Assembly: GCA_024398055.1 (NCBI GenBank)
Contig: CP073749.1
Coordinates: 1,426,594 to 1,490,593, forward strand
DNA length: 64,000 nucleotides
Reading direction: 5' to 3'
Origin: a bacterium SCSIO 12741
Lineage (GTDB): Bacteria > Bacteroidota > Bacteroidia > Flavobacteriales_G > Salibacteraceae
Each line of letters starts with the position of its first letter. The stretch's first letter is position 1. Shown here one piece after another: positions 1-64,000 of this stretch. A model generated the notes under the pieces. The model was not told the origin of the DNA, did no database searches, and was given only the letters and a program-made list of their open reading frames with translations. A program made the translations under genes and the position numbers.

Positions 1-130
1 AAATCCTTCCATTAGCCTAGCGGCGACACCACTTATTTCCCTTTTTTGCCATTTCCCTGACCTATTTTGTGAAGATCGGTGAAGGGCTGTATGCTCCTAT
101 CGAATATTTTAGCGCAAAATTTTACAGGAC

Positions 131-988
131 ATGAAAAACCTATTTGCAATGGGGGCGTTGCTTCTTGCCCTCACCATCCAATCCACTGGATACGCACAAG
201 AGATTAAAACACCTCGCCCAAGCCCATTATCAACTCTTACCCAAGAAGTTGGATTAACTGAAATCACGGTTACTTATTCCCGTCCAGGAATCAAGGGTCG
301 TAAAATCTTTGGTGACTTGGTACCTTACGGTAAAATGTGGAGAACCGGAGCAAACTCTCCAACGAAAATCAAATTCGACAAAAAAATCAAGTTGGCAGGA
401 AACGAGATCGAAGCTGGTGAATACGCCATGCTATCCATTCCTGGAGAAAGTGATTGGGAAATCATCATCAACAAAAACCTGGGAACCTATCCACAGAATC
501 ACGATCCGGCTGATGACGTAGTTCGTTTTAAAGTTTCTTCGAAAAAAATTGAGTCTGCAGTTGAGTCTTTCACTATTGACTTTCAAGCGTTCACTGCTGA
601 TGGCGCTAACATGATTCTTCTTTGGGAAAACACGGCTGTTGTAATTCCAGTAGAAGTGACGGCTTCTGAAGAAGTGATGAAAACTATTGAACGAGTGATG
701 AACGGACCAAGTAGCCGCGACCTTTACTTGTCTGCACGTTACTACTACGAGAACGACAAAGACATCAGCAAAGCGACTGACTGGATCAACAAGTCGGTAG
801 AGATGGATCAGGAAAAGCCTAAGTTCTGGGTGATTCACTGGCAAGCTAAAATTTTGGCTAAATCAGGCGATACTAAAGGAGCTATCAAGGCTGCTGAGCA
901 ATCGAAAAAATTGGCTGAAGAAGAAGAATACGATGCTTACATCAAAATGAACGATGAGCTAATTAAAGAGCTTTCTTCTAAGAAATAA
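131..988 (+). CDS. DUF2911 domain secreted protein
   Basis: 285 residues. An N-terminal signal peptide (hydrophobic core about residues 5-20, ending TGYAQ) is followed by a DUF2911 domain (about 27-170) with its usual PRPSP start, the VTYSRPG segment and the YGKMWRTGAN motif. The last 100 residues are helical and TPR-like (about 195-280). The family is common in Bacteroidota and its biochemical role is unknown; export to the periplasm or surface is inferred from the signal peptide. It is transcribed alone and ends at a strong hairpin shared with convergent mgtE. No clear TAnnTTTG box was found in the 130 bases upstream, which otherwise hold nothing I recognise. Confidence 0.85.
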   Translation: MKNLFAMGALLLALTIQSTGYAQEIKTPRPSPLSTLTQEVGLTEITVTYSRPGIKGRKIFGDLVPYGKMWRTGANSPTKIKFDKKIKLAGNEIEAGEYAMLSIPGESDWEIIINKNLGTYPQNHDPADDVVRFKVSSKKIESAVESFTIDFQAFTADGANMILLWENTAVVIPVEVTASEEVMKTIERVMNGPSSRDLYLSARYYYENDKDISKATDWINKSVEMDQEKPKFWVIHWQAKILAKSGDTKGAIKAAEQSKKLAEEEEYDAYIKMNDELIKELSSKK

Positions 989-1010
989 GCTTCTTCTTTT
1001 TAAAGGTTTT

Positions 1011-1063
1011 AAACCCGGGGATTTCACTGAATGAACACGTGAAATTTCCGGGTTTCTTTTTTT
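1011..1063. terminator. hairpin terminator between DUF2911 gene and mgtE
   Basis: Two long arms (AAACCCGGggATTTCAC and GTGAAATttCCGGGTTT) flank a short loop and are followed on the plus strand by a run of T at 1056-1063. It terminates the DUF2911 transcript and, being nearly symmetric, may also serve mgtE from the other side. Confidence 0.8.
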
Positions 1064-2420
1064 AAAGGCTATAGAGATACTGCCCGATTCCGAAATAAAT
1101 GAACAGGCCTAATATGTCATTCATCGTCGTGATAAATGGGCCTGTAGCCAAGGCGGGATCTACCTTGTAACGATCTAAAACAAGTGGCACAAAGGTGCCA
1201 AACAAGGCCGCAAACAGGATCACCACCATCAATGCACTACTTACCGTATAGGTAAGTGTGAGGGACGATCCACTGAGAAAAATGTTATAAATCAAAAGCA
1301 ATACAGAACACACCAATCCATTGAGCAAGGCCACTCCAAATTCCTTCATCAATTTAGACGCCATACTTCCCATTCCCAGAGAATTGTTGGCCAACCCTTG
1401 AACAATAATCGCTGAAGACTGAACTCCCACATTTCCTCCCATTGCTGCAACGAGAGGAATAAAAAAGGCCATTTCAGCATGCTTAATCAAGTCGTGTTCG
1501 TAAAGCTGAATGACCATGGCCCCTAAAACACCACCCAGCATTCCCAATAACAACCAAGGCAGACGAGCTCGGGTGAGCATCCAGACACTATCCGTGGATT
1601 CAACATCTTCAGAAAGACCCGATGCCAATTGGTAATCCTTCTCGGCTTCTTCACGAATAACGTCCACAACGTCATCGATGGTAATACGACCTACCAAGCG
1701 ACCAATTTCATCCACTACGGGAAGGGCTACCAAGTCATACTTCTGCATCACGTTGGCCACTTCTTCCTGATCAGTGGTGGTTTTTACCTGCTTAATTCCT
1801 GCCTGGTATATTTCGCCAATTTTAGACCGCGGCGAGGTTACCAATACTTTTTTCAGAGATAGCCTACCCAACAACCGATCCTTGTCGTCGACCACGTAAA
1901 TGGTGTAAACATTTTCGATATCCTCGGCCTGTTTCCGCAGCTGACGAACACTCTCCGTGACGGTGAGGTTTTCGTTCACCTTTACCAGCTCCTTACCCAT
2001 GATGGCACCGGCAGTACCTTCCTCGTAGTTGAGCAGGTCTACAATTTGCCCAGCCTGGTCAATATCGTCGATCTGGGCAATAACCGATTCCTTCTGATCC
2101 TCAGGCAGATCCTGAATCAAATCGGCAGCATCATCAGACTCCAGATTCTCAATGAAGTTTTCGGCAATCTCTGCAGAGGTATAAACCTTCAGCAGTTCCT
2201 TCCGCTCATCTTCATCCAGATGTGCTACAGCTTCAGAAGCTTTTTCCGCTTCCACGTATTGAAGAATGTAATAGGCTTGATCGGTTTCAACCGCATCAAT
2301 AATCTCTGCCAGGTCGGCAGCATGAACATCCGCAATAAGCTCAATTAGCCTCTGCTCGTTGGACGCCGCAACAGCCTCTCTGATCTCCGCGAGGTATTCC
2401 TTGGTGAGTTCAAACTGCAT
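1062..2420 (-). CDS. mgtE: magnesium transporter MgtE
   Basis: 452 residues, the usual family length. Order: MgtE N-terminal superhelical domain (about 30-135) with its run of acidic helices, a CBS pair (about 137-260), then a membrane domain with about five helices (about 288-450). The family pore signatures are visible: GGNVGVQSS around residue 330 and the P..TT..D segment near the C terminus. It is a Mg2+ channel/transporter of the inner membrane, gated by Mg2+ binding to the cytosolic domains. It lies downstream of rsmA on the same strand but has its own TAnnTTTG box in the gap. Confidence 0.95.
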   Translation of the reverse strand: MQFELTKEYLAEIREAVAASNEQRLIELIADVHAADLAEIIDAVETDQAYYILQYVEAEKASEAVAHLDEDERKELLKVYTSAEIAENFIENLESDDAADLIQDLPEDQKESVIAQIDDIDQAGQIVDLLNYEEGTAGAIMGKELVKVNENLTVTESVRQLRKQAEDIENVYTIYVVDDKDRLLGRLSLKKVLVTSPRSKIGEIYQAGIKQVKTTTDQEEVANVMQKYDLVALPVVDEIGRLVGRITIDDVVDVIREEAEKDYQLASGLSEDVESTDSVWMLTRARLPWLLLGMLGGVLGAMVIQLYEHDLIKHAEMAFFIPLVAAMGGNVGVQSSAIIVQGLANNSLGMGSMASKLMKEFGVALLNGLVCSVLLLIYNIFLSGSSLTLTYTVSSALMVVILFAALFGTFVPLVLDRYKVDPALATGPFITTMNDILGLFIYFGIGQYLYSL

Positions 2421-2465
2421 AATGACGGCTCCAAATTAGGGGGTTTTTTAATTACGGATCGCCGA

Positions 2466-2473
2466 CAAATGTA
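2466..2473 (-). promoter_or_regulatory. promoter -7 box for mgtE
   Basis: TACATTTG on the minus strand, an exact match to the Bacteroidota -7 consensus, 45 bases before the mgtE start and just after the rsmA stop. No clear TTG lies at the -33 position. Confidence 0.5.
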
Positions 2474-2482
2474 AAACTTCTG

Positions 2483-3244
2483 CTAAGAAATTGAGAGGGC
2501 TTGGGTAATAGCCACAAAATCTGCCACTTCGAGTTGTTCCGCCCGTTTATCCATAAACGGAAACTCGGTAACACCTTCTGGGGTTATCTGCTTTAGAGCG
2601 TTTCTTAGGGTTTTACGACGTTTGCCAAAAGCTGCCTTCACCACTTGGGTAAAGAATCTAGGATCACAACCCAGTTCGCTCACCCCATTTCGACGCAGCC
2701 GTATCACTCCGGAATCCACCTTGGGTGGAGGCAAAAACACTCCTGGAGGTACTGTAAATAGGTACTCGATGTCGAAAAAGGCTTGTAGCAGCACACTCAA
2801 GATTCCGTATTCCTTGGATCCGGGAGGCGAGGCCACTCGCTTAGCCACTTCCTTTTGAAACATACCTACCACCTCTACAAACTGATCTTTGTGGTCGTAC
2901 ACTTTAAAAAGAATCTGACTGGAAATGTTGTAGGGAAAATTACCGGCCAGTGCCAAAGGCTTATCGGTAATCTTTTGAAGATTCATTTTCAAAAAGTCTT
3001 CTTCAAACAACCTTGGAGCTACCTCTGAATAATGTTCCTTCAAGTAGGCTACCGATTCGGTATCGATTTCGCAGAGGTAAACGGTTTTATCGCTTTTCAG
3101 CAAGAACTGGGTCAAAACTCCGGTTCCCGGACCGATCTCTAAAACCTCCTCATACCCTTTACCAGAAAGTCCACGGGCAATTTTTTCGGCAACATTCAGG
3201 TCCTTTAGGAAATGTTGTCCAAGATGTTTTTTGGGGCGAACCAT
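2483..3244 (-). CDS. rsmA: 16S rRNA dimethyladenosine transferase (KsgA/RsmA)
   Basis: 253 residues. S-adenosylmethionine-dependent enzyme that dimethylates two adjacent adenosines in the 3' hairpin of 16S rRNA during 30S maturation. Seen: N-terminal KKHLGQHFL, SAM motif EIGPGTG at 36-42, catalytic NFPY at 102-105 and the C-terminal helical domain with FGKRRKTLRNAL. The start abuts the stop of the upstream DUF4286 gene, consistent with co-transcription in the serS block. Confidence 0.96.
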   Translation of the reverse strand: MVRPKKHLGQHFLKDLNVAEKIARGLSGKGYEEVLEIGPGTGVLTQFLLKSDKTVYLCEIDTESVAYLKEHYSEVAPRLFEEDFLKMNLQKITDKPLALAGNFPYNISSQILFKVYDHKDQFVEVVGMFQKEVAKRVASPPGSKEYGILSVLLQAFFDIEYLFTVPPGVFLPPPKVDSGVIRLRRNGVSELGCDPRFFTQVVKAAFGKRRKTLRNALKQITPEGVTEFPFMDKRAEQLEVADFVAITQALSIS

Positions 3245-3544
3245 TTATACCTCTTCAAGAAGGGTGCGAAAAGCAACGAATTTGCCCTCGTACTTATCCG
3301 AATGCTCTTTTTGCAGTCGAGGTGCGTGATTTTCCTGGTACTCTTTTAAAAGCTCCCAAGTCTCCACGCGATATTGAACCGAATAAGTCATTCCGTCGGT
3401 ATCATCCACCAAAACTTTCATCATTTTGCTGTCTACAAAAAGGCCTGTTGCCATCACATCAGGAATATGGGTTTCCTTCATCCATGAGAGCCATTCTGCG
3501 TGCACCTCGTTTTCTACCTTAACGGTTACGTTGTAAATGATCAT
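3245..3544 (-). CDS. DUF4286 family protein
   Basis: 99 residues with the pattern of the DUF4286 family: it opens MIIYNVTVKVE and has a VQYRVETWELLKEYQ segment, typical of a small ferredoxin-like alpha+beta protein. No signal peptide, so probably cytosolic; function unknown. The start overlaps the stop of the upstream TPR gene by four bases (ATGA) and its stop touches rsmA, so translation is probably coupled. Its constant position next to rsmA in flavobacteria (recalled, not checked) hints at a translation-related or housekeeping role. Confidence 0.85.
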   Translation of the reverse strand: MIIYNVTVKVENEVHAEWLSWMKETHIPDVMATGLFVDSKMMKVLVDDTDGMTYSVQYRVETWELLKEYQENHAPRLQKEHSDKYEGKFVAFRTLLEEV

Positions 3545-5388
3545 ACTTCCGAAACTAAATTAATTGAGCTTATCCCCCGCAATGCCCGAAAACGCTTTCG
3601 AGCTTCCGTAACGAATAGGCTATCTGGGAAATCAGTTAAAATCTTTTGATACAATTCCTTGGCTCGTTCAGGCTTGTCAAATTGATTTTGATTGAGTTCG
3701 GCCAACAAGAAGGTGGCTTTGTCGGCGAGGATGTCCCAGGAAAAGCGATTCATCACTTCTTCGAGGTATCCCGCAGCAGTTTCATAATCTCGTTGCTGAA
3801 TGGCCATATCATATCGCAGCATTAGAATCTCATCGGCTAGGGCGTGTCCTGGAAACTGCTTATTGATGGAATCCAACTTCAACTCCGCTTGCGGAAAACG
3901 ATTTTGCACAACCAATAAATCGGCATCGGCATAGAGCTTTAGGGGTACCGTAGAAGTGTCTACCGTTGAGTTGTCGGTAATGAGAATGGAAAGATGCATG
4001 GCATCGTTGGCAATCAATTTGGAAGTGGCTCCTTTGAGAATGTCTAATTGAGCTTTGGCCAAGGAAAAGTTACCTGTGTAAAAATGCACCTTGGCACCCT
4101 TAAATTTGGCCTGCTCACCCAAGCGGTCAAATTTGTAGGCCTTGTCTACCTGACCATATTGAATAGAAGCATCCCAAATATACCCGGCGGCCAGCAGTGC
4201 ATCGCCATAATCCAACTTGGTAGAAGCCCGAAAGACTTCATTAATTCCAGGAATCTCCAAGACGGCTTCAAAGGTATTCAGGGCCGAGTCTAACTGATGT
4301 TGGTAGAAAGCCTGGATGTAACCCTTTTCACGGAGCAAACTTGCCGTAGCAGCATTCACTCCAAGTTCAAATAAAGCCTCCTCATAATCGTCGATGAGAT
4401 GATCCACATCCTCAGAAGAATAGTTGCCCGAACGGGTGATTTTCTCATAACGCGTTTCCAATCCGAGAATGCGGGCTTCAATGTAAAACTGACCATCCAT
4501 TCCATAATCGAGCACATAATCGCAGGCCTCTGCAGCCTCATCATACGCTTGATTATTCAGTAAAACTTCCGCCAGGTAATACACTCTCCGGCCATCGCGT
4601 TCGAGTCTCTTGTCCAGTGCTTTCGTTTGAATTAAGGCTCCCTTCCAGTTTCCCTCCTGCTGATACAACCAGATAAGCATCTCTGGAAAAAGGTAATTAT
4701 TTGGGCTCTGGTTAATCTTTTTGACCAACCGGGCTTTTAGAATCTGTCCTTGCTCACTCTCCGAAGAAAGGTCAATGTTGTTGTTAATGGCATTCTGAAC
4801 GGTCTGTAAATACCCATTGTGCAGTTCCAAAAGATCCAGGTATTCGTCCACCATTTTATCATACTGCCCCAGTTTTCCATACACCGAAGCGACTTCGATG
4901 TTGAAGGGGTAGTAATTCTTCAACATCACCCGGCCTCGCTGATAGGCTTTTAGGGCATAGTCGTATTCACCTGCCGCAGAAAATGCTGCTGCATGTTGAT
5001 TTACCTGCTCGTAATTGGGTGGTAGATTTTTGATGATCTTATCGTACTCCTTATTGGCCTGCTTGGTTTTGTTCTGAAGTTTAAGAATTACTCCATAATC
5101 CACCTTGGCCTTAGCGCTAAGTACATCCACTTTCTGATGACCACGAATCAACTTTTTTGCCGTTTCGTAATCCTTCAGTTCTACCAAACAACGCAGGTAA
5201 TAATTGTAGTTGAGGGTGTTTTTGTCCTTGTCATAAAGTCGCTTGTAGTAAAGAGCGGCTTTATCAAATTCTCCATTCTGGTAGTAATGAGCGGCTAATT
5301 GGCTGTCAGTTGTTTGCCCCACAAGAGCCGGGGACCAAACCAAAAACAGTCCCAACAACAAAACAAGTATGCCTCCCTTTCTTACCAT
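3541..5388 (-). CDS. secreted tetratricopeptide-repeat protein
   Basis: 615 residues. A signal peptide (about 1-25, hydrophobic core then ALVGQ) is followed by almost continuous TPR-like helical pairs; examples are the AAHYYQNGEFDKAALYYKRL stretch near residue 33 and the C-terminal repeat ending ILTDFPDSLFVTEARKRFR. No catalytic motif. A periplasmic or outer-membrane scaffold is inferred. It sits between the small lipoprotein and DUF4286 in the leftward serS block. Confidence 0.8.
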   Translation of the reverse strand: MVRKGGILVLLLGLFLVWSPALVGQTTDSQLAAHYYQNGEFDKAALYYKRLYDKDKNTLNYNYYLRCLVELKDYETAKKLIRGHQKVDVLSAKAKVDYGVILKLQNKTKQANKEYDKIIKNLPPNYEQVNQHAAAFSAAGEYDYALKAYQRGRVMLKNYYPFNIEVASVYGKLGQYDKMVDEYLDLLELHNGYLQTVQNAINNNIDLSSESEQGQILKARLVKKINQSPNNYLFPEMLIWLYQQEGNWKGALIQTKALDKRLERDGRRVYYLAEVLLNNQAYDEAAEACDYVLDYGMDGQFYIEARILGLETRYEKITRSGNYSSEDVDHLIDDYEEALFELGVNAATASLLREKGYIQAFYQHQLDSALNTFEAVLEIPGINEVFRASTKLDYGDALLAAGYIWDASIQYGQVDKAYKFDRLGEQAKFKGAKVHFYTGNFSLAKAQLDILKGATSKLIANDAMHLSILITDNSTVDTSTVPLKLYADADLLVVQNRFPQAELKLDSINKQFPGHALADEILMLRYDMAIQQRDYETAAGYLEEVMNRFSWDILADKATFLLAELNQNQFDKPERAKELYQKILTDFPDSLFVTEARKRFRALRGISSINLVSEV

Positions 5389-5398
5389 ATCAAACCTT

Positions 5399-5938
5399 CT
5401 ACTGTTTTCCCTCTGCCATCATCGCCTGAATTTCAGGTCTCAGCCCATTGTAGTTTTTCTCAATACTTTTTGCCCAGGCTTTGAGACTAATATTGCTTTC
5501 CATCAAACGATTGATGGCCGCCTTCTCAGATTCAAAATAGGGTTTAAAGCCAAGCGTATCTATGGCACCGCTTTCCAAATCCATACGAAGCTCCTGCAAT
5601 TGCTTGAGGCTAAATTTGATATCGTTCGACTGATCTTTCCAGGTCTTATCGTATTTAAGAATCGACTTCTTGGTACGGTAATATGTATCTACTTTAACGC
5701 CTTTCTCCAAGGGCATGGTATCCCAAGTAGCGTGAAGGAAGCGTACATCAAAATCGATGCTATCCTTCCAGGATTGGTACTTTTCCGGATTGATATCATC
5801 CAATTCTCCACCCGCTTTTTCGACCACTTTAATCAACGAATCCACCTCTCCTTTGTACTTGGTTAAGGGTCCTTGATCACAAGCCACCAATACGGCTGAA
5901 ATCATCAATAGCTGCAGGGCTCTAATTAAAATCTTCAT
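5399..5938 (-). CDS. putative lipoprotein
   Basis: 179 residues with a type II signal peptide: hydrophobic segment then a lipobox ending in Cys20 (VLVAC). The mature part is helical and charged with no motif I recognise. The start overlaps the serS stop by one base (TAATG), so it follows serS in the same transcript. Function unknown; its place directly before a secreted TPR protein suggests both act at the same envelope location. Confidence 0.75.
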   Translation of the reverse strand: MKILIRALQLLMISAVLVACDQGPLTKYKGEVDSLIKVVEKAGGELDDINPEKYQSWKDSIDFDVRFLHATWDTMPLEKGVKVDTYYRTKKSILKYDKTWKDQSNDIKFSLKQLQELRMDLESGAIDTLGFKPYFESEKAAINRLMESNISLKAWAKSIEKNYNGLRPEIQAMMAEGKQ

Positions 5939-7209
5939 TAAGCTCCAATTTTATCAAATCCAACATAGGGTCTCAACACCTCTGGAATATTGATTCCATC
6001 TTCGGTTTGGTTGTTTTCCAGCAAGGCCGCCATAATTCGTGGCAATGCCAGGGCACTCCCGTTCAAAGTATGTACCAAATGCATTTTACCATCATCACCT
6101 TTGAATCGACACTTCATCCGGTTAGACTGGAAGCTCTCGAAATTGGATACGGAACTTACTTCCAACCATCTTTCCTGAGCCGCACTCCATACCTCAAAAT
6201 CGTAGGTCAAAGCAGAGGCAAATCCAAGGTCACCTCCACAAAGGCAAACGATGCGAAAATGGAATCCCAATTTCTGTAACAAGCCCTTTACGTGGTTTAC
6301 CATTTCATCCAACACTTCGTAGGATTTTTCCGGATCAACCAACTGAACGATTTCCACTTTTTCAAATTGGTGCAAACGGTTCAATCCACGAACATCCTTT
6401 CCATAACTACCTGCTTCGCGACGGAAACAAGGAGAAAAGGCCGTGTTTTTAATGGGTAGTTGCTCCTTCTTAACGATGGTATCGCGGTAAATATTGGTTA
6501 CCGGTACCTCAGCAGTAGGAATCAAGAACAGGTGATCCTTTTCAGTGTGATACATCTGCTCATCTTTATCCGGTAACTGCCCCGTTCCATATCCGGAAGC
6601 CTCGTTGATCAACAATGGCGGATTTATTTCTTCATATCCGCTGTTACCCGCTTCGTTTAAGAAAAACTGAACCAATCCACGTTGCAAACGAGCACCGTAG
6701 TTTCGGTATACTGGAAATCCAGCTCCAGTGATTTTCACACCCAGTTCCCAATCGATCAGGTTGTATTTTTTGGCCAGTTCCCAGTGAGGTATGCTTTGAG
6801 TAAGTTCTGGCTTTTGGCCAAATTCTTCTACCAATTCATTTTCGGTATCGTCTTTCCCGGCTGGCACTTTAGTGTTGGGCACATTCGGCAGCTGATACAT
6901 CAATTTAAGTAGCTCATCATCCAAATGGTGAAGCTCTTCCTGAAGCAACTTGTTGTCTTCCTTCAGGTGGGCCGTTTGCTCACGAAGTTTGTTTCCTTCT
7001 TCCCGGTTTCCGGATTTGAACATCTCCCCGATGGTACGAGAACTCTCATTAATTTGGTGTTGATTGTTTTCAGCCCGTTGTTGGATTTCTCTTTTGCGTT
7101 TGTCCAGGGCTACAATTTTGTCTACCAGGTCCTTGACCTCAATGTTTCGAACGCGCATTCTTTTGATGATGTCGTCCGCGTTGTTTCTGATATCAGCTAA
7201 CAGTAACAT
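5938..7209 (-). CDS. serS: seryl-tRNA synthetase
   Basis: 423 residues, class II aminoacyl-tRNA synthetase that charges tRNA-Ser (and tRNA-Sec where present). The N-terminal long coiled coil that binds the tRNA variable arm occupies about 30-100. Motif 2 is seen as CFRREAGSYG with the following GLNRLHQFEKVE, and motif 3 as NGSALALPRI near residue 385. It is first in the leftward block of five further genes. A near-consensus TATTTTTA lies about 30 bases upstream and could be its promoter. Confidence 0.97.
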   Translation of the reverse strand: MLLLADIRNNADDIIKRMRVRNIEVKDLVDKIVALDKRKREIQQRAENNQHQINESSRTIGEMFKSGNREEGNKLREQTAHLKEDNKLLQEELHHLDDELLKLMYQLPNVPNTKVPAGKDDTENELVEEFGQKPELTQSIPHWELAKKYNLIDWELGVKITGAGFPVYRNYGARLQRGLVQFFLNEAGNSGYEEINPPLLINEASGYGTGQLPDKDEQMYHTEKDHLFLIPTAEVPVTNIYRDTIVKKEQLPIKNTAFSPCFRREAGSYGKDVRGLNRLHQFEKVEIVQLVDPEKSYEVLDEMVNHVKGLLQKLGFHFRIVCLCGGDLGFASALTYDFEVWSAAQERWLEVSSVSNFESFQSNRMKCRFKGDDGKMHLVHTLNGSALALPRIMAALLENNQTEDGINIPEVLRPYVGFDKIGA

Positions 7210-7329
7210 GAATTAATCTTTCTTTAAGGGCTTAAAAATACGACCCTTTTACCAGCCATTGCCTTTTGCTCCGGTTGGATTTGATGAATGGATAATCTTC
7301 TTAACGGTATTTATCAATTATACCGTGTA

Positions 7330-7396
7330 TAAAAAACAAAAAATCCCGGCCCGTCCCTATTCCAATGAGTATCGGAATGGGATGGAGCGGGATTAA
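7330..7396 (-). terminator. terminator of the rplU-rpmA operon
   Basis: On the minus strand arms AATCCCG and CGGGATT (7394-7388 and 7348-7342) enclose a second paired segment (CCCATTCC with GGAATAGGG), followed by two T runs at 7341-7330. The gap 7210-7418 otherwise contains only the serS leader. Confidence 0.85.
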
Positions 7397-7418
7397 AAAC
7401 TTATTTACAGGCTTAAAA

Positions 7419-7679
7419 CTAAGCCTCAACCGGGTCTACAGAAACGTAGCTACGATTGTCTCTTTTTCTTTCGAATACCACTTTACCGTCAACAAGGGCA
7501 AAGATGGTGTGGTCCTTTCCAACACCCACGTTACGACCGGGCTTGTACTTGGTACCTCTTTGGCGAATGATAATGTTTCCTGCGATAGCTTTCTGACCGC
7601 CGCTCAATTTTACACCGAGTCGTTTCGATTCTGATTCTCTACCGTTCTTGGAACTACCGACTCCTTTCTTATGTGCCAT
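7419..7679 (-). CDS. rpmA: 50S ribosomal protein bL27
   Basis: 86 residues. It starts MAHKKG, so the mature N terminus that reaches the peptidyl-transferase centre is encoded directly and no Prp-type propeptide is present. The family core [17 protein letters not shown]-like (here [15 protein letters not shown]) and [12 protein letters not shown] is clear. It follows rplU by 32 bases, the universal order, and ends at a strong terminator. Confidence 0.98.
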
Positions 7680-7711
7680 AATCTTATAGGTTTAGACCCC
7701 AAAGGCCGTCT

Positions 7712-8242
7712 TTATTTTTCTTCTTTGTTTTCGTCTTTTTTAGGAGCTGCTTTTTTAGCTGCAGGCTTTTTAGCTTCTGCTTTTGGAGCGGCCTTTTTAG
7801 GGGCGGCTTTTGGTGCAGCTTCTGCTTTAGGTGCAGCAGCTTTCTTTGGAGCGGCTTTTTTAGGAGCCTCAGCCTTAGCTTCTGCTTTTGGAGCAGCTTT
7901 AGCGGCAGCCTTTTTAGGAGCTGCTTTCTTACCAGCACCGATTCCTTCAATAGTCAACTGAGTTAAGTATTGACGGTGACCGTTACTTTTTTGGTATCCT
8001 TTTCTTCTCTTCTTTTTGAAGACGATAACCTTATCACCTTTTAGGTGTTTTTCTACTTTGGCGCTAACTTTAACACCTTCTATAACCGGGGCGCCAACAG
8101 TCACTTTACCTTTATCATCAGTCAAAAGCACACGGTCGAATTCTACTTTCAATCCTTCTGCTTCTGGCAAGCGATGAACAAAGATCTGCTGGTCTTTTTG
8201 CACCTTAAATTGCTGCCCTGCTATCTCTACAATTGCGTACAT
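7712..8242 (-). CDS. rplU: 50S ribosomal protein bL21 with low-complexity C-terminal tail
   Basis: 176 residues from the ATG at 8242 ([12 protein letters not shown], the canonical start). A longer reading from 8287 would begin inside the promoter and is rejected. Residues 1-103 are a normal L21 with [20 protein letters not shown] and LTQLTIEGI. Residues about 105-176 are almost only Ala, Lys, Pro and Glu in repeats such as KKAAPKKAA, ending DENKEEK. Ordinary L21 stops near 103, so the tail is an extension; a basic disordered tail of this kind could contact rRNA, which is inference. First gene of the rplU-rpmA operon. Confidence 0.96.
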
Positions 8243-8284
8243 CGTTAAAATTGAATTATTTAAACTATCCGAAAATTCGGCTTG

Positions 8285-8314
8285 CAAAAGTAGGGAATTA
8301 TTTAATTATAACAA
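8285..8314 (-). promoter_or_regulatory. consensus Bacteroidota promoter of rplU-rpmA
   Basis: Minus-strand TTG (8314-8312), exactly 19 bases, then TACTTTTG (8292-8285). Both elements and the spacing match the Bacteroidota sigma-factor consensus. Transcription would start near 8279, giving a leader of about 36 bases and fixing the L21 start at 8242. Confidence 0.8.
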
Positions 8315-8381
8315 GTACATGCCTTTAGCGAATGATCAACTTCTTTTGAACGAACTCTATCGCAAACTAAATCAAGACCAA

Positions 8382-8400
8382 ATTGAAAGTCATTTTCAAT
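8382..8400. repeat. inverted repeat in the rplU-sulfatase gap
   Basis: ATTGAAA, five bases, TTTCAAT: a perfect 7-bp inverted repeat upstream of the rplU promoter and downstream of the sulfatase stop. It has no T run, so it looks more like a protein-binding site than a terminator. The rest of 8315-8509 shows nothing I recognise. Confidence 0.35.
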
Positions 8401-8509
8401 GCTAACAACTGAAAAAGAAGCTCCTTGCAACTTGATTCCCAAAATTTGAAAAATACATCGTTGCCAATCATTTAATCAAACATCCAATCCTAAGGCTATC
8501 GCCGTCCGT

Positions 8510-10093
8510 TTAATTTTCACACCTGGAAAAATGGGTACACCCATTTTCATAGCACTTAGGAATACTGTCTTCCAGGGTAAACATCTGCCTTTTCCGTGAG
8601 GACCAAGCCAAACCATTGGTCAAGTCAGGATTCAATTGGTTGTAGTAAGCCAAAAATGCATCGGCCACTTCAGGGTGATCGTTAGGATTCGTGGGAATGC
8701 GCTGAACACCTGGACCATAAATTTGATAAAAAGTGGTATCCGATGGCCGCGGATCACCGATGGAATCCCGGTAATTGATGATCCACTGAAATTTCTCATT
8801 GGCAATGAAGGCAGTCGTATTAAACTGGCAGTAAACAAATTTGCGAATGGAGTCCTTACCACCCAAATTGCCTTGGGTCATTCTTCCGAGCAAGGAGGTC
8901 CCTTGAATTCCAGAAAGACTAACCGGTGCCAAAGAAGAATCATACGTTTCACAGAGTTGAGCCATGGTTGGAAACACGTCGGCAAAATCGGCTAAGTCAG
9001 TATCCAGAGATTTCTTTTTGATCTGCTCAGGCCAATGGACAATGAAAGGCACCCTACTCCCATGATCAAAAGTAGTTCCCTTACCACCTCTCACTATCAT
9101 TCCCCTGTATTTGGAAAAATAGTCGTTTTCCGTTCCATTATCTCCGGCAACGATCAGGAGTGTATTTTCCAAAATTCCTTTCTGTTCCAAAGTCTTAATC
9201 ACCTCTCCGATCAAACTATCGGCGTAGGCCATTTTGGAAGCAAAAATGGCGGCTTTAGATTGGTGAGGACCATCGGGCGTAGGAGCATCTACACAGAGAC
9301 TATCCAGTTCTTCGTGAATCAACCCCATGCAATAATGAAGGTAAAAGGGCTTTGAGGAATCCAATTGATTGATCTTTTGGATGGCCCATTGATTCAATTG
9401 ATCCGGAAAATACCGACCGCCCATCTGCGGGGGATAATAATCGACCATAGCTCCCAAGAGGGCATTGGGCCCATAGGTGGAATCAAATCCATGGGTATTT
9501 AGGTGCTCTTTCTGAACGCTCACCAGATTGGTGTAGTTGGTGGAGTGATCGAAGCAAGCATTTTCTCGGCCAAACCGCAGGTTCCATTTTCCGCCAAAGG
9601 CCGTTTGGTAACCATAGTCCTTTAAGACGTTGGCATAAGTGGAAATGGTGTCGGACAGGTATCCGTATAATCGCGACTGGAGATTAGCTGGCTGGCAGGC
9701 TGTGTATCCCGGATAAACGATTCCGGTTTGAAAGGGATATCGGCCGGTCATTAACTGCCCTCGCGAAGGAGCGCAATAGGGAGTAGCATACATTCGGGTA
9801 AACACCGTGCCGTGATCAGCCAAGCGATCTAAATGAGGTGTTTTGTAATCGGCTGAATCTCCATTTTCATCGTAAACCCAGGACGAATTACCCGATTTAA
9901 AATCCTGATAATAGGGAGTGGATATCGATCCAAGATCATCAATCAGAATAAAGATAATGTTGGGAGGATAAGGCGTTTCGGCCGTGGGATTCATCGTAGA
10001 TCTTTCGGGGGCAGAACAAGCAACAAGTAAGGGAAGCATAGCAACAGCGGCTATCCTTTTCCAATAGAATTTGGGAAGTGACATGGCAAGCAA
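8510..10093 (-). CDS. sulfatase, lipoprotein (type I, formylglycine-dependent)
   Basis: 527 residues. Signal peptide with lipobox LLVAC, Cys26 being the likely lipidation site. The alkaline-phosphatase-like fold has metal-binding IDDLG at 51-55, the C-x-P-S-R sulfatase motif with Cys107 (the residue converted to formylglycine), followed by GQLMTGR, and the second metal site GDNGTEN near residue 320. It hydrolyses sulfate esters, probably of polysaccharides; the substrate cannot be told. No SusC/SusD pair, glycoside hydrolase or maturase is adjacent, so it is not in a visible polysaccharide-utilisation locus. An ATG nine bases in (10084) is an alternative start. Confidence 0.92.
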   Translation of the reverse strand: MLAMSLPKFYWKRIAAVAMLPLLVACSAPERSTMNPTAETPYPPNIIFILIDDLGSISTPYYQDFKSGNSSWVYDENGDSADYKTPHLDRLADHGTVFTRMYATPYCAPSRGQLMTGRYPFQTGIVYPGYTACQPANLQSRLYGYLSDTISTYANVLKDYGYQTAFGGKWNLRFGRENACFDHSTNYTNLVSVQKEHLNTHGFDSTYGPNALLGAMVDYYPPQMGGRYFPDQLNQWAIQKINQLDSSKPFYLHYCMGLIHEELDSLCVDAPTPDGPHQSKAAIFASKMAYADSLIGEVIKTLEQKGILENTLLIVAGDNGTENDYFSKYRGMIVRGGKGTTFDHGSRVPFIVHWPEQIKKKSLDTDLADFADVFPTMAQLCETYDSSLAPVSLSGIQGTSLLGRMTQGNLGGKDSIRKFVYCQFNTTAFIANEKFQWIINYRDSIGDPRPSDTTFYQIYGPGVQRIPTNPNDHPEVADAFLAYYNQLNPDLTNGLAWSSRKRQMFTLEDSIPKCYENGCTHFSRCEN

Positions 10094-10165
10094 GAGTTTA
10101 AATTTAGGATTGACCCTACCACTAATTTAAACAATAACTAACTGATAAACAGTAAAAACCAATAA

Positions 10166-11077
10166 TTAACGGTTCACCGCTTGCTTCTTTTTCCGGTTGA
10201 TCAGGTAAACGCCGAATAGAATTAATCCCATCCCGCCGGCATGCATGAGGGTAACTGTTTCTCCATCCAAAATACCCCAGGACATAGCCACAATGGGAAT
10301 TAAATAGGTAACAGTAGAAGCAAAAATCGCTGTGGTAGCCTTGATCAATTGATTGAATAGCAACAGTGCGGCCGCCGTTCCTACCACTCCTAAAATAGTA
10401 ATGTAACCCAAGTTGATCAGGTTGGCGCTGGTACGAAAAGCCTCAGACCAAAAGTCACCGGTTAAAAGGCCTAATCCGGCAATGGGACCGATGACTAAAA
10501 AAGCGAAGGCCGTAATATGAATGGCATTTACCTCTTGGAGAAAGGCTTTAATGATGTTGACACTGGTTGCATAACACAAAGTAGCCGCTACTATATATAA
10601 AGGATAGATCAACGGCACATCCACATGAGTACCATCGTGTGAAAAAGAGATCAGGGTTATCGCTCCAATTAATCCGATAAAAACACCCAAAACCTGCCTG
10701 CGGTTCGTGGACGCGCCAAACGCCAGTACACCCAGAATAAGTGTAAAGAGTGGCACCATACTATTGAGCATGCCGGTAATTCCACTGGGAAGACGGGTTT
10801 GCGCTTCGGCGAAAAGGAAGGCTGGAAAAAAATTGCCTGCCAAACCGACCACCACAATACCTATGCGCTGCTTACCTGTTTTAGGAAACTTCGGCAGGTT
10901 GCGAATCGCAATAGGAAGAAGAGCAACAAAGGCGATAAACAGGCGATACTCTGCTACTTGAAAAGACGAAAAGCTTTCCAATCCCCTTTTCATTAATATA
11001 AAAGAGCTCCCCCAGGTCAAAGCCAAAAGACCTAAAATCAGGTATTGTACGAGAGGTGTATCTATTCGCCTTTCCAT
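10166..11077 (-). CDS. DMT-superfamily (EamA) transporter
   Basis: 303 residues with about ten hydrophobic helices in two EamA repeats (about 12-145 and 155-295); the first repeat begins LLALTWGSSFILMKRG. Inner-membrane metabolite exporter of unknown substrate. Divergent from the ABC ATPase at 11156; its exact -7 box lies only eight bases before the ATG, so the mRNA has little or no leader. Confidence 0.9.
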   Translation of the reverse strand: MERRIDTPLVQYLILGLLALTWGSSFILMKRGLESFSSFQVAEYRLFIAFVALLPIAIRNLPKFPKTGKQRIGIVVVGLAGNFFPAFLFAEAQTRLPSGITGMLNSMVPLFTLILGVLAFGASTNRRQVLGVFIGLIGAITLISFSHDGTHVDVPLIYPLYIVAATLCYATSVNIIKAFLQEVNAIHITAFAFLVIGPIAGLGLLTGDFWSEAFRTSANLINLGYITILGVVGTAAALLLFNQLIKATTAIFASTVTYLIPIVAMSWGILDGETVTLMHAGGMGLILFGVYLINRKKKQAVNR

Positions 11078-11085
11078 TTCGCGGG

Positions 11086-11093
11086 CAAATGTA
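11086..11093 (-). promoter_or_regulatory. -7 box for DMT transporter
   Basis: TACATTTG on the minus strand, eight bases from the start codon at 11077. Transcription would begin at or just before the ATG. Confidence 0.55.
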
Positions 11094-11143
11094 GATTTTT
11101 AACCGTCTATACCAGTTTTCCCTCTGTACTCTGTAGGCTGAAT

Positions 11144-11151
11144 TACATTTG
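11144..11151 (+). promoter_or_regulatory. -7 box for ABC ATPase; probable leaderless mRNA
   Basis: TACATTTG on the plus strand ends four bases before the ATG at 11156. With a start site 4-7 bases after the box, the transcript would begin at the start codon itself. Confidence 0.55.
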
Positions 11152-11155
11152 AAGC

Positions 11156-11830
11156 ATGAATCCGGTTATTCGCACCCAAGAGGTTACCCGAAAATTTAAA
11201 GTTGGAGAACAAGTTGTGCATGCCCTTAGAGGTGTTACAATGGATATTCAACGTGGGGAATTTGTTGCCTTGATGGGAACTTCGGGCTCAGGAAAATCCA
11301 CCTTAATGAACATTCTGGGTTGTTTGGACACCCCCAGCTCAGGAAATTATTACCTGAATGATAAATTGGTCTCTACTCTGACAGATGACCAATTGGCTGA
11401 AATCAGAAACCAGGAAATTGGATTTGTTTTTCAAACCTTCAACCTTTTACCTCGATATACAGCATTAGATAATGTGTCCCTTCCGCTGGTTTATGCTGGC
11501 ATTCCCAAAAATGAGCGTCGCGAAAAAGCCAGACAAGCCCTCGAAACCGTGGGTCTCAAAGACCGCATGGATCATCAGCCCAACGAACTTTCCGGGGGAC
11601 AAAAGCAGCGGGTAGCCATTGCCCGGGCATTGATTAATGACCCTGCCATCATTCTGGCCGACGAACCTACCGGAAACCTGGACTCCACAACTACCCATGA
11701 AATTCTTGAACTCTTCGATCGAATTCACGAGCGTGGAAACACCCTGGTGATGGTCACCCACGAAGAGGATGTAGCTGAAAGAGCGCAAAGAATTGTTCGC
11801 ATGAAGGACGGTCTTACCCAACCCTCCTAA
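11156..11830 (+). CDS. MacB/LolD-type ABC transporter ATP-binding protein
   Basis: 224 residues, a single nucleotide-binding domain. Walker [10 protein letters not shown] at 41-49, Q-loop [18 protein letters not shown], signature LSGGQKQR near 142 and Walker [12 protein letters not shown]. The FQTFNLLP and EPTGNLDS segments are typical of the MacB/LolD/FtsE group that drives FtsX-like permeases. No permease is adjacent on either side, so it is an orphan here. The next gene downstream starts from its own promoter. Confidence 0.93.
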
Positions 11831-11894
11831 CCCCAAAACGTTTTTATAAATACTTCGTCCGGCGAGAAAGGGGGCGTTATATTTTTAAAAGGTT

Positions 11895-11902
11895 TACTTT
11901 TG
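11895..11902 (+). promoter_or_regulatory. -7 box for SprB-repeat surface protein
   Basis: TACTTTTG. An in-frame ATG at 11904 lies just after the box, upstream of the expected start of transcription, which argues for the ATG at 11940. Confidence 0.55.
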
Positions 11903-11939
11903 CATGCTTTGTGCTAAAAGTTTAATTAACAATTACACT

Positions 11940-14900
11940 ATGAAAAAATTAGGTTTACTATTACTTATTGCGGTCTTCGGGTTGCAGGGGTATGCGCAGA
12001 ATGCCCCCGTACAGCGAGTGACGTTTGTGGATATGTTGAGCCCGGGTGAGTATAAAATCACGGATCAGTTGATGGTTCGGGGTACCTCATCGAAATCAAC
12101 AAAAGGTACTTCTGCATCAGGTAGCCTTGCTGCTGCTGGTGATACAATTTGGAGTGACGACTTCAGTTCGTCTACAAATTGGACTGCTCAAACTGGTACG
12201 GTTGGTGGTCAGAATCGTGGATGGTTTATTGGTAGCGGTGGTACTTGGTACTTCGGAGCTACTACCATTAACTCTACTTCTGGTGCTCCTCATGCTGTAA
12301 TGGATCCTGCTGATCCTACCCAGAACCCTGGTCCTGCTGGTTCAGCTGCTTCTTTTAATATGACTAACGCTTCCCCTATTAACTGTAGTGGTAAAGCTGC
12401 CGTTTTCTTAGAATTTGAGCAATGGAATGCTCGTTTCACGGATTCTTCATTTGTTGAAGTTTCTGATAACGGAACGAACTGGACAAGAGTTTATGACAAC
12501 ATGTGGTTGCCTGTAACCTCTGTTCAAAACGGAACAAACCCAACTTCAAACCCTCACAAGGTAGTTGTTAATATTTCTTCTGTAGCTGCTAACAAAAGCA
12601 CTGTATACGTAAGATTCCGCTGGAAGTCTTTGGACCAAGGTATTGCTAACGACGGTGTTGGTTACGGATGGTTCGTTGATGATGTAGCTGTTTTGGAAGG
12701 TCAAAACAACGTTATCAGCTTGAACGACGCTTACTTCTGGCAGTATAACGATTCTATTCGTCCTCACATGCGTTACTGGCCTAAAGGTATGCCTGCAAGA
12801 CAAGCTAACGGAACAAGCTTCTGGATGTCTGGTTTGTATGAGAACCAAGGTCAAAAAGCTCAGCCTAATGCTGGTATCAAAACAGAAGTAACTGGTCCTG
12901 CCAGCTTCTCTTACACTGGAACTACTGCACCTTCAACATTGCCTACTGCATCTGTTGACTCAGGTACAATGACCACTGCTCTTAAATTGAACAACGGTAC
13001 AGGAAAATATGACATCGTAATGTCTACTTTCTCTGACTCTACTCTTTATACATTAGGTAACGATACAGTAAGATTTGATGTATCTGTAACTGATTCTACC
13101 TACTACCGTAACGATCGTGGCGATGTAGACAATACTACAGCTGGTACTTTCTACACTATCGGTGGTCAGGTTCCATTTGAAATTGAGTACGCAACTGTAT
13201 ACGACTTGATGGTTGACGATACGATCACTGCTGTTGAGGTATTCATTTCTCAAGACAACATGAATGGCCCAACCTTGGGTACCATGCAAGCTAACGTTTA
13301 CGCTGGTGGATGGACTGACGGAAGTATTTCTTTGGCTAACGCGCCACTTTTCCAGTCTGCAGCTGTAAAAATTGACCAGACTAAAACAGGTCAGTGGATT
13401 CGCCTACCGGTTTCTAAAGTAGCTGGTTCTACTAACGAAGGTGATTCAGGAACTTACATTGTTTCTATCCTTTTTGATCAGGCATTTAGTGCTGACACCA
13501 TGTACATTACCATGAAGCGTGGTGGTGCTTATGATGATCCTTATGATCTATACAGCTTTGCTCGTGGAAACTCTACTGGTACCATGGGTAACTGGGGATT
13601 GATCGGAGGAGATGTTCCTTACATCAACTTGATCACTAAAGCTTTCAACTGTCCTAACTTGAACGGTTCTGCTTCAGCTACTCCTACTTCTTCTTGTGGT
13701 AACATTGATGGTACTGCTACTGCTGTTGATCCAACAAACGGTACAGCTCCTTATACTTACCTATGGGATCTTCCTGGAAACCCAACAACTAAGTCTGTTG
13801 GTAGCCTTGCCTCTGGTGTTTACAACGTAACCATCAAAGACAAAAACGGATGTAACCAAGTTGCTTCTGCTACTGTATCTGATGCTGGTGCTCCTACCAT
13901 TACTAACGACCAAGTAAACAATGTTACTTGTGCTGGTAACGGAGAAGGTTCTATTAGCTTCAACTTGATTCCAGGTAGCGCCGGTTCTGGATACACATTC
14001 AACTGGACTGACGGTTCTGGTAGCCCGATTACTGGTGGTGACTCTACTTTGTCAAACTTGGAATCAGGAAACTACACTGTTGAGATCGTTGACGGTGCTG
14101 TTCCTCCATGTAAGCAAACCAGAACATTTACTGTAACTGGTCCTACTGACGCATTGGCTCTTCCATCTCCTGTTGTAGATGACGTAACTTGCTACAACGA
14201 TAGCAACGGTACTATTAACCTGGTTCCTGCAACTGGTGGTACTGGTACCAAAACTTACACTTGGAGCAATGGTGGAACTGGTCTTACTCAAGCTAACTTG
14301 AAAGCTGGTCCTTACACCGTTACTGTAACTGATGCAAGCAACTGTACTGCTACTCGTACAATCAACGTTACTCAGCCTGCTGAGTTCAAGATTCGTGACG
14401 TAGGAAGCATTCCTAACATCAGTACTGAAATTGAGTACGACGCAAGCAACACTTTGGTAACTATTACTGTAAGAACTCAAGGTGGTAACGGAACTACTGC
14501 TACTAACACTTACCGTTGGACTAACTCTGACGGAGTTCCATTATCTCCTAACTCAGGTAGTGCTAACGTATTGGAAATTGGTCCAAACAAGCCTGCTGGT
14601 CAGAATGACAACGACTTCTACACTGTTGTAGCTACTGATCCACAGCTTTGTACTACTGACAAAACGTTTGAAATCAATGCTACTTTCTTGTGGTGGTTAT
14701 CAGTTGAAGAGTTTGGTCAAGACTTTACTCTTTCTCTGTTCCCTAACCCGAATGATGGTTCATTCCGTTTGGTATTGAAAAATGCTGACAACAATGACTA
14801 CACCATCTCTGTAAGAAATGCTTTGGGTCAAACTATCTACAGCGACGTTGTAAACATTGCTGGAGACTATGACGAGCGCATCGATCTTGACGCTGAAAAC

Positions 14901-14966
14901 GGAGTATACTTCCTAAGCGTTTCTAACGGTGTTACTGAGACAACTCACCGTGTAGTTGTACGATAA
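11940..14966 (+). CDS. type IX secreted surface protein with SprB repeats
   Basis: 1008 residues from the ATG at 11940, chosen because a signal peptide (MKKLGLLLLIAVFGLQGYAQ) begins there and the promoter box rules out 11904. An N-terminal jellyroll/lectin-like region (about 40-260) with WSDDFSSSTNW and GWFVDDVAV precedes a middle domain, then about three SprB-type repeats (about 570-830) of the form ..PYTYLWD..GVYNVTIKDKNGC... The C terminus (from FPNPNDGSF) is a type A sorting domain ending THRVVVR. Exported by T9SS and probably anchored on the cell surface. Codons beyond about 12,150 are strongly T-ending (GCT, GGT, ACT, CGT), suggesting high expression. Confidence 0.9.
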   Translation: MKKLGLLLLIAVFGLQGYAQNAPVQRVTFVDMLSPGEYKITDQLMVRGTSSKSTKGTSASGSLAAAGDTIWSDDFSSSTNWTAQTGTVGGQNRGWFIGSGGTWYFGATTINSTSGAPHAVMDPADPTQNPGPAGSAASFNMTNASPINCSGKAAVFLEFEQWNARFTDSSFVEVSDNGTNWTRVYDNMWLPVTSVQNGTNPTSNPHKVVVNISSVAANKSTVYVRFRWKSLDQGIANDGVGYGWFVDDVAVLEGQNNVISLNDAYFWQYNDSIRPHMRYWPKGMPARQANGTSFWMSGLYENQGQKAQPNAGIKTEVTGPASFSYTGTTAPSTLPTASVDSGTMTTALKLNNGTGKYDIVMSTFSDSTLYTLGNDTVRFDVSVTDSTYYRNDRGDVDNTTAGTFYTIGGQVPFEIEYATVYDLMVDDTITAVEVFISQDNMNGPTLGTMQANVYAGGWTDGSISLANAPLFQSAAVKIDQTKTGQWIRLPVSKVAGSTNEGDSGTYIVSILFDQAFSADTMYITMKRGGAYDDPYDLYSFARGNSTGTMGNWGLIGGDVPYINLITKAFNCPNLNGSASATPTSSCGNIDGTATAVDPTNGTAPYTYLWDLPGNPTTKSVGSLASGVYNVTIKDKNGCNQVASATVSDAGAPTITNDQVNNVTCAGNGEGSISFNLIPGSAGSGYTFNWTDGSGSPITGGDSTLSNLESGNYTVEIVDGAVPPCKQTRTFTVTGPTDALALPSPVVDDVTCYNDSNGTINLVPATGGTGTKTYTWSNGGTGLTQANLKAGPYTVTVTDASNCTATRTINVTQPAEFKIRDVGSIPNISTEIEYDASNTLVTITVRTQGGNGTTATNTYRWTNSDGVPLSPNSGSANVLEIGPNKPAGQNDNDFYTVVATDPQLCTTDKTFEINATFLWWLSVEEFGQDFTLSLFPNPNDGSFRLVLKNADNNDYTISVRNALGQTIYSDVVNIAGDYDERIDLDAENGVYFLSVSNGVTETTHRVVVR

Positions 14967-14989
14967 GCACAAGTAAACCTTTTATATAG

Positions 14990-15026
14990 AAAAGGCCCGG
15001 AGCAAATGCTTCGGGCCTTTTTTATT
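14990..15026 (+). terminator. terminator after SprB-repeat protein
   Basis: AAAGGCCCGgAGC, loop, GCTtCGGGCCTTT then a T run. Nearly symmetric, so it may also end the convergent mlaF transcript. Confidence 0.85.
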
Positions 15027-15075
15027 GGTAGTCATTCCAAAGACTACTCTTGTATATTCCTTCCTAAGAAAAAGC

Positions 15076-15831
15076 TTATTGCATGAGGCTGCGGATCCGC
15101 TTCATGTATTCAGAAGCGTAAACGAAATCCGTCAGTTCGGCGGTATCTGCACGTAGAATCTCCTGGTTCGTTCCGGTCCAAAGCAAATCACCTTTGTAGA
15201 TAAAGGCCACGTGCTTCCCGATCTCCAATACAGAGTTCATATCGTGAGTAATTACGATAGTGGTAATATTGAATTCCTGGGTAATGTCCAGGATTAATTT
15301 ATCGATCAAAATAGACGTCTGCGGATCAAGGCCCGAGTTAGGCTCGTCGCAGAATAGGTAGCGGGGGTTAAATGAAATAGCACGAGCAATTCCTACTCGT
15401 TTTTTCATCCCACCACTCAGCTCAGAAGGCATCAACTTATTCGTTCCCTTCAAATCGACACGCTCCAGGCAAAAATCAGCCCTGCTTTGCATCTCCTTGT
15501 CAGAAAGCTTGGAGAACATGCGCAGCGGAAATTTGATATTGTCTTCCACTGTCATGGAGTCAAACAAAGCACTTCCTTGAAACAGAAATCCAATTTCCTG
15601 ACGGATTTCCTTTTTTACCGATTCAGACTGATTATTAAATACTCGACCACCATAAGAAATGGTTCCCGTTTCTGGCTCATGTAATCCGACGATGCATTTG
15701 CAAAGCGTCGTTTTACCCGAACCCGAAGCTCCAATAACCAAATTGGGTATCCCTTGCTGAAAGGTGATGTTAATATCCTTGAGGACGTGATTATCCCCAA
15801 ACGACTTGTTCAAACCTTTTACCTCGATCAT
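15076..15831 (-). CDS. ABC transporter ATP-binding protein, MlaF-like
   Basis: 251 residues. Walker A GASGSGKTT at about 34-42, Q-loop FLFQGSALFDSMTVEDN, signature LSGGMKKRVGIARA, Walker B YLFCDEPNSGLDP. The GSALFDSMTV and SGGMKKR segments are characteristic of MlaF/Ttg2A, the ATPase of phospholipid transport between inner and outer membrane. The start overlaps the stop of the upstream permease gene by four bases. The MCE substrate-binding partner (MlaD) is not adjacent on this side. Confidence 0.92.
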   Translation of the reverse strand: MIEVKGLNKSFGDNHVLKDINITFQQGIPNLVIGASGSGKTTLCKCIVGLHEPETGTISYGGRVFNNQSESVKKEIRQEIGFLFQGSALFDSMTVEDNIKFPLRMFSKLSDKEMQSRADFCLERVDLKGTNKLMPSELSGGMKKRVGIARAISFNPRYLFCDEPNSGLDPQTSILIDKLILDITQEFNITTIVITHDMNSVLEIGKHVAFIYKGDLLWTGTNQEILRADTAELTDFVYASEYMKRIRSLMQ

Positions 15832-16568
15832 ATCAAAAGCATTTGAGTGATTAGGTAATTGGCAATCAAGATAACGATGCTGCTAAACACTACAGCACGT
15901 GTACTTGACTTCCCTACTTCAAGAGCACTTCCACTCGCAAAATAGCCGTGATAGGCCGAAACGGAAGTAATTAGAAAGGCGAAAATGACCGATTTGATCA
16001 ATGCGTAAAAAACATCGAACGGTCTAAAGTCATATTGAATTCCCGTAATGTATTGAGCAGGAGTGGTAATGCTTGTGATATCGCAAATGATGTAACCAAA
16101 GAAGATTCCAAGAAACATACTGATCAAAACCAAAAACGGCATGATGAACATCATGGCCAATACCTTGGGTAAGGTTAAATAACCCGCCGAATTGATCCCC
16201 ATAATCTCCAAAGCATCCACTTGCTCCGTTACCCGCATGGTTCCCAATTCTGAAGCGATATTCGACCCCACCTTCCCCGCTAATATGAGCGCCAACATGG
16301 TGGGTGAAAATTCCAATATCATGGATTGACGGGTGGTGTATCCCACCAGGTAGGAAGGAATCCAGCCACTTTCAATCTGAGAAGCTGTTTGAATGGTGAT
16401 CACCATTCCCATAAAGCCACTAATGATAACGATGATGCCCAAGGAACCGATACCCAAGTTGTACATCTCGTCCACAAACAGATTCCAATAAACCTTGAAT
16501 TTTTCAGGTTTTTCGAAGGCTTTCTTAAGAAAAAGGGAATATCTGCCTATGTGGTAAAGTATCTTCAT
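15828..16568 (-). CDS. MlaE-family (DUF140) ABC permease
   Basis: 246 residues from the ATG at 16568 (MKILYHIGRYSLFLKKAF, the usual start of this family); a longer in-frame reading to 16652 adds an unlikely leader peptide. Five or six hydrophobic segments, with the family patterns GMVITIQTASQI, EFSPTMLALILAGKVGS and ELGTMRVTEQVDALEIMG. Inner-membrane permease of the Mla lipid transport system, paired with the ATPase immediately downstream. Confidence 0.93.
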   Translation of the reverse strand: MKILYHIGRYSLFLKKAFEKPEKFKVYWNLFVDEMYNLGIGSLGIIVIISGFMGMVITIQTASQIESGWIPSYLVGYTTRQSMILEFSPTMLALILAGKVGSNIASELGTMRVTEQVDALEIMGINSAGYLTLPKVLAMMFIMPFLVLISMFLGIFFGYIICDITSITTPAQYITGIQYDFRPFDVFYALIKSVIFAFLITSVSAYHGYFASGSALEVGKSSTRAVVFSSIVILIANYLITQMLLI

Positions 16569-16725
16569 GCAGGTGAACAAATTTAATATTTGAAAGCACT
16601 GATGTCCGGTTAAAATTGTTGTAATAACTGAATTCGACCAAATTGCCTGCAATTTTGATCAACGGAATGCGTTTTTGACCGGCGAGAAGTGAATGTTTCA
16701 TTCCAAATCCTCATAATCTTTGTCT

Positions 16726-16733
16726 TAAATTTG
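16726..16733 (+). promoter_or_regulatory. -7 box for small lipoprotein-SprT unit
   Basis: TAAATTTG, 14 bases before the ATG of the 52-residue lipoprotein gene. Its position supports that gene being real. Confidence 0.55.
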
Positions 16734-16747
16734 CTCGACTATATTTT

Positions 16748-16906
16748 ATGCCTGTCCGAATTTCACGTTTAACAAGTCTACTACTTATCGCTCTTTTCCT
16801 CTCGGCGACCCAGGTTTCTTGTAAATCTTCCAAAAAAGATTGTGACTGCCCGACATTCGGAGAACAAAAAAAGGCCAAGAAAACCCGTTACAGAAAGCCG
16901 CGTTGA
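16748..16906 (+). CDS. small lipoprotein, 52 residues
   Basis: MPVRISRLTS.. followed by a hydrophobic stretch and lipobox TQVSC with Cys25; the mature part is only 28 residues, very basic (..KKAKKTRYRKPR) with a D-C-D-C motif at 32-35. It is preceded by an exact -7 box and its TGA overlaps the TTG start of the SprT-like gene, so the two are probably translationally coupled. Unknown function; the two extra Cys could bind metal, which is speculation. Confidence 0.65.
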   Translation: MPVRISRLTSLLLIALFLSATQVSCKSSKKDCDCPTFGEQKKAKKTRYRKPR

Positions 16907-17514
16907 AAAATCAAATTGATGAACTCAACCGATTTTTGCCTGAAGGAGTCTCTGAAGAAATTCTGGACTTCCTTAACAAGCATCGAGCCAGGCTTACTAT
17001 TAAGAACCACCGAAAATCCAAATTTGGCGATTATCGGCCTCCTAGAGGAAAGCTAAACCTTCATCAAATCTCTGTGAACGGCACGTTAAATCCCTACGCT
17101 TTTTTGATCACTCTGCTGCATGAAATGGCACATTTGCAGGTTTTTGAGGCTCACAAAAATCGGGTATCACCTCATGGCCGGGAATGGAAAATGGCCTTTC
17201 AAGCCCTCCTGGTGTATTGGATGGAAAAGGGCGTTTTTCCGGAAAGTTTGATGCCACCTCTGAGTCGATATGCTCAAAACCCTAAGGCCAGCACCTTCTC
17301 AGATCATCAGCTCTACTCTGCCCTCAGCCATTGGGACCATCCTGAACTTCAAAAAATCTACCTTAAAGACCTATCCGATCAACAGGTTTTTGCCATTGGT
17401 AAGAAGCAGTTTAAAAAAGGCCCCCTTAGACGAACCCGTCATCTTTGTACGGAAGTAAAATCCGGTCGTCAATACCTGATTCATTTTATGGCAGAGGTCG
17501 CACCACTCGCTTAA
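16903..17514 (+). CDS. SprT-like zinc metalloprotein
   Basis: 203 residues from a TTG that overlaps the preceding stop. Zinc-metalloprotease motif HEMAH at 73-77, with a downstream HGREWK (His91) as the likely third ligand, as in SprT/Spartan proteins. The C-terminal part (about 145-200) resembles the SprT zinc-ribbon region but shows only one Cys (LCTEV), so a ribbon is not supported. Likely cytosolic; substrate unknown. manC follows after a separate promoter. Confidence 0.85.
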   Translation: MKNQIDELNRFLPEGVSEEILDFLNKHRARLTIKNHRKSKFGDYRPPRGKLNLHQISVNGTLNPYAFLITLLHEMAHLQVFEAHKNRVSPHGREWKMAFQALLVYWMEKGVFPESLMPPLSRYAQNPKASTFSDHQLYSALSHWDHPELQKIYLKDLSDQQVFAIGKKQFKKGPLRRTRHLCTEVKSGRQYLIHFMAEVAPLA

Positions 17515-17537
17515 GCAAGTCAATCCAATTCAATCCT

Positions 17538-17545
17538 TAGATTTG
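17538..17545 (+). promoter_or_regulatory. -7 box for mannose-1-phosphate guanylyltransferase
   Basis: TAGATTTG, 16 bases before the ATG at 17562. Confidence 0.5.
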
Positions 17546-17561
17546 CAACTCAATTTTTGAG

Positions 17562-18614
17562 ATGAATAACAATTATTGCATCATTATGGCCGGAGGAATC
17601 GGTTCACGATTCTGGCCTTGGAGCACCGAAACCACCCCGAAACAATTTCTGGATATTCTGGGTACTGGAAAAACCTTAATTCGTCAAACCTTCGAGCGAT
17701 TTGTTGGACTTTGTCCAGCTGAAAACTTTTACGTGGTGACTAATGCGCGCTACTTTGACCTGGTACAAGAGCAAATTCCCGAATTGAATCCAGATCAGAT
17801 ACTGTGCGAGCCTGTTCGCCGGAATACGGCCCCTTGTATCGCCTATGCATCATACAAAATCAAAGGAATAAATCCAGCGGCCAATATTGTTGTTACGCCT
17901 GCCGATCATGTGATCTTAAAGGAAGAAGAGTTTCAACGAGTTATTCGCCTAGGGCTGGACCACGCCTCCCAATCCAACGACTTAATTACCCTTGGCATTG
18001 AGCCTACCCGCCCTGATACCGGATATGGATATATCGAATTCCAAAAATCTGAAGGCCAGGAAATTCACTCCGTGGAACAATTTCGCGAAAAACCAGATTT
18101 GGAAAACGCGAAACGGTTTATTGAAGCGGGCAACTTCGTCTGGAATTCAGGAGTTTTCATTTGGAACCTACAGGTAATTCTTCAAGCCTTTGAAAACTAC
18201 ATTCCCGATTTACATGAACTTTTCACCGGTTTAGAATCATCCTTAAACACGGATAACGAACGAACTGTAATCAGCGAGCAATTTGCCAACAGTCCAGACA
18301 TTTCCATCGACTACGGTGTTATGGAAAAGGCGGATCAGGTAAAGGTTATTTTTGGAGACTTTGGTTGGTCGGATCTGGGCACTTGGGGATCACTATTTTC
18401 AATCTTGGATAAAGACGAGCAAAACAATGCTTCATTGGGCGACCAGGTTCACCTTTCTAACTCCACCGGTTGTATCGTCAAGGGGTCTGGAAAGCGCCTC
18501 GTCGTAACAGAAGGTATTGATGACGTGATTGTGGTAGACACGGATGATGTACTACTCATTTGCAAAAAATCGGATGAGCAAAAGATCAAGCAGTTGGTCG
18601 CTAAACTCAAATAA
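17562..18614 (+). CDS. manC: mannose-1-phosphate guanylyltransferase
   Basis: 350 residues, nucleotidyltransferase domain only, without the isomerase/cupin half of bifunctional enzymes. Signature IMAGGIGSRFWP at 8-19 followed by PKQF; further motifs VTPADHVI, EKPD and the FIWNL segment. It makes GDP-mannose from GTP and mannose 1-phosphate for surface polysaccharide and glycoprotein sugars, including GDP-fucose. The alpha/beta hydrolase gene follows after 16 bases. Confidence 0.93.
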   Translation: MNNNYCIIMAGGIGSRFWPWSTETTPKQFLDILGTGKTLIRQTFERFVGLCPAENFYVVTNARYFDLVQEQIPELNPDQILCEPVRRNTAPCIAYASYKIKGINPAANIVVTPADHVILKEEEFQRVIRLGLDHASQSNDLITLGIEPTRPDTGYGYIEFQKSEGQEIHSVEQFREKPDLENAKRFIEAGNFVWNSGVFIWNLQVILQAFENYIPDLHELFTGLESSLNTDNERTVISEQFANSPDISIDYGVMEKADQVKVIFGDFGWSDLGTWGSLFSILDKDEQNNASLGDQVHLSNSTGCIVKGSGKRLVVTEGIDDVIVVDTDDVLLICKKSDEQKIKQLVAKLK

Positions 18615-18630
18615 GAAAACGAGGCCCTGA

Positions 18631-19425
18631 ATGGTGCCGCATCAGGATCAATTCATATCGGTTTTCGGGCATTCTCTCTTTGTCCGGTTTTGGGCGGCTG
18701 ATAACAATGCCAAACAAGAAGATTTAACGCCGATTCTTTTAATTCATGACTCCTTGGGCTGCGTCGAGACCTGGGGTGATTTCCCAGCTTTGCTAAGCCT
18801 TGCTACCAAACGGAAGGTTATTGCCTACGATCGATTGGGCTTTGGACAATCTGAAGCACGAATCGAACTTCCCCTTCCAGACTTCATTGAAGAAGAAGGT
18901 TCTCGTTTTCTACCCGAAATCCTGAATCAATTGAAGTTGGATAAAGTCATTCTATTCGGCCACAGCGTAGGTGGGGCCATGGCCATTTCAGCGGCTCGAC
19001 AGCTGGCCGGAAAAATTCAGGCCGTTATCAGCGAATCGGCACAGGCCTTTGTAGAAGACAGAACGATAAATGGAATTCGAGCTGGAAAACAATTTTTTCA
19101 AACCGAAAAAGGCATCAGCTGGCTACAGCGATTTCATGGCAACAAAAAGGATTGGGTGCTTAATTCGTGGACCGAGGTTTGGCTATCCGAGGCCTTTCAA
19201 TCCTGGTCGTTAAGCAATGACGAGCAGCCCGTATCATGCCCCACCTTGATTCTTCATGGTGACCAAGACGAGTATGGGTCCATTGCCTTTCCAGAGGCCC
19301 TAAAACAACTTGTTAGCGCTCCAGCTACCGCGGTCATTTTGCCGAATTGCGGACACATTCCACACAAAGAAATGCCAGAAGTAATCTTGAATCAAGTTGG
19401 CCAATTTCTTTCCAACCAACCCTAA
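18631..19425 (+). CDS. alpha/beta hydrolase
   Basis: 264 residues. Oxyanion region LIHDSLGCVETW, nucleophile elbow GHSVGG with Ser112, acid residue in LHGDQDEYG (about 213) and catalytic His in NCGHIPHKE near 246. Domain layout fits the MhpC/AB hydrolase-1 family; no signal peptide. Substrate unknown. Probably co-transcribed with manC. Confidence 0.88.
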   Translation: MVPHQDQFISVFGHSLFVRFWAADNNAKQEDLTPILLIHDSLGCVETWGDFPALLSLATKRKVIAYDRLGFGQSEARIELPLPDFIEEEGSRFLPEILNQLKLDKVILFGHSVGGAMAISAARQLAGKIQAVISESAQAFVEDRTINGIRAGKQFFQTEKGISWLQRFHGNKKDWVLNSWTEVWLSEAFQSWSLSNDEQPVSCPTLILHGDQDEYGSIAFPEALKQLVSAPATAVILPNCGHIPHKEMPEVILNQVGQFLSNQP

Positions 19426-19445
19426 TCAAGTTGCTCAAAAGGGCA

Positions 19446-19483
19446 AAAAAAAATCCCCTTCCAGAAAACTGAAAGGGGACTCA
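19446..19483 (-). terminator. terminator of fumC
   Basis: On the minus strand CCCCTTTCAG pairs with CTGGAAGGGG and is followed by nine T (19453-19445). It lies between convergent hydrolase and fumC genes. Confidence 0.85.
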
Positions 19484-19502
19484 AAAAATTTATGGAATCC
19501 GA

Positions 19503-20906
19503 TTAAGCGTGCAGCGATCCGATCATTTCGGAAGGCACCACCCACTCATCAAATTGTTCTGCTGTTAAGTATCCCAGATTAACGGCTTCTTCCTTCAAAG
19601 TTGTTCCGTTTTCATAGGCCGTCTTGGCAATCTTAGCTGCTTTTTCGTAACCAATCTTAGTATTCAAAGCCGTTACAAGCATCAAAGAGTTATCCAAGTT
19701 CTTTTTCAAGTTATCGTGGTTTGGCTCGATGCCCACCGCGCAATTATCATTGAATGATACGCAAGCATCACCAATCAAACGAGCGCTTACCAAAAGATTG
19801 CTTGCCATCAATGGCTTGAACACATTCAATTCGTAATGTCCAGTAGCACCACCAACAGAAACCGCCGTATCATTTCCCATAACTTGAGCACAAACCATGG
19901 TCATGGCCTCTGCCTGAGTTGGGTTTACTTTTCCAGGCATAATACTCGAGCCTGGCTCATTGGCAGGAATAATGATTTCACCAATACCACTTCGCGGACC
20001 TGAAGCCAACATGCGGATGTCGTTCGCAATCTTCATCAAGCTCACAGCCAATTGCTTCAACGCACCATGGGTTTCTACAATAGCGTCATGAGCAGCCAAT
20101 GCTTCAAATTTGTTTTCGGCAGTAACGAATGGAAGTTCGGAAAATTCAGCGATGTATTTCGCTACCAATTCTGAATAACCTTCCGGAGTATTGATACCTG
20201 TACCAACAGCCGTTCCACCCAAAGCCAATTCGCTCAAGTGCGCCAAGGTATTTTCCAAGGCCTTCAGTCCGTGATCCAGCTGAGAAACATATCCTGAAAA
20301 CTCCTGACCCAAGGTCAATGGCGTGGCATCCATCAAGTGAGTACGTCCAATTTTTACTACGTCCTTAAAAGCATCAGACTTTTGCTTTAAGGTATCGCGT
20401 AGTTTCTGAACACCAGGGATGGTCGTTTCTACAATCATCTTGTAGCCAGCGATGTGCATTCCCGTTGGAAAAGTATCGTTAGAAGATTGTGACTTGTTCA
20501 CGTCATCATTTGGGTGAACCGAAGAATGTCCTTCGCCCAATTTATTTCCCTGAAGCACATGAGCGCGGTTAGACACCACCTCATTCACATTCATGTTGGA
20601 CTGGGTTCCAGAACCCGTTTGCCAAATCACCAAAGGAAACTGATCATCGTGCTTACCCGCAAGAATTTCATCACACACCTGGGCAATCAAGTCACGTTTT
20701 TCTTCAGAAAGAACACCTAACTCACAATTGGTATAGGCTGCAGCCTTCTTCAAGTAAGCAAAACCGTAAACGATCTCCAAGGGCATTTTTTGCTTGTAAT
20801 CCCCGATTTTGAAGTTATTTCTGGAACGCTCGGTTTGCGCACCCCAGTATTTATCGGCGGGTACCTTAACCTCGCCCATCGTATCTTTTTCGATCCGAAA
20901 ATCCAT
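19503..20906 (-). CDS. fumC: class II fumarate hydratase
   Basis: 467 residues, family length. Interconverts fumarate and malate in the TCA cycle without an iron-sulfur cluster. Seen: [14 protein letters not shown] near 107, the [10 protein letters not shown] catalytic-His segment near 186, and the flexible signature loop [11 protein letters not shown] near 320. Own promoter and terminator. Confidence 0.97.
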
Positions 20907-20923
20907 AAGTTGTGTGTTTTTTA

Positions 20924-20931
20924 CAAAATTA
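20924..20931 (-). promoter_or_regulatory. -7 box for fumC
   Basis: TAATTTTG on the minus strand, 17 bases before the fumC ATG. Confidence 0.5.
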
Positions 20932-20958
20932 TTCTATGGCATTTTTTAGGAAGCCCTT

Positions 20959-20986
20959 TTGTCTAAAAACTTTTCTTCTAAATTTG
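20959..20986 (+). promoter_or_regulatory. promoter for 50-residue membrane protein
   Basis: TTG (20959-20961), 17 bases, TAAATTTG (20979-20986). The in-frame TTG that could serve as a start codon is thus the -33 element, which moves the real start to the ATG at 21007. Confidence 0.6.
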
Positions 20987-21006
20987 TCGCTCAATTCAGA
21001 AAAGTC

Positions 21007-21159
21007 ATGGAAATTATAGCCGTATTATTCTTTTTGGTCGTAGCAGGTGGAGCCTTCTTTACCCTAATTTTCTTAGCCGTATTCCTTCCTTACTGGATCG
21101 GAGCGCAACTATGGGAAGCCCTAACCTTCAATCCTAAGACCGACAAAAAGGACGAGTAA
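21007..21159 (+). CDS. small membrane protein, 50 residues
   Basis: MEIIAVLFFLVVAGGAFFTL..: one or two membrane helices (about 3-35) and a short charged tail ending TDKKDE. The start is set by the promoter just upstream. Function unknown. It ends one base before the convergent arsC-like gene. Confidence 0.6.
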   Translation: MEIIAVLFFLVVAGGAFFTLIFLAVFLPYWIGAQLWEALTFNPKTDKKDE

Positions 21160-21160
21160 A

Positions 21161-21505
21161 CTACAGAATTTCCAATACGTCTTCTGGTGGCCGGCCTAAG
21201 GCTGCCTTTTCGCCGTTAATTACAATTGGACGTTCCATCAATTTGGGATAGGTAATCATTGCCTCTATCCATTCATCCTCAGAGAGTTCTTTTCCCTTGA
21301 ACTTCTCTTTGAAAATGGCCTCGTTTTTACGCAATATTTCGTGAGGCTGTTTACCCAATTTACGAAGTACATCTTTTAGTTCATCTTTCGCCAGAGGAAC
21401 CGCCAAATATTCGGTAATTTCGGGGTTAACACCCTTTTCTTGCAAGAGCTGAAGCGTTTGACGGCTTTTGGAGCAACGAGGGTTGTGTAAAATACGTACT
21501 GACAT
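21161..21505 (-). CDS. ArsC/Spx-family reductase, probable arsenate reductase (glutaredoxin-type)
   Basis: 114 residues. Redox Cys11 in HNPRCSKSR, then the family pattern ITEYLAVPL, and the C-terminal RPIVINGEKAALGRPPE in which the Arg residues bind substrate. Length and motifs fit ArsC/YfgD proteins that reduce arsenate with glutathione/glutaredoxin. No ars efflux genes are adjacent, so a general thiol role is possible. Confidence 0.88.
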   Translation of the reverse strand: MSVRILHNPRCSKSRQTLQLLQEKGVNPEITEYLAVPLAKDELKDVLRKLGKQPHEILRKNEAIFKEKFKGKELSEDEWIEAMITYPKLMERPIVINGEKAALGRPPEDVLEIL

Positions 21506-21568
21506 AGGTCAAATATTTATTAATTCAGAAGGCTCCAAATGTACATTCTCAGTCCCTTTTAAGCAGAA

Positions 21569-21598
21569 TTGCATTTAATTATTTGTTTAGTATTTTTG
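21569..21598 (+). promoter_or_regulatory. consensus promoter for lectin-type T9SS protein
   Basis: TTG (21569-21571), exactly 19 bases, TATTTTTG (21591-21598). Transcription from about 21605 makes the ATG at 21619 the first usable start. Confidence 0.75.
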
Positions 21599-21618
21599 GA
21601 ACCATTGATATTGTGTGG

Positions 21619-24600
21619 ATGACACGAGACAAGAGCCTTATTTTCAATTCATTATCTCGATTTAGCGGGGTAATTAAGAGTCTCCAAAAACCCCTTTTTC
21701 CAGGCGTTTTTGCGCTGACTTTGATTCTTTCTGCCTTCGTGCCTGATGCTCAGGCTCAATGTCAGAAGGTGGGAAGCACCTGTAATTTAACCACGATTCG
21801 AAACACGATGACGGCAAGTGGAATGACCGAATTAGGTTGCTCCGCCGACAGCTGTGGAATCTACTTTTTGTACAATCAATCGGTTACTTCCGACAGTGCC
21901 CATAATCTGGCACGAACAGTAGGAGCCCATTTGGCATCTATCCACTCCAAGGCGGACAACGATAGTGTTGTTGCCTGGTTGCGTGGCCAGGGATTGACTG
22001 CTTCTGCCTGGATTGGCTTGAACGACAAAACCCAAGACGGAAAATTCGTCTGGTCTGATGGATCAGATACGACCTACAAAAACTGGGCGGGCGGTGCACC
22101 TACCGGTTCTCCGGGTGCTGATGATTGTGTTCAAATCTGGCTTTCTGGAAATGATTCGCTTACCTGGTCGGATACAAGCTGCACCATCTTACTCCCTGCG
22201 GTTATCAAAGTAAGCCTCTGTATGGAGGTGGCTACAAGTGGTCGTGATACGATTTGTGCTACCGATTCTACTTCGATTTATGCCAGTGCATTGTTAGGCT
22301 CTACGCCTTATTCCTACAACTGGGCGCCCGGTGGAAATGGAGATACGCTAAAAGTTTCTCCTGCCAATACAACAAGCTATATGCTCACCGTAACCGATGC
22401 TTATGGCTGTACGGCTGTTGATTCAGCCATTGTAAAAGTGGATACATTACCCGTATTCTCCATGGGTGATTCTACAAAAGTTTGCGCCGATTCAGTGGTC
22501 ATATTGGATGCTGGGGCAGGTTACACCTATTTGTGGAGCTCGGGTAAAACCTCTCAAAAAGATACGCTTACCAATCCTGGAGATTATATCTGTACCCGTA
22601 CTGATGGTAACGGATGTTCCTATTCAGATACCTTCCTACTTAAGCACGATACCATTCCATTTTTCCGGTTTGGCGCTGATACCGTAGTTTGTAATAGTGA
22701 TACGGCTACCATCAAATCGCCGCTTACTCATCCTACCTATACTTATCTCTGGCAGGACGGAAGTACCAACACTTTCTTTAAAACAGACACGGCCGACACC
22801 GTTATCCTCACCATTACAAATCAAATTGGTTGTAGTCATACGGATACTCAAATTGTCAGCCATGCTTTGTCTCAGAACATTAGTGTAGGAAACGATACCA
22901 GCGTTTGTTTTGGTGATGTTTTCAAGCTAAATGGTCCAAATAACTTCGTGTTCCACTCCTGGATTATTTACCAGGATACCGTAGTTGGAGTTTCCATCAA
23001 TGCCGACACGGCGGGCTCCTATTATTACTTTGGGCGCGACACGAATAACTGTGCGGCTTACGACACCCTGGTTGTATTACACGATACGATTCCTACTCCA
23101 TTTATTGGAAATGATACCAATATCTGTTTGGGCGATACGCTCATCCTGGATGCCGGTACGGGCTATAAACAGTACCTCTGGTCCAGTGGAAGCACTACCC
23201 AAACTACCAAGGCCTACAATGGTGTGGCTTACAACGTAGTTGTTGTAGACTCCAATGATTGTGTGGGATCAAGCATCCTTATTTTAGGTATTGATTCCTT
23301 ACCTGAAGTCACCTTATTACATGACGGACTCCCTGGCGACACCACTATTTGTGCCATGGATTCAATATGGTTGCATGCAGCCATGACCGATCCAAACCTA
23401 ACCTACAGTTGGAATGGCGGTCCTTATCAGCCTTTGGATGATTCCTTGAAAGTTTCTAACCCAGGCAAATACGTATTAACCGTTCAGGACACGAATACCT
23501 GTAAGATTGCAGATTCGCTGGAGGTCTTCAACGATACTCTTCCAGTTCCTGGCTTACGAACTGATACAACCATCTGCACGCAGGATAGCATTCAATTGGT
23601 GGCCAATTACGCGGCACACTACAACTATGTTTGGAATTCGGCCGATTCTGGAAACGTAAACAGCATCTGGATTCTAAAAGACACCACCTACATTGTAAAA
23701 GTTACGGATACCAATACTACTTGTTTTGCTCACGATACTATGGTGCTCACACATGACACCTTACCAGTGATCAACTTGGGGCCAGATACTGGATTCTGTA
23801 TTGGAGATACGCTCACTTTGGATGCAGGTCCACATTACTTCTTGTACAGTTGGACTCCTCCAGCTGCAAGCCAGTCTATCAAAGTATTTACTCCGGGTAA
23901 GTACGAGGTTGAGGTGATTGACTCCAACGGATGTAAAGGCGGAGACAGCATCAATATTGCGATGTATCAATTGCCTACGCCGAATTTGGGACCAGACCTT
24001 CAATTCTGTTCCGGTACTGCGATTAAAGAACCTATGGATCCAGGTGGAGGGTTTGCTTACTATGACTGGTCTTCCGGAAGAAAAGGTGGCGAAGGTTGCT
24101 GCCGTAGAGATACTGCTTTAGCCTCGGGTACTTACGATGTAACCGTTACCGACAACAATGGCTGTATGGCTTCTGATACGGTTGTCATTAATGCGAATTT
24201 CCGTCCGAATGTAAATCTTGGTCCAGACACCAGTTTCTGTTCTGGTACGAGCTTTAACTTCCTGGCCAATGCTGGGGCAGGTTTTGTAACCTATACTTGG
24301 TTCGATTTTAAATCAGGCGCCGAGGTTCAGTTGACCAATGCCGGGCAGTTTGCCTTGGTACAAGATACTTCTGCCCGACTGATTGTGGAAGTGACGGACA
24401 ACAATGGATGTGTAAACCGAGACTCGTTGGATGTGGTAGAACTACCCATCCCTTCGATCAATTTGGGCGTTCCAGAACGTTATTGTGAAACGGAACGCGG
24501 AATTTGGGCTGACACCCTGGATGCCGATCCAGCAAACAATTATGCTTCTTACCTCTGGTCTACGGGTGAAACCACTCGTGATATTCGGGTTACCATTGAA

Positions 24601-25506
24601 GGTACTTACCTGGTTACCGTTACCGCTAATAACGGTTGTACCAACAGAGCTCAAAAAGAATACAACGAAGTAGCCAGACCAGCCATCGATTGGTCAGGAG
24701 ATACGCTCCTTTGTAAAGGTGATACGGTTCATCTGAATGCCTTTGACGAGGATTACAAAGCTTATTATTGGTACAAGCTATCGGATGTATCCGGAGTAAG
24801 TGATTCCTTGTTAAATCCAATTATTGAGAATCCAACGGATACCTTCCTGGATACCATTTCTACGATTTACCACATCGTTCGTCCTGGAACCTACAAGGTG
24901 GTAGCTTACTACTATCCGGAACCTTTCTGTGTAGATTCAGTACAGACGACTATTCGAGAGGATATTTATCCAGAAGTAGATTTCAAGATTCAGTCTTCCG
25001 ATACGGCTCTTTGTGTTGGGGAAATTCTGGAACTTCACCCTCACTTTACGGGATCTTCCACCTTGGAAATCACCTACGATTGGCAGGATGGAAATACGGA
25101 TAGTATCTACTATGCATCAAAATCGGGCTTGTATACCCTGGTTATGACCAATGATTGTGGTTCTGACATCGATGAAGTATTTGCCAATTTTGATGACTGT
25201 AGCAACATTTGGATTCCAAATTCCTTTACCCCTAACGATGATGGAGATAACGACCTCTGGAAGGTAGTTTCTCTGGAAAGCTTCCTGGAGTTTAACCTCA
25301 AGGTTTATGATCGCTTTGGAGGTATCGCCTGGGAGACTAATAATCCTGATGTTTCCTGGAATGGACGTCACATGATCAACGGAAAGGATATGCCGATTGG
25401 GGCTTACGCCTACAAGTTGACTTACCGCTCAAACTATGAGCTCATCGATGGAGTAAACAGTGCTCCAACCCGTGAATTGCAAGGGACACTTTACCTGTAC
25501 AGATAA
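21619..25506 (+). CDS. type IX secreted protein with C-type lectin domain and Ig-like repeats
   Basis: 1295 residues from the ATG at 21619. A long N-region precedes the signal hydrophobic stretch (PGVFALTLILSAFVPDAQAQ, about 37-56). A C-type lectin domain (about 75-205) has WIGLNDKTQDGKFVWSDG, NWAGG and the DDCVQIW segment. About eleven PKD/Ig-like repeats of roughly 80 residues follow, each with patterns such as LGPDTSFCSG..LDAG..YLWSSG..TVTDNNGC. The C terminus from WIPNSFTPNDDGDND is the type B (CHU_C, gliding-associated) sorting domain ending TLYLYR. Surface adhesin exported by T9SS is the likely role. Confidence 0.92.
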   Translation: MTRDKSLIFNSLSRFSGVIKSLQKPLFPGVFALTLILSAFVPDAQAQCQKVGSTCNLTTIRNTMTASGMTELGCSADSCGIYFLYNQSVTSDSAHNLARTVGAHLASIHSKADNDSVVAWLRGQGLTASAWIGLNDKTQDGKFVWSDGSDTTYKNWAGGAPTGSPGADDCVQIWLSGNDSLTWSDTSCTILLPAVIKVSLCMEVATSGRDTICATDSTSIYASALLGSTPYSYNWAPGGNGDTLKVSPANTTSYMLTVTDAYGCTAVDSAIVKVDTLPVFSMGDSTKVCADSVVILDAGAGYTYLWSSGKTSQKDTLTNPGDYICTRTDGNGCSYSDTFLLKHDTIPFFRFGADTVVCNSDTATIKSPLTHPTYTYLWQDGSTNTFFKTDTADTVILTITNQIGCSHTDTQIVSHALSQNISVGNDTSVCFGDVFKLNGPNNFVFHSWIIYQDTVVGVSINADTAGSYYYFGRDTNNCAAYDTLVVLHDTIPTPFIGNDTNICLGDTLILDAGTGYKQYLWSSGSTTQTTKAYNGVAYNVVVVDSNDCVGSSILILGIDSLPEVTLLHDGLPGDTTICAMDSIWLHAAMTDPNLTYSWNGGPYQPLDDSLKVSNPGKYVLTVQDTNTCKIADSLEVFNDTLPVPGLRTDTTICTQDSIQLVANYAAHYNYVWNSADSGNVNSIWILKDTTYIVKVTDTNTTCFAHDTMVLTHDTLPVINLGPDTGFCIGDTLTLDAGPHYFLYSWTPPAASQSIKVFTPGKYEVEVIDSNGCKGGDSINIAMYQLPTPNLGPDLQFCSGTAIKEPMDPGGGFAYYDWSSGRKGGEGCCRRDTALASGTYDVTVTDNNGCMASDTVVINANFRPNVNLGPDTSFCSGTSFNFLANAGAGFVTYTWFDFKSGAEVQLTNAGQFALVQDTSARLIVEVTDNNGCVNRDSLDVVELPIPSINLGVPERYCETERGIWADTLDADPANNYASYLWSTGETTRDIRVTIEGTYLVTVTANNGCTNRAQKEYNEVARPAIDWSGDTLLCKGDTVHLNAFDEDYKAYYWYKLSDVSGVSDSLLNPIIENPTDTFLDTISTIYHIVRPGTYKVVAYYYPEPFCVDSVQTTIREDIYPEVDFKIQSSDTALCVGEILELHPHFTGSSTLEITYDWQDGNTDSIYYASKSGLYTLVMTNDCGSDIDEVFANFDDCSNIWIPNSFTPNDDGDNDLWKVVSLESFLEFNLKVYDRFGGIAWETNNPDVSWNGRHMINGKDMPIGAYAYKLTYRSNYELIDGVNSAPTRELQGTLYLYR

Positions 25507-25609
25507 TTCTGGAGAATTCCTGATAAAAGGTTAATTCAGGCTTTTATAGCCTGTAAGTAAATCAAATTGGGATAAGTTCTGAAGGTTGGCTGAATCAGAT
25601 GGATTGGCT

Positions 25610-25657
25610 AAAAAAGGAAAACACACCAGCCTTGGTTAAAACGCCGGCATGTTTTCC
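25610..25657 (-). terminator. terminator after prfB
   Basis: On the minus strand GGAAAACA (25657-25650) pairs with TGTTTTCC (25623-25616), with an inner GC-rich segment, followed by TTTTTT. The gap 25507-25666 also has CAGGCT-TTTAT-AGCCTG at 25537-25553, possibly ending the upstream plus-strand gene. Confidence 0.7.
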
Positions 25658-25666
25658 AGAATTCTA

Positions 25667-26770
25667 TTAGGCTTTTGCTCCCTTCGATTGGCCGAATTCC
25701 ATCAAATAGGCTTTGATAAAATCACCCAATCCTCCATCGAGCACTTGTTGCACGTTTCCAGTTTCATGGTTGGTGCGCAAATCCTTAATGAGTTTGTAGG
25801 GGTGCAATACGTAGTTTCTAATCTGACTACCCCATTCCACCTTCATCTTTGATCCTTCTACCGCTGCTTTTTCTTCCTCACGCTTACGTAACTCCAGCTC
25901 ATATAGCTTGGACTTGAGCAATCGCATGGCGTTTTCCTTGTTCTGCAGCTGTGATCTTGATTCAGTATTCCGAATAATGATTCCCGTAGGCTTGTGTTCC
26001 AAACGTACACCGGTTTCTACCTTGTTTACGTTCTGTCCACCAGCTCCACCTGAGCGGAAAGTATCCCAGACAATCTCTGAAGAGGCTACTTCAATCTCAA
26101 TCGTATCATCAATCACCGGATAAACGAAAACCGAAGCAAAGGACGTATGCCGTTTTGCGTTGGAATCAAAGGGGAAATACGTACCAATCGGTGAACTCCA
26201 TTCTCCCCTTTCAGGTATCCATAGGCGAAATCGCCTTCAATCTCAACCCTGGCCGATTTAATACCGGCGCCATCACCATCCAACTTTTCTGTTACCGTTG
26301 CTTTCAGGCCATTCTTATCAGCGTACATTACGTACATTCTGAGCAGCATTTCAGCCCAATCCTGACTCTCGGTACCACCTGCACCAGAATTGATCTCAAG
26401 GATGGCATTTAACCCATCCTCTTCACCTGAAAGCATGTTCTTGAATTCTACTTCCTCGAGCTTTTCAACCAGATTCTCGTGAAGGGCATTTACTTCCTCT
26501 TCACTGGCTTCACCTTCCTCAAAAAATTCGCGGAGTACCACCAAATCATCCAGCAGTCCAGCCACCTCGTCGTAGGCCTGAACCCAGAATTTCTTTTTGT
26601 TGAGTTGTTTCAGAACGGCCTCGGCTTCTTTCGGGTCATTCCAAAAATCGGGAGAGTGTGTTTTTTGTTCTTCGTCGTTGACAAATTCGCGTAGATCATC
26701 TACGTCAAAGATGCCCCCTTAGCGCATCCAGGCGCTCAGTCAACCCTTTGAGTTGTTCCTGATTAATCAT
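25667..26770 (-). CDS. prfB: peptide chain release factor 2, programmed +1 frameshift plus one apparent disruptive frameshift
   Basis: Three reading segments. Frame 1 runs 26770-26708 (21 codons) to an in-frame TGA within the classical RF2 site CTT TGA C; a +1 shift continues at 26706 ([11 protein letters not shown]..). That frame carries the N-terminal and most of domain 2 up to VRISP at about 26171. The rest of RF2 ([18 protein letters not shown].., then the GGQ motif in [12 protein letters not shown], to the end GAKA) is in another frame, one base short. Joined, the product is about 367 residues, normal for RF2, which releases at UGA and UAA. The break falls inside the stop-reading tripeptide Ser-Pro-Phe. 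A sequence or assembly error in the CCCC/TTT run (26174-26168) is the simplest explanation because prfB is essential. Start overlaps recX stop (ATGA). Confidence 0.9.
26704..26719 (-). promoter_or_regulatory. RF2 programmed +1 frameshift site
   Basis: Minus-strand AGGGGG (26719-26714), CAT, CTT (26710-26708), TGA (26707-26705), C. It differs from the E. coli site only in CAT for TAT and keeps the same spacing from the Shine-Dalgarno-like AGGGGG to the CTT slip codon. When RF2 is scarce, pausing at UGA favours the shift: autoregulation. Confidence 0.92.
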
Positions 26771-27237
26771 AATTGATTCAAATATTTGCGAACCCCTTCC
26801 GGCTCAAACCCTCGTTGTAGCAGAAAGCGGTATAGCTTATTTCTTATTTCAAAAGAATCTCCGGAGAGACGGGAACGTTTTCCTTCGCCCACATCAAAGA
26901 TCATTTTTTCGTATTCCTCATCACTGATTTCTTCCAGTGCCAGGCGGATACAAAACTCCGAAATCTTTTTTTCCTTCAATCCTTGAACGATCTTCAATTT
27001 ACCCCATTTCCTAAACAGGAAGCGATCGTGGCAATAGGCTTTTGCATATCGCTCTTCGTTCAAAAAATTCTCACTGATTAAAAATCCGATCAGGTCTTCT
27101 GTATGGTCAGGATGTACTCCCCAAGCCAGTAACTTTTGGCGTACTTCTTCGTGTGCCCGTTCCCGCTTGACACAGAAATTCAGAATGCGGCTTTTAGCCT
27201 CGGATAAAGAAATCTTTTTTTGCCTTTGAATTGCCAT
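26767..27237 (-). CDS. recX: regulatory protein RecX
   Basis: 156 residues from the ATG at 27237; an in-frame TTG at 27249 is less likely. Three-helix repeats typical of RecX are visible, with RAHEEVRQKL, DLIGFLISENFLNEERYAKAYCHDR and KWGKLKIVQGLKEKKIS. RecX modulates RecA filaments. It lies 20 bases after rng and overlaps prfB by four bases, so the three are co-transcribed; recA is not in the window. Confidence 0.9.
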   Translation of the reverse strand: MAIQRQKKISLSEAKSRILNFCVKRERAHEEVRQKLLAWGVHPDHTEDLIGFLISENFLNEERYAKAYCHDRFLFRKWGKLKIVQGLKEKKISEFCIRLALEEISDEEYEKMIFDVGEGKRSRLSGDSFEIRNKLYRFLLQRGFEPEGVRKYLNQL

Positions 27238-27257
27238 GCTAAGGCTCAAAGGTAAGA

Positions 27258-28811
27258 TCAGATTTCGATAACCTCATCCTTGCTGTTGTAGAACTTATAA
27301 TCTACCAATTGCAGCGAGTTGGATGACGTGATGCTAATAAACTTTTTGTAGGTGCGAATCCACCTCCAACGGTAAGAGGACATCAAGCCACCTTTTTTGA
27401 GGTAAGCTTCAATGAATGGGTGGCAATGCAAACGGAAATTTCCTTCCGTAGATCGAGCTACCCGCTCCAATGCGTTTTCAATATCATCAATGATCAGAAT
27501 GGTTGCTTTTACTTCCTTGTTTCCATCCTTGGTAGGAATTACTTCAGAAGTTTTGATATCCATTTCTGGTCTTACCCGCTGACGGGTAATTTGCACCAAC
27601 CCAAACTTACTAGGTGGAAGAATGTGATGCTTTGCCTTATCCGCACGCATGTACTCCTTCATCTTGGTCACCAGTTCCTTTTTGCTTTCGGCTTTGCGCA
27701 TATCGATGAAATCAATAACAATGATTCCACCCATATCTCTTAACCTAAGCTGTCGGGCAATTTCCTCCGCCGCTTCACTGTTTACACGAAGCGCATTGGT
27801 TTCCTGGTTATCCTCTGATTTAGCCGTATTCCCACTGTTTACATCAATCACGTGCAAAGCTTCGGTATGCTCCACCACCAAATAAGCCCCGGAAGGCATG
27901 GTGACGTGGCGTCCAAAAAGAGCTTTGATCTGCTTTTCGATTCCAAATTGGTCGAAAACAGGCACTTTGGATTTATGTAATTTGAGAATGTTGACCTTTT
28001 CAGGAGCAATGGTGTTCAGGTAGTTTCGGGTATCGTCAAACAACTTGGGATCATTCACCACGATACTGTTGAAGCTCGGGTTAAGCATATCCCTTAGGAT
28101 AGCAGCCGATTTGTTCAATTCGCCCAATACCTTTTTAGGAGCCTTACCCTTGACTAAATTGTCAAACATGGCTTCCCACTTTGTCACCAAATCCTTTAAA
28201 TCCTGATCCAGTTCAGCCACCTTCTTATTCTCGGCAACTGTGCGAATAATAACCCCAAAACCTTTGGGCTTAATACTCTCAATCAGGCTTTTAAGTCGGG
28301 CGCGTTCATTGCGATTGCGAACACGTTGTGATATGGAAATCCGGTTGGAGAATGGCACCAAAACCAGGAATCGACCTGCCAGGCTAATCTCACAGGTGAT
28401 GCGTGGACCCTTTGTTGAAATGGGTTCCTTGGCAACCTGTACCAAAATTTCCTGCCCTTGCACAAAGACCTCTTTAATATTTCCGTCTTTGTTGATGTCA
28501 TCCATCATTTTAAAGTCGGAAAGTGAGGAGGATTTGCGCTTCTTTTTACGGGCCAGATGGACATACTTCTGCAAGGACCTAAGCTGTGGGCCTAGATCGA
28601 GGTAATGCAGGAAAGCATCCCTTTCGTAACCAACATCAACAAAGCAAGCATTCAAACCCGGAACCAGTTTTTTCACCCGGCCCAGGTATAAATCGCCTAC
28701 AGCAAATTCGATGTCAGACTTCTCCGCATGGAGTTCAACCAAACGCTTATCTTCCAATAAGGCTAATCGGACTTCCGAAGGAGAAGAATTTATGATTAAC
28801 TCCTTATTCAC
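27258..28811 (-). CDS. rng: ribonuclease E/G family protein
   Basis: 517 residues from a GTG. S1-type RNA-binding region (about 35-130, GDLYLGRVKKLVPGLNACFVDVGYERDAFLHYLDL), RNase-H-like and DNase-I-like catalytic parts with the metal-binding HVIDVNSG near 317 and FIDMRK near 361. RNase G length, without an RNase E scaffold tail. At the Zn-link position after RPEMDIKTSE the usual C-P-x-C is replaced by VIPTKDG, so the zinc-mediated dimer contact is absent. Acts in rRNA maturation and mRNA decay. Preceded by a structured leader. Confidence 0.93.
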   Translation of the reverse strand: MNKELIINSSPSEVRLALLEDKRLVELHAEKSDIEFAVGDLYLGRVKKLVPGLNACFVDVGYERDAFLHYLDLGPQLRSLQKYVHLARKKKRKSSSLSDFKMMDDINKDGNIKEVFVQGQEILVQVAKEPISTKGPRITCEISLAGRFLVLVPFSNRISISQRVRNRNERARLKSLIESIKPKGFGVIIRTVAENKKVAELDQDLKDLVTKWEAMFDNLVKGKAPKKVLGELNKSAAILRDMLNPSFNSIVVNDPKLFDDTRNYLNTIAPEKVNILKLHKSKVPVFDQFGIEKQIKALFGRHVTMPSGAYLVVEHTEALHVIDVNSGNTAKSEDNQETNALRVNSEAAEEIARQLRLRDMGGIIVIDFIDMRKAESKKELVTKMKEYMRADKAKHHILPPSKFGLVQITRQRVRPEMDIKTSEVIPTKDGNKEVKATILIIDDIENALERVARSTEGNFRLHCHPFIEAYLKKGGLMSSYRWRWIRTYKKFISITSSNSLQLVDYKFYNSKDEVIEI

Positions 28812-28936
28812 TTACAAGCCAATTAACTGGAAAATAAAGAAACTTAATTCTCTGAAGGTTCTCTTCATCCGCGACGAAGGACCTTCCCAAACAAAACGTA
28901 AAATAAAGAAACCTGCTCCGGAACAATCCGGAGCAA
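28812..28936 (-). promoter_or_regulatory. structured region before rng: terminator plus long hairpin
   Basis: Minus strand. First a terminator: 9-bp stem TGCTCCGGA/TCCGGAGCA (28935-28927 and 28922-28914), four-base loop, then the T-rich GTTTCTTTATTTT. Next, 28886-28854, a hairpin with outer stem GAAGGT/ACCTTC and inner stem GACGAAGG with its complement around a CGC-type loop. The 13-mer AAAATAAAGAAAC (plus-strand reading) occurs after each hairpin, at 28831-28843 and 28900-28912. A weak -7 box TAAGTTTC is at 28846-28839. Confidence 0.6.
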
Positions 28937-28946
28937 GTCATCTTAA

Positions 28947-29039
28947 TTACTTCTTACGTTTGTGTCTGTTTTTTCTCAGTCGTTTTTTGCGCTTGTGGGT
29001 AGCAATCTTGTGTCTTTTACGTTTTTTACCACTTGGCAT
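28947..29039 (-). CDS. 30-residue basic protein, mS38/AURKAIP1-COX24-like ribosomal protein
   Basis: MPSGKKRKRHK.. to ..RKNRHKRKK: 30 residues, more than half Lys, Arg or His. The PSGKKRKRHK-ATHKRKKRLRKNRHK pattern matches, from memory, the tiny Bacteroidota proteins annotated with the AURKAIP1/COX24 domain, related to mitochondrial small-subunit protein mS38. A role on the small ribosomal subunit is inferred from that family. ATG lies two bases after the stop of the TPR gene, so it belongs to the hup-TPR transcript; a terminator follows directly. Confidence 0.75.
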   Translation of the reverse strand: MPSGKKRKRHKIATHKRKKRLRKNRHKRKK

Positions 29040-29041
29040 AA

Positions 29042-29509
29042 CTAAAGATTTTTCAATTTCTCAATATAATTTCTTGCTTCTTCTTTGAAGTTCGGATCGT
29101 CCGAAGTCTCCAAAAGGCGGCTATATTGCTCAACCGCCTTTGCAGTGTCTTGTAAAGCGAGAAGTGACTGAGCCAACATAAGTCGAGCTTCGTCGTGATT
29201 AGGATTTACCTCAAGGAGGTTTTCCAATCGAATTTTCGCTTTGTCAAATTGACCGGAGATCATGGAGAATTTCCCCAATTGATACAAGGCCAATTCGTTT
29301 TCTGGATCTTTTTCCAAGACCTCTTTGAGCATCCCGATAGCTTTCATCGGAGGCTGAGTACCACTTTCGATGATCTCAACTGCTTCCATTACCTTCTGGT
29401 TTAAATCTGCTGATGGGTCCACATCAGAATGATGCGGCAGAAATGCTAAGGTGACCCCAACAAGAGCAACCAATAGGATGGCGATATACTGACCTCGGGA
29501 AAGGCTCAT
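29042..29509 (-). CDS. membrane-anchored TPR protein
   Basis: 155 residues. One N-terminal membrane helix (YIAILLVALVGVTLAFLP, about 8-25), then about three TPR units (e.g. PENELALYQLGKFSMISGQF near 75 and DEARLMLAQSLLALQDTAKA near 108). Probably an inner-membrane protein with its repeats in the periplasm. It starts five bases after hup and is followed by the mS38-like gene after two bases, a tight three-gene unit. Confidence 0.8.
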   Translation of the reverse strand: MSLSRGQYIAILLVALVGVTLAFLPHHSDVDPSADLNQKVMEAVEIIESGTQPPMKAIGMLKEVLEKDPENELALYQLGKFSMISGQFDKAKIRLENLLEVNPNHDEARLMLAQSLLALQDTAKAVEQYSRLLETSDDPNFKEEARNYIEKLKNL

Positions 29510-29514
29510 AGGTA

Positions 29515-29808
29515 TTAGTCTTCTACTTTTACCTTGGTCTTAATCTCGTTGGAAAAAGATTTAGATGGTTTAAATGCCGGAATGTAGTGAGCAGGAATTA
29601 CCAAACTTGTGTTTTTGGAAATGTTTCTTCCTGTCTTCTCTGCTCTCTTTTTAATGATAAAGCTTCCGAAACCTCTCAAGTAAACGTTGTCTCCATTGAT
29701 CATAGAGCTCTTCACCACGTTCATGAAGGCTTCAACAGTCGTCTGTACAGCCAATTTTTCAACTCCTGTGCTCTCCGCAATCTCATTTACAATTTCAGCC
29801 TTAGTCAT
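29515..29808 (-). CDS. hup: HU/IHF-family DNA-binding protein
   Basis: 97 residues. Canonical HU pattern: MTKAEIVNEIAESTGV, the dimerising helices to residue 40, then VYLRGFGSFIIKKRAEKTGRN and the DNA-intercalating IPAHYIPAFKPSK. The last residues (NEIKTKVKVED) are an acidic-basic tail. Nucleoid protein that bends DNA. First gene of its operon, with a hairpin over the predicted start of transcription. Confidence 0.95.
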   Translation of the reverse strand: MTKAEIVNEIAESTGVEKLAVQTTVEAFMNVVKSSMINGDNVYLRGFGSFIIKKRAEKTGRNISKNTSLVIPAHYIPAFKPSKSFSNEIKTKVKVED

Positions 29809-29865
29809 TTTTTAACTATTTTTTACTTGTATGTATTTAATATTTAGAACGTTATAATGCTTTTC

Positions 29866-29918
29866 CACCCCTCGTAAAGGGGTGCAAATATACAACAATG
29901 AATAGAATACCATACAAA
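29866..29918 (-). promoter_or_regulatory. hup promoter with overlapping inverted repeat
   Basis: Minus-strand TTTG (29918-29915), 22 bases, TATATTTG (29892-29885), then directly CACCCC-7 nt-GGGGTG (29884-29866 region), a perfect 6-bp inverted repeat covering the expected start of transcription. It could be an operator or a 5'-end hairpin. Confidence 0.6.
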
Positions 29919-29928
29919 TAGTATCCTT

Positions 29929-29936
29929 TAAATTTG
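29929..29936 (+). promoter_or_regulatory. -7 box for mutY
   Basis: TAAATTTG, 22 bases before the TTG start of mutY; divergent from the hup promoter 40 bases away. Confidence 0.55.
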
Positions 29937-29958
29937 TTGACGAATTCATTACAACACA

Positions 29959-31017
29959 TTGGAACTTAACGCAAAACTCCTGAACTGGTATTCTGAAAAC
30001 CAAAGAGACCTTCCCTGGAGGCAAACTCAAGACCCTTATCCCATCTGGTTATCCGAGGTAATTCTTCAGCAAACCCGTGTGGTTCAGGGACTTCCTTACT
30101 ACGAAAAATTCCTGGCTGCTTTTCCCACAATTTTTGATCTGGCCGAGGCGGAAGAAGACTACGTTTTGAAGCTTTGGCAAGGATTAGGCTACTACAATCG
30201 GGCAAGAAATATGTTAAAAACGGCCCAACAGGTGGTTGAAAGAGGTGGAAAGTTTCCGAAAAACTACCTCGGCTTGCTCGAATTGAAAGGAATTGGCCCC
30301 TACACGGCGGCTGCTATTGCATCTTTTGCCTACAACGAAGCCGTGCCGGTGGTAGATGGAAATGTATACCGTGTTCTTTCCCGGGTGCTGGGCATTGATG
30401 ATCCTATAGACACCACTACCGGAAAAAAGCGCTTTGCCGAAGCCAGTGAACTCCTCTTGGATCGCAGCGAACCAGGAACCTATAATCAGGCTATCATGGA
30501 ATTCGGGGCCCTGCACTGCACGCCCAAAAATCCCTCGTGCCTCACCTGCCCTATGCAGATTGACTGTGTCGCACTTGAAACCAACCGGGTGGGAGAACTG
30601 CCGATCAAAAAATCGAAAACCAAACAAAAATCTCTATACCTTAATTATGTAATACTGCGAAAAGGCAGTGAATTATTGGTCCATCGCAGACCTGAAACCG
30701 GATTTTGGGCAGGTCTTTATGATTTTCGTCTGAGTCAATCTGAAAATCGGATCAGTCAAAAAACATTTGCCGAAGATATTCTACCCGAATTGATCGGAAA
30801 TTTGAATAAGGTTAAAGTTCATAACATTTCACCGGACTATACCCATGTTTTGAGCCACCGGAAATTACACATCCGATTTTGGGAAATTGAAGTCCATGAA
30901 TTTCCTGACCTAGAGGAAAGAGAACGAATCGTTTCTATTGAGGAGTTGAAAAATCTCGCTGTTCCACGGATTGTCGATAAGCACCTTTTAACAGGTTTGT
31001 TCAGCGATAATGATTAA
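29959..31017 (+). CDS. mutY: A/G-specific adenine glycosylase
   Basis: 352 residues from a TTG (MELNAKLLNWYSEN.., the normal N terminus). Removes adenine mispaired with 8-oxoguanine. Seen: DLPWRQTQDPYPIWLSEVILQQT with catalytic Glu, helix-hairpin-helix LKGIGPYTAAAI near 112, catalytic Asp in PVVDGNVYRVLSR, iron-sulfur ligands C-x6-C-x2-C-x5-C (HCTPKNPSCLTCPMQIDC) and a C-terminal NUDIX-like 8-oxoG recognition domain (about 228-345). First gene of the mutY-ssb-gldE-gldD run. Confidence 0.96.
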   Translation: MELNAKLLNWYSENQRDLPWRQTQDPYPIWLSEVILQQTRVVQGLPYYEKFLAAFPTIFDLAEAEEDYVLKLWQGLGYYNRARNMLKTAQQVVERGGKFPKNYLGLLELKGIGPYTAAAIASFAYNEAVPVVDGNVYRVLSRVLGIDDPIDTTTGKKRFAEASELLLDRSEPGTYNQAIMEFGALHCTPKNPSCLTCPMQIDCVALETNRVGELPIKKSKTKQKSLYLNYVILRKGSELLVHRRPETGFWAGLYDFRLSQSENRISQKTFAEDILPELIGNLNKVKVHNISPDYTHVLSHRKLHIRFWEIEVHEFPDLEERERIVSIEELKNLAVPRIVDKHLLTGLFSDND

Positions 31018-31022
31018 TTTTG
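31015..31022 (+). promoter_or_regulatory. -7 box for ssb-gldE-gldD
   Basis: TAATTTTG overlaps the mutY stop codon, with TTTG 15 bases further upstream (shorter than the usual spacing). The leader to ssb would be about 70 bases. Confidence 0.45.
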
Positions 31023-31096
31023 GCAACTGAAGAGGGCTTACTTAACAGAATCATAGAAAGTTAGCTCAGCTCCAAACAACTAAAACCCAATTATTA

Positions 31097-31561
31097 GTGG
31101 CAGGAAGTGTAAATAAAGTAATTCTGATCGGCAACCTGGGTAAAGATCCAGAGGTTCGCTATTTTGAGGAAGGACGTGGTGTAGCTAATTTTCCTATTGC
31201 TACCACTGAAACCTACAAAGACAAAAATGGCAACCGACAGGAACAAACTGACTGGCACAATATTGTGGTATGGCGTCCCGGATTGGTAGGTATTGTAGAG
31301 CAATATCTCAAAAAAGGGAACAAGGTATATGTAGAGGGTCGATTAAGAACCCGGTCTTACGAAGATCAGAACAATCAAACCCGCTATGTAACCGAAGTTA
31401 TCGTAGACAACTTAACCTTATTGGGTGGTAGAAATGAAGAGAATTCTTCAGGTGGCCAACCGGCCAGCTCTGCTCCACCAGGAGCTTCACAAAACATTTC
31501 AGAAGGGGAACAAAATACCAACATCGCTTCCGATTCTCAAGACGATGATTTACCTTTCTAA
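31097..31561 (+). CDS. ssb: single-stranded DNA-binding protein
   Basis: 154 residues from a GTG. OB-fold (1-110): AGSVNKVILIGNLGKDPEVRY, WHNIVVWRPG and VYVEGRLRTRSYED. A disordered Gly/Ser/Gln linker leads to the conserved acidic tail DDDLPF that recruits replication and repair proteins. Followed 28 bases later by gldE. Confidence 0.97.
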   Translation: MAGSVNKVILIGNLGKDPEVRYFEEGRGVANFPIATTETYKDKNGNRQEQTDWHNIVVWRPGLVGIVEQYLKKGNKVYVEGRLRTRSYEDQNNQTRYVTEVIVDNLTLLGGRNEENSSGGQPASSAPPGASQNISEGEQNTNIASDSQDDDLPF

Positions 31562-31589
31562 AATGATTTCCTCAGGAACTTGCTAAGGT

Positions 31590-32936
31590 ATGGAACCTCC
31601 CCCTGAACCGCAGTGGATATATTTGTTTGCTCTGAACCCAATAACCTTGGGCTCCATCATTAGTTTTCTTGTTCTTTTATTACTCCTGTTAGCCTCAGGA
31701 TTGGTATCAGGATCGGAGATTGCCTTCTTCTCTTTTGACCAAAAAAGATTGGAGGAGCTCAAGGAAAGCGACAACCGAACACACCAGTTGATCTTTCAAC
31801 TACTACAGAATCCCCATAGCCTGCTGGCCACGATTCTGATTGCGAACAACTTCATCAACATCGCGATTATTCTCCTGTCCACCTCGCTTAGCTCCACGCT
31901 GTTCGATTTTGAAGGAAGTGAGTTCATGGCATTTATTATTCAGGTAATCGTCATCACCTTTTTAATTCTCCTTTTCGGGGAAGTTATCCCAAAGGTTTAT
32001 GCCAGCCGAAACGCTGGAAGACTGGCTGGGTTAATGGCCTTTCCGATATTCCTGTTAAGTAAGATTTTTTATCCCCTAAGCGCCTTGTTGGTCTATTCTA
32101 CTAATATCATCAACAAGCGGTTTAAGCAGCGAACAGAAAGTATCTCGGTAGACGAATTATCACATGCCCTGGAACTAACCTCAAACGAGGACTCAAAAGA
32201 AGAAGAAACCCGCATTCTCAAAGGAATCGTCAAGTTTGGAAACACCGAGGTTAAGCAAATCATGACTGCCCGGGTAGACGTTATGTCATTGGATGTAAAC
32301 GAACCTTTTGAAACCGTAAGAAAACAGATATTGGATTCTGGATTTTCCCGAATTCCGGTATTTGAAGGCAACTTCGACAAGGTGGAGGGCGTGCTATACA
32401 TCAAGGATCTCCTTCCTCATTTAGGTGAAAAGAATTTGGCTTGGAATCAATTGTTACGCCAGCCCTTTTTTGTGCCGGAAAACAAAAAGATTGATGACCT
32501 GCTCAAAGAATTTCAGGAAAAGAAAATTCACCTGGCCATTGTGGTAGACGAATATGGCGGCTCGTCGGGCGTGGTGTCTCTGGAAGACATTATTGAAGAA
32601 ATTGTTGGTGATATTGCCGATGAGTTTGACGATGACGACATCACCTATTCGAAGTTGGATGATTACAACTACATCTTCCAGGGTAAAACACTACTCAAAG
32701 ATTTCTACCGTTTGATGGATCTCGAGGGAGAGGAGTTTGAAGCATCCAAGGGCGAAGCAGACACCCTGGCTGGCTTTGTTATCGAAATTGCCGGTCGTAT
32801 TCCCGAGAAGGCAGATGAAGTAGAATTTGATAATTACCTCTTTACTATTGAGGCTGCGGATAAACGTAAAATTGACACCATCAAGGTGACCATTCAGGAG
32901 GTTGAAGAAGAAGCGGAAAATGATGAAAAAGATTAA
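31590..32936 (+). CDS. gldE: gliding motility protein GldE (CNNM/CBS/CorC family)
   Basis: 448 residues. CNNM/DUF21 membrane domain with three or four helices (about 28-190; SGLVSGSEIAFFS), a CBS pair (about 215-335; EVKQIMTARVDVMSLD) and a CorC_HlyC domain (about 350-440). The order ssb-gldE-gldD is the one known in gliding flavobacteria, where GldE is associated with GldD and T9SS/gliding function. Without that context it would be called a generic CorC-like protein; a paralogue lies at 62889. Confidence 0.9.
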   Translation: MEPPPEPQWIYLFALNPITLGSIISFLVLLLLLLASGLVSGSEIAFFSFDQKRLEELKESDNRTHQLIFQLLQNPHSLLATILIANNFINIAIILLSTSLSSTLFDFEGSEFMAFIIQVIVITFLILLFGEVIPKVYASRNAGRLAGLMAFPIFLLSKIFYPLSALLVYSTNIINKRFKQRTESISVDELSHALELTSNEDSKEEETRILKGIVKFGNTEVKQIMTARVDVMSLDVNEPFETVRKQILDSGFSRIPVFEGNFDKVEGVLYIKDLLPHLGEKNLAWNQLLRQPFFVPENKKIDDLLKEFQEKKIHLAIVVDEYGGSSGVVSLEDIIEEIVGDIADEFDDDDITYSKLDDYNYIFQGKTLLKDFYRLMDLEGEEFEASKGEADTLAGFVIEIAGRIPEKADEVEFDNYLFTIEAADKRKIDTIKVTIQEVEEEAENDEKD

Positions 32937-33537
32937 GTGGGCAACGCTGGGCGTTTTGTTTTCGGGCTGGCTCCTCATGGGTTGCGAAGAATCAAGCTAT
33001 ACACCAAAGCCACTGGGCTATTTCCGTATCGACTTACCTGAAAAAGAATACCAGCATTATTCCGGTTCCTGCCCTTACAATTTTGATTACCCGGTTCGCT
33101 CTCTTCTGGACACCATGAGTCAACGGGCTCAAGAAAAATGCTGGGTCAACTTACACTACCCACAACATCGCGCTACCATTCACCTGACCTACGTGGGCGT
33201 TGATGGAAACAACCTTGATGAATACCTGGAAGATTCCAGAAACATGGCCATGAAGCACACCGTGAGAGCGGATGCCATCGAAGAGCAGTTCTTTCAAAAT
33301 CCTGAAAAACGAGTGTATGGGCTGATCTACAATTTTGAGGGAAATACGGCAACCAACTTCCAGTTCTTTTTGACCGATAGCACCGATCACTTTTTATCGG
33401 GGTCCATGTATTTTAATGTAGCGCCTAATTCAGATTCCCTGGAACCTGTCAGCGCTTACATCAAAGAAGATTTACGTCGCTTGATTGAATCTTTTAGCTG
33501 GGACTACGGAAACGGTGCAGGCCAAAAACCAGCGTAA
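32920..33537 (+). CDS. gldD: gliding motility lipoprotein GldD
   Basis: 205 residues from the ATG pair at 32920/32923, inside the gldE end, so translation is coupled. Lipobox LLMGC with the Cys at about residue 22. Family segments PKPLGYFRIDLPEKEY, CPYNFDYP and the C-terminal FSWDYG are clear. Essential for gliding and T9SS function in Flavobacterium johnsoniae. Its last 44 bases overlap, tail to tail, the 3' end of heme A synthase. Confidence 0.93.
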   Translation: MMKKIKWATLGVLFSGWLLMGCEESSYTPKPLGYFRIDLPEKEYQHYSGSCPYNFDYPVRSLLDTMSQRAQEKCWVNLHYPQHRATIHLTYVGVDGNNLDEYLEDSRNMAMKHTVRADAIEEQFFQNPEKRVYGLIYNFEGNTATNFQFFLTDSTDHFLSGSMYFNVAPNSDSLEPVSAYIKEDLRRLIESFSWDYGNGAGQKPA

Positions 33538-34540
33538 GCAGCAACAACAAAGCGCCTAACTGGTGCAATATTCCCAAAGCAATTGGAACCTGGAGCAACA
33601 GGGTGACCACTCCGAGCAAAAACTGAATCATTACGATAAGTCCTGTCAATCGGATGGCTCGAACCTGAAGCTTGTCAATAGGCAATCGCATGGCCTTGAA
33701 ATACAGAACCAAAACCCCAGCAAACAAGATCATGGCCAAGGTTCGGTGAACAAACTGCACCCCTGATTTTCCCTGAAGAAAGCTTTCGAGCAATGAATCC
33801 CCTAACCACACCGAATCAGCGATAAGTTGACCATCCATTAAAGGGAAAGTATTGTGAACCCATCCTGCTCTCAGACCGGCAACAAAGGCACCATAAAGGA
33901 TTTGAATCAGGGTTAAGACAATAAGCCAAACGATTCCTTTTCGAATTCCAGGAAAAGCTATTTTACCTCGCTCCGGCCATTTCAATTCCGCCACTACCCA
34001 AATCAACCAACCGCAGGTGAGGAAGGCTGTGATCAAATGGGCGGCCAGCCGGTAATGGGATACCCGTGGCTCCTGACTCAATCCACTTTTTACCATAAAC
34101 CAGCCCAGGAAGGCCTGGAAAGCACCCAGAAAAAAGGCCAAGAGCAGTTGCCGCATCAAAACAGGATTGAGCCATTTTTTCCACCAGAAGAATAAAAAAG
34201 GAAACAGGAAAACCAAGCCAATCAACCGGCCGAAATCGCGGTGAATGAACTCCCACCAAAAGATGGACTTAAAGTCTTCGAGGGTAAATTGGTAGTTGAG
34301 TTCCTGAAACTCCGGAAACTGCTTGTATTGATCAAACTTATCCTGCCAGTCTGCTTCATTCATGGGAGGAATGGAACCCATAAAAAGATTCCAATCGACC
34401 ATACTCAGCCCAGAGTGGGTCAACCGGGTTATCCCTCCAATCATAACCATGATAAAAACCATAACTGCCCCGGTAATTAACCAGGTGATAATGATCTTTT
34501 TTTGACGCTCTGTTGGTCGGGAAACAACCGAATTTGTCAT
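33494..34540 (-). CDS. ctaA: heme A synthase (COX15/CtaA)
   Basis: 348 residues, about eight membrane helices in two four-helix halves. Heme-ligand His residues sit in the conserved EFIHRDFGRLIG (about 92), VSHYRLAAHL, and QFVHRTLAMILF segments, as in COX15. Converts heme O to heme A for aa3-type cytochrome oxidase in the inner membrane, implying aerobic respiration. Own promoter; 3' end overlaps gldD by 44 bases on the opposite strand. Confidence 0.94.
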   Translation of the reverse strand: MTNSVVSRPTERQKKIIITWLITGAVMVFIMVMIGGITRLTHSGLSMVDWNLFMGSIPPMNEADWQDKFDQYKQFPEFQELNYQFTLEDFKSIFWWEFIHRDFGRLIGLVFLFPFLFFWWKKWLNPVLMRQLLLAFFLGAFQAFLGWFMVKSGLSQEPRVSHYRLAAHLITAFLTCGWLIWVVAELKWPERGKIAFPGIRKGIVWLIVLTLIQILYGAFVAGLRAGWVHNTFPLMDGQLIADSVWLGDSLLESFLQGKSGVQFVHRTLAMILFAGVLVLYFKAMRLPIDKLQVRAIRLTGLIVMIQFLLGVVTLLLQVPIALGILHQLGALLLLLTLVFGLHRFRSPS

Positions 34541-34565
34541 AGCAAGTGCTCCAGAATTTACCGCG

Positions 34566-34573
34566 CAAAGGTA
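34566..34573 (-). promoter_or_regulatory. -7 box for heme A synthase
   Basis: TACCTTTG on the minus strand, with TTTG (34593-34590) 16 bases upstream; leader about 20 bases. Confidence 0.55.
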
Positions 34574-34648
34574 TATTCCAAAGACGCGTCAAACGAACAT
34601 TGGTTCAACTATTTTAGGAAAAGAAAGGGAGTTAATCCCGGTGGAATT

Positions 34649-35083
34649 CTAATGATGAGAATAGCCGCCTGATTTGCGGTACGCCAGGATTAGTGCATCA
34701 AAAATACTCGGGAAAGAAATCTTTTCGAAGAGCACATCTTTGTTGATCAATTCTGGTGCAGAAGCTCGTTTCAGCTGAGCAGTGGGCTCTACAGGAAGCT
34801 CTCCAAAACTGGCGGGAAGTTCATCCAACACCAAAATTATTTCTTCTGAGTCCGTAAGCTGTTTATCGAAGATTACCTCTACCCGATTTTCTTCTGGAAA
34901 AACTTTTACGCTCATCACACCTTCTGATTGGCTCAATTGATTTTCCAACTGGTACAAATCATCATAACTGGAATGAGAAAGGGTAAATTGAACTCTTGAT
35001 GGTTCGGTGGCTTCAGGTTTGTTATCAGAGCAAGCCGTGAAAAGCAACAATGCTAAAAGCCCCAGTATAAGGCCATTTTTCAT
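34649..35083 (-). CDS. small lipoprotein with ferredoxin-like fold pattern
   Basis: 144 residues from the ATG at 35083, chosen for the signal peptide with lipobox LLFTAC (Cys18). Residues about 30-95 alternate strand-helix-strand (VQFTLSHSS..YQLENQLSQSEGVMSVKVFPEENRVEVIFD) in the manner of heavy-metal-associated domains, but the metal-binding C-x-x-C is absent. The tail ends SGGYSHH. Function unknown. Own -7 box. Confidence 0.7.
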   Translation of the reverse strand: MKNGLILGLLALLLFTACSDNKPEATEPSRVQFTLSHSSYDDLYQLENQLSQSEGVMSVKVFPEENRVEVIFDKQLTDSEEIILVLDELPASFGELPVEPTAQLKRASAPELINKDVLFEKISFPSIFDALILAYRKSGGYSHH

Positions 35084-35104
35084 GATAAACAGATTTAGGT
35101 GACT

Positions 35105-35112
35105 CAAAAGTA
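35105..35112 (-). promoter_or_regulatory. -7 box for ferredoxin-like lipoprotein
   Basis: TACTTTTG on the minus strand, 21 bases before the ATG at 35083; it rules out starts further upstream. Confidence 0.5.
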
Positions 35113-35213
35113 ATACAAGCCCAGTGTTCTGCCTGCAGAAACGCAAAAAAAAGCACCTTATTTTCAAGGATTTATAATTTTTTCACAGGTTCGGCCCTCT
35201 CCCCTGTATCCAC

Positions 35214-35221
35214 TATATTTG
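35214..35221 (+). promoter_or_regulatory. -7 box for tatC
   Basis: TATATTTG, followed by CGGC; the ATG is ten bases further on. The 12-mer TATATTTGCGGC recurs upstream of coaX. Confidence 0.55.
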
Positions 35222-35231
35222 CGGCTCAATT

Positions 35232-36077
35232 ATGGCGGAGCAGAAGAACAAGGAAATTGGGGTAGAAGAAGAGGAAATGTCATTTTTGGATCACCTGGAA
35301 ATCCTAAGGTGGCATTTGGTACGCAGCGCTGCGGCCATCATCCTGTTTGGACTCATTGCTTTTTTCAATAAAAAGTTTCTTTTTGACGAGATCATTTTTG
35401 GCCCCAAAAGTTCTGATTTCATCACCTTTCGAGCCCTTTGTTGGTTTTCCGCCAAATTGCAGTCCTGGCTTCCTTTTTTAGGTGGCGATTTACTTTGTAT
35501 TGGACAAAATTTACCCGAGTTGCGCAATATGACGATGGCTGGGCAGTTTACCACCCATATCATGGTTAGCCTCATTGCCGGACTTATTGTCGCCATACCC
35601 TACGTACTGTGGGAAGCTTGGCGTTTCATCGGTCCCGGGCTCAATCCTTCAGAGAAAAATTACTCCCGAGGCGGTGTATTTTTCACCTCGGTATTGTTTT
35701 TGAGCGGTGTGGCTTTTGGCTATTTTGTGATTAGTCCGTTATCGGTCAATTTCTTTATGAATTACTCGGTCAGCGAAAACGTGTTGAACACACCTACTTT
35801 GAGCACTTACATTTCCACAGTAACCACTGTGGTACTGGCTTGTGGTGTGGTATTTCAACTACCAATAATTGTTTATTTTCTAACCAAACTGGGTATTTTG
35901 AGCCCGCTGGTGCTGAAGAAATACAGAAGGCATGCCTTTGCCGGATCTATGATTCTCTCGGCCTTTATTACACCACCCGACGTTTTCAGTCAATTGCTGG
36001 TAACGGTTCCGTTGGTGTTTTTGTACGAGATCAGTATCTTTATTTCACGCCGCGTTACTAAAACAACTGAAAGTTAG
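35232..36077 (+). CDS. tatC: twin-arginine translocase subunit TatC
   Basis: 281 residues. Cytosolic N terminus with MSFLDHLEILRWHLVR (the conserved F-x-x-H-L-x-E/I-LR site that binds twin-arginine signals), six helices, the GLNPSEK segment near 138 and FITPPD near the end. Forms the Tat receptor with TatA/TatB, which are not in the window. Its TAG is directly followed by the GTG of the DUF5686 gene. Confidence 0.95.
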   Translation: MAEQKNKEIGVEEEEMSFLDHLEILRWHLVRSAAAIILFGLIAFFNKKFLFDEIIFGPKSSDFITFRALCWFSAKLQSWLPFLGGDLLCIGQNLPELRNMTMAGQFTTHIMVSLIAGLIVAIPYVLWEAWRFIGPGLNPSEKNYSRGGVFFTSVLFLSGVAFGYFVISPLSVNFFMNYSVSENVLNTPTLSTYISTVTTVVLACGVVFQLPIIVYFLTKLGILSPLVLKKYRRHAFAGSMILSAFITPPDVFSQLLVTVPLVFLYEISIFISRRVTKTTES

Positions 36078-38579
36078 GTGCAAACCTTTTGGGATACGGT
36101 ATTGAGAGGAGCACTCTTTCTGGGAGTGACTTTGATGCTCGCTCTAAGCAGCTCGCCGCTGATGGCTCAAAAAACCATCGTAAAAGGTCGTGTGCTTGAT
36201 GCCAGTACCCAACAGCCCCTGCCCTTTGTAAATATTGCCTTCAAGAATTCCAAGATTGGAACAACAAGTAATTTGGACGGTTATTTTACCCTGGAGACTT
36301 ATTACCCCACAGACTCACTGATCGCTTCTTCGGTTGGATTTATCAAACAAACCAAGCGCGTTAAACGTGACGTCATTCAAACGATCAACTTTAACCTGCA
36401 ACCTGGGGTGCAACTTCAGGAGGTGGTCGTTAGACCGGACAAAAAGGATATCAATCCAGCCCTCGTCATTCTGGACAAGGTGTTGGCTAACAAAAAGATC
36501 AACAACAAATCCAAGCTCGACGCCTATGAATATGAGGTGTACAACAAGGTGGAGTTTGACCTCAACAACATTGACGAAAAATTCAAAAGCCGAAAGGTTT
36601 GGAAGAAGTTTGATTTCGTATTCGATTATGTAGATAGTACTGGCGACAAGCCCTTCCTACCCATATTCATGACCGAATCGATGTCGGATTATTACTACAC
36701 CCGCATTCCCAAACGGAATAAGGAAATCATCAAGGCAACGATGGTTTCGGGGGTAAAAAATGAGAGTATTCAGCAGTTTTTGGGAGATATGTACCAAAAC
36801 GTGAATATCTATGACAACTACGTCAAAATCTTCAACAAAAGTTTCCTAAGCCCTGTGGCCAACGTGGGAAAGGCCTCTTACCGCTACTACCTGATCGATA
36901 GCTCCTTTGTAGAAAATACCTGGTGCTACAAAATCAAGTTTGTTCCACGTCGGGAGCACGAATTGAATTTTACCGGCTATATGTGGATCGCAGATACCAC
37001 CTACGCGGTAAAGGAAGTAGAAGCAACGATTTCTAAAAGCGCCAACATCAACTTCGTGCAGGATTTGAGTATTCACCAGGTATACAACCAGGTGGAGAAG
37101 GAGGTATGGATGCTTACCCGAGACTACATGGAGGTGGATTTCAACCTCGCCGATCGAACCATTGGAATCTACGGTAAAAAGACTTCATCCTATCGAAATT
37201 TCACCATCAACAAACCCCGACCGGGTACCTTTTATTCCGAAGGGACCAACATTGTTGTGAAAGACGATGCCAACCAAAAAACCAGGGAATATTGGGAGAG
37301 TACCCGCCACGAAGAATTGTCGAAAACGGAATCTCAGGTCTACGAAATGGTAGACACACTGAATCAGGTTCCAGCCTTTAGGACTTATGTGGATGTCATC
37401 AAGATTATCACGACGGGTTATAAAGAGTTCGAAAAGTTTGAACTGGGACCATACACCAGCATTTATAGCTTCAACATTATTGAAGGTCATCGTTTTAAAA
37501 TGGGAGCCCGAACTCTGAAGGAGTTCAATGAAAAGATTCGCCTACGCGGTTATTTGGCCTACGGAACCAAGGATCAACAGTTTAAGTATGCCGCGGGTAC
37601 GGATATATTCTTCAGCAGGAAGCCCTGGAGCATGATCCATATTGACTACAACCGCGACATTGAGCAGCTGGGTACGAGTGTCAATTTTCAAGATCAAGAC
37701 AATCTGTTAGCTTCGATTTTCAGGGCCAACCCAGCGAACCAATTGAATGCGGTAGAATCCTATAAAATTCGCTGGGAACACTTCTGGTCCGACGGATTTT
37801 CGCACAACCTAAAACTTCAACACCGCTCTCTATGGTCGGTGAGCGACCTGCTCAAATTTGAGCATAAAGGGGATGATGGCGTGGTACGCGATGCCGGATA
37901 CGTCAAATTTACTGAGGTAGAACTCGGTATGCGCCTGGCCCTGCGGGAAAAGTTTGTACTGGGGTCCTTTGACCGTTACAGCCTCGGAAGTAAGTACCCG
38001 GTGGTAGGCGTCCAGGCTACTTTTGGACTCAAGGGAGTATTGGGAAGTGAATACGAGTACCAAAAACTATTTGTTTACCTCACCGACAAAATTTACATCA
38101 ATCCCTTTGGTTATACCCAATTGGTAGTGGGTGCTGGAAAAATCTGGGGCTTAGTCCCTTTCCCTGCACTCGAATTGCATAACGGTAACGAAACCTTCTT
38201 TTACGATCCCCTGGCTTTCAACTTGATGAACTACTACGAATATGCCAGTGATGAGTACATCGAGGCGGGATTGACCCATCACTTCAATGGAATATTCCTC
38301 AACCGAATTCCTTACATGAGAAAATTGCAATGGAGAGAGGTGATCCACGTAAAAGGGGTTGCCGGAAATCTTTCTGCGGCCAATCAACAGGAAATGATCT
38401 TTCCTACTACCCTTACCGGACTTACGAAGCCTTACGTGGAAATGGGTGTAGGGATCGAAAACATCTTTAAAATTCTAAGGGTTGATGGGCTATGGCGCTT
38501 AACAAATCTTAGTAAGGGTAATGACGTGAAGAGGGTTCGTAATTTCGGATTAGCCTTTTCTTTGCAATTCGCATTCTAA
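36078..38579 (+). CDS. DUF5686 outer-membrane protein with carboxypeptidase-like regulatory domain
   Basis: 833 residues from a GTG touching the tatC stop. Signal peptide (about 10-31, ending LMAQ), CarboxypepD_reg-like domain (about 33-115; [31 protein letters not shown]) as in TonB-dependent receptors, then the long DUF5686 region (about 120-833), rich in beta strands and ending in the aromatic FSLQFAF typical of outer-membrane barrels. No TonB plug is visible. Role unknown; lies between tatC and lptB, consistent with envelope assembly. Confidence 0.88.
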
Positions 38580-38580
38580 T

Positions 38581-39312
38581 ATGATTCTACGAGCAGAAAA
38601 CCTGGTTAAAAAGTACAAGAGTCGAACCGTTGTAAAGGGCGTTTCGGTCAATGTAGAGCAAGGAGAAATTGTGGGTCTCCTTGGTCCTAATGGTGCTGGA
38701 AAAACCACCACGTTTTACATGACCGTAGGACTTATAAAGCCCAATGGTGGTGAGATCTTTTTGGACGACGAAAAGATCACGAATCTCCCCATGTATAAGC
38801 GTGCCAAAAAAGGAATCGGATACCTACCTCAGGAAGCATCTGTTTTTCGAAAACTGAGCGTTGAGGATAACATCAAGGCGGTTTTGGAAATGACTAAACT
38901 GAGTCGAAAGGAACAGAACCACAAGCTGGAAGCGCTTATCGATGAATTTAGTCTGGACCATGTGCGCAAAAACCGGGGAGACCTTCTTTCTGGTGGAGAG
39001 CGACGCAGAACGGAAATTGCTCGTGCCCTGGCGGTAGACCCCAGTTTTATTCTGTTGGATGAACCCTTTGCCGGCGTTGACCCAATTGCGGTAGAAGACA
39101 TTCAAGGCATTGTGGGTAAGCTGAAAGAAAAGAACATTGGTATTCTGATTACCGACCACAACGTACAGGAAACCCTTTCCATTACCGATCGGGCCTACCT
39201 GCTTTTTGAGGGTGAAATTCTTAAAGCTGGGACGGCTGAAGAATTGGCCAATGACGAACAGGTAAGACGGGTTTACCTCGGAAAGAACTTCGTTCTACAA
39301 CGGAAAGTTTAG
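38581..39312 (+). CDS. lptB: LPS export ABC transporter ATPase LptB
   Basis: 243 residues. Walker [11 protein letters not shown] at 35-44, Q-loop [18 protein letters not shown], signature [15 protein letters not shown], Walker [14 protein letters not shown] and H-loop ITDHNV. The [10 protein letters not shown] and [11 protein letters not shown] segments distinguish LptB from other ATPases. Powers lipopolysaccharide extraction with LptFG and LptC; lptC is 23 kb away in this window. One base after the DUF5686 stop. Confidence 0.96.
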
Positions 39313-39369
39313 ACCACCCTTCAGCCACATCCATTTTTCTCCCTTCTGATTTTCTGTAAATTAGCCCGT

Positions 39370-40440
39370 ATGGAACGGCAATTACCCTGGAAACAGATTA
39401 TCAGCTTAGGTGCGCTCAATGTTGCACTTGGTATCAGTTGGATCGCTTACCACGAATACCAACCCCATCTCTTAGAATCATTTGGACTTACGGATATGGC
39501 TCGCCTACTCATCTGGATGAAGGCCATTGTTTTGGTTTGCATTCCTCCTCTGGCTGGATGGATTGCGGATCGAATGTTCCGAAAGGGCAGCAACTTCTTT
39601 TTGGTTTTCGCCATTGGAATTGCCGTTACAGCGATGATTTTTATGGTGGTGGCCACCTTGATCAGTATTCCCCAGAGCCCATGGATTTTGACAGCCCTGC
39701 CCGTTATGATTGCCTTTTGGTTAATCTCAATGAACATATTTATTAGTCCTGCGAATTCTTTGATCGAACGATTTACTTCTCAGGAGAACCTCCCTTTGGT
39801 CATGGGAATTCTGATTTTAGCATCTGATCTCAGCTATGCCCTGGAACCCTTAATCGTAGGCCTGGTTAACTTTCTCGGCCCTACCCTAACCTTCATTACC
39901 GGAGGAGTTTTGGTCGGCGGATCGGGTTATTGGTTTCTCAAATCATCTACAGCCACCGTAGCTGAAAAAACTCAGATTCCCCTCCAAGAGAGAAACAAAC
40001 CTTCAAAAACCGGCAATCCCTACCTCATCATTATTGCGATGGGCATGGCTTTGGGATTGGGCAAAGGTTTGTTGATGGAATTCATTCCATCTCAAGGCCC
40101 GGTAGGATCCATGAGTGGATCCGTATTTTCCTTTCTTATGCTTGGTGTTTCCGCCGTTGCAGCACTCCTGTTAGGGCTTCGTACTCATGCCAATCAACAG
40201 CGAGTATTTACCATTGGCATTGGAATGATGATTTTGGGCGGTGCTATTTTGATCAATGTACCATTGACCGCTTTGAAAATCACCGGGGCTGTCATTGTTG
40301 CCCTTGGATTTAGTGCATCAGGAATTACTGGTCTTCCCCTTGCCTTTCAAAGGCTAAGGGAAAACCAACTTATTCTGGGTACTGGACTCCTTTTGGGATC
40401 CAGTGAAATAATTAGCGGAATATTAGAGATCCTCGGCTAA
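39370..40440 (+). CDS. MFS-type transporter
   Basis: 356 residues with about 10-11 hydrophobic helices; a loop with AGWIADRMFRKGS after helix 2 resembles the MFS motif GxxxDRxGRR. Shorter than a typical 12-helix MFS protein (about 400). Substrate unknown. Stands alone on the plus strand 57 bases after lptB, and its stop is four bases from the end of the convergent T9SS gene. Confidence 0.8.
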   Translation: MERQLPWKQIISLGALNVALGISWIAYHEYQPHLLESFGLTDMARLLIWMKAIVLVCIPPLAGWIADRMFRKGSNFFLVFAIGIAVTAMIFMVVATLISIPQSPWILTALPVMIAFWLISMNIFISPANSLIERFTSQENLPLVMGILILASDLSYALEPLIVGLVNFLGPTLTFITGGVLVGGSGYWFLKSSTATVAEKTQIPLQERNKPSKTGNPYLIIIAMGMALGLGKGLLMEFIPSQGPVGSMSGSVFSFLMLGVSAVAALLLGLRTHANQQRVFTIGIGMMILGGAILINVPLTALKITGAVIVALGFSASGITGLPLAFQRLRENQLILGTGLLLGSSEIISGILEILG

Positions 40441-40444
40441 GCGA

Positions 40445-42688
40445 TTACTGCACCAACAAGCGGTGAGTAGCGGCTTGATCTCCTGAAATAACCTGAATTA
40501 AGTATACTCCTGGATCTACCTGAAGATCTACGTTAGCTTGGTGAAAATCTGCAATACTCACCCATTGCTTATTGTACACTTCCTGCCCGTTTGGAGAGAA
40601 TATGCGTACTTCCAAGTCAAGACCGGCCAATCCGGAAACATTCATGTGGAAAGAACCATTGTTTGGATTTGGGTAGAATACTACCTCAGCCAATTCTTGA
40701 GTAATTGGATTTAGGCCTAAGCAAAGAGAATCGTAATCTACACGAACTGTATCTCTGGCAGAACAATTGGCAGCCGTGCTATTGTCCGTTAATTCTACCC
40801 AAAACAGATCGCTTTTTTGAACCTCAATAGTTTGAGTGGTTTCACCTGTGCTCCAGTTGTAAGTCATGTTAGCAATTCCTGGATCCAGCGTCACTTTTGC
40901 ATCGCCACACATAGAAGTATCGGCGCCCAAACTGAATACCGGAGCTGCTACTACTTCCAAAGTATCGAAAATAGAGTCGCGGCAATTGTTTACATCGGTG
41001 AATGTGTAGCCAAATTGGTGCTTACCTGCTCCGGCTGCATCGGTATCAAAAGATCCTGTGGCACGGTTTACGTACATTCCATGGTACTCTCCACCGTTAG
41101 GCATTCCACCACTTAGGTTAACTGCTCCTTCATTGGAACAAACGGGAGCTGGGGTGGTAATGGTAACCGTTGGAGCGGGATTCACCATAATGGTTTGTTC
41201 TGTGCTGTCGCTACAGTTATTTCCATCTACGAAAACGTATTTGATGGTATCCAATCCGCTTCCGGCTTGACTCGGATGATATTGGTTTCCAATAACCCCT
41301 CTACCCGAATACGTTCCTCCGAATGGAAGTCCACCTGAAAGCATAAAGGCTGGATTGTTCTCACAATTGGATGGGAATGGAATCAAACGAACAATAGGAA
41401 GAGAATCAACGCGAATGGTCTGGTAAGCAGAATCCGAGCAACCTCTGTTGTCCACGTATACATACTTAAGCGTATCCACTCCATCATTTACGGGATCATA
41501 CTGTCCATTAACAACGTGAGGACCACTATACACTCCGCCTGTTGGAGTTCCTTGACTAAGTGAAACCAATCCTGAGTTGCGGCAAACATCGCCAATAGCT
41601 CTAAAACCTACTTTAGGAGTTACATCTACACGAATAGTGGCCGTATCGATATCGGTACAACCCAAACCATTGGTGAACGTATACATCACGGTATCAAATC
41701 CAGCTCCTACAGGTAGGTAAACGTTTCCATTAACCTGATTTCCTGAATACGTTCCACCGGCAGGCATTCCTGTGTTCAAAATGATGGAATCGCCATTCAA
41801 GCAGATGCTAACTGGTAAAGTAACAGACGCTATCGTGATGGAATCCACACCTTGCTGTGCACTAACCGAATCAGCACATCCTTTTGAATCGGTGTAAGTA
41901 TAGGTGATGTTGTGAACTCCGGGTCCGGCTACTGCTGGATCAAAAATGTTGTTGCTTACACCAACTCCTGAGTAGTTACCTCCCATAGGAAGACCTGAAG
42001 TAAGTGGGAAAATTCCATTGTTTTCACAAACCGGATTTCCTCCGGTAAAAGAAACCTGAGGAATGGTATCCACCGTGATGTTTTGGGTCGCCGTATCCGA
42101 ACATCCGTTAGGTGCCGTGTATACGTAGCTAATCACATGAACTCCGGATTGAGCCTGGCTGGGTTCAAAGATCCCTCCATTTACCCCGTTTCCGAAGTAG
42201 GTTTCTGTACCACCAGCTGGAGTACCGCTACCTTGGTTTAGGGTTACACTACCACCGTTTTCGCAAACATCGGCCAGGGCCGTAAAAGTAGCCGTAGGAG
42301 GTGTATGTACATTCGTTTTTAAAGTATCGTTTGATCGGTTATCATCGATAGATCCGGATACCGAGTCTGTCCAAGCGATTACCACATCGGTAGAACCACC
42401 ACCGAAAGAGAAAGCTCCTAATGAAACCGTGTCCTTTTGGTTGGTGCTCAGGTTAAGCCCCGAAAATCTGGCCCGGGTCTGGCTGGTACCGTTGACCGTC
42501 CAGCCGATGGATACGGAAGTCATGGTAGCCGAACCCTTGTTTTCCACCACAACCATCACGTTGTTAGAAGACGCACAGGTGTCCGGTGAAATCTGTTCAA
42601 CAATGGCACCATCATTCACCTGGGCCTGGACCGTGAAGGCAGATAAAACAGTGATAAAGAGCGTGGAAAGTCGGAAAAATCGATTCAT
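40445..42688 (-). CDS. type IX secreted protein with repeated PKD-like modules
   Basis: 747 residues from the ATG at 42688 (MNRFFRLSTLFITVLSAFTVQAQ, signal peptide). A CARDB-like domain (about 30-130) is followed by about six modules of 65-75 residues with the pattern P-V-C-x-N-x-G..GGxYSGxGV..FDP..AGxGxHxITYxYTDxxGCxD, and a final LGADTSMCG/YNWSTGETTQ module. The C terminus from YPNPNNGSF is a type A sorting domain ending THRLLVQ. Likely surface-exposed; function unknown. Confidence 0.9.
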   Translation of the reverse strand: MNRFFRLSTLFITVLSAFTVQAQVNDGAIVEQISPDTCASSNNVMVVVENKGSATMTSVSIGWTVNGTSQTRARFSGLNLSTNQKDTVSLGAFSFGGGSTDVVIAWTDSVSGSIDDNRSNDTLKTNVHTPPTATFTALADVCENGGSVTLNQGSGTPAGGTETYFGNGVNGGIFEPSQAQSGVHVISYVYTAPNGCSDTATQNITVDTIPQVSFTGGNPVCENNGIFPLTSGLPMGGNYSGVGVSNNIFDPAVAGPGVHNITYTYTDSKGCADSVSAQQGVDSITIASVTLPVSICLNGDSIILNTGMPAGGTYSGNQVNGNVYLPVGAGFDTVMYTFTNGLGCTDIDTATIRVDVTPKVGFRAIGDVCRNSGLVSLSQGTPTGGVYSGPHVVNGQYDPVNDGVDTLKYVYVDNRGCSDSAYQTIRVDSLPIVRLIPFPSNCENNPAFMLSGGLPFGGTYSGRGVIGNQYHPSQAGSGLDTIKYVFVDGNNCSDSTEQTIMVNPAPTVTITTPAPVCSNEGAVNLSGGMPNGGEYHGMYVNRATGSFDTDAAGAGKHQFGYTFTDVNNCRDSIFDTLEVVAAPVFSLGADTSMCGDAKVTLDPGIANMTYNWSTGETTQTIEVQKSDLFWVELTDNSTAANCSARDTVRVDYDSLCLGLNPITQELAEVVFYPNPNNGSFHMNVSGLAGLDLEVRIFSPNGQEVYNKQWVSIADFHQANVDLQVDPGVYLIQVISGDQAATHRLLVQ

Positions 42689-42927
42689 ATCTTTTGGAAA
42701 TAATTTGTGCAAATATCGAAAAAACCGAATGTCATTTGACGAAACCCCTTCGAATGGAAAGGATTAGGCAAAATATCGGTTCTATCGGGAAGAACATTTA
42801 ATTCGAAGGAAGGTTGGGGTTTGTTGATTCAAGCGTATTCATTCATAAAGGTCAAAACACCGAATTGACTCTTCGTTTTTGGTTACTTTAGACCGACCAA
42901 ACTCAATAACCAAGTAGAATTTAACCC

Positions 42928-44853
42928 ATGAAGTATTTCTTTTTGTTTGCTCTTTTGTGGGCTTTGCCGGGCTTTTCTCAAACTCAAAATTCGAAACCCG
43001 TAATGACCATAGAGGAATATGATGAAAAAGTATTGCCTTTAAGAAATCAGGGTGTTGTCCATTATCAGCAAGAAAGGTTTGATAGCGCATCTCATTACTA
43101 TAATCTTGGGATCGAACAATATCAAAATTTCGAGTCAGATTCGAACAAAGCGGAATTGTATCATTACTTGGGAATTTCCGAATATAGCTTGGGTAAAATA
43201 TCATCATGTATATCCTCAATCCAACTTTCAAGACACATCTACGAAGATCTCGGGATTTATGGACACCATCTAGAATTAGATCAAATATTAGGGTTGAGCT
43301 TTAAAAAAAAGGGGATGTATGTAAAAGCATACGAAACAACTTTATCCATTCTTCAGGCTGAAAAAGAAAGGGCAAACCCTGAGTCGGTTTATAAATACTA
43401 TAACACCCTCGGAAATCTACAAAAGGAGTTCAAAAACTACAACAAATCCCTATTCTTTCTTTATAAGGCTCTAGAATCATCATATTTAGCCAAAGACACT
43501 TTAGGCACTTCAGGAGTAAAAAACAATTTGGCCCAAGTTTACCTATTAAGCGGAAATTTAGACTCAGCCAAAAAATACCTTTATGAGTCTCAAAGAATAA
43601 AATCAAAATCAAAGCAATTAAGATCACTATCAAATACACAAAGCTTAATTGGGGACTTATATTTTAAATTGAAAAATTTAGATAGTGCCGAATTCTACTA
43701 CAAAAAAAGTCTTGATATAAGACTGATAATTGGTGACTCATCAAAAGTTTCTTCATCCATTGCTCAGATAGCTCGAATAGAAACTCATAAAGGCAATTTT
43801 CACTATAGCGATTCTTTATTAAGCAAAGCCGAACGCCTTTCTTTACGAGATTCAATCAATGGCACACTTCCAGATATTGCGAAAATTCGAATCGAATGGA
43901 GCGAAGCCCTCGGCGACCCAAAAGAAATCTCCAAATGGTACCGCATCAAGGACTCCCTTCAACAAAAGATCTACGGCATCGAAAAGCAAGAGGCCATTGA
44001 CCGGATGCAGATTGAATTTGATGTGGAGCAAAACCAAAAGGCCCTGGCACAGGAGGAGGAAAAAAGTCAATTGCTGGAGGAACGGAATGCTGCTCTGTTT
44101 CGGACGAACTCTTTGCTCATAGGTGGAGTAATTCTGCTTATTCTTTTCTCCATATCGATGGTCTACCTGCTGAATATCAACCGGAAAAACAACCGCCAAC
44201 TTCGGGCTCAAGGAGTGCAGTTGGAAAAACAAGCTGAACAAATTCAGGTTCTCCATCAAGAATACAAACACCGAACGAGCAACCATTTTTCCATGATCAG
44301 CGCCATGTTTCAAATCCACGACAAGGCCAGCGAAAGTCAATTACTGAGCCAGGTCCTTCAAGATTATAAAGGTCGGGTAGACTCCCTGTCTATGATCAAC
44401 CGGCACCTGGTTAATCCTTCGGGAGAAAAAGAAGTGGTGGATATGTCCAGTTACCTGGATGAGCTTATTCAAAATACAGAGCTCGGGTATACTTCTTCTA
44501 AAAGCGTTTCTATTCAAAACGAACTACGGCGCTTTTCACTTCCGTCTTCATTGGCCATGAAAATGGGAATTATGGTTCATGAATTAATGACCAACTTCTT
44601 TAAGTATGCCCTGGAAAACAATCCATCGCCCGAATTAATCATCCTAACGTTATTCGAAAACAATCAGGTCTTCCTCAAAGTGCAGGACAATGGCCCTGGA
44701 TTAAAAGACGCCCAAAGCAGCTCGCACTCATCCACCGGATTCGGTCTTAGGCTTATCCAAACTTTTGTCCATGAATTGGATGGGGAAATAAGTCTATCTT
44801 CTGATGAGGGTTTTAAAGTGGAAATCACCTTCCCCTTCCTCGAGAAAAGCTAA
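42928..44853 (+). CDS. TPR sensor histidine kinase (HisKA_2 type)
   Basis: 641 residues. Signal peptide (1-18), about seven TPR repeats (about 30-370), a coiled coil, one membrane helix (about 395-413), a second coiled coil, then a HisKA_2-like phosphoacceptor domain with HRTSNHF (His about 448) and an HATPase with VHELMTNFFKYA (N box), DNGPGL (G1) and GFGLRLI (G2). Bacteroidota-type periplasmic-TPR kinase; no response regulator adjacent. A near-consensus promoter is TTG (42865) with TACTTTAG (42884). The TPR half is much more AT-rich than the kinase half. Confidence 0.9.
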   Translation: MKYFFLFALLWALPGFSQTQNSKPVMTIEEYDEKVLPLRNQGVVHYQQERFDSASHYYNLGIEQYQNFESDSNKAELYHYLGISEYSLGKISSCISSIQLSRHIYEDLGIYGHHLELDQILGLSFKKKGMYVKAYETTLSILQAEKERANPESVYKYYNTLGNLQKEFKNYNKSLFFLYKALESSYLAKDTLGTSGVKNNLAQVYLLSGNLDSAKKYLYESQRIKSKSKQLRSLSNTQSLIGDLYFKLKNLDSAEFYYKKSLDIRLIIGDSSKVSSSIAQIARIETHKGNFHYSDSLLSKAERLSLRDSINGTLPDIAKIRIEWSEALGDPKEISKWYRIKDSLQQKIYGIEKQEAIDRMQIEFDVEQNQKALAQEEEKSQLLEERNAALFRTNSLLIGGVILLILFSISMVYLLNINRKNNRQLRAQGVQLEKQAEQIQVLHQEYKHRTSNHFSMISAMFQIHDKASESQLLSQVLQDYKGRVDSLSMINRHLVNPSGEKEVVDMSSYLDELIQNTELGYTSSKSVSIQNELRRFSLPSSLAMKMGIMVHELMTNFFKYALENNPSPELIILTLFENNQVFLKVQDNGPGLKDAQSSSHSSTGFGLRLIQTFVHELDGEISLSSDEGFKVEITFPFLEKS

Positions 44854-44859
44854 AAAACT

Positions 44860-45309
44860 ATGAGCCTGATTCTATCCTACACCCCAAACCAGGGATTCAC
44901 TCTAAATAGAAATGAATTTCAATGGGGAGAAGACAGAACCCATGTGCACCAAAAACTAGGCTCACCGTCTGAGAAGGACAACCTACGAGACATTTACGAA
45001 GATTACAACGGCAGCGAAAACTATTTTTTTCTCACCTACAATCCGGAGGGCCAACTTAAAGAGCTGGAGGTGCACGAGGGGCTATCGGTTCAAACTAATG
45101 GCTTCGAACTTGAGTTCGGAAATGACCTACCAGAAATAATCAAGCATTTGAGCAGATTGGGTTTTAGACCGCAAGAAATGGAACCCGGACATTACTTGTT
45201 TGCCGAACTTAAAATGGTACTTTCCACGGATGAATCCATGGGTGGTGAAGGAAATGGGCTCTCCTATTTTTATGCGGCTCAGACCATTACCCATTTGATC
45301 GAAGAATGA
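44860..45309 (+). CDS. hypothetical protein
   Basis: 149 residues, six bases after the kinase gene and so probably co-transcribed. No signal peptide or membrane segment; mixed alpha/beta, acidic, with the pattern LNRNEFQWGEDRTHVHQKLG, YNPEGQLKELEVHEG and a C-terminal GLSYFYAAQTI. I do not recognise the family. A link to the upstream kinase is possible only from position. Confidence 0.65.
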   Translation: MSLILSYTPNQGFTLNRNEFQWGEDRTHVHQKLGSPSEKDNLRDIYEDYNGSENYFFLTYNPEGQLKELEVHEGLSVQTNGFELEFGNDLPEIIKHLSRLGFRPQEMEPGHYLFAELKMVLSTDESMGGEGNGLSYFYAAQTITHLIEE

Positions 45310-45380
45310 CCCTTAGGTATTATTCTTTGGCCATTGGAACGGATCGTAAACGCCTATGCTTTGGAGGTTAAAACCTTATT

Positions 45381-45605
45381 CTACTCCTCTTCAGACTCGC
45401 CTTGAATCTGACTTCTACGGGTATGGTCTGCTTTACTCAGGGTTCGGTTTTCCGGTGCCTGTGACCAATCAATCTGAGGGCCTTTACTGGTATTCTCAGC
45501 CTGCTCCAATTTCCGTTGTTCAGCTTTGTATTTTTTCTCTTCTTTTTTGCGTCGTTTCTTTTTCTCCCGATCGCGTTTTCCAAATGTTTGTTGTGATTTC
45601 GACAC
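45381..45605 (-). CDS. small basic protein resembling the N-terminal tail of Bacteroidota cold-shock proteins
   Basis: 74 residues from a GTG. MSKSQQTFGKRDREKKKRRKKEEKKYK.. closely resembles (from memory) the charged coiled-coil leader found before the cold-shock domain in Bacteroidota CspA-like proteins. Here no cold-shock domain follows: the protein ends GESEEE and there is no room for one before the next gene. It starts 12 bases after the DEAD-box helicase, so they are co-transcribed. Confidence 0.65.
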   Translation of the reverse strand: MSKSQQTFGKRDREKKKRRKKEEKKYKAEQRKLEQAENTSKGPQIDWSQAPENRTLSKADHTRRSQIQGESEEE

Positions 45606-45617
45606 TCTTATCCCCTG

Positions 45618-46823
45618 TTAATCTACTAAAGTTACAGCTTTTCCTTGTTTACCGGCTCTTCCGGTTCTACCGATTCTATGGATGTAACTATCCATATCCA
45701 TAGGCATCTGATAATTGATGACATGGGTTACATCATCCACATCAATGCCCCGTGCGGCTACATCTGTTGCGGCCAGTACCTGCAATTCGCCTCTGCGAAA
45801 TTTATTGAGAGCCCGAATCCGGTAGTTCTGAGTTTTGTTGCCATGAATCTCGTCGACATCTATCCCCGATTTTCGCAGCTTGGACGTAATTCTTTTCACC
45901 CAACTTTTGGTCTCCGCAAATACCAAAACCTTTTCATATTCGTCTTGTTGGATCAAATTCAAGAGAACCGAGAACTTATTTTCATTCGGCTTAATCCTTA
46001 TCACTTGCTGCTCAATATGATCAGAAGTTTCCTTTCCAGAGGTCGTTCGAACCATTTCCGGATTTTTCAACAGTTCATCGATAGATGGTTTCTGTTTGTC
46101 GTTAACGGTAGCCGAAAACAATACCGTTTGATCTCTGTGCACCATTCCACGTGCGATTCCCATTACTTCTTTGACAAATCCCATGTCGAGCATTCGATCA
46201 AATTCGTCAAGAATCAACCCGTTGTAGCTTTTCAATCGAAGCGCCTTGCGGACAATCAAATCCTGAACCCTTCCAGGGGTTCCGATAACCAGCTGAGGCC
46301 TTTCTCTTAAGCGCTGAATATCCCGATTGACTGAAGTTCCACCAATCACACAAATAGCACGCATAGGGAGCTTTTTGGCCAGGCTGTTAAACTCTTCCTC
46401 CACCTGAACGGCGAGTTCACGGGTGGGTACCAGAATGAGCGTTTTTCGGTTTTTGTTTTCTACCAAAAGTCGCTGGATGAGCGGGATCAAAAAGGCCCCG
46501 GTTTTACCTGTTCCAGTTTTAGCAATCCCCAATACATCCTTTCCTTCCAGCTGAAATTCCAGCGAGCCGTCCTGGATCTGAGTTAATTGCTTAAATCCCT
46601 TGTGGGTAATATTTCGGATCAACCGATGATCCAAAGGAAGAGATTTAACCTCTCGATGGAGAGTTACTTCCTCGGGTTTCGCCGGGCTCGCTTTTCGAAT
46701 TAAGGAATCCGGATTTATGGATGATACCCGTTTATTTTTCTTCCTATTTGAAGCATGTCGGGGTTTGGATTTGGCCCGAACGGGTTTGCCCTTATTGGGC
46801 ATAGATTTATTTCTTGTTTGCAT
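45618..46823 (-). CDS. DEAD-box-type RNA helicase
   Basis: 401 residues from the ATG at 46823. A basic N-terminal tail (about 1-45) precedes the helicase core: Walker A AKTGTGKT, motif Ia PTRELA, motif II written DEFD instead of DEAD, motif III SAT, motif V ATDVAARGIDV and motif VI HRIGRTGRAG. The protein ends soon after motif VI. DEFD is a tolerated variant. Unwinds RNA in ribosome assembly or mRNA turnover; members of this family are often cold-induced. Confidence 0.93.
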   Translation of the reverse strand: MQTRNKSMPNKGKPVRAKSKPRHASNRKKNKRVSSINPDSLIRKASPAKPEEVTLHREVKSLPLDHRLIRNITHKGFKQLTQIQDGSLEFQLEGKDVLGIAKTGTGKTGAFLIPLIQRLLVENKNRKTLILVPTRELAVQVEEEFNSLAKKLPMRAICVIGGTSVNRDIQRLRERPQLVIGTPGRVQDLIVRKALRLKSYNGLILDEFDRMLDMGFVKEVMGIARGMVHRDQTVLFSATVNDKQKPSIDELLKNPEMVRTTSGKETSDHIEQQVIRIKPNENKFSVLLNLIQQDEYEKVLVFAETKSWVKRITSKLRKSGIDVDEIHGNKTQNYRIRALNKFRRGELQVLAATDVAARGIDVDDVTHVINYQMPMDMDSYIHRIGRTGRAGKQGKAVTLVD

Positions 46824-46833
46824 TTTTAACAAT

Positions 46834-46860
46834 TAAAGAGTCTCCCTAATTATGGAGACT
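46834..46860 (-). terminator. hairpin between desaturase and helicase genes
   Basis: Minus strand AGTCTCC (46860-46854), eight bases, GGAGACT (46845-46839), then CTTTAATT. It could end the desaturase transcript, or, since the helicase ATG is only 16 bases further, act as an attenuator or 5' leader hairpin for the helicase. Confidence 0.5.
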
Positions 46861-46884
46861 GGTGGTTAACTAATGGTAGGAAGG

Positions 46885-47979
46885 CTATCGAACTTTCTCA
46901 GCTCGGCCCAGGTCATAAAGCAGCTTAACGTGCTCCATAGAGGCCCGGGTAAAACTTGGATAGGAGTTGTAAGGAAGATCGAATTCACGGGCAGTTTGCT
47001 CCACAATTTTTGAAATGCTCTTATAGTGCACGTGACAAATATTGGGGAAGAGATGGTGTTCTATTTGAAAATTCAATCCTCCGATAAACCAGGATAACAC
47101 CTTGCTATTGGGTGCAAAGTTACTCGTTGTTTTTAATTCGTGGGCAATCCAGCTATTTTCCAGGTCGCCAGACTCGTTGCTTTGATGAATTTCACAATTG
47201 GGCAGCACATGAGCAGACTGAAAAACCATAGAAAGAGTCAATCCAACAATAAAGTGCATAATCACAAAGCAAAGGATGGTAAATCCTACGGGAACCGGGG
47301 AAAGCCAAATGGGTAGAGCCAGGAACAGGCCAAAGTAAATCACTTTCCAAATCACCAAACTCACCATCAGCTCACGGAATTGTCCAGGCTTTGGGGTGAG
47401 CCCCATTTTTTTGAACTTGTAGGCTCTAAAATATTCTCTAAAGGTTACTCGAGCAAGAATAGAAATCCCATAGAAAAACCAGAAATAAAGGAATTGGAAA
47501 CGATGGATCGGCCTTAACTCTTGATAGGGTGTAAACCGCAGAAAGGACGGAGCATTTATATCATCATCGATCTGATCGACATTGGTATAGGTGTGGTGCA
47601 ACACATTATGCTGTAATTTCCAAACTTCGGCATTGGCTCCAATAATATTCATCGATAGTCCCAAAAGTCGATTTACTCTGGGGTTTCTGGAATAAGCTCC
47701 ATGGTTAGCATCATGCATCACCGAAAGACCAATGCCCGATTTACCAATACCCATAATCATCCAGAAAAGAAAAATGACCCAGTAATTGGTAAACAACCCT
47801 GAAATGATGCACAGAAAAGGAATCAGGTACAAGGCAAACATAACGATGGTTTTTACCACCATTGTCGAATTGGCAAATCTTGAAATGTCGTTGGACTTGA
47901 AGTGCTCGTTTACTCTTTTACGTATGGTTTTTAGGAAATCACGATCCTTCTTCGTGTCAAATCTGGCAAATGCTGTCAT
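46885..47979 (-). CDS. membrane fatty-acid desaturase
   Basis: 364 residues from the ATG at 47979 (MTAFARFDTKKDRDFLKTIRKRVNEHF, the usual start); an in-frame TTG at 48063 is unlikely. Three His boxes for the di-iron centre: HDANHG, HNVLHH and QIEHHLFP, with four or more membrane helices between them. Acyl-lipid/acyl-CoA desaturase of the delta-6/linoleoyl type; introduces double bases into membrane acyl chains, i.e. double bonds that raise fluidity. No cytochrome b5 domain is fused. Preceded by a 180-base leader. Confidence 0.92.
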   Translation of the reverse strand: MTAFARFDTKKDRDFLKTIRKRVNEHFKSNDISRFANSTMVVKTIVMFALYLIPFLCIISGLFTNYWVIFLFWMIMGIGKSGIGLSVMHDANHGAYSRNPRVNRLLGLSMNIIGANAEVWKLQHNVLHHTYTNVDQIDDDINAPSFLRFTPYQELRPIHRFQFLYFWFFYGISILARVTFREYFRAYKFKKMGLTPKPGQFRELMVSLVIWKVIYFGLFLALPIWLSPVPVGFTILCFVIMHFIVGLTLSMVFQSAHVLPNCEIHQSNESGDLENSWIAHELKTTSNFAPNSKVLSWFIGGLNFQIEHHLFPNICHVHYKSISKIVEQTAREFDLPYNSYPSFTRASMEHVKLLYDLGRAEKVR

Positions 47980-48195
47980 TAAGTGAGGTTCTCCCCTTCT
48001 TTTGGCCCAAAGCTTCTTCCTGCAAGAAGTAGCCCCCTTGGTACTATTCAGGTAATTAATCAACTGAATCCAACTGTGGATACAGGTCCGTTAAGCGTTT
48101 ATACGTGGAGAGGATCTAACTAGGGATGGGAAAGGCCAATCTGGTACATCTGCTGTTCCGAGCGCCAAAGATAGTATTATTCGCGAACGAACAAA
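47980..48195 (-). promoter_or_regulatory. desaturase promoter and long leader
   Basis: Minus strand TTTG (48195-48192), 18 bases, TATCTTTG (48173-48166). The predicted leader to the ATG at 47979 is about 180 bases, long for this window, and includes a perfect hairpin CTTCTT-5 nt-AAGAAG at 48029-48013. The remaining gap to 48297 holds the promoter of the divergent membrane gene and nothing else I recognise. Confidence 0.6.
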
Positions 48196-48274
48196 TTAAG
48201 CAAGCAATCAGTTAAAATACAGCGAATTACACTAACCTTAAATTCTTTATAAATAAGCAATGCCGGAAAGGGAC

Positions 48275-48282
48275 TACCTTTG
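48275..48282 (+). promoter_or_regulatory. -7 box for membrane protein pair
   Basis: TACCTTTG, 15 bases before the ATG at 48298. Confidence 0.5.
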
Positions 48283-48297
48283 TCCACTTAGTAAAAA

Positions 48298-49515
48298 ATG
48301 CAGGTTTCCTGGAGTAGAATCGGCTTGTTGTTTCTGTTGGTCGTAGCCCTTATCGGGACCCTTCTGCGCGGTCAGTTTCTGTTTTCCCTCCCCTTTCAAT
48401 ACGGGCACCTCGTTCATGCTCACTCCCACGTGGCATTTCAAGGTTGGATTTATCCCTTAATGCTCCTTTTTCTAACCCACCTTTACCTGGATTCTGAAAC
48501 CATTAAAAAAGGCAGATACGCCCTCCAATTCAAATGGACTATTCCCCTAATTATTGCGATACTGGCCTCGTTTTCCCTTCAGGGTTATGCCTTGTATTCA
48601 ATCATTTTCTCAACGGTTTTTCAAGGGCTTAACTACTGGTTCATTTTCCGCTTTTTAGGGGATTTGAAAAAATCACCTAGCAAGAAGAAAGATCTGATCT
48701 CCATCCATTATATCAAAACCGGCCTTTGGCTTGGGCTGCTTTCCACCTTGGTTCCTTTTGGCATCGGCGCCATGTCTGCCAAAGGATTAGGAGGAAGCGA
48801 GGCGTACCAATCACTCGTCTATACTTTTCTGCATTTGCAGTACAACGGCTGGTTTTTGTTTGTGGCACTGGGGCTTTTTTACCGCTTATTGGAAATCAGA
48901 AACATTCCTTATCATAGGCCAAAGGCCAGGCATGGATTTATCCTTTTTGCGCTGGCCGCTCTACCGGCCATTACCCTTTCTCTCCTGGGAATGAGTTTTG
49001 CTCCATACCTTCAGGTACCAGCCACCCTCTCTACGATAATGTTACTCGCAGGGGCCATTTACTTTGTACTTTCTGTTCAGTCTGTCTTGGTCGCCTTTTG
49101 GATCAGTTTGCGTCGCTGGAGCCGGGTATTTATCGGGCTGTTCCTTTTCTTCTTTGTTCTGAAAACTGTTCTTCAAAGTCTCTCAGTTGTGCCCATTTTT
49201 CAGGACTATGCTTTTACCAGCAAATCGATCATCCTGGCCTACTTGCACCTGAGCCTTATCGGGGTGATTTCTTTCCTGTTTCTTGGTCTTCTCATCGAGC
49301 TGGGATGGATTACCACCAAAAAGCTTGTCCCCGTTGGATTAACTCTCTTCCTAACCGGATTTTGTTGGACTGAAATGCTCTTGGTATTCGATGGGCTTCA
49401 CTGGATATTCTATCCTTCGACCGCCCTTTTCATAGGAAGTGCGATGATGGCTTTGGGCATCTTTTTAATTGTTATTCATCCCACATCGAAAACTGCTTAT
49501 CATGGAAAAATTTGA
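48298..49515 (+). CDS. multi-pass membrane protein with candidate heme-ligand histidines
   Basis: 405 residues, about 11-12 hydrophobic helices. His residues cluster in or next to helices: YGHLVHAHSHVAFQGW (about 34-49), FLHLQYNGWFLF (about 178-189) and AYLHLSLIGVISF (about 310-322). The spacing and helix count recall heme-copper-oxidase-like or NnrS-like proteins, but I cannot assign a family from motifs. Its end overlaps the next gene by 14 bases, so the two are coupled. Function unknown. Confidence 0.75.
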   Translation: MQVSWSRIGLLFLLVVALIGTLLRGQFLFSLPFQYGHLVHAHSHVAFQGWIYPLMLLFLTHLYLDSETIKKGRYALQFKWTIPLIIAILASFSLQGYALYSIIFSTVFQGLNYWFIFRFLGDLKKSPSKKKDLISIHYIKTGLWLGLLSTLVPFGIGAMSAKGLGGSEAYQSLVYTFLHLQYNGWFLFVALGLFYRLLEIRNIPYHRPKARHGFILFALAALPAITLSLLGMSFAPYLQVPATLSTIMLLAGAIYFVLSVQSVLVAFWISLRRWSRVFIGLFLFFFVLKTVLQSLSVVPIFQDYAFTSKSIILAYLHLSLIGVISFLFLGLLIELGWITTKKLVPVGLTLFLTGFCWTEMLLVFDGLHWIFYPSTALFIGSAMMALGIFLIVIHPTSKTAYHGKI

Positions 49516-49990
49516 ATGGTTTACCCTGGCCAGGGTGTTGCACGTATTGGCCGTTGTTCTATGGATTGGCGGAGTCGGCATGGTCACCACCGTGATCATA
49601 CCGGCCATTAAAAGATTGGCCTCCAAAGAGGATCAAATAAAGACCTTTGAACAAATTGAAGGACGATTTGCGCTCCAGGCAAAAATCACCACGTTGATCA
49701 CAGGCATCACCGGGTTTTACATGCTGTATGCGCTCAATGGATGGCATCGGTACTTTGAATTCAAGTATTGGTGGGTTCATACCATGACGCTGGTATGGGT
49801 CATTTTTTCACTCGTGCTTTATATTTTGGAGCCCTTCGTCCTGCACAGATTATTTAAAAAGTACGCTAACAAAAACCCGGAAAAGACCTTTCAAATCATG
49901 CACCGGGCGCATTGGTTTTTACTTCTCCTTAGCCTAATCACCACGGCAGGTGCTGTTGCCGGAAGTCATGGTTGGTTTGTGACCGATTGA
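49502..49990 (+). CDS. CopD-like four-helix membrane protein
   Basis: 162 residues from the ATG at 49502. Four hydrophobic segments; helix 1 has LHVLAVVLWIGGVGMV, and His residues also occur in YWWVHTMTLV, VLHRLF and MHRAHWFLL. The L-H-x3-x2-W-x-G pattern is typical of CopD/HemJ-like membrane proteins, some of which bind heme. Translationally coupled with the preceding membrane protein. Confidence 0.75.
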   Translation: MEKFEWFTLARVLHVLAVVLWIGGVGMVTTVIIPAIKRLASKEDQIKTFEQIEGRFALQAKITTLITGITGFYMLYALNGWHRYFEFKYWWVHTMTLVWVIFSLVLYILEPFVLHRLFKKYANKNPEKTFQIMHRAHWFLLLLSLITTAGAVAGSHGWFVTD

Positions 49991-50162
49991 AGGTTGAAAA
50001 CCTCTGGTTGTCAAGGGTAAGCCGCTGCGTTTCAACCATAAATTTTTGGCTTTGCCGAACAATGTCACTTTTCCCTGTTTGTTGGGCAAACTATTACCCT
50101 AATCGCCCGTAATTCAAGTTGATAGCGGAAACACTGAATACCGCTCTTCCAAACCTTAATTC
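49991..50162. other. intergenic region with inverted repeats before TPR kinase gene
   Basis: GGTTGAAA (49992-49999) and TTTCAACC (50030-50037) form an 8-bp inverted repeat followed by ATAAATTTTT, a possible terminator for the membrane pair. AGCGG (50124-50128) and CCGCT (50141-50145) form a second, nearer the kinase gene. No exact TAnnTTTG box was found. Confidence 0.4.
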
Positions 50163-52058
50163 ATGAAAACGGCTGTCGTTTGTTTAATTGCTGTGCTTTT
50201 TTGCCTGCCCACTAAGGCCCAAAACTCAACGGTTCATCCCGTCCAGCAACAACTCGACTCAGCCGAATACTATTGGCCCATAGATGTAATCAAGGCTCGG
50301 TATTTTTTGAATCGTGCTGAGGAATTGAGCCTGGAATCGAAGGATACACTTTGGATGATCAAATCCCTCACTCGAAGCGGACGGGCCTACCACTTGGATG
50401 GAGACAGTGAACAAGCCCGCACCAAGCTTTATGAAGCACTTCAGCTTCACGGCGACCAAAAGCGAGATTCCGTATTAGCGGATATTTATGATAACCTTGG
50501 GCTGATTTACCGCAATGCCGCCTATTTTGACCAGGCGGATTCATTTTTTGTGCAATCCCAAATGATACATCGCCTCGGTAAAGACACCTTAAAATGGGCC
50601 AATGTGATCAACAACCAGGGATGCGTATATCGAGACAAGCTCATCTTTCCGATCGCAAAAGTCTACCTGGATTCATCACTAAATCTCCTGGGACGATTCA
50701 AGGATTCTCATGTTTACCTGGAAACCGTATACCTCAAGGCCATCATCCTCTACGACCTGGGGTTTTACGATTCAGCGCAATACTACATGAAGCTAAACAT
50801 TGCTCTGGAAAAAGAACATTACGGCCTGGCACCGGCGGCCAATTACGTCCGACTTGCTGAGATAACCCTGCGCGGCGGAGATGATGATGAAGCCCAACTT
50901 TATCTGGATACGGCTTATCAGACACTGGATCGTACGCAAAACGATTTGAGATCGCTGGCCCGGGTCTATCGGGACCTTTCTGAATATTACGAAGCGGCTT
51001 TGGAATACTCTTCCTCCCTGGAGGCTTACAAAAGAGTTTATATGCTCCGGGAAATGATTCTTCTCCAAGAAAATGAAGGAAAAATTAGTCGTGCGGAATC
51101 GGAGTTTGAGGTTTACAAAAAGCAGCAGCAAATTCAAGTTCTTAAAACCAAAAAAGAACTGGCCGAAGCCCGGTCAAGGGAATTCCTCATTGTTCTTTCC
51201 TCCGCCCTTCTGGTACTGCTGTTGCTGGGTCTTCTGGTCATTTTTAAACACCGGGCTCAACGAAAAAGCGCCATGCAGAAGAAAGCTCTGGAAATGCAAA
51301 ACGAAAAACTGGAGCGACTCAATGAAGAAAAAAGTGAACTGCTGGCCATGGTGAGTCACAACCTTAAGACTCCTCTTGTTGGCATCCGGTATCTTCTGGG
51401 AAGTATTCTTCAGGCATCAAAAGATGATCCATCCGGGCATCATGAAAAAATAGGCATTGTACAATCCAATATTGAACGGATGATCGATTCTACTCAACTG
51501 CTGATTAAGCACTATAGAATGGATTTAAAACAAAGCAGCCCGAAACAAAAAGTGGATGTCAATGACTTAATCTATAGCCTTATTCAGCTCTACCGGGAGC
51601 ATGCACGCTACAAGCATATTCAAATTCAATTTACACCCGCAGCTACACGCAATCCAGTTCAAATTGAAGAACTTCTTCTCTATCAAGTATTGGATAATCT
51701 CTTATCCAATGCCGTAAAATATGCCAGTGAATACTCCACCATTCAGCTAAATTGCTCCCTGCGATTTGATCATTTTCTTTGTCTGTCGATTACCAACCAG
51801 GAACATATGCCCGAAAGCACCTCCGGCTCTGACTTTTCCGGATCCACACCGATCACGGTACACCACAAATCACATACCCAATTATCTACTGGGCTGGGCC
51901 TATACCTGATTCGTAAATACATGGATGGATTGGGGGTAAGGTTTGGTCGTCACGCAAAAAAGGGAGGATTCAATTTTCGATGGTTATCTCGGTCCAAAAC
52001 TAAGGTTGAATCCACTTCATGCGAATCGCATACCTCGTTAATCCCGAAAGCGTTTTGA
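50163..52058 (+). CDS. TPR sensor histidine kinase (HisKA type)
   Basis: 631 residues. Signal peptide (1-19), TPR region (about 30-320), membrane helix (about 339-360, LIVLSSALLVLLLLGLLVIF), coiled coil, HisKA with MVSHNLKTPL (His about 399) and HATPase with LDNLLSNAVKYA (N box) and STGLGLYLI (G2). The G1 box is degenerate: the usual DNGxG is replaced by TNQEHMPES, so ATP binding may be altered. The last 59 bases overlap the convergent LuxR-type response-regulator gene, its likely partner. Confidence 0.9.
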   Translation: MKTAVVCLIAVLFCLPTKAQNSTVHPVQQQLDSAEYYWPIDVIKARYFLNRAEELSLESKDTLWMIKSLTRSGRAYHLDGDSEQARTKLYEALQLHGDQKRDSVLADIYDNLGLIYRNAAYFDQADSFFVQSQMIHRLGKDTLKWANVINNQGCVYRDKLIFPIAKVYLDSSLNLLGRFKDSHVYLETVYLKAIILYDLGFYDSAQYYMKLNIALEKEHYGLAPAANYVRLAEITLRGGDDDEAQLYLDTAYQTLDRTQNDLRSLARVYRDLSEYYEAALEYSSSLEAYKRVYMLREMILLQENEGKISRAESEFEVYKKQQQIQVLKTKKELAEARSREFLIVLSSALLVLLLLGLLVIFKHRAQRKSAMQKKALEMQNEKLERLNEEKSELLAMVSHNLKTPLVGIRYLLGSILQASKDDPSGHHEKIGIVQSNIERMIDSTQLLIKHYRMDLKQSSPKQKVDVNDLIYSLIQLYREHARYKHIQIQFTPAATRNPVQIEELLLYQVLDNLLSNAVKYASEYSTIQLNCSLRFDHFLCLSITNQEHMPESTSGSDFSGSTPITVHHKSHTQLSTGLGLYLIRKYMDGLGVRFGRHAKKGGFNFRWLSRSKTKVESTSCESHTSLIPKAF

Positions 52059-52629
52059 GGCCCAACTTTTTCATCAGATTGCGTCGATGCGTCTCTACGG
52101 TAGAAGGACTGATAAACAACCGGTTGGCCACGTCCTTGGTAGAATGATCGTCCACCAACAAATGAACAATTTCCTGCTCCCTTTCTGAAAGAGGGGATTG
52201 AGAATGAGCGGAAGCACTTGCAAATAGGTCGGCCAAAGAACCCACGGTTTTGCTTCCCACCAAAAGCTGCCCGGCAGCCACTTGTCGTATAGCTCGGATC
52301 AGCTCATCTTCGCTCACCATTTTGTTGACATATCCGTGGCAGCCCAATTGGATAAAAGCGGAAATAACTTCTCTTTCTTCATGCATGGAAAATCCAAGAA
52401 TGCGGAGATGTGGGTAGGTACTTAGCAAGTATCGGGCAAATTCCATCCCGTTGTCCTCGCCTAAATCAATATCGAGAATGACCACTTGAATTTGGCTATA
52501 ATTCAATCGCTTGGCGCGGTCTACCCGATCTACCACATGGACTAATTCGATATCAGCTAAAGGTTTGAATATCGCTTGCAGCCCATCGAGCATGATTTGA
52601 TGATCATCTATGGCAACAACTTGAATCAT
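52000..52629 (-). CDS. LuxR-family two-component response regulator
   Basis: 209 residues. Receiver domain (1-120) with acidic pair DDH at 8-10, phospho-acceptor Asp53 in ILDIDLG and Lys in NKMVSEDE (about 104); LuxR/GerE helix-turn-helix (about 143-205) with SEREQEIVHLLVDDHSTKDVA and SPSTVETHRRNLMKKLG. NarL/FixJ type. Converges on, and overlaps by 59 bases, the TPR kinase gene, which is its probable cognate sensor. Confidence 0.92.
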   Translation of the reverse strand: MIQVVAIDDHQIMLDGLQAIFKPLADIELVHVVDRVDRAKRLNYSQIQVVILDIDLGEDNGMEFARYLLSTYPHLRILGFSMHEEREVISAFIQLGCHGYVNKMVSEDELIRAIRQVAAGQLLVGSKTVGSLADLFASASAHSQSPLSEREQEIVHLLVDDHSTKDVANRLFISPSTVETHRRNLMKKLGLKTLSGLTRYAIRMKWIQP

Positions 52630-52764
52630 GGTTGAAGGGTAAAAATAAGGAGTAGATTCAAAATTTTCTGCCCCGTTTAAATAGGAATTTGCCAGTTCAC
52701 CGAATCCTTTTTTAAAACTGGAATCTCACAAGGCGAACCTTAACAACCTTTCGTCTGAAAGCAA

Positions 52765-53100
52765 TCAAATCTCCTCCAAAATAGAATTTCCGGACGAGCA
52801 ATCACCGGATGTCCAGCTCCAGGATTCGTGCAATCGAATTTTTCCATTGTCCATGATTTCGGGTTTGGACGTACAAATTCCAGTCATCAACTCTCCCTTA
52901 GAATTCACTTGGTGGTAGCGCATCTCAATGTTTCCATCCGGATCTACCAAACCCATTAGATGCCCGCTTCGAATGGATTTACCCGAATACGTACAAGTAA
53001 GAATATGGTCCTGTTGCTGGTAGTGGAAAATGGTTTCCTCACCGACTTCTCCATTTTCACTGGTTTCCACCGGACGAAAAGTTTTGTTGTGGTAATTCAT
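52765..53100 (-). CDS. conserved small protein (often mislabelled N-acetylglutamate synthase)
   Basis: 111 residues. MNYHNKTFRPV..GEVGEETIFHYQQ, GHLMGLVDPDGNIEMRYHQVN and the C-terminal RLHESWSWTSGD match, from memory, a beta-rich family in Bacteroidota that databases sometimes call N-acetylglutamate synthase; nothing like an acetyltransferase is visible. No signal peptide. Function unknown. Divergent from the T9SS gene at 53344. Confidence 0.75.
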   Translation of the reverse strand: MNYHNKTFRPVETSENGEVGEETIFHYQQQDHILTCTYSGKSIRSGHLMGLVDPDGNIEMRYHQVNSKGELMTGICTSKPEIMDNGKIRLHESWSWTSGDCSSGNSILEEI

Positions 53101-53205
53101 GGCTGCTGAGGTTCAAACGATTTCTACAATTCTATCAAATTTCTTCCAGCGAAATTGAGCCGTCGTCAAATCCCTAAAGAAATCAGGGAATTCATGAGTC
53201 TAAAA

Positions 53206-53220
53206 TAGCGGAATCCGCTA
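53206..53220. repeat. palindrome, candidate operator
   Basis: TAGCGGA-A-TCCGCTA: a perfect 7-bp inverted repeat with a one-base centre, 45 bases upstream of the -7 box for the gene at 53344. The rest of 53101-53343 holds that promoter and no gene. Confidence 0.5.
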
Positions 53221-53264
53221 CTCAAATCCGGGATTCGGGTATAGTTACCCCCTGGCCGACCCTC

Positions 53265-53272
53265 TACCTTTG
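53265..53272 (+). promoter_or_regulatory. -7 box for Cys-rich T9SS protein
   Basis: TACCTTTG; predicted leader about 65 bases to the ATG at 53344. Confidence 0.5.
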
Positions 53273-53343
53273 TTTAGTCAGTAATTACCTGAAGAATAGA
53301 GGCCTCCCTAATTAAACCTTACAAATTATCTAATGCAAATCTT

Positions 53344-55833
53344 ATGAAAATCAATACAACTTTTACCCGAATATGGGCCTTCCTTGTCGCCCTCGTATTA
53401 ACCCCGGCAATTAGCTGGGGTCAGCTGGTGCCCAACGGCAGCTTTGAAAGCCACTCTGCCCTTCCCACAACCTATGGTCAAATTTACCTTTCCACACCTT
53501 GGGAAAGCGCCACTACGGACGGAACTCCTGAATATTTTCATCGCAATGCCAGCACCGGATCGCCCGTTTGGTTGCCTCGTACCTCTATGCTCGAATTTGG
53601 GGTGCAGGACGTAGATATCAACTGGGGAGAAGCTTACGCCGGAATCAATATTGGAGAAACCGCAAGCCCCCTCCAAAACGTCGATAATTGGGAGTACTTA
53701 AGCATTCCCCTGGACTATGGTGGTCTGGACCCTACGAAATCTTATACCGTAAGCTTTAAAGTTAATATTATTGATCACGACGCCACTCATATTGGATTAG
53801 TTAAACCGAGCATTGATATTCCAGTTGGAGGAATTTCGGCTTTCTTATTTAACGAAACCACTTACCCTAATTTGGTATTGGCCAATCGCACCACTGGGGT
53901 TCCGTTGACCTCTTACGTCACCAATTACCCCTTAGCATTTGAAATAAGTAACACCTCTTTTATCGCCGATGAAGACAACTGGGTAACCGTATCTGGCCAG
54001 GTACCCGTTCGTCCAGGTGGGGTAGTTCTCGATCGACTTATGATCGGCAGTTTTTTGTCTGAGGCAGACTTACGTTCAGGAGCCGGAATTTTTCTTCCGA
54101 GCGATCCTGTCGGAACCTACGCCTTTATTGACGATGTAAAAATTGAAGTGAATTCATCCACCGCTTCAGCATGTAATTGCGAGGACATTGAATTTTCAAT
54201 GGCTGGAAGCGGGCCAGGTTGCAAGGAACTCGATATTTCCATGCCCCCAGGTTGTCAATTGGATGTAGATGAAATCGTAGTTACGGTAGAAGGAAACCTA
54301 ACGTCAGCTAACAAAGGTGGAACCATTACCGCTGGAACAGACCCTGGCACCGAAGTCATCACTTGGGACCGGGATGCTTATTCAGGCAAATACCAATTCT
54401 GTTTTTCCGGAAGCACTATTGGCACTGTGCTCATTCAACTCAAGGACAACGCCGGAAATCAGCTGTGCCGAAAAATGATCAACTGCACCTGCAACGGTTA
54501 TGAATGGACCTTTGAGCGGGAGTACAACAGCGAAGATAGTAGCTGTTGCTTCAACTACAAGGTTAAACGAATCGCTGAAAATGCCTGTGAAATCTACGGT
54601 TTCGGCATCGCAGGAGACGTTGACTTTCAAATACCTTACTACGCCGGAAACGTGATTTTGCCCAATGTTGGCGACGAACTCAGCTCACAGACCATGGTTT
54701 GCATGGACAAGTCTGCCACGGAATTGGATTTAGAATTGTACAATTTCACCGCCAATCCAGCCGATGGATACGACGTTCAATGCAGCTACAACTACGAGCT
54801 CGAAGATTGTCCCGAAGCCTGTTGTGACGACATTGACATTCACCTCATTCGCTCCCCTGGCAACGATCCCGATTGCGCCGATATCCGCGCCATTTTCGGA
54901 AATGATGCATGCCCATCGATTACAGCGATTCGTGTGATTGACAACTTTTTTCAGATTCAAAATACCGTTGCTCTATCAACGAGTTTTCCCGGAAATCAGC
55001 ACCTAGGTAGTTACTGCTGCGCCCACGGAAGCATTTTCGATTACACCATTCAATTTTTAAATGTTCAGGGTGAAGTCGTTTGTCACAAAAGAGTATCTGA
55101 GAACTGCGATGATATTCAAAGTTGTTGCGATGGCATTCATCCTACCACCACAGCTCAAGCTACTCAAACTACTCCGGGCATTGGAATTATCGATCCGGAT
55201 ACCATCAGATGTTGTTGGGATATTAATGTTCCTTGGATCATAGGTGAACATTGTGATGTTGCCGGATGGATGGTATTGGATGCCGGGACACCCGTTCCTG
55301 CAACCGCCATTACCTTCCCAAATTCAAACATGGGAACCTTCTGCAGCCACAACTACACCTTCGATTTGGGCCCACTTTTGGCTCCCGGCCAAGTATCTAC
55401 TGTTGAACTGTACCTCGATCAAGTATTAGCCGTGTATGATTCAAACGGAGATCTTTTGTGTACCAAACCCATTCGTGACACTTGTGAGCTTACCTTTTTT
55501 GGCCCACCTACCGGTGGAGGTGGATTTGAACAGGGCAAGCAGGGAACCACCGGCATTGAGGATCTGATTGTGGATAAGGAGAATTTCAAGGTAGCTCCCA
55601 ATCCAACTGAAAATCGAACCACCATTTCCTACACGCTCAACAAACCATCTTCCATTCAACTTTCCTTGTACAACAGTGCGGGTGAGCTGATCACCATTAT
55701 TGAAGAAGGGGAACGGGAAACGGGAGATTACAGTTTGAGCTACGATGTATCCACCCTACCCATGGGCATCTATTACATCTTTCTTCAGACGAATTCGGAA
55801 CGGCATTCTTTGCCTGTTCAGATTATCAAATAA
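53344..55833 (+). CDS. type IX secreted Cys-rich protein
   Basis: 829 residues. Signal peptide (about 1-27), an N-terminal jellyroll-like domain beginning LVPNGSFESH (about 28-275), which resembles carbohydrate-binding NGxFE domains, then four or five Cys-rich modules (about 278-725) with recurring CNCEDIEF, CCFNYKV, CCDDIDIHL, CCDGI and CCWDINV. The C terminus from APNPTENRT is a type A sorting domain ending PVQIIK. Likely surface or released; the Cys-rich modules are not a family I recognise. Confidence 0.88.
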   Translation: MKINTTFTRIWAFLVALVLTPAISWGQLVPNGSFESHSALPTTYGQIYLSTPWESATTDGTPEYFHRNASTGSPVWLPRTSMLEFGVQDVDINWGEAYAGINIGETASPLQNVDNWEYLSIPLDYGGLDPTKSYTVSFKVNIIDHDATHIGLVKPSIDIPVGGISAFLFNETTYPNLVLANRTTGVPLTSYVTNYPLAFEISNTSFIADEDNWVTVSGQVPVRPGGVVLDRLMIGSFLSEADLRSGAGIFLPSDPVGTYAFIDDVKIEVNSSTASACNCEDIEFSMAGSGPGCKELDISMPPGCQLDVDEIVVTVEGNLTSANKGGTITAGTDPGTEVITWDRDAYSGKYQFCFSGSTIGTVLIQLKDNAGNQLCRKMINCTCNGYEWTFEREYNSEDSSCCFNYKVKRIAENACEIYGFGIAGDVDFQIPYYAGNVILPNVGDELSSQTMVCMDKSATELDLELYNFTANPADGYDVQCSYNYELEDCPEACCDDIDIHLIRSPGNDPDCADIRAIFGNDACPSITAIRVIDNFFQIQNTVALSTSFPGNQHLGSYCCAHGSIFDYTIQFLNVQGEVVCHKRVSENCDDIQSCCDGIHPTTTAQATQTTPGIGIIDPDTIRCCWDINVPWIIGEHCDVAGWMVLDAGTPVPATAITFPNSNMGTFCSHNYTFDLGPLLAPGQVSTVELYLDQVLAVYDSNGDLLCTKPIRDTCELTFFGPPTGGGGFEQGKQGTTGIEDLIVDKENFKVAPNPTENRTTISYTLNKPSSIQLSLYNSAGELITIIEEGERETGDYSLSYDVSTLPMGIYYIFLQTNSERHSLPVQIIK

Positions 55834-55855
55834 GGCGCTATCCATTTTCCCGCCC

Positions 55856-55891
55856 AAAGGCCGTATCCCTAACAGGAACGGCCTTTTTTAG
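55856..55891 (+). terminator. terminator after Cys-rich T9SS protein
   Basis: AAAGGCCGT, 13 bases, ACGGCCTTT and a T run. Confidence 0.88.
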
Positions 55892-56004
55892 TTTCTAACC
55901 CCAGGTTCAATGACAAGCTCGATTATCAAATTGGTAAACAATGACACTGGTTTGGTAAGCAGCCTCCAAAAGCCCAGATCTAATATTGCCACAAATAAAT
56001 TTTC

Positions 56005-56835
56005 ATGAAAAAGGTTAGCTCATTACTTGCTCTCGTTATCGTCCTCTGGAGTTGTTCAACTTCTACAAAAACTCAATTTAAAGCTATTGACATTCAACTT
56101 ATTCGAAATGCCACACTCAAGGTAAATTACAACGGATCCACCTTTCTGGTTGACCCTTCACTCTCTGCCAAACAAAGCTTTATGTCTTTTGTAGTGCCAG
56201 ATCAAAACCTAAATCCTACCGTGGACTTACCCTTGGCAATCAACCAGATTACCGAAGGAGTAAATGCTGTGCTGGTAACCCACACGCATCTGGATCACTT
56301 TGATGCAGCAGCTGAAAAAAATCTGGATTCCAATCTCCCGCTGTTTGCTCAACCGAGTGACCAAGAAAGATTAAGCCAAAGCCCATTTAAAAACGTCCAT
56401 TTTGTAGAATCTGAAACTCAATTTGAGGGAACACAAATAATCCGCACATCTGGAAAACATGGGCCGGAACAGCTTTTGGAAGCTTTAGGAGAGGTTTCTG
56501 GATTTATTCTTCAAGCCGAAGGGCATCCCACTCTTTACATCATTGGAGATTGCCTTTGGGATGATGAGGTAAAAGCGACTATAAAAGAATTCAACCCTGA
56601 CATTATTGTAGCCAATACCGGCGGGGCTCAATATGGTGGAGGACAAATTCTTATGAACGAAAATGATGCTATCGAGCTTGCCCAATTTGCTCCCCATGCT
56701 CAGGTAATTGCTGTGCACATGGAAGCCTTAGATCACTGCCAAACTACCCGAGCCAAAGTAACGAAGGCGGCCAAAGAAGCGGGAGTTGAAATTCGGGTTC
56801 CTGCCGATGGTGAAAGAATCACCCTATCTTTATAA
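56005..56835 (+). CDS. metallo-beta-lactamase-fold hydrolase, lipoprotein
   Basis: 276 residues. Signal peptide with lipobox LWSC (Cys17). The MBL fold resembles the UlaG/YtnP group: VDPSLSAK near 49, metal-binding THTHLDHFD near 93-101, GKHGPE and the GDCLWDD segment, ending with HMEALDH. Substrate unknown. Followed by an AraC regulator after 25 bases. Confidence 0.88.
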   Translation: MKKVSSLLALVIVLWSCSTSTKTQFKAIDIQLIRNATLKVNYNGSTFLVDPSLSAKQSFMSFVVPDQNLNPTVDLPLAINQITEGVNAVLVTHTHLDHFDAAAEKNLDSNLPLFAQPSDQERLSQSPFKNVHFVESETQFEGTQIIRTSGKHGPEQLLEALGEVSGFILQAEGHPTLYIIGDCLWDDEVKATIKEFNPDIIVANTGGAQYGGGQILMNENDAIELAQFAPHAQVIAVHMEALDHCQTTRAKVTKAAKEAGVEIRVPADGERITLSL

Positions 56836-56860
56836 ACCCTAAGCCTGGGAGATTTGAACC

Positions 56861-57736
56861 ATGCAGCATATCAAGTTTGATAAGACGGTTTGTGGCGTAG
56901 ATTTTCTGCTCAATGTAATTGACTTCCAGTCCGGTTGTGATTATACCCTTGAAAGCGAGACGCAATCGGCCAATTACTTTCAGGTATTCTTTATTAAAAA
57001 GGCCAAGGGCTTCTTAAAGCTCAATGACAAAACCATTGAGTTAAAACCCAATACCGTGGTTTTCATCTCCCAGTTTCAACACCATTCCTGGCATGGTGAC
57101 TTTTCCGATTTTGAAGGACAGTTATTGGTTTTTCAAGACGAATTTCTCAATGATTTTTTCTCGGATCAGTACTTTGCCTATCGACTTCTTTATTTTTATC
57201 AAACTGAACATCCCTTAGTCCTTTCGGTTTCAGAAAACTACCTCTTCGAGCATATTGAACGACTCAAGGAAATAAAAAAAGAGTTGGTAGAGCCCCGCAG
57301 TGATAGCGCACACATTATCCGGTCGTTACTTTATTACACGCTAATCAACCTTAACAGAAAATATGCCCAGGTCAATGGAATTGAAGAAGCTATTTCGGTA
57401 GACAATAGTGCCTATCAATTTAGGAAGTTGGTAGAAAAGTACATAGCCTGCAAACAGCGGGTGGAAGAGTATGCCGATCTGATGAAACTGAGTCGGGTAA
57501 GTTTGAACAAGGCTGTAAAAAATCAATTTAACGTCACCGCAACAGAATTCATAAAATCGCGGCTACTTTTTGAATTGAAAATGCAGTTTCTTCACAGTCC
57601 AAAAACTGTATCGGAGATTGCCCATGACTATCATTTTTCAGAGGTCAATCATCTTTCCCGATTTTTCAAACAGAAAACCGGTCAATCTCCCTTGGAATAC
57701 CGTAAGGCTTATCAAAATGGGCAACCCTTAGCATGA
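56861..57736 (+). CDS. AraC-family transcriptional regulator
   Basis: 291 residues. N-terminal cupin-like sensor part (about 15-110; TVVFISQFQHHSWHG) and C-terminal pair of helix-turn-helix motifs (about 190-285; EEYADLMKLSRVSLNKAVK, and VSEIAHDYHFSEVNHLSRFFKQKTGQSPLEYRK). Probably controls its neighbours, the MBL and SnoaL-like genes, which flank it on the same strand. Confidence 0.92.
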   Translation: MQHIKFDKTVCGVDFLLNVIDFQSGCDYTLESETQSANYFQVFFIKKAKGFLKLNDKTIELKPNTVVFISQFQHHSWHGDFSDFEGQLLVFQDEFLNDFFSDQYFAYRLLYFYQTEHPLVLSVSENYLFEHIERLKEIKKELVEPRSDSAHIIRSLLYYTLINLNRKYAQVNGIEEAISVDNSAYQFRKLVEKYIACKQRVEEYADLMKLSRVSLNKAVKNQFNVTATEFIKSRLLFELKMQFLHSPKTVSEIAHDYHFSEVNHLSRFFKQKTGQSPLEYRKAYQNGQPLA

Positions 57737-57794
57737 ATTGGTAAGCACCGTGCTTGCCGGATTCTTGAACTTTGCAATAAGGATTTGTTTCATC

Positions 57795-58268
57795 ATGAAA
57801 AAAGACTTATTCAAAAGAACAGTATTCACCCTTTACTTACTTATAGTCATGACAACAATTGCTGATGCTCAAGGCTCTACCCATACCCAAGAAGCCATTC
57901 GCGAAACAATGGATCACCTGATTGATCGCGCAACTCAATTCGATGTGGAGGCACTGGAGGAAATCTACCACAAGGATTTTCATACCACCCTTGTGCTTCC
58001 CAATGGCGAAGTAACCACGTACAACAAACAAGAATTTAAGGATCATTTTGCCAAGCAAGCCAAAGAAGGCAAAACCCAGCTCAATACCTGGGCCGATTGG
58101 CATGACTTTCATATTCTGGGCAACTCTGCCGTTTGTGTACTTACCCGCCAACACAGCGGAATGAATGGAGAAGAGATGCGGCTACTATGCAACATAGAAC
58201 TCCGATTTGAAGACAACCGCTGGCAAGTAATCCGGGAAGCCATTTTTCTTGAGCCTTTGGCCAAATAA
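57795..58268 (+). CDS. secreted SnoaL/NTF2-like protein (DUF4440 type)
   Basis: 157 residues from the ATG at 57795, chosen for its signal peptide (MKKDLFKRTVFTLYLLIVMTT.., ending ADAQ). The NTF2-like cone fold is suggested by IRETMDHLIDRATQFDVEALEEIYHKDF and the C-terminal ELRFEDNRWQVIRE. Family members are ligand-binding or simple enzymes; no catalytic claim can be made. Confidence 0.8.
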   Translation: MKKDLFKRTVFTLYLLIVMTTIADAQGSTHTQEAIRETMDHLIDRATQFDVEALEEIYHKDFHTTLVLPNGEVTTYNKQEFKDHFAKQAKEGKTQLNTWADWHDFHILGNSAVCVLTRQHSGMNGEEMRLLCNIELRFEDNRWQVIREAIFLEPLAK

Positions 58269-58292
58269 CACGTTTTAATAGGAACGATTAGA

Positions 58293-58324
58293 AGGCCTGG
58301 AAAGAAATTTCCGGGCTTTTTTTA
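58293..58324 (+). terminator. terminator after SnoaL-like gene
   Basis: GCCTGGAAA-GAAA-TTTCCGGGC, then seven T. Confidence 0.85.
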
Positions 58325-58344
58325 TGCTAAAAACGCAACGGGTA

Positions 58345-58386
58345 AAAGCAAAAAGAGCCTGAGGTTCTTTCATCTCAGGCTCTTTT
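58345..58386 (-). terminator. terminator of tRNA-Phe
   Basis: Minus strand AAAAGAGCCTGAG (58386-58373), eight to ten bases, CTCAGGCTCTTTTT (58364-58351), then GCTTTT. It starts ten bases after the tRNA 3' end. Confidence 0.85.
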
Positions 58387-58395
58387 CTGTTTTAG

Positions 58396-58468
<73 letters not shown>

Positions 58469-58484
58469 GTTTTGTAGAGGGCTG

Positions 58485-58492
58485 CAAATGTA
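58485..58492 (-). promoter_or_regulatory. -7 box for tRNA-Phe
   Basis: TACATTTG on the minus strand, 16 bases before the mature 5' end. Confidence 0.6.
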
Positions 58493-58564
58493 AATAAATT
58501 TTAAATCTTACCCGTTTTTTTTGTGTTGAATTTCATTCGACCTAATCCAACCTCCTTATATCCA

Positions 58565-58572
58565 TATATTTG
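58565..58572 (+). promoter_or_regulatory. -7 box for coaX
   Basis: TATATTTG followed by CGGCC; ATG 17 bases further. Confidence 0.55.
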
Positions 58573-58589
58573 CGGCCAATTTTACCGGC

Positions 58590-59321
58590 ATGAATCTGGT
58601 TCTTGACCTGGGAAACACCCGAAGCAAAATAGCCTTATTTGATCGTTCAACCCTGGTTGCCAGCGATTCTATGGGTGCAAGACCTTCTTCTGAGGAGCTT
58701 CAAAAATGGCTTCAAAACCATCCTCAAGCAAATCAAGCCATCATCAGTTCTGTAGTCGATCACTCAGTTGAGTTGGAAGATTGGATTCGAACACGCATGG
58801 AGCTCATCGTTCTGGATTCATCCACCCCGCTCCCGATAAAAAACGACTACGCCACTCCAGACACGTTAGGAAAAGACCGACTCTCGGCTGCAGTAGGCGC
58901 TCAAAGTCTATTTCCTGGTAAGGCCGTTCTTTCTATTGATTTTGGCACTTGCATTAAATACGATTTTGTGTCTCCCGAAGGAACTTACCTCGGCGGCGCC
59001 ATTTCTCCCGGATTGAACATGCGATTTCGGTCCTTGCATACTTTCACGGATAAATTGCCGTTGTTGCAGCTTGACGGGAATCCCGAACTAATTGGACGGG
59101 ATACAAATTCATCTATTTTATCGGGTGTTGCACAAGGAATTATCTTCGAGATTGAGGGCGCTATGCGGGCTTACAGCAGCCAATGGAGCAACCTTAACAC
59201 AATATTTACAGGCGGAGACCATCAATATTTTGCTAAGGCATTTAAAAATAGCATTTTTGCACGCCCGGAATTGACCCTAATTGGGTTAAACCGGATATTG
59301 GAATACAATGAGGATCGCTAA
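58590..59321 (+). CDS. coaX: type III pantothenate kinase
   Basis: 243 residues. Phosphorylates pantothenate, first step of coenzyme A synthesis. ASKHA fold: LDLGNTRSKIALF at 5-17, TLGKDRLSAAVGA near 90 and SIDFGTCIKYD near 113; GGAISPG near 135. Type III enzymes are insensitive to CoA feedback and need a monovalent cation. The end overlaps the next gene by 14 bases. Confidence 0.95.
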   Translation: MNLVLDLGNTRSKIALFDRSTLVASDSMGARPSSEELQKWLQNHPQANQAIISSVVDHSVELEDWIRTRMELIVLDSSTPLPIKNDYATPDTLGKDRLSAAVGAQSLFPGKAVLSIDFGTCIKYDFVSPEGTYLGGAISPGLNMRFRSLHTFTDKLPLLQLDGNPELIGRDTNSSILSGVAQGIIFEIEGAMRAYSSQWSNLNTIFTGGDHQYFAKAFKNSIFARPELTLIGLNRILEYNEDR

Positions 59322-60654
59322 AATCTGCTTAATCGTTGCTGGTTTACTAACCTGCTTAACCGCTTGGAATCAAACCACAACCAACTCTCCCTACTCGATT
59401 TATGGACTCGGGGATGAAGGAAGTAGAGCCTTCGCGAACCAACGTGCCATGGGAACGGCTCAAATCGCTCATGTGGACTCCGGATATGTCAATTTCCGCA
59501 ATCCGGCGACTTATGCGAGTCTGGGAAAACCCATTTTTAGCGCTGATGTAAACTTCGATTTTCTCAACGTTCAAGCCCCCGCCTCTTCTCAAAGTTTTAA
59601 CAATGCCTACCTCAGCAACATTGCCTTGGCCTTTCCCATTGGAAAGCGTTTTGGATTTGCAGCGGGCATTAACCCATACACCCAAATGGGCTACAACATT
59701 GTAGCTAACCAATACGACTCAGTGATTGGCAATTACGATTTTGTTTACCAAGGCGACGGTGGAATCAACCAGGCCATGGGAGGAGTATCGGCTGTGCTAT
59801 GGGACACTTACCTGGATACGGCTCGACGGAGAGTAAACTTCGGTCAGAAAAAATACATCAATCACCGATTGTCTATTGGCGCCAATGTGATTTACTATTT
59901 CGGATTCGCTCAAACTTCCCGTGCGGTCACCAATTTTATTGATGACCCTGCGCACTTGAGTTCCAAAATGAAAAACAAAACCAACGTAAACGGAGCCGCC
60001 TTCGACTTCGGCTTACACTACCGATTGCAAATGGACTCTTTGAGTTTCCTTTCGGTTGCAGGTTACTACCAACCTTCATTAGACATCTCAGCGAAAAACC
60101 TTCAGGTATCGTATAGCTACTTCCCCAACAACGATGTAGAGAACATTAGAGACACGGTAACGAGTACCGAAATTGATGGCCAAATCACCTTTCCAAGTTC
60201 GATGGGTGGGGGTATTTCATTGGAACTTGAACGTCGCTGGACCATTAACATGGATTACCGCATGACCAACTGGTCTGAATTGAAATTATTTGATACTCCT
60301 CAAAATCTAAAAAACCGCACCGACATGGCCTTTGGGTTACAGTATGTACCTAAGCACAATGCGGAAAGACAATTATTGGCTGTGATCCGCTACCGGGCTG
60401 GTGTGAGGTTCTCCCAAACTCGCTTGGAAGTGAACAACCAGCAACTGCAAGAATACACCGTTTCGCTGGGGCTTGGATTGCCCATTTTGAAAAGCGTTTC
60501 GAGGTCTTCTCTTAATGTTGGTATAGATTTTGGTCAACGAGGTAATAACTTATCGACCGGGGTGAATGAACAGTTTACCCGAGTTTATTTTGGAGTGGCC
60601 TTTAGTCCACTTGCCAAACAGGACGAATGGTTTAATCCCCGGAAATACGAATAA
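59308..60654 (+). CDS. outer-membrane beta-barrel protein (FadL/OmpP1-like)
   Basis: 448 residues. Signal peptide (about 1-21), then SPYSIYGLGDEG and a GxNPATYAS-like segment (YVNFRNPATYASLGK), found in FadL/PorV-type barrels of Bacteroidota. The rest is amphipathic strands, with repeated GxxY/F patterns and an end (VYFGVAFSPLAKQDEWF) shortly before a charged tail. Probably an outer-membrane channel or assembly protein; coupled to coaX by overlap and part of the lptC block. Confidence 0.82.
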   Translation: MRIAKICLIVAGLLTCLTAWNQTTTNSPYSIYGLGDEGSRAFANQRAMGTAQIAHVDSGYVNFRNPATYASLGKPIFSADVNFDFLNVQAPASSQSFNNAYLSNIALAFPIGKRFGFAAGINPYTQMGYNIVANQYDSVIGNYDFVYQGDGGINQAMGGVSAVLWDTYLDTARRRVNFGQKKYINHRLSIGANVIYYFGFAQTSRAVTNFIDDPAHLSSKMKNKTNVNGAAFDFGLHYRLQMDSLSFLSVAGYYQPSLDISAKNLQVSYSYFPNNDVENIRDTVTSTEIDGQITFPSSMGGGISLELERRWTINMDYRMTNWSELKLFDTPQNLKNRTDMAFGLQYVPKHNAERQLLAVIRYRAGVRFSQTRLEVNNQQLQEYTVSLGLGLPILKSVSRSSLNVGIDFGQRGNNLSTGVNEQFTRVYFGVAFSPLAKQDEWFNPRKYE

Positions 60655-60680
60655 ACAATAGATTACAATAAACGGAAGTG

Positions 60681-62006
60681 ATGAAAAGAAAGTTGTTGAT
60701 TACTGCAGTATTAGCGCTATTTGTTATCGGAGCAAAAGCGCAGAAATACGGAGCTACTCCTGAGGATAGTTTGGAATGCATCAAAAACATTTCCCTCTAC
60801 CAGGATTACTATAAGCAAAAAGCTTACGATGATGCCCTTGTATTTTGGAGAAACATCTACAGCATTTGCCCAAAGTGCAGCAAGTCCATCTACCAGAAAG
60901 GTGCGAAGATGTACGAAATGAAGATTAAGGAGAACAAGGAAAATCCAGATGTTCGCGAAGGACTGGTTGATACTCTTCTTATGATTATGGATAGCCGAAT
61001 TGAACATTTCGGTGAGCGAGGAAAAGTACTGAGCAAAAAAGCAATCTACATGATCAAATACCGCAAAAACGAGCCAGACAAAGCTTACGCGGTATTCGAA
61101 GAGGCTTTTGAATTGCAAGGCAACAAAATGTCTGCATCATCCTTGGTATACATGTACAAAACCCGCTATGCGATGTACAGAAAGAAAATGTGTACGAAGG
61201 CAGATGTAATCTCTCTTTACCCTACTCTAAAAGCTGTGGTTGACTACAATGTGGCCAACGGAAGCGACAAATCCAAAGAGAAGTACCGCAAGAGTGGCGA
61301 CAACCTGCTTGAGTTCTTTAAGCGTGTAGCGGAGTGCCCTGATTTGGTAGAGGCTTTTAAACCTCGATTTGATGCAAACAAAGACGACACCAAAATGATG
61401 AATGACATCCTTACTTTGCTTAACGCTAAAGAATGTGAGGATACTGATTTCTACATTGAAGTAGCCAGAAGATTGCAAGAATTGGAGCCCTCTCCAAGAG
61501 CTGCCTACAGCATCGCCAACTGGTACGCCGGTAAAGGTGAGTGTTCTAACGCTATTGACTACTACCTGGAAGCATTTGCTTTGGCAGATAGTATGCCTGA
61601 AGCTGATAAGGCTCCTTTCAAAGTAAAATCTGGGCTTTCAAGTGCTCGTTGCTACTTAGCTACTAAGCAATTTGCCAAGGTAAAATTGATGGCCAAGCGA
61701 GTTCTTGCTATCGATCCTGACAACGGAGATGCCTACATGTTAATTGGAGATGCCTATCTTTATGGTGGATCTGCTTGCGGAGACAATGACTGCGCTAAGA
61801 AAGCCGGATACTGGGCCGCTGTAGACAAGTACCAAGTAGCCCGTGCAAAGGATCCATCATTGGCCGAAAAGGTGAACCCAAAAATTGGAAAAGCCAAGGC
61901 TCAATACCCGAAAAAAGAGGACTGCTTCTTCTACGGAATTAACGAAGGTGCAGATTTCAAAATCGGATGTTGGATCAATGAAACTGTTAAGGTTCGATTT
62001 AACTAA
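60681..62006 (+). CDS. secreted TPR protein
   Basis: 441 residues from the ATG at 60681. Signal peptide MKRKLLITAVLALFVIGAKAQ. TPR-like helical repeats throughout, with clear ones near 265-300 (PRAAYSIANWYAGKGECSNAIDYYLEAFALAD) and 330-360. Several Cys pairs (CPKCSK at about 54-59, CGDNDC near 370, DCFFYG near the end) suggest disulfides. Periplasmic scaffold inferred, between the barrel protein and lptC. Codons are T- and C-ending as in highly expressed genes. Confidence 0.85.
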   Translation: MKRKLLITAVLALFVIGAKAQKYGATPEDSLECIKNISLYQDYYKQKAYDDALVFWRNIYSICPKCSKSIYQKGAKMYEMKIKENKENPDVREGLVDTLLMIMDSRIEHFGERGKVLSKKAIYMIKYRKNEPDKAYAVFEEAFELQGNKMSASSLVYMYKTRYAMYRKKMCTKADVISLYPTLKAVVDYNVANGSDKSKEKYRKSGDNLLEFFKRVAECPDLVEAFKPRFDANKDDTKMMNDILTLLNAKECEDTDFYIEVARRLQELEPSPRAAYSIANWYAGKGECSNAIDYYLEAFALADSMPEADKAPFKVKSGLSSARCYLATKQFAKVKLMAKRVLAIDPDNGDAYMLIGDAYLYGGSACGDNDCAKKAGYWAAVDKYQVARAKDPSLAEKVNPKIGKAKAQYPKKEDCFFYGINEGADFKIGCWINETVKVRFN

Positions 62007-62008
62007 GA

Positions 62009-62626
62009 GTGACCCAAACATACACGAACATATTGTTTAAGAGCTTAGCCGGACTTCTTGTTCCGGCTTTGCTTTTTTCCTGTAGCAACGATCCGCAGGC
62101 CCTTCAGGAAATGGAGGAAAAACAGGACCTGCCTACCGAGGTCTCGTTAAACACGGAAATCATTTACAGCGACTCAGCCGTTATTCGGGTAAGACTCAAC
62201 ACCCCTGAATTGGTGCGCTACAGCGACGAAGACAATCCTTATGTGGAATTTCCACAAGGGCTAACCCTGCTGCTTTTTGATAGTCTGGGCAATCAGGAGT
62301 CGAGCTTGAAGGCCAACTACGGTGTGAATTACCCTGATGAGCGTAGAATCGAAGTAAAAAACGACGTAGAGGTAATTAATGTTGACGGTGAGAAACTGAA
62401 TACTGAGCACCTCATCTGGTCGAGAAAAGACGGTAAAATCTACACCGAGGAATTTGTCAAAATCACCACCGAAGACGAAATTATTTACGGAGACGGTTTG
62501 GAGTCGAATGAGAATTTCACCAATTACCGAATCAAAAACATCAAAGGTTCCATCTCTGTTCAAGACGAGGAAGAGGCTGATGAAATAACCGCAGATGAAC
62601 TTCAATCATCAAATAATGACTTATGA
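62009..62626 (+). CDS. lptC: LPS export protein LptC
   Basis: 205 residues from a GTG two bases after the TPR stop. Hydrophobic N terminus with lipobox-like LLFSC (Cys25), then the beta-jellyroll of LptC: YSDEDNPYVEFPQGL, RRIEVKNDVEVINVDGEKLNTEHLIWSRKDGKIYTEEFVKIT. Bridges LptBFG to LptA across the periplasm in lipopolysaccharide transport. Lipoprotein form is unlike E. coli LptC, which has a membrane helix, but common in Bacteroidota. Overlaps the next gene by four bases. Confidence 0.88.
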   Translation: MTQTYTNILFKSLAGLLVPALLFSCSNDPQALQEMEEKQDLPTEVSLNTEIIYSDSAVIRVRLNTPELVRYSDEDNPYVEFPQGLTLLLFDSLGNQESSLKANYGVNYPDERRIEVKNDVEVINVDGEKLNTEHLIWSRKDGKIYTEEFVKITTEDEIIYGDGLESNENFTNYRIKNIKGSISVQDEEEADEITADELQSSNNDL

Positions 62627-62847
62627 AACAGCTTAACCTGGTCATGGAATACTTCTGGCTGGCGGTATCCATCATTACCGGTTCCATTGCCATTTACAGC
62701 TTCTTCAGCCCCAAAGTGGACGAGCTACTACACCCTTTGTATTACGTTCTTCCCCTAGTTGCTTTTGGTCTCTTTTACATGCGTCGCCGGTTTCGTTTGC
62801 GGATGCAAAAAAGAGATGAAGAGCGCGGCGACAAAATGGATCAATAA
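62623..62847 (+). CDS. small membrane protein
   Basis: 74 residues, two membrane helices (about 7-26 and 36-51) and a basic-acidic tail (MRRRFRLRMQKRDEERGD). ATGA overlap with lptC indicates coupling. Function unknown; may associate with the Lpt or CNNM protein. Confidence 0.7.
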   Translation: MKQLNLVMEYFWLAVSIITGSIAIYSFFSPKVDELLHPLYYVLPLVAFGLFYMRRRFRLRMQKRDEERGDKMDQ

Positions 62848-62864
62848 CGATTCAAGGAAATCCT

Positions 62865-62872
62865 TATTTTTG
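62865..62872 (+). promoter_or_regulatory. -7 box for CNNM/CBS protein
   Basis: TATTTTTG, 16 bases before the ATG at 62889; the gene may be read both from it and from the upstream block. Confidence 0.5.
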
Positions 62873-62888
62873 ATAGGAACACTGTAAC

Positions 62889-64000
62889 ATGTACGAATTT
62901 TCCTGGCTGATCGTCATCCTTACCTTACTCTTTTCGGCCTTCTTTTCGGGGATGGAAATTGCTTTCATTTCTGCGAATAAGTTGAAAATTGAATTGGCCA
63001 AGAAACAGGGCCAGGTTCCGGCTCGAATCAACTCTTACTTCATGAAGCACCAAGGGGCATTCATCACCACGATGCTCATTGGGAACAACGCCGCCCTGGT
63101 GATCTATGGTCACTTTATGAGCTATAACCTGGAGCCCATGATGGCCGCCATTGTTACGACTGGCTTTGTGGTGTTTTTACTTCAGACCATTGTATCCACA
63201 CTTTTGGTATTGATCACAGCGGAATTTTTACCCAAAACGATTTTTCGCATCGATCCAAACCGTACCTTGAACGTATTCTATCTACCCACTCTGTTGGTCT
63301 ACCTCATTTTTTACCTTCCTACCCAATTCACTCTTTTAATCACCAACCTGTTTCTTCGTCTATTCTTAAAAGGAGCTCAAGCCGATGAAGCCCATGTAGG
63401 TTTTGGAAAAGTAGACTTAGACCTTTATTTGAAAGAAGCGACCAGTCAGGTAGAGAATAAGGAAGAACTGGAGCACGAGGTACAGATTTTTCAAAATGCC
63501 TTAGAGTTTTCCGATCAAAAAGTAAGGGAGTGTATGGTGCCCCGAACCGATATTGTTGCCCTCGAAGAAACCGAATCGATACAAGCTCTGCAGGAAAAAT
63601 TCATTGAAACCGGGCTTTCCAAAATTCCGATCTATCGGGACGATATCGATAATATTATAGGCTACACCCACTCCTTTGAACTGTTTCGTAACCCCTCCTC
63701 CATCAAAAAGATATTGCTTCCAATCTCCCTCATTCCGGAAGCTATGCCGGTGAACGAAGCCCTATCGCTGCTCAACAAAAACAAACGAAGCATTGCCGTG
63801 GTGTTGGACGAATTTGGCGGAACAGCCGGAATTGTGACCATGGAAGACATCATTGAAGAAATTGTTGGGGAAATCGTGGATGAGCACGATATGGAGCAAC
63901 CTTTTGAGGAACAAGTGAATGAGCATGAATACAATTTTTCTGCTCGAATAGAAATTGATCACATCAACGATCACTACCACCTTAACCTGCCCGAAAGCGA
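62889..64000 (+). CDS. CNNM/CBS/CorC-family membrane protein, cut by window end
   Basis: 370 codons before the window ends with no stop. CNNM/DUF21 domain with helices at about 4-24, 58-80, 90-120 and 130-150 and FSGMEIAFISANK near 18, CBS pair (about 205-330; VRECMVPRTDIVALEE, VVLDEFGGTAGIVTMEDIIEEIVGEI), start of the CorC_HlyC domain. Same architecture as gldE at 31590 but a distinct paralogue. Probably ion (Mg2+/Co2+) related. Follows the lptC block with its own -7 box. Confidence 0.9.
   Translation, partial: MYEFSWLIVILTLLFSAFFSGMEIAFISANKLKIELAKKQGQVPARINSYFMKHQGAFITTMLIGNNAALVIYGHFMSYNLEPMMAAIVTTGFVVFLLQTIVSTLLVLITAEFLPKTIFRIDPNRTLNVFYLPTLLVYLIFYLPTQFTLLITNLFLRLFLKGAQADEAHVGFGKVDLDLYLKEATSQVENKEELEHEVQIFQNALEFSDQKVRECMVPRTDIVALEETESIQALQEKFIETGLSKIPIYRDDIDNIIGYTHSFELFRNPSSIKKILLPISLIPEAMPVNEALSLLNKNKRSIAVVLDEFGGTAGIVTMEDIIEEIVGEIVDEHDMEQPFEEQVNEHEYNFSARIEIDHINDHYHLNLPES

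Follow-up and report, generated by a model that had tools for sequence, protein, structure and literature searches.

The desaturase, helicase and small-protein genes of bacterium SCSIO 12741 described here probably represent a reduced version of a cold-adaptation operon that recurs among Bacteroidia, with the order desaturase-helicase-tail and, in its fuller form, an additional cold-shock domain (CSD) gene, csp. The association of these genes recurs across families. A reading of the sequence alone had proposed a cold-adaptation cluster regulated through RNA hairpins; the cluster is borne out as a recurrent one that includes a true CSD gene in its more complete versions, whereas the regulation through those hairpins is not.

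Organization of the locus

All coordinates are positions in the window, the whole 64,000-nt stretch of contig CP073749.1 that was analysed. The features of the locus are as follows.

48166–48195, minus strand: predicted promoter TTTG-N18-TATCTTTG, Bacteroidota -33/-7 type
48120–48149, minus strand: 9-codon ORF MYQIGLSHP in the desaturase leader, read by eye
47980–48161, minus strand: predicted desaturase 5' leader, 182 nt, placed from the promoter position; two 6-bp perfect stems
46885–47979, minus strand: desaturase ORF, ATG start; PF00487 E 1.7e-37
47115–47122, minus strand: TAACTTTG box inside the desaturase gene, a possible internal promoter or chance
46839–46860, minus strand: 7-bp hairpin in the desaturase-helicase gap, borderline against shuffles
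45618–46823, minus strand: DEFD-box RNA helicase ORF; PF00270 E 1.6e-44, PF00271 E 3.8e-35
45381–45605, minus strand: ORF (GTG start) encoding the 74-residue basic "tail" protein, a homologue of the N-terminal tail found in CSD proteins

The three consecutive leftward genes of the sequence-only reading were found in place as minus-strand ORFs, with intergenic gaps of 61 nt (desaturase to helicase) and 12 nt (helicase to tail) and no promoter box in the desaturase-helicase gap. Judged from spacing and promoter boxes, the latter sought with the consensus given in PMC7366714 and PMC6847099, the three genes constitute a plausible transcription unit. The 9-codon leader ORF has no support as a real leader peptide. 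Two TPR-containing histidine kinase genes, both on the plus strand, flank the region (42928–44853 and 50163–52058).

The desaturase scores 130 bits against PF00487, where the cut-off is 29.7, and its translation contains the three histidine boxes HDANHG, HNVLHH and QIEHH, the defining feature of the fatty acid desaturase family. Its nearest relatives are 48–54% identical, and its ATG start is consistent with their N-termini.

The helicase belongs to the DEAD-box family by PF00270 and PF00271 matches over cut-off, a motif II of DEFD and a motif VI of HRIGRTGR. It is short and carries a basic N-terminal extension. CshA is its best match in both NCBIfam and the PDB, and it shares the helicase core of the CshA/RhlE type; it differs from that type in its DEFD motif, in ending 12 residues after motif VI and in falling below the curated NCBIfam cut-offs of the CshA, RhlE, SrmB and DbpA equivalogs, the best being CshA with 376.9 of 646 bits. 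Orthologues occur in 20 of 35 family genomes at E ≤ 1e-92 and in at least 30 of 395 class genomes at E ≤ 1e-100, a lower bound from four candidates scored per genome. Motif II reads DEFD in 40 of the 41 orthologues read and DEYD in one (L068); the helicase of L139 gave no readout and is outside the 41. Most orthologues have 12–17 residues after motif VI, with 25 in L069 and 61–70 in L135–L138. The combination of a helicase devoid of a C-terminal RNA-binding tail with an adjoining basic tail gene suggests that the tail may act in trans. Three loci (L144, L145 and L146) contain two tandem helicase paralogues followed by a tail-CSD fusion gene.

The gene cluster in related genomes

The helicase loci compared were 43 in number: the window, two from named genomes (L024 and L025), 22 from relatives and 18 from the class. 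Partners were tallied by hand and counted if close by on the same strand. A desaturase was present near the helicase in 10 loci, a tail gene in 12 and csp in 11; any partner occurred in 17 of the 43 and at least two kinds in 11. The order of the window, desaturase-helicase-tail, recurs in three loci of another family (L131–L133), there followed by csp, a 64-residue CSD gene, and in L050 the same three genes are followed by the contig end. In L024 and L025 the order is helicase, tail, csp, desaturase. Desaturase and helicase are separated by only 1–11 nt in L051 and L130–L133. By a rough estimate, chance alone would place a desaturase beside a helicase on the order of 0.0006 times per genome. 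No report of a desaturase-helicase-tail cluster was found in the open-access literature searched by titles.

The remaining 26 of the 43 loci lack any same-strand partner. In five of these (L053, L054, L057, L068 and L128), a nearby tail or CSD gene lies on the opposite strand. Some of the 26 are truncated by contig ends, and the contigs of L069 and L071 are short. The genes of the cluster are thus frequently dispersed, most of all in the family of the window.

The small basic tail protein

Searches of Pfam and NCBIfam at E ≤ 1 gave no match for the 74-residue tail protein, which thus lacks the cold-shock domain PF00313; the sole PF00313 match in the window genome lies about 2.4 Mb from the locus. 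The description "Csp-like tail" given to it earlier is apt only in that a basic tail precedes the CSD in relatives; the protein itself, however, has no CSD and is not a cold-shock protein. Homologues of the tail were identified at E ≤ 0.01 in 23 of 60 genomes, the window genome included. Sixteen are long frames of 147–169 residues with a PF00313 CSD (L008–L023), and seven, the window protein among them, are short and tail-only. Sequences were read out for 21 of the 23 (all except L002 and L018), and for L002 later. The window protein and the tail-CSD fusions have in common the basic N-terminal segment M-x-K/R-S-Q-x-S/T-F-x-K-K/R, whereas the window protein is without the CSD and its second half matches the tail-only proteins, the aligned members of which share a second motif, EIDWxSAPxNxTL. 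All six other tail-only proteins from the 60 genomes resemble the window protein, and five of those six genomes gave no CSD match.

Operons from other families encode the tail separately, as a protein of 65–86 residues. Twelve of the 43 helicase loci, among them the window with its 12-nt gap, have the tail gene starting 3–17 nt beyond the stop codon of the helicase. A CSD gene follows the tail in eight of these (L024, L025, L124, L125, L127, L131, L132 and L133) and is missing after it in the other four, namely the window, L050 (where the contig ends), L055 and L123. Among five tail-only relatives pN/pS ranges from 0.10 to 0.33 over 10 pairs, with synonymous sites near saturation in all but one pair; the unsaturated pair has a value of 0.10. 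The tail-only relatives are under purifying selection. Occurrence as separate genes in one genome and as a fusion in another is classically taken to indicate that two genes are functionally linked. The tail may be an RNA-binding cofactor.

Start codons of operonic desaturases

Family f16 contains 23 desaturase matches in 20 of 60 genomes; three gave no match to the query and were excluded. Ten of the 20 kept have a helicase or csp just downstream and form the operonic set. In eight of these ten, the stretch from the in-frame stop upstream to the conserved N-terminus contains no ATG, and AUU or AUC stands at the start position (one of the eight, L225, has a possible TTG upstream); the other two have ATG. 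Among the ten non-operonic desaturases ATG is found in nine, and L241 possibly starts with TTG. The desaturases of L130, L132 and L133 likewise show ATT at the apparent start. Apparent AUU or AUC starts were noted altogether in L131–L133, L130, L224, L225, L227–L229, L231 and L232. The E. coli infC gene, encoding IF3, starts with AUU, and by analogy the AUU/AUC start of operonic desaturases may be a translational brake. The literature search returned no relevant paper on AUU starts.

Predicted promoter and leader of the window operon

The predicted leader was described earlier as 180 bases long with a perfect hairpin. A length of about 182 nt and two 6-bp stems agree with this description; however, 6 bp is the longest perfect stem, and one at least as long arose in 640 of 2000 dinucleotide shuffles, the level of chance. 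The fold has a z of +1.23, with 182 of 200 shuffles equal or better, and of +1.19 in a second run, so that the structure in excess of expectation that marks a leader of the cold-shock type is absent here. Predicted pairing around the start codon changes little, from 0.54 at 5 °C to 0.48 at 37 °C. The leader hairpin was rejected as a thermosensor on these grounds: a chance-level stem, a leader less stable than its shuffles and a small change in pairing.

Rfam at gathering threshold identified only a tRNA in the whole window, and within 45300–48400 two sub-threshold matches (E 0.93 and 1.1). The leader shares no sequence of 10 nt or more with the regions upstream of the CSD gene and helicase paralogues of its own genome; two helicase paralogues share one upstream 10-mer with each other.

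Leaders in relatives

A TAHHTTTG box was sought within 450 nt upstream of first genes, with 274 other genes of the same loci as controls. It was found for 34 of 42 first genes, at 68–368 nt (median 203.5), and for 70 of the controls, at a median of 34 nt. Boxes at 110 nt or more precede 33 of 42 first genes versus 25 of 274 controls, a contrast with a nominal p of 5e-21 that is too small because the loci are related. A long leader thus tends to be typical of the operon's first gene in related genomes, and the length of the window leader fits this family trait. Published leaders of B. thetaiotaomicron and F. johnsoniae are short, with a median of 32 nt (13.5% above 100 nt) and an average of 33 nt, respectively (PMC7366714, PMC6847099).

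Of these 34 leaders, 27 were folded; L136 and L138 were excluded as near-duplicates, L122, L126 and L128 for an uncertain box, and L130 and L132 for their AUU start. The mean z of these first-gene leaders is -1.94, with 22 of 27 below -1, and the window leader, at +1.19, is the highest and hence the least structured. The long structured leader proposed earlier is accordingly retained for its length, which is typical of first genes of the operon, but not for its structure.

Leader element R1 and other motifs

Helicase leaders of relatives from several families contain a word near UUUUAGCAGA some 10 nt downstream of the -7 box and a complementary GCUAA or GCUGA word about 60–85 nt beyond it. The element (UUUUAGC, close to the 5' end of the mRNA, pairing with GCUAA/GCUGA) was observed in L024, L025, L052–L055, L057, L058, L060, L061, L070, L123–L125, L127 and L129. 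The helix had been proposed earlier by RNAalifold from seven leaders of one genus. In 13 leaders its six pairs are formed in 78 of 78 cells, one pair switching between C-G and U-A; the 13 rows were picked for holding both complementary words, so the pairing is partly by construction. Scanned over 45 loci, the resulting covariance model, R1, matches 16 helicase leaders, of which 13 are its training rows, and has one weak match elsewhere. It revealed no new strong instance in 395 genomes: the 11 strong matches are known helicase leaders, and six weak ones (E 0.0018–0.009) lie away from helicase leaders. Rfam at gathering threshold recognized no family in nine helicase-leader loci. Within window positions 46500–48600 the best match to R1, with its UUAGC...GCUAA closing helix, has 7.7 bits and an E of 0.89 and falls within the helicase gene, on the plus strand; across the window's own genome there is no match at E ≤ 0.01.

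The window leader has AGCAGA at the spacing of the R1 word after the box, which may be a remnant of the element or chance. Box-plus-AGCAGA has eight matches in 1.12 Mb of loci, all of them cluster leaders including the window's; these loci had, however, been selected for their cluster genes, and one genus accounts for five of the matches. The window genome contains six matches versus none for the reversed control, and none of the other five precedes known cold genes as judged by eye. A longer form occurs at 10 places in the 35 family genomes, six of them leaders of the cluster helicase. Another form was found at 60 places among the matches listed, in 48 of 395 class genomes, with about 28 for the reversed control. 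Among 30 of its loci examined, two precede the cluster helicase and 28 have no match to the helicase, CSD, tail or desaturase queries; one further place is the L125 leader. AGCAGA was accordingly rejected as a regulon mark; it marks some helicase leaders.

Hairpins with an AGCGC loop, one or two per leader, were seen by eye in 12 of 42 loci (L052–L054, L056–L060, L062, L063, L065 and L068). They are mostly absent before CSD genes and helicase paralogues and were not found in the window leader.

Alternative explanations

The hairpin noted just before the helicase is a real 7-bp stem (AGTCTCC, 8 nt, GGAGACT, at 46860–46839), although borderline against shuffles: an equal perfect stem occurs in 110 of 2000 shuffled gaps (51 of 1000 in another run), and the fold z is -1.83, with 11 of 200 shuffles as good. 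A different stem of 11 bp, counting G-U pairs, is reached in 5 of 1000 shuffles. The desaturase-helicase gaps of L050 and L126, similar in length, each have a stem. With perfect pairs only, neither is above chance (249 and 96 of 1000 shuffles); with G-U pairs allowed the values are 0 and 87 of 1000. The window hairpin could be a weak terminator that separates the desaturase from a helicase-tail unit transcribed from a promoter inside the desaturase gene. It passes a terminator-like scan, which found 8 sites where shuffles give an expected 4.0, and some 300 nt separate the TAACTTTG box from the helicase downstream, a distance seen for the stand-alone helicases of relatives. However, the hairpin is followed by a poor T-run (CTTTAATTGT), the box is within coding sequence, where by estimate one is expected by chance at such a length, and the narrow gaps of L051 and L130–L133 favor a common transcript. 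Two separate units are thus unlikely, though they merit more weight than either of the next two readings.

The cluster could also be an ordinary set of house-keeping genes that do not respond to temperature and are adjacent because of general co-expression. The unstructured window leader would accord with this, but desaturases, RNA helicases and CSD proteins are classical cold functions and it is these, or the tail, that recur together; this explanation is improbable. The small protein might instead be what is left of a tail-CSD fusion, now decaying after the loss of both the CSD and its function. Fusions are common among its homologues and the CSD is indeed gone; yet in the fuller operons the tail stands on its own as an intact gene directly downstream of the helicase, and the similarity of all six other tail-only proteins, with EIDWxSAPxNxTL in those aligned, and the low pN/pS of the unsaturated pair speak for a maintained protein. 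Decay is very improbable, slightly more so than the house-keeping reading.

Discussion

In the preferred reading, a reduced cold-adaptation operon, a single transcript from the promoter at 48195–48166 would carry all three genes. At low temperature the desaturase would restore membrane fluidity, and the short helicase would unwind over-stable RNA with the basic tail peptide as RNA-binding cofactor. The regulation through RNA structure envisaged by the sequence-only reading did not hold up for its hairpins, the leader stem being at chance level, the hairpin before the helicase borderline and the element of the relatives not found. The evidence for any role of RNA structure in this operon seems to sit in the relatives, and the window copy seems to lack it. 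With no csp at the locus and a leader devoid of the relatives' element, any cold control would act via the promoter, RNA stability or another feature of the leader.

The cold-shock regulon of E. coli comprises the CspA family and CsdA/DeaD and has long 5' leaders. The present operon resembles it in combining an RNA helicase with CSD-related proteins and in its long leader; it differs in the presence of a desaturase in the cluster, in the lack of a CSD in the small protein and in a window leader of no unusual structure. The four-gene clusters L131–L133 share the gene order and the tight tail spacing of the window, whereas the window has no csp and its desaturase starts with AUG, theirs seemingly with AUU. 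A broader proposal, put forward tentatively and judged possible rather than likely, is that Bacteroidia possess a clustered cold-shock operon of their own with control at the RNA level, comprising a long leader that forms the element in relatives, the DEFD helicase partnered by a tail protein that makes up one detachable half of a fused cold-shock protein and, in some families, the AUU/AUC brake. The window copy would then be a derived one in which the tail has outlived the CSD and works with the helicase alone.

A recurrent operon of this kind would join membrane and RNA functions, and it would tie an unnamed family of small proteins to helicases and cold-shock domains by both adjacency and fusion. 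With these two and a long leader open to experiment in a culturable relative, the cold response of Bacteroidota would become directly testable.
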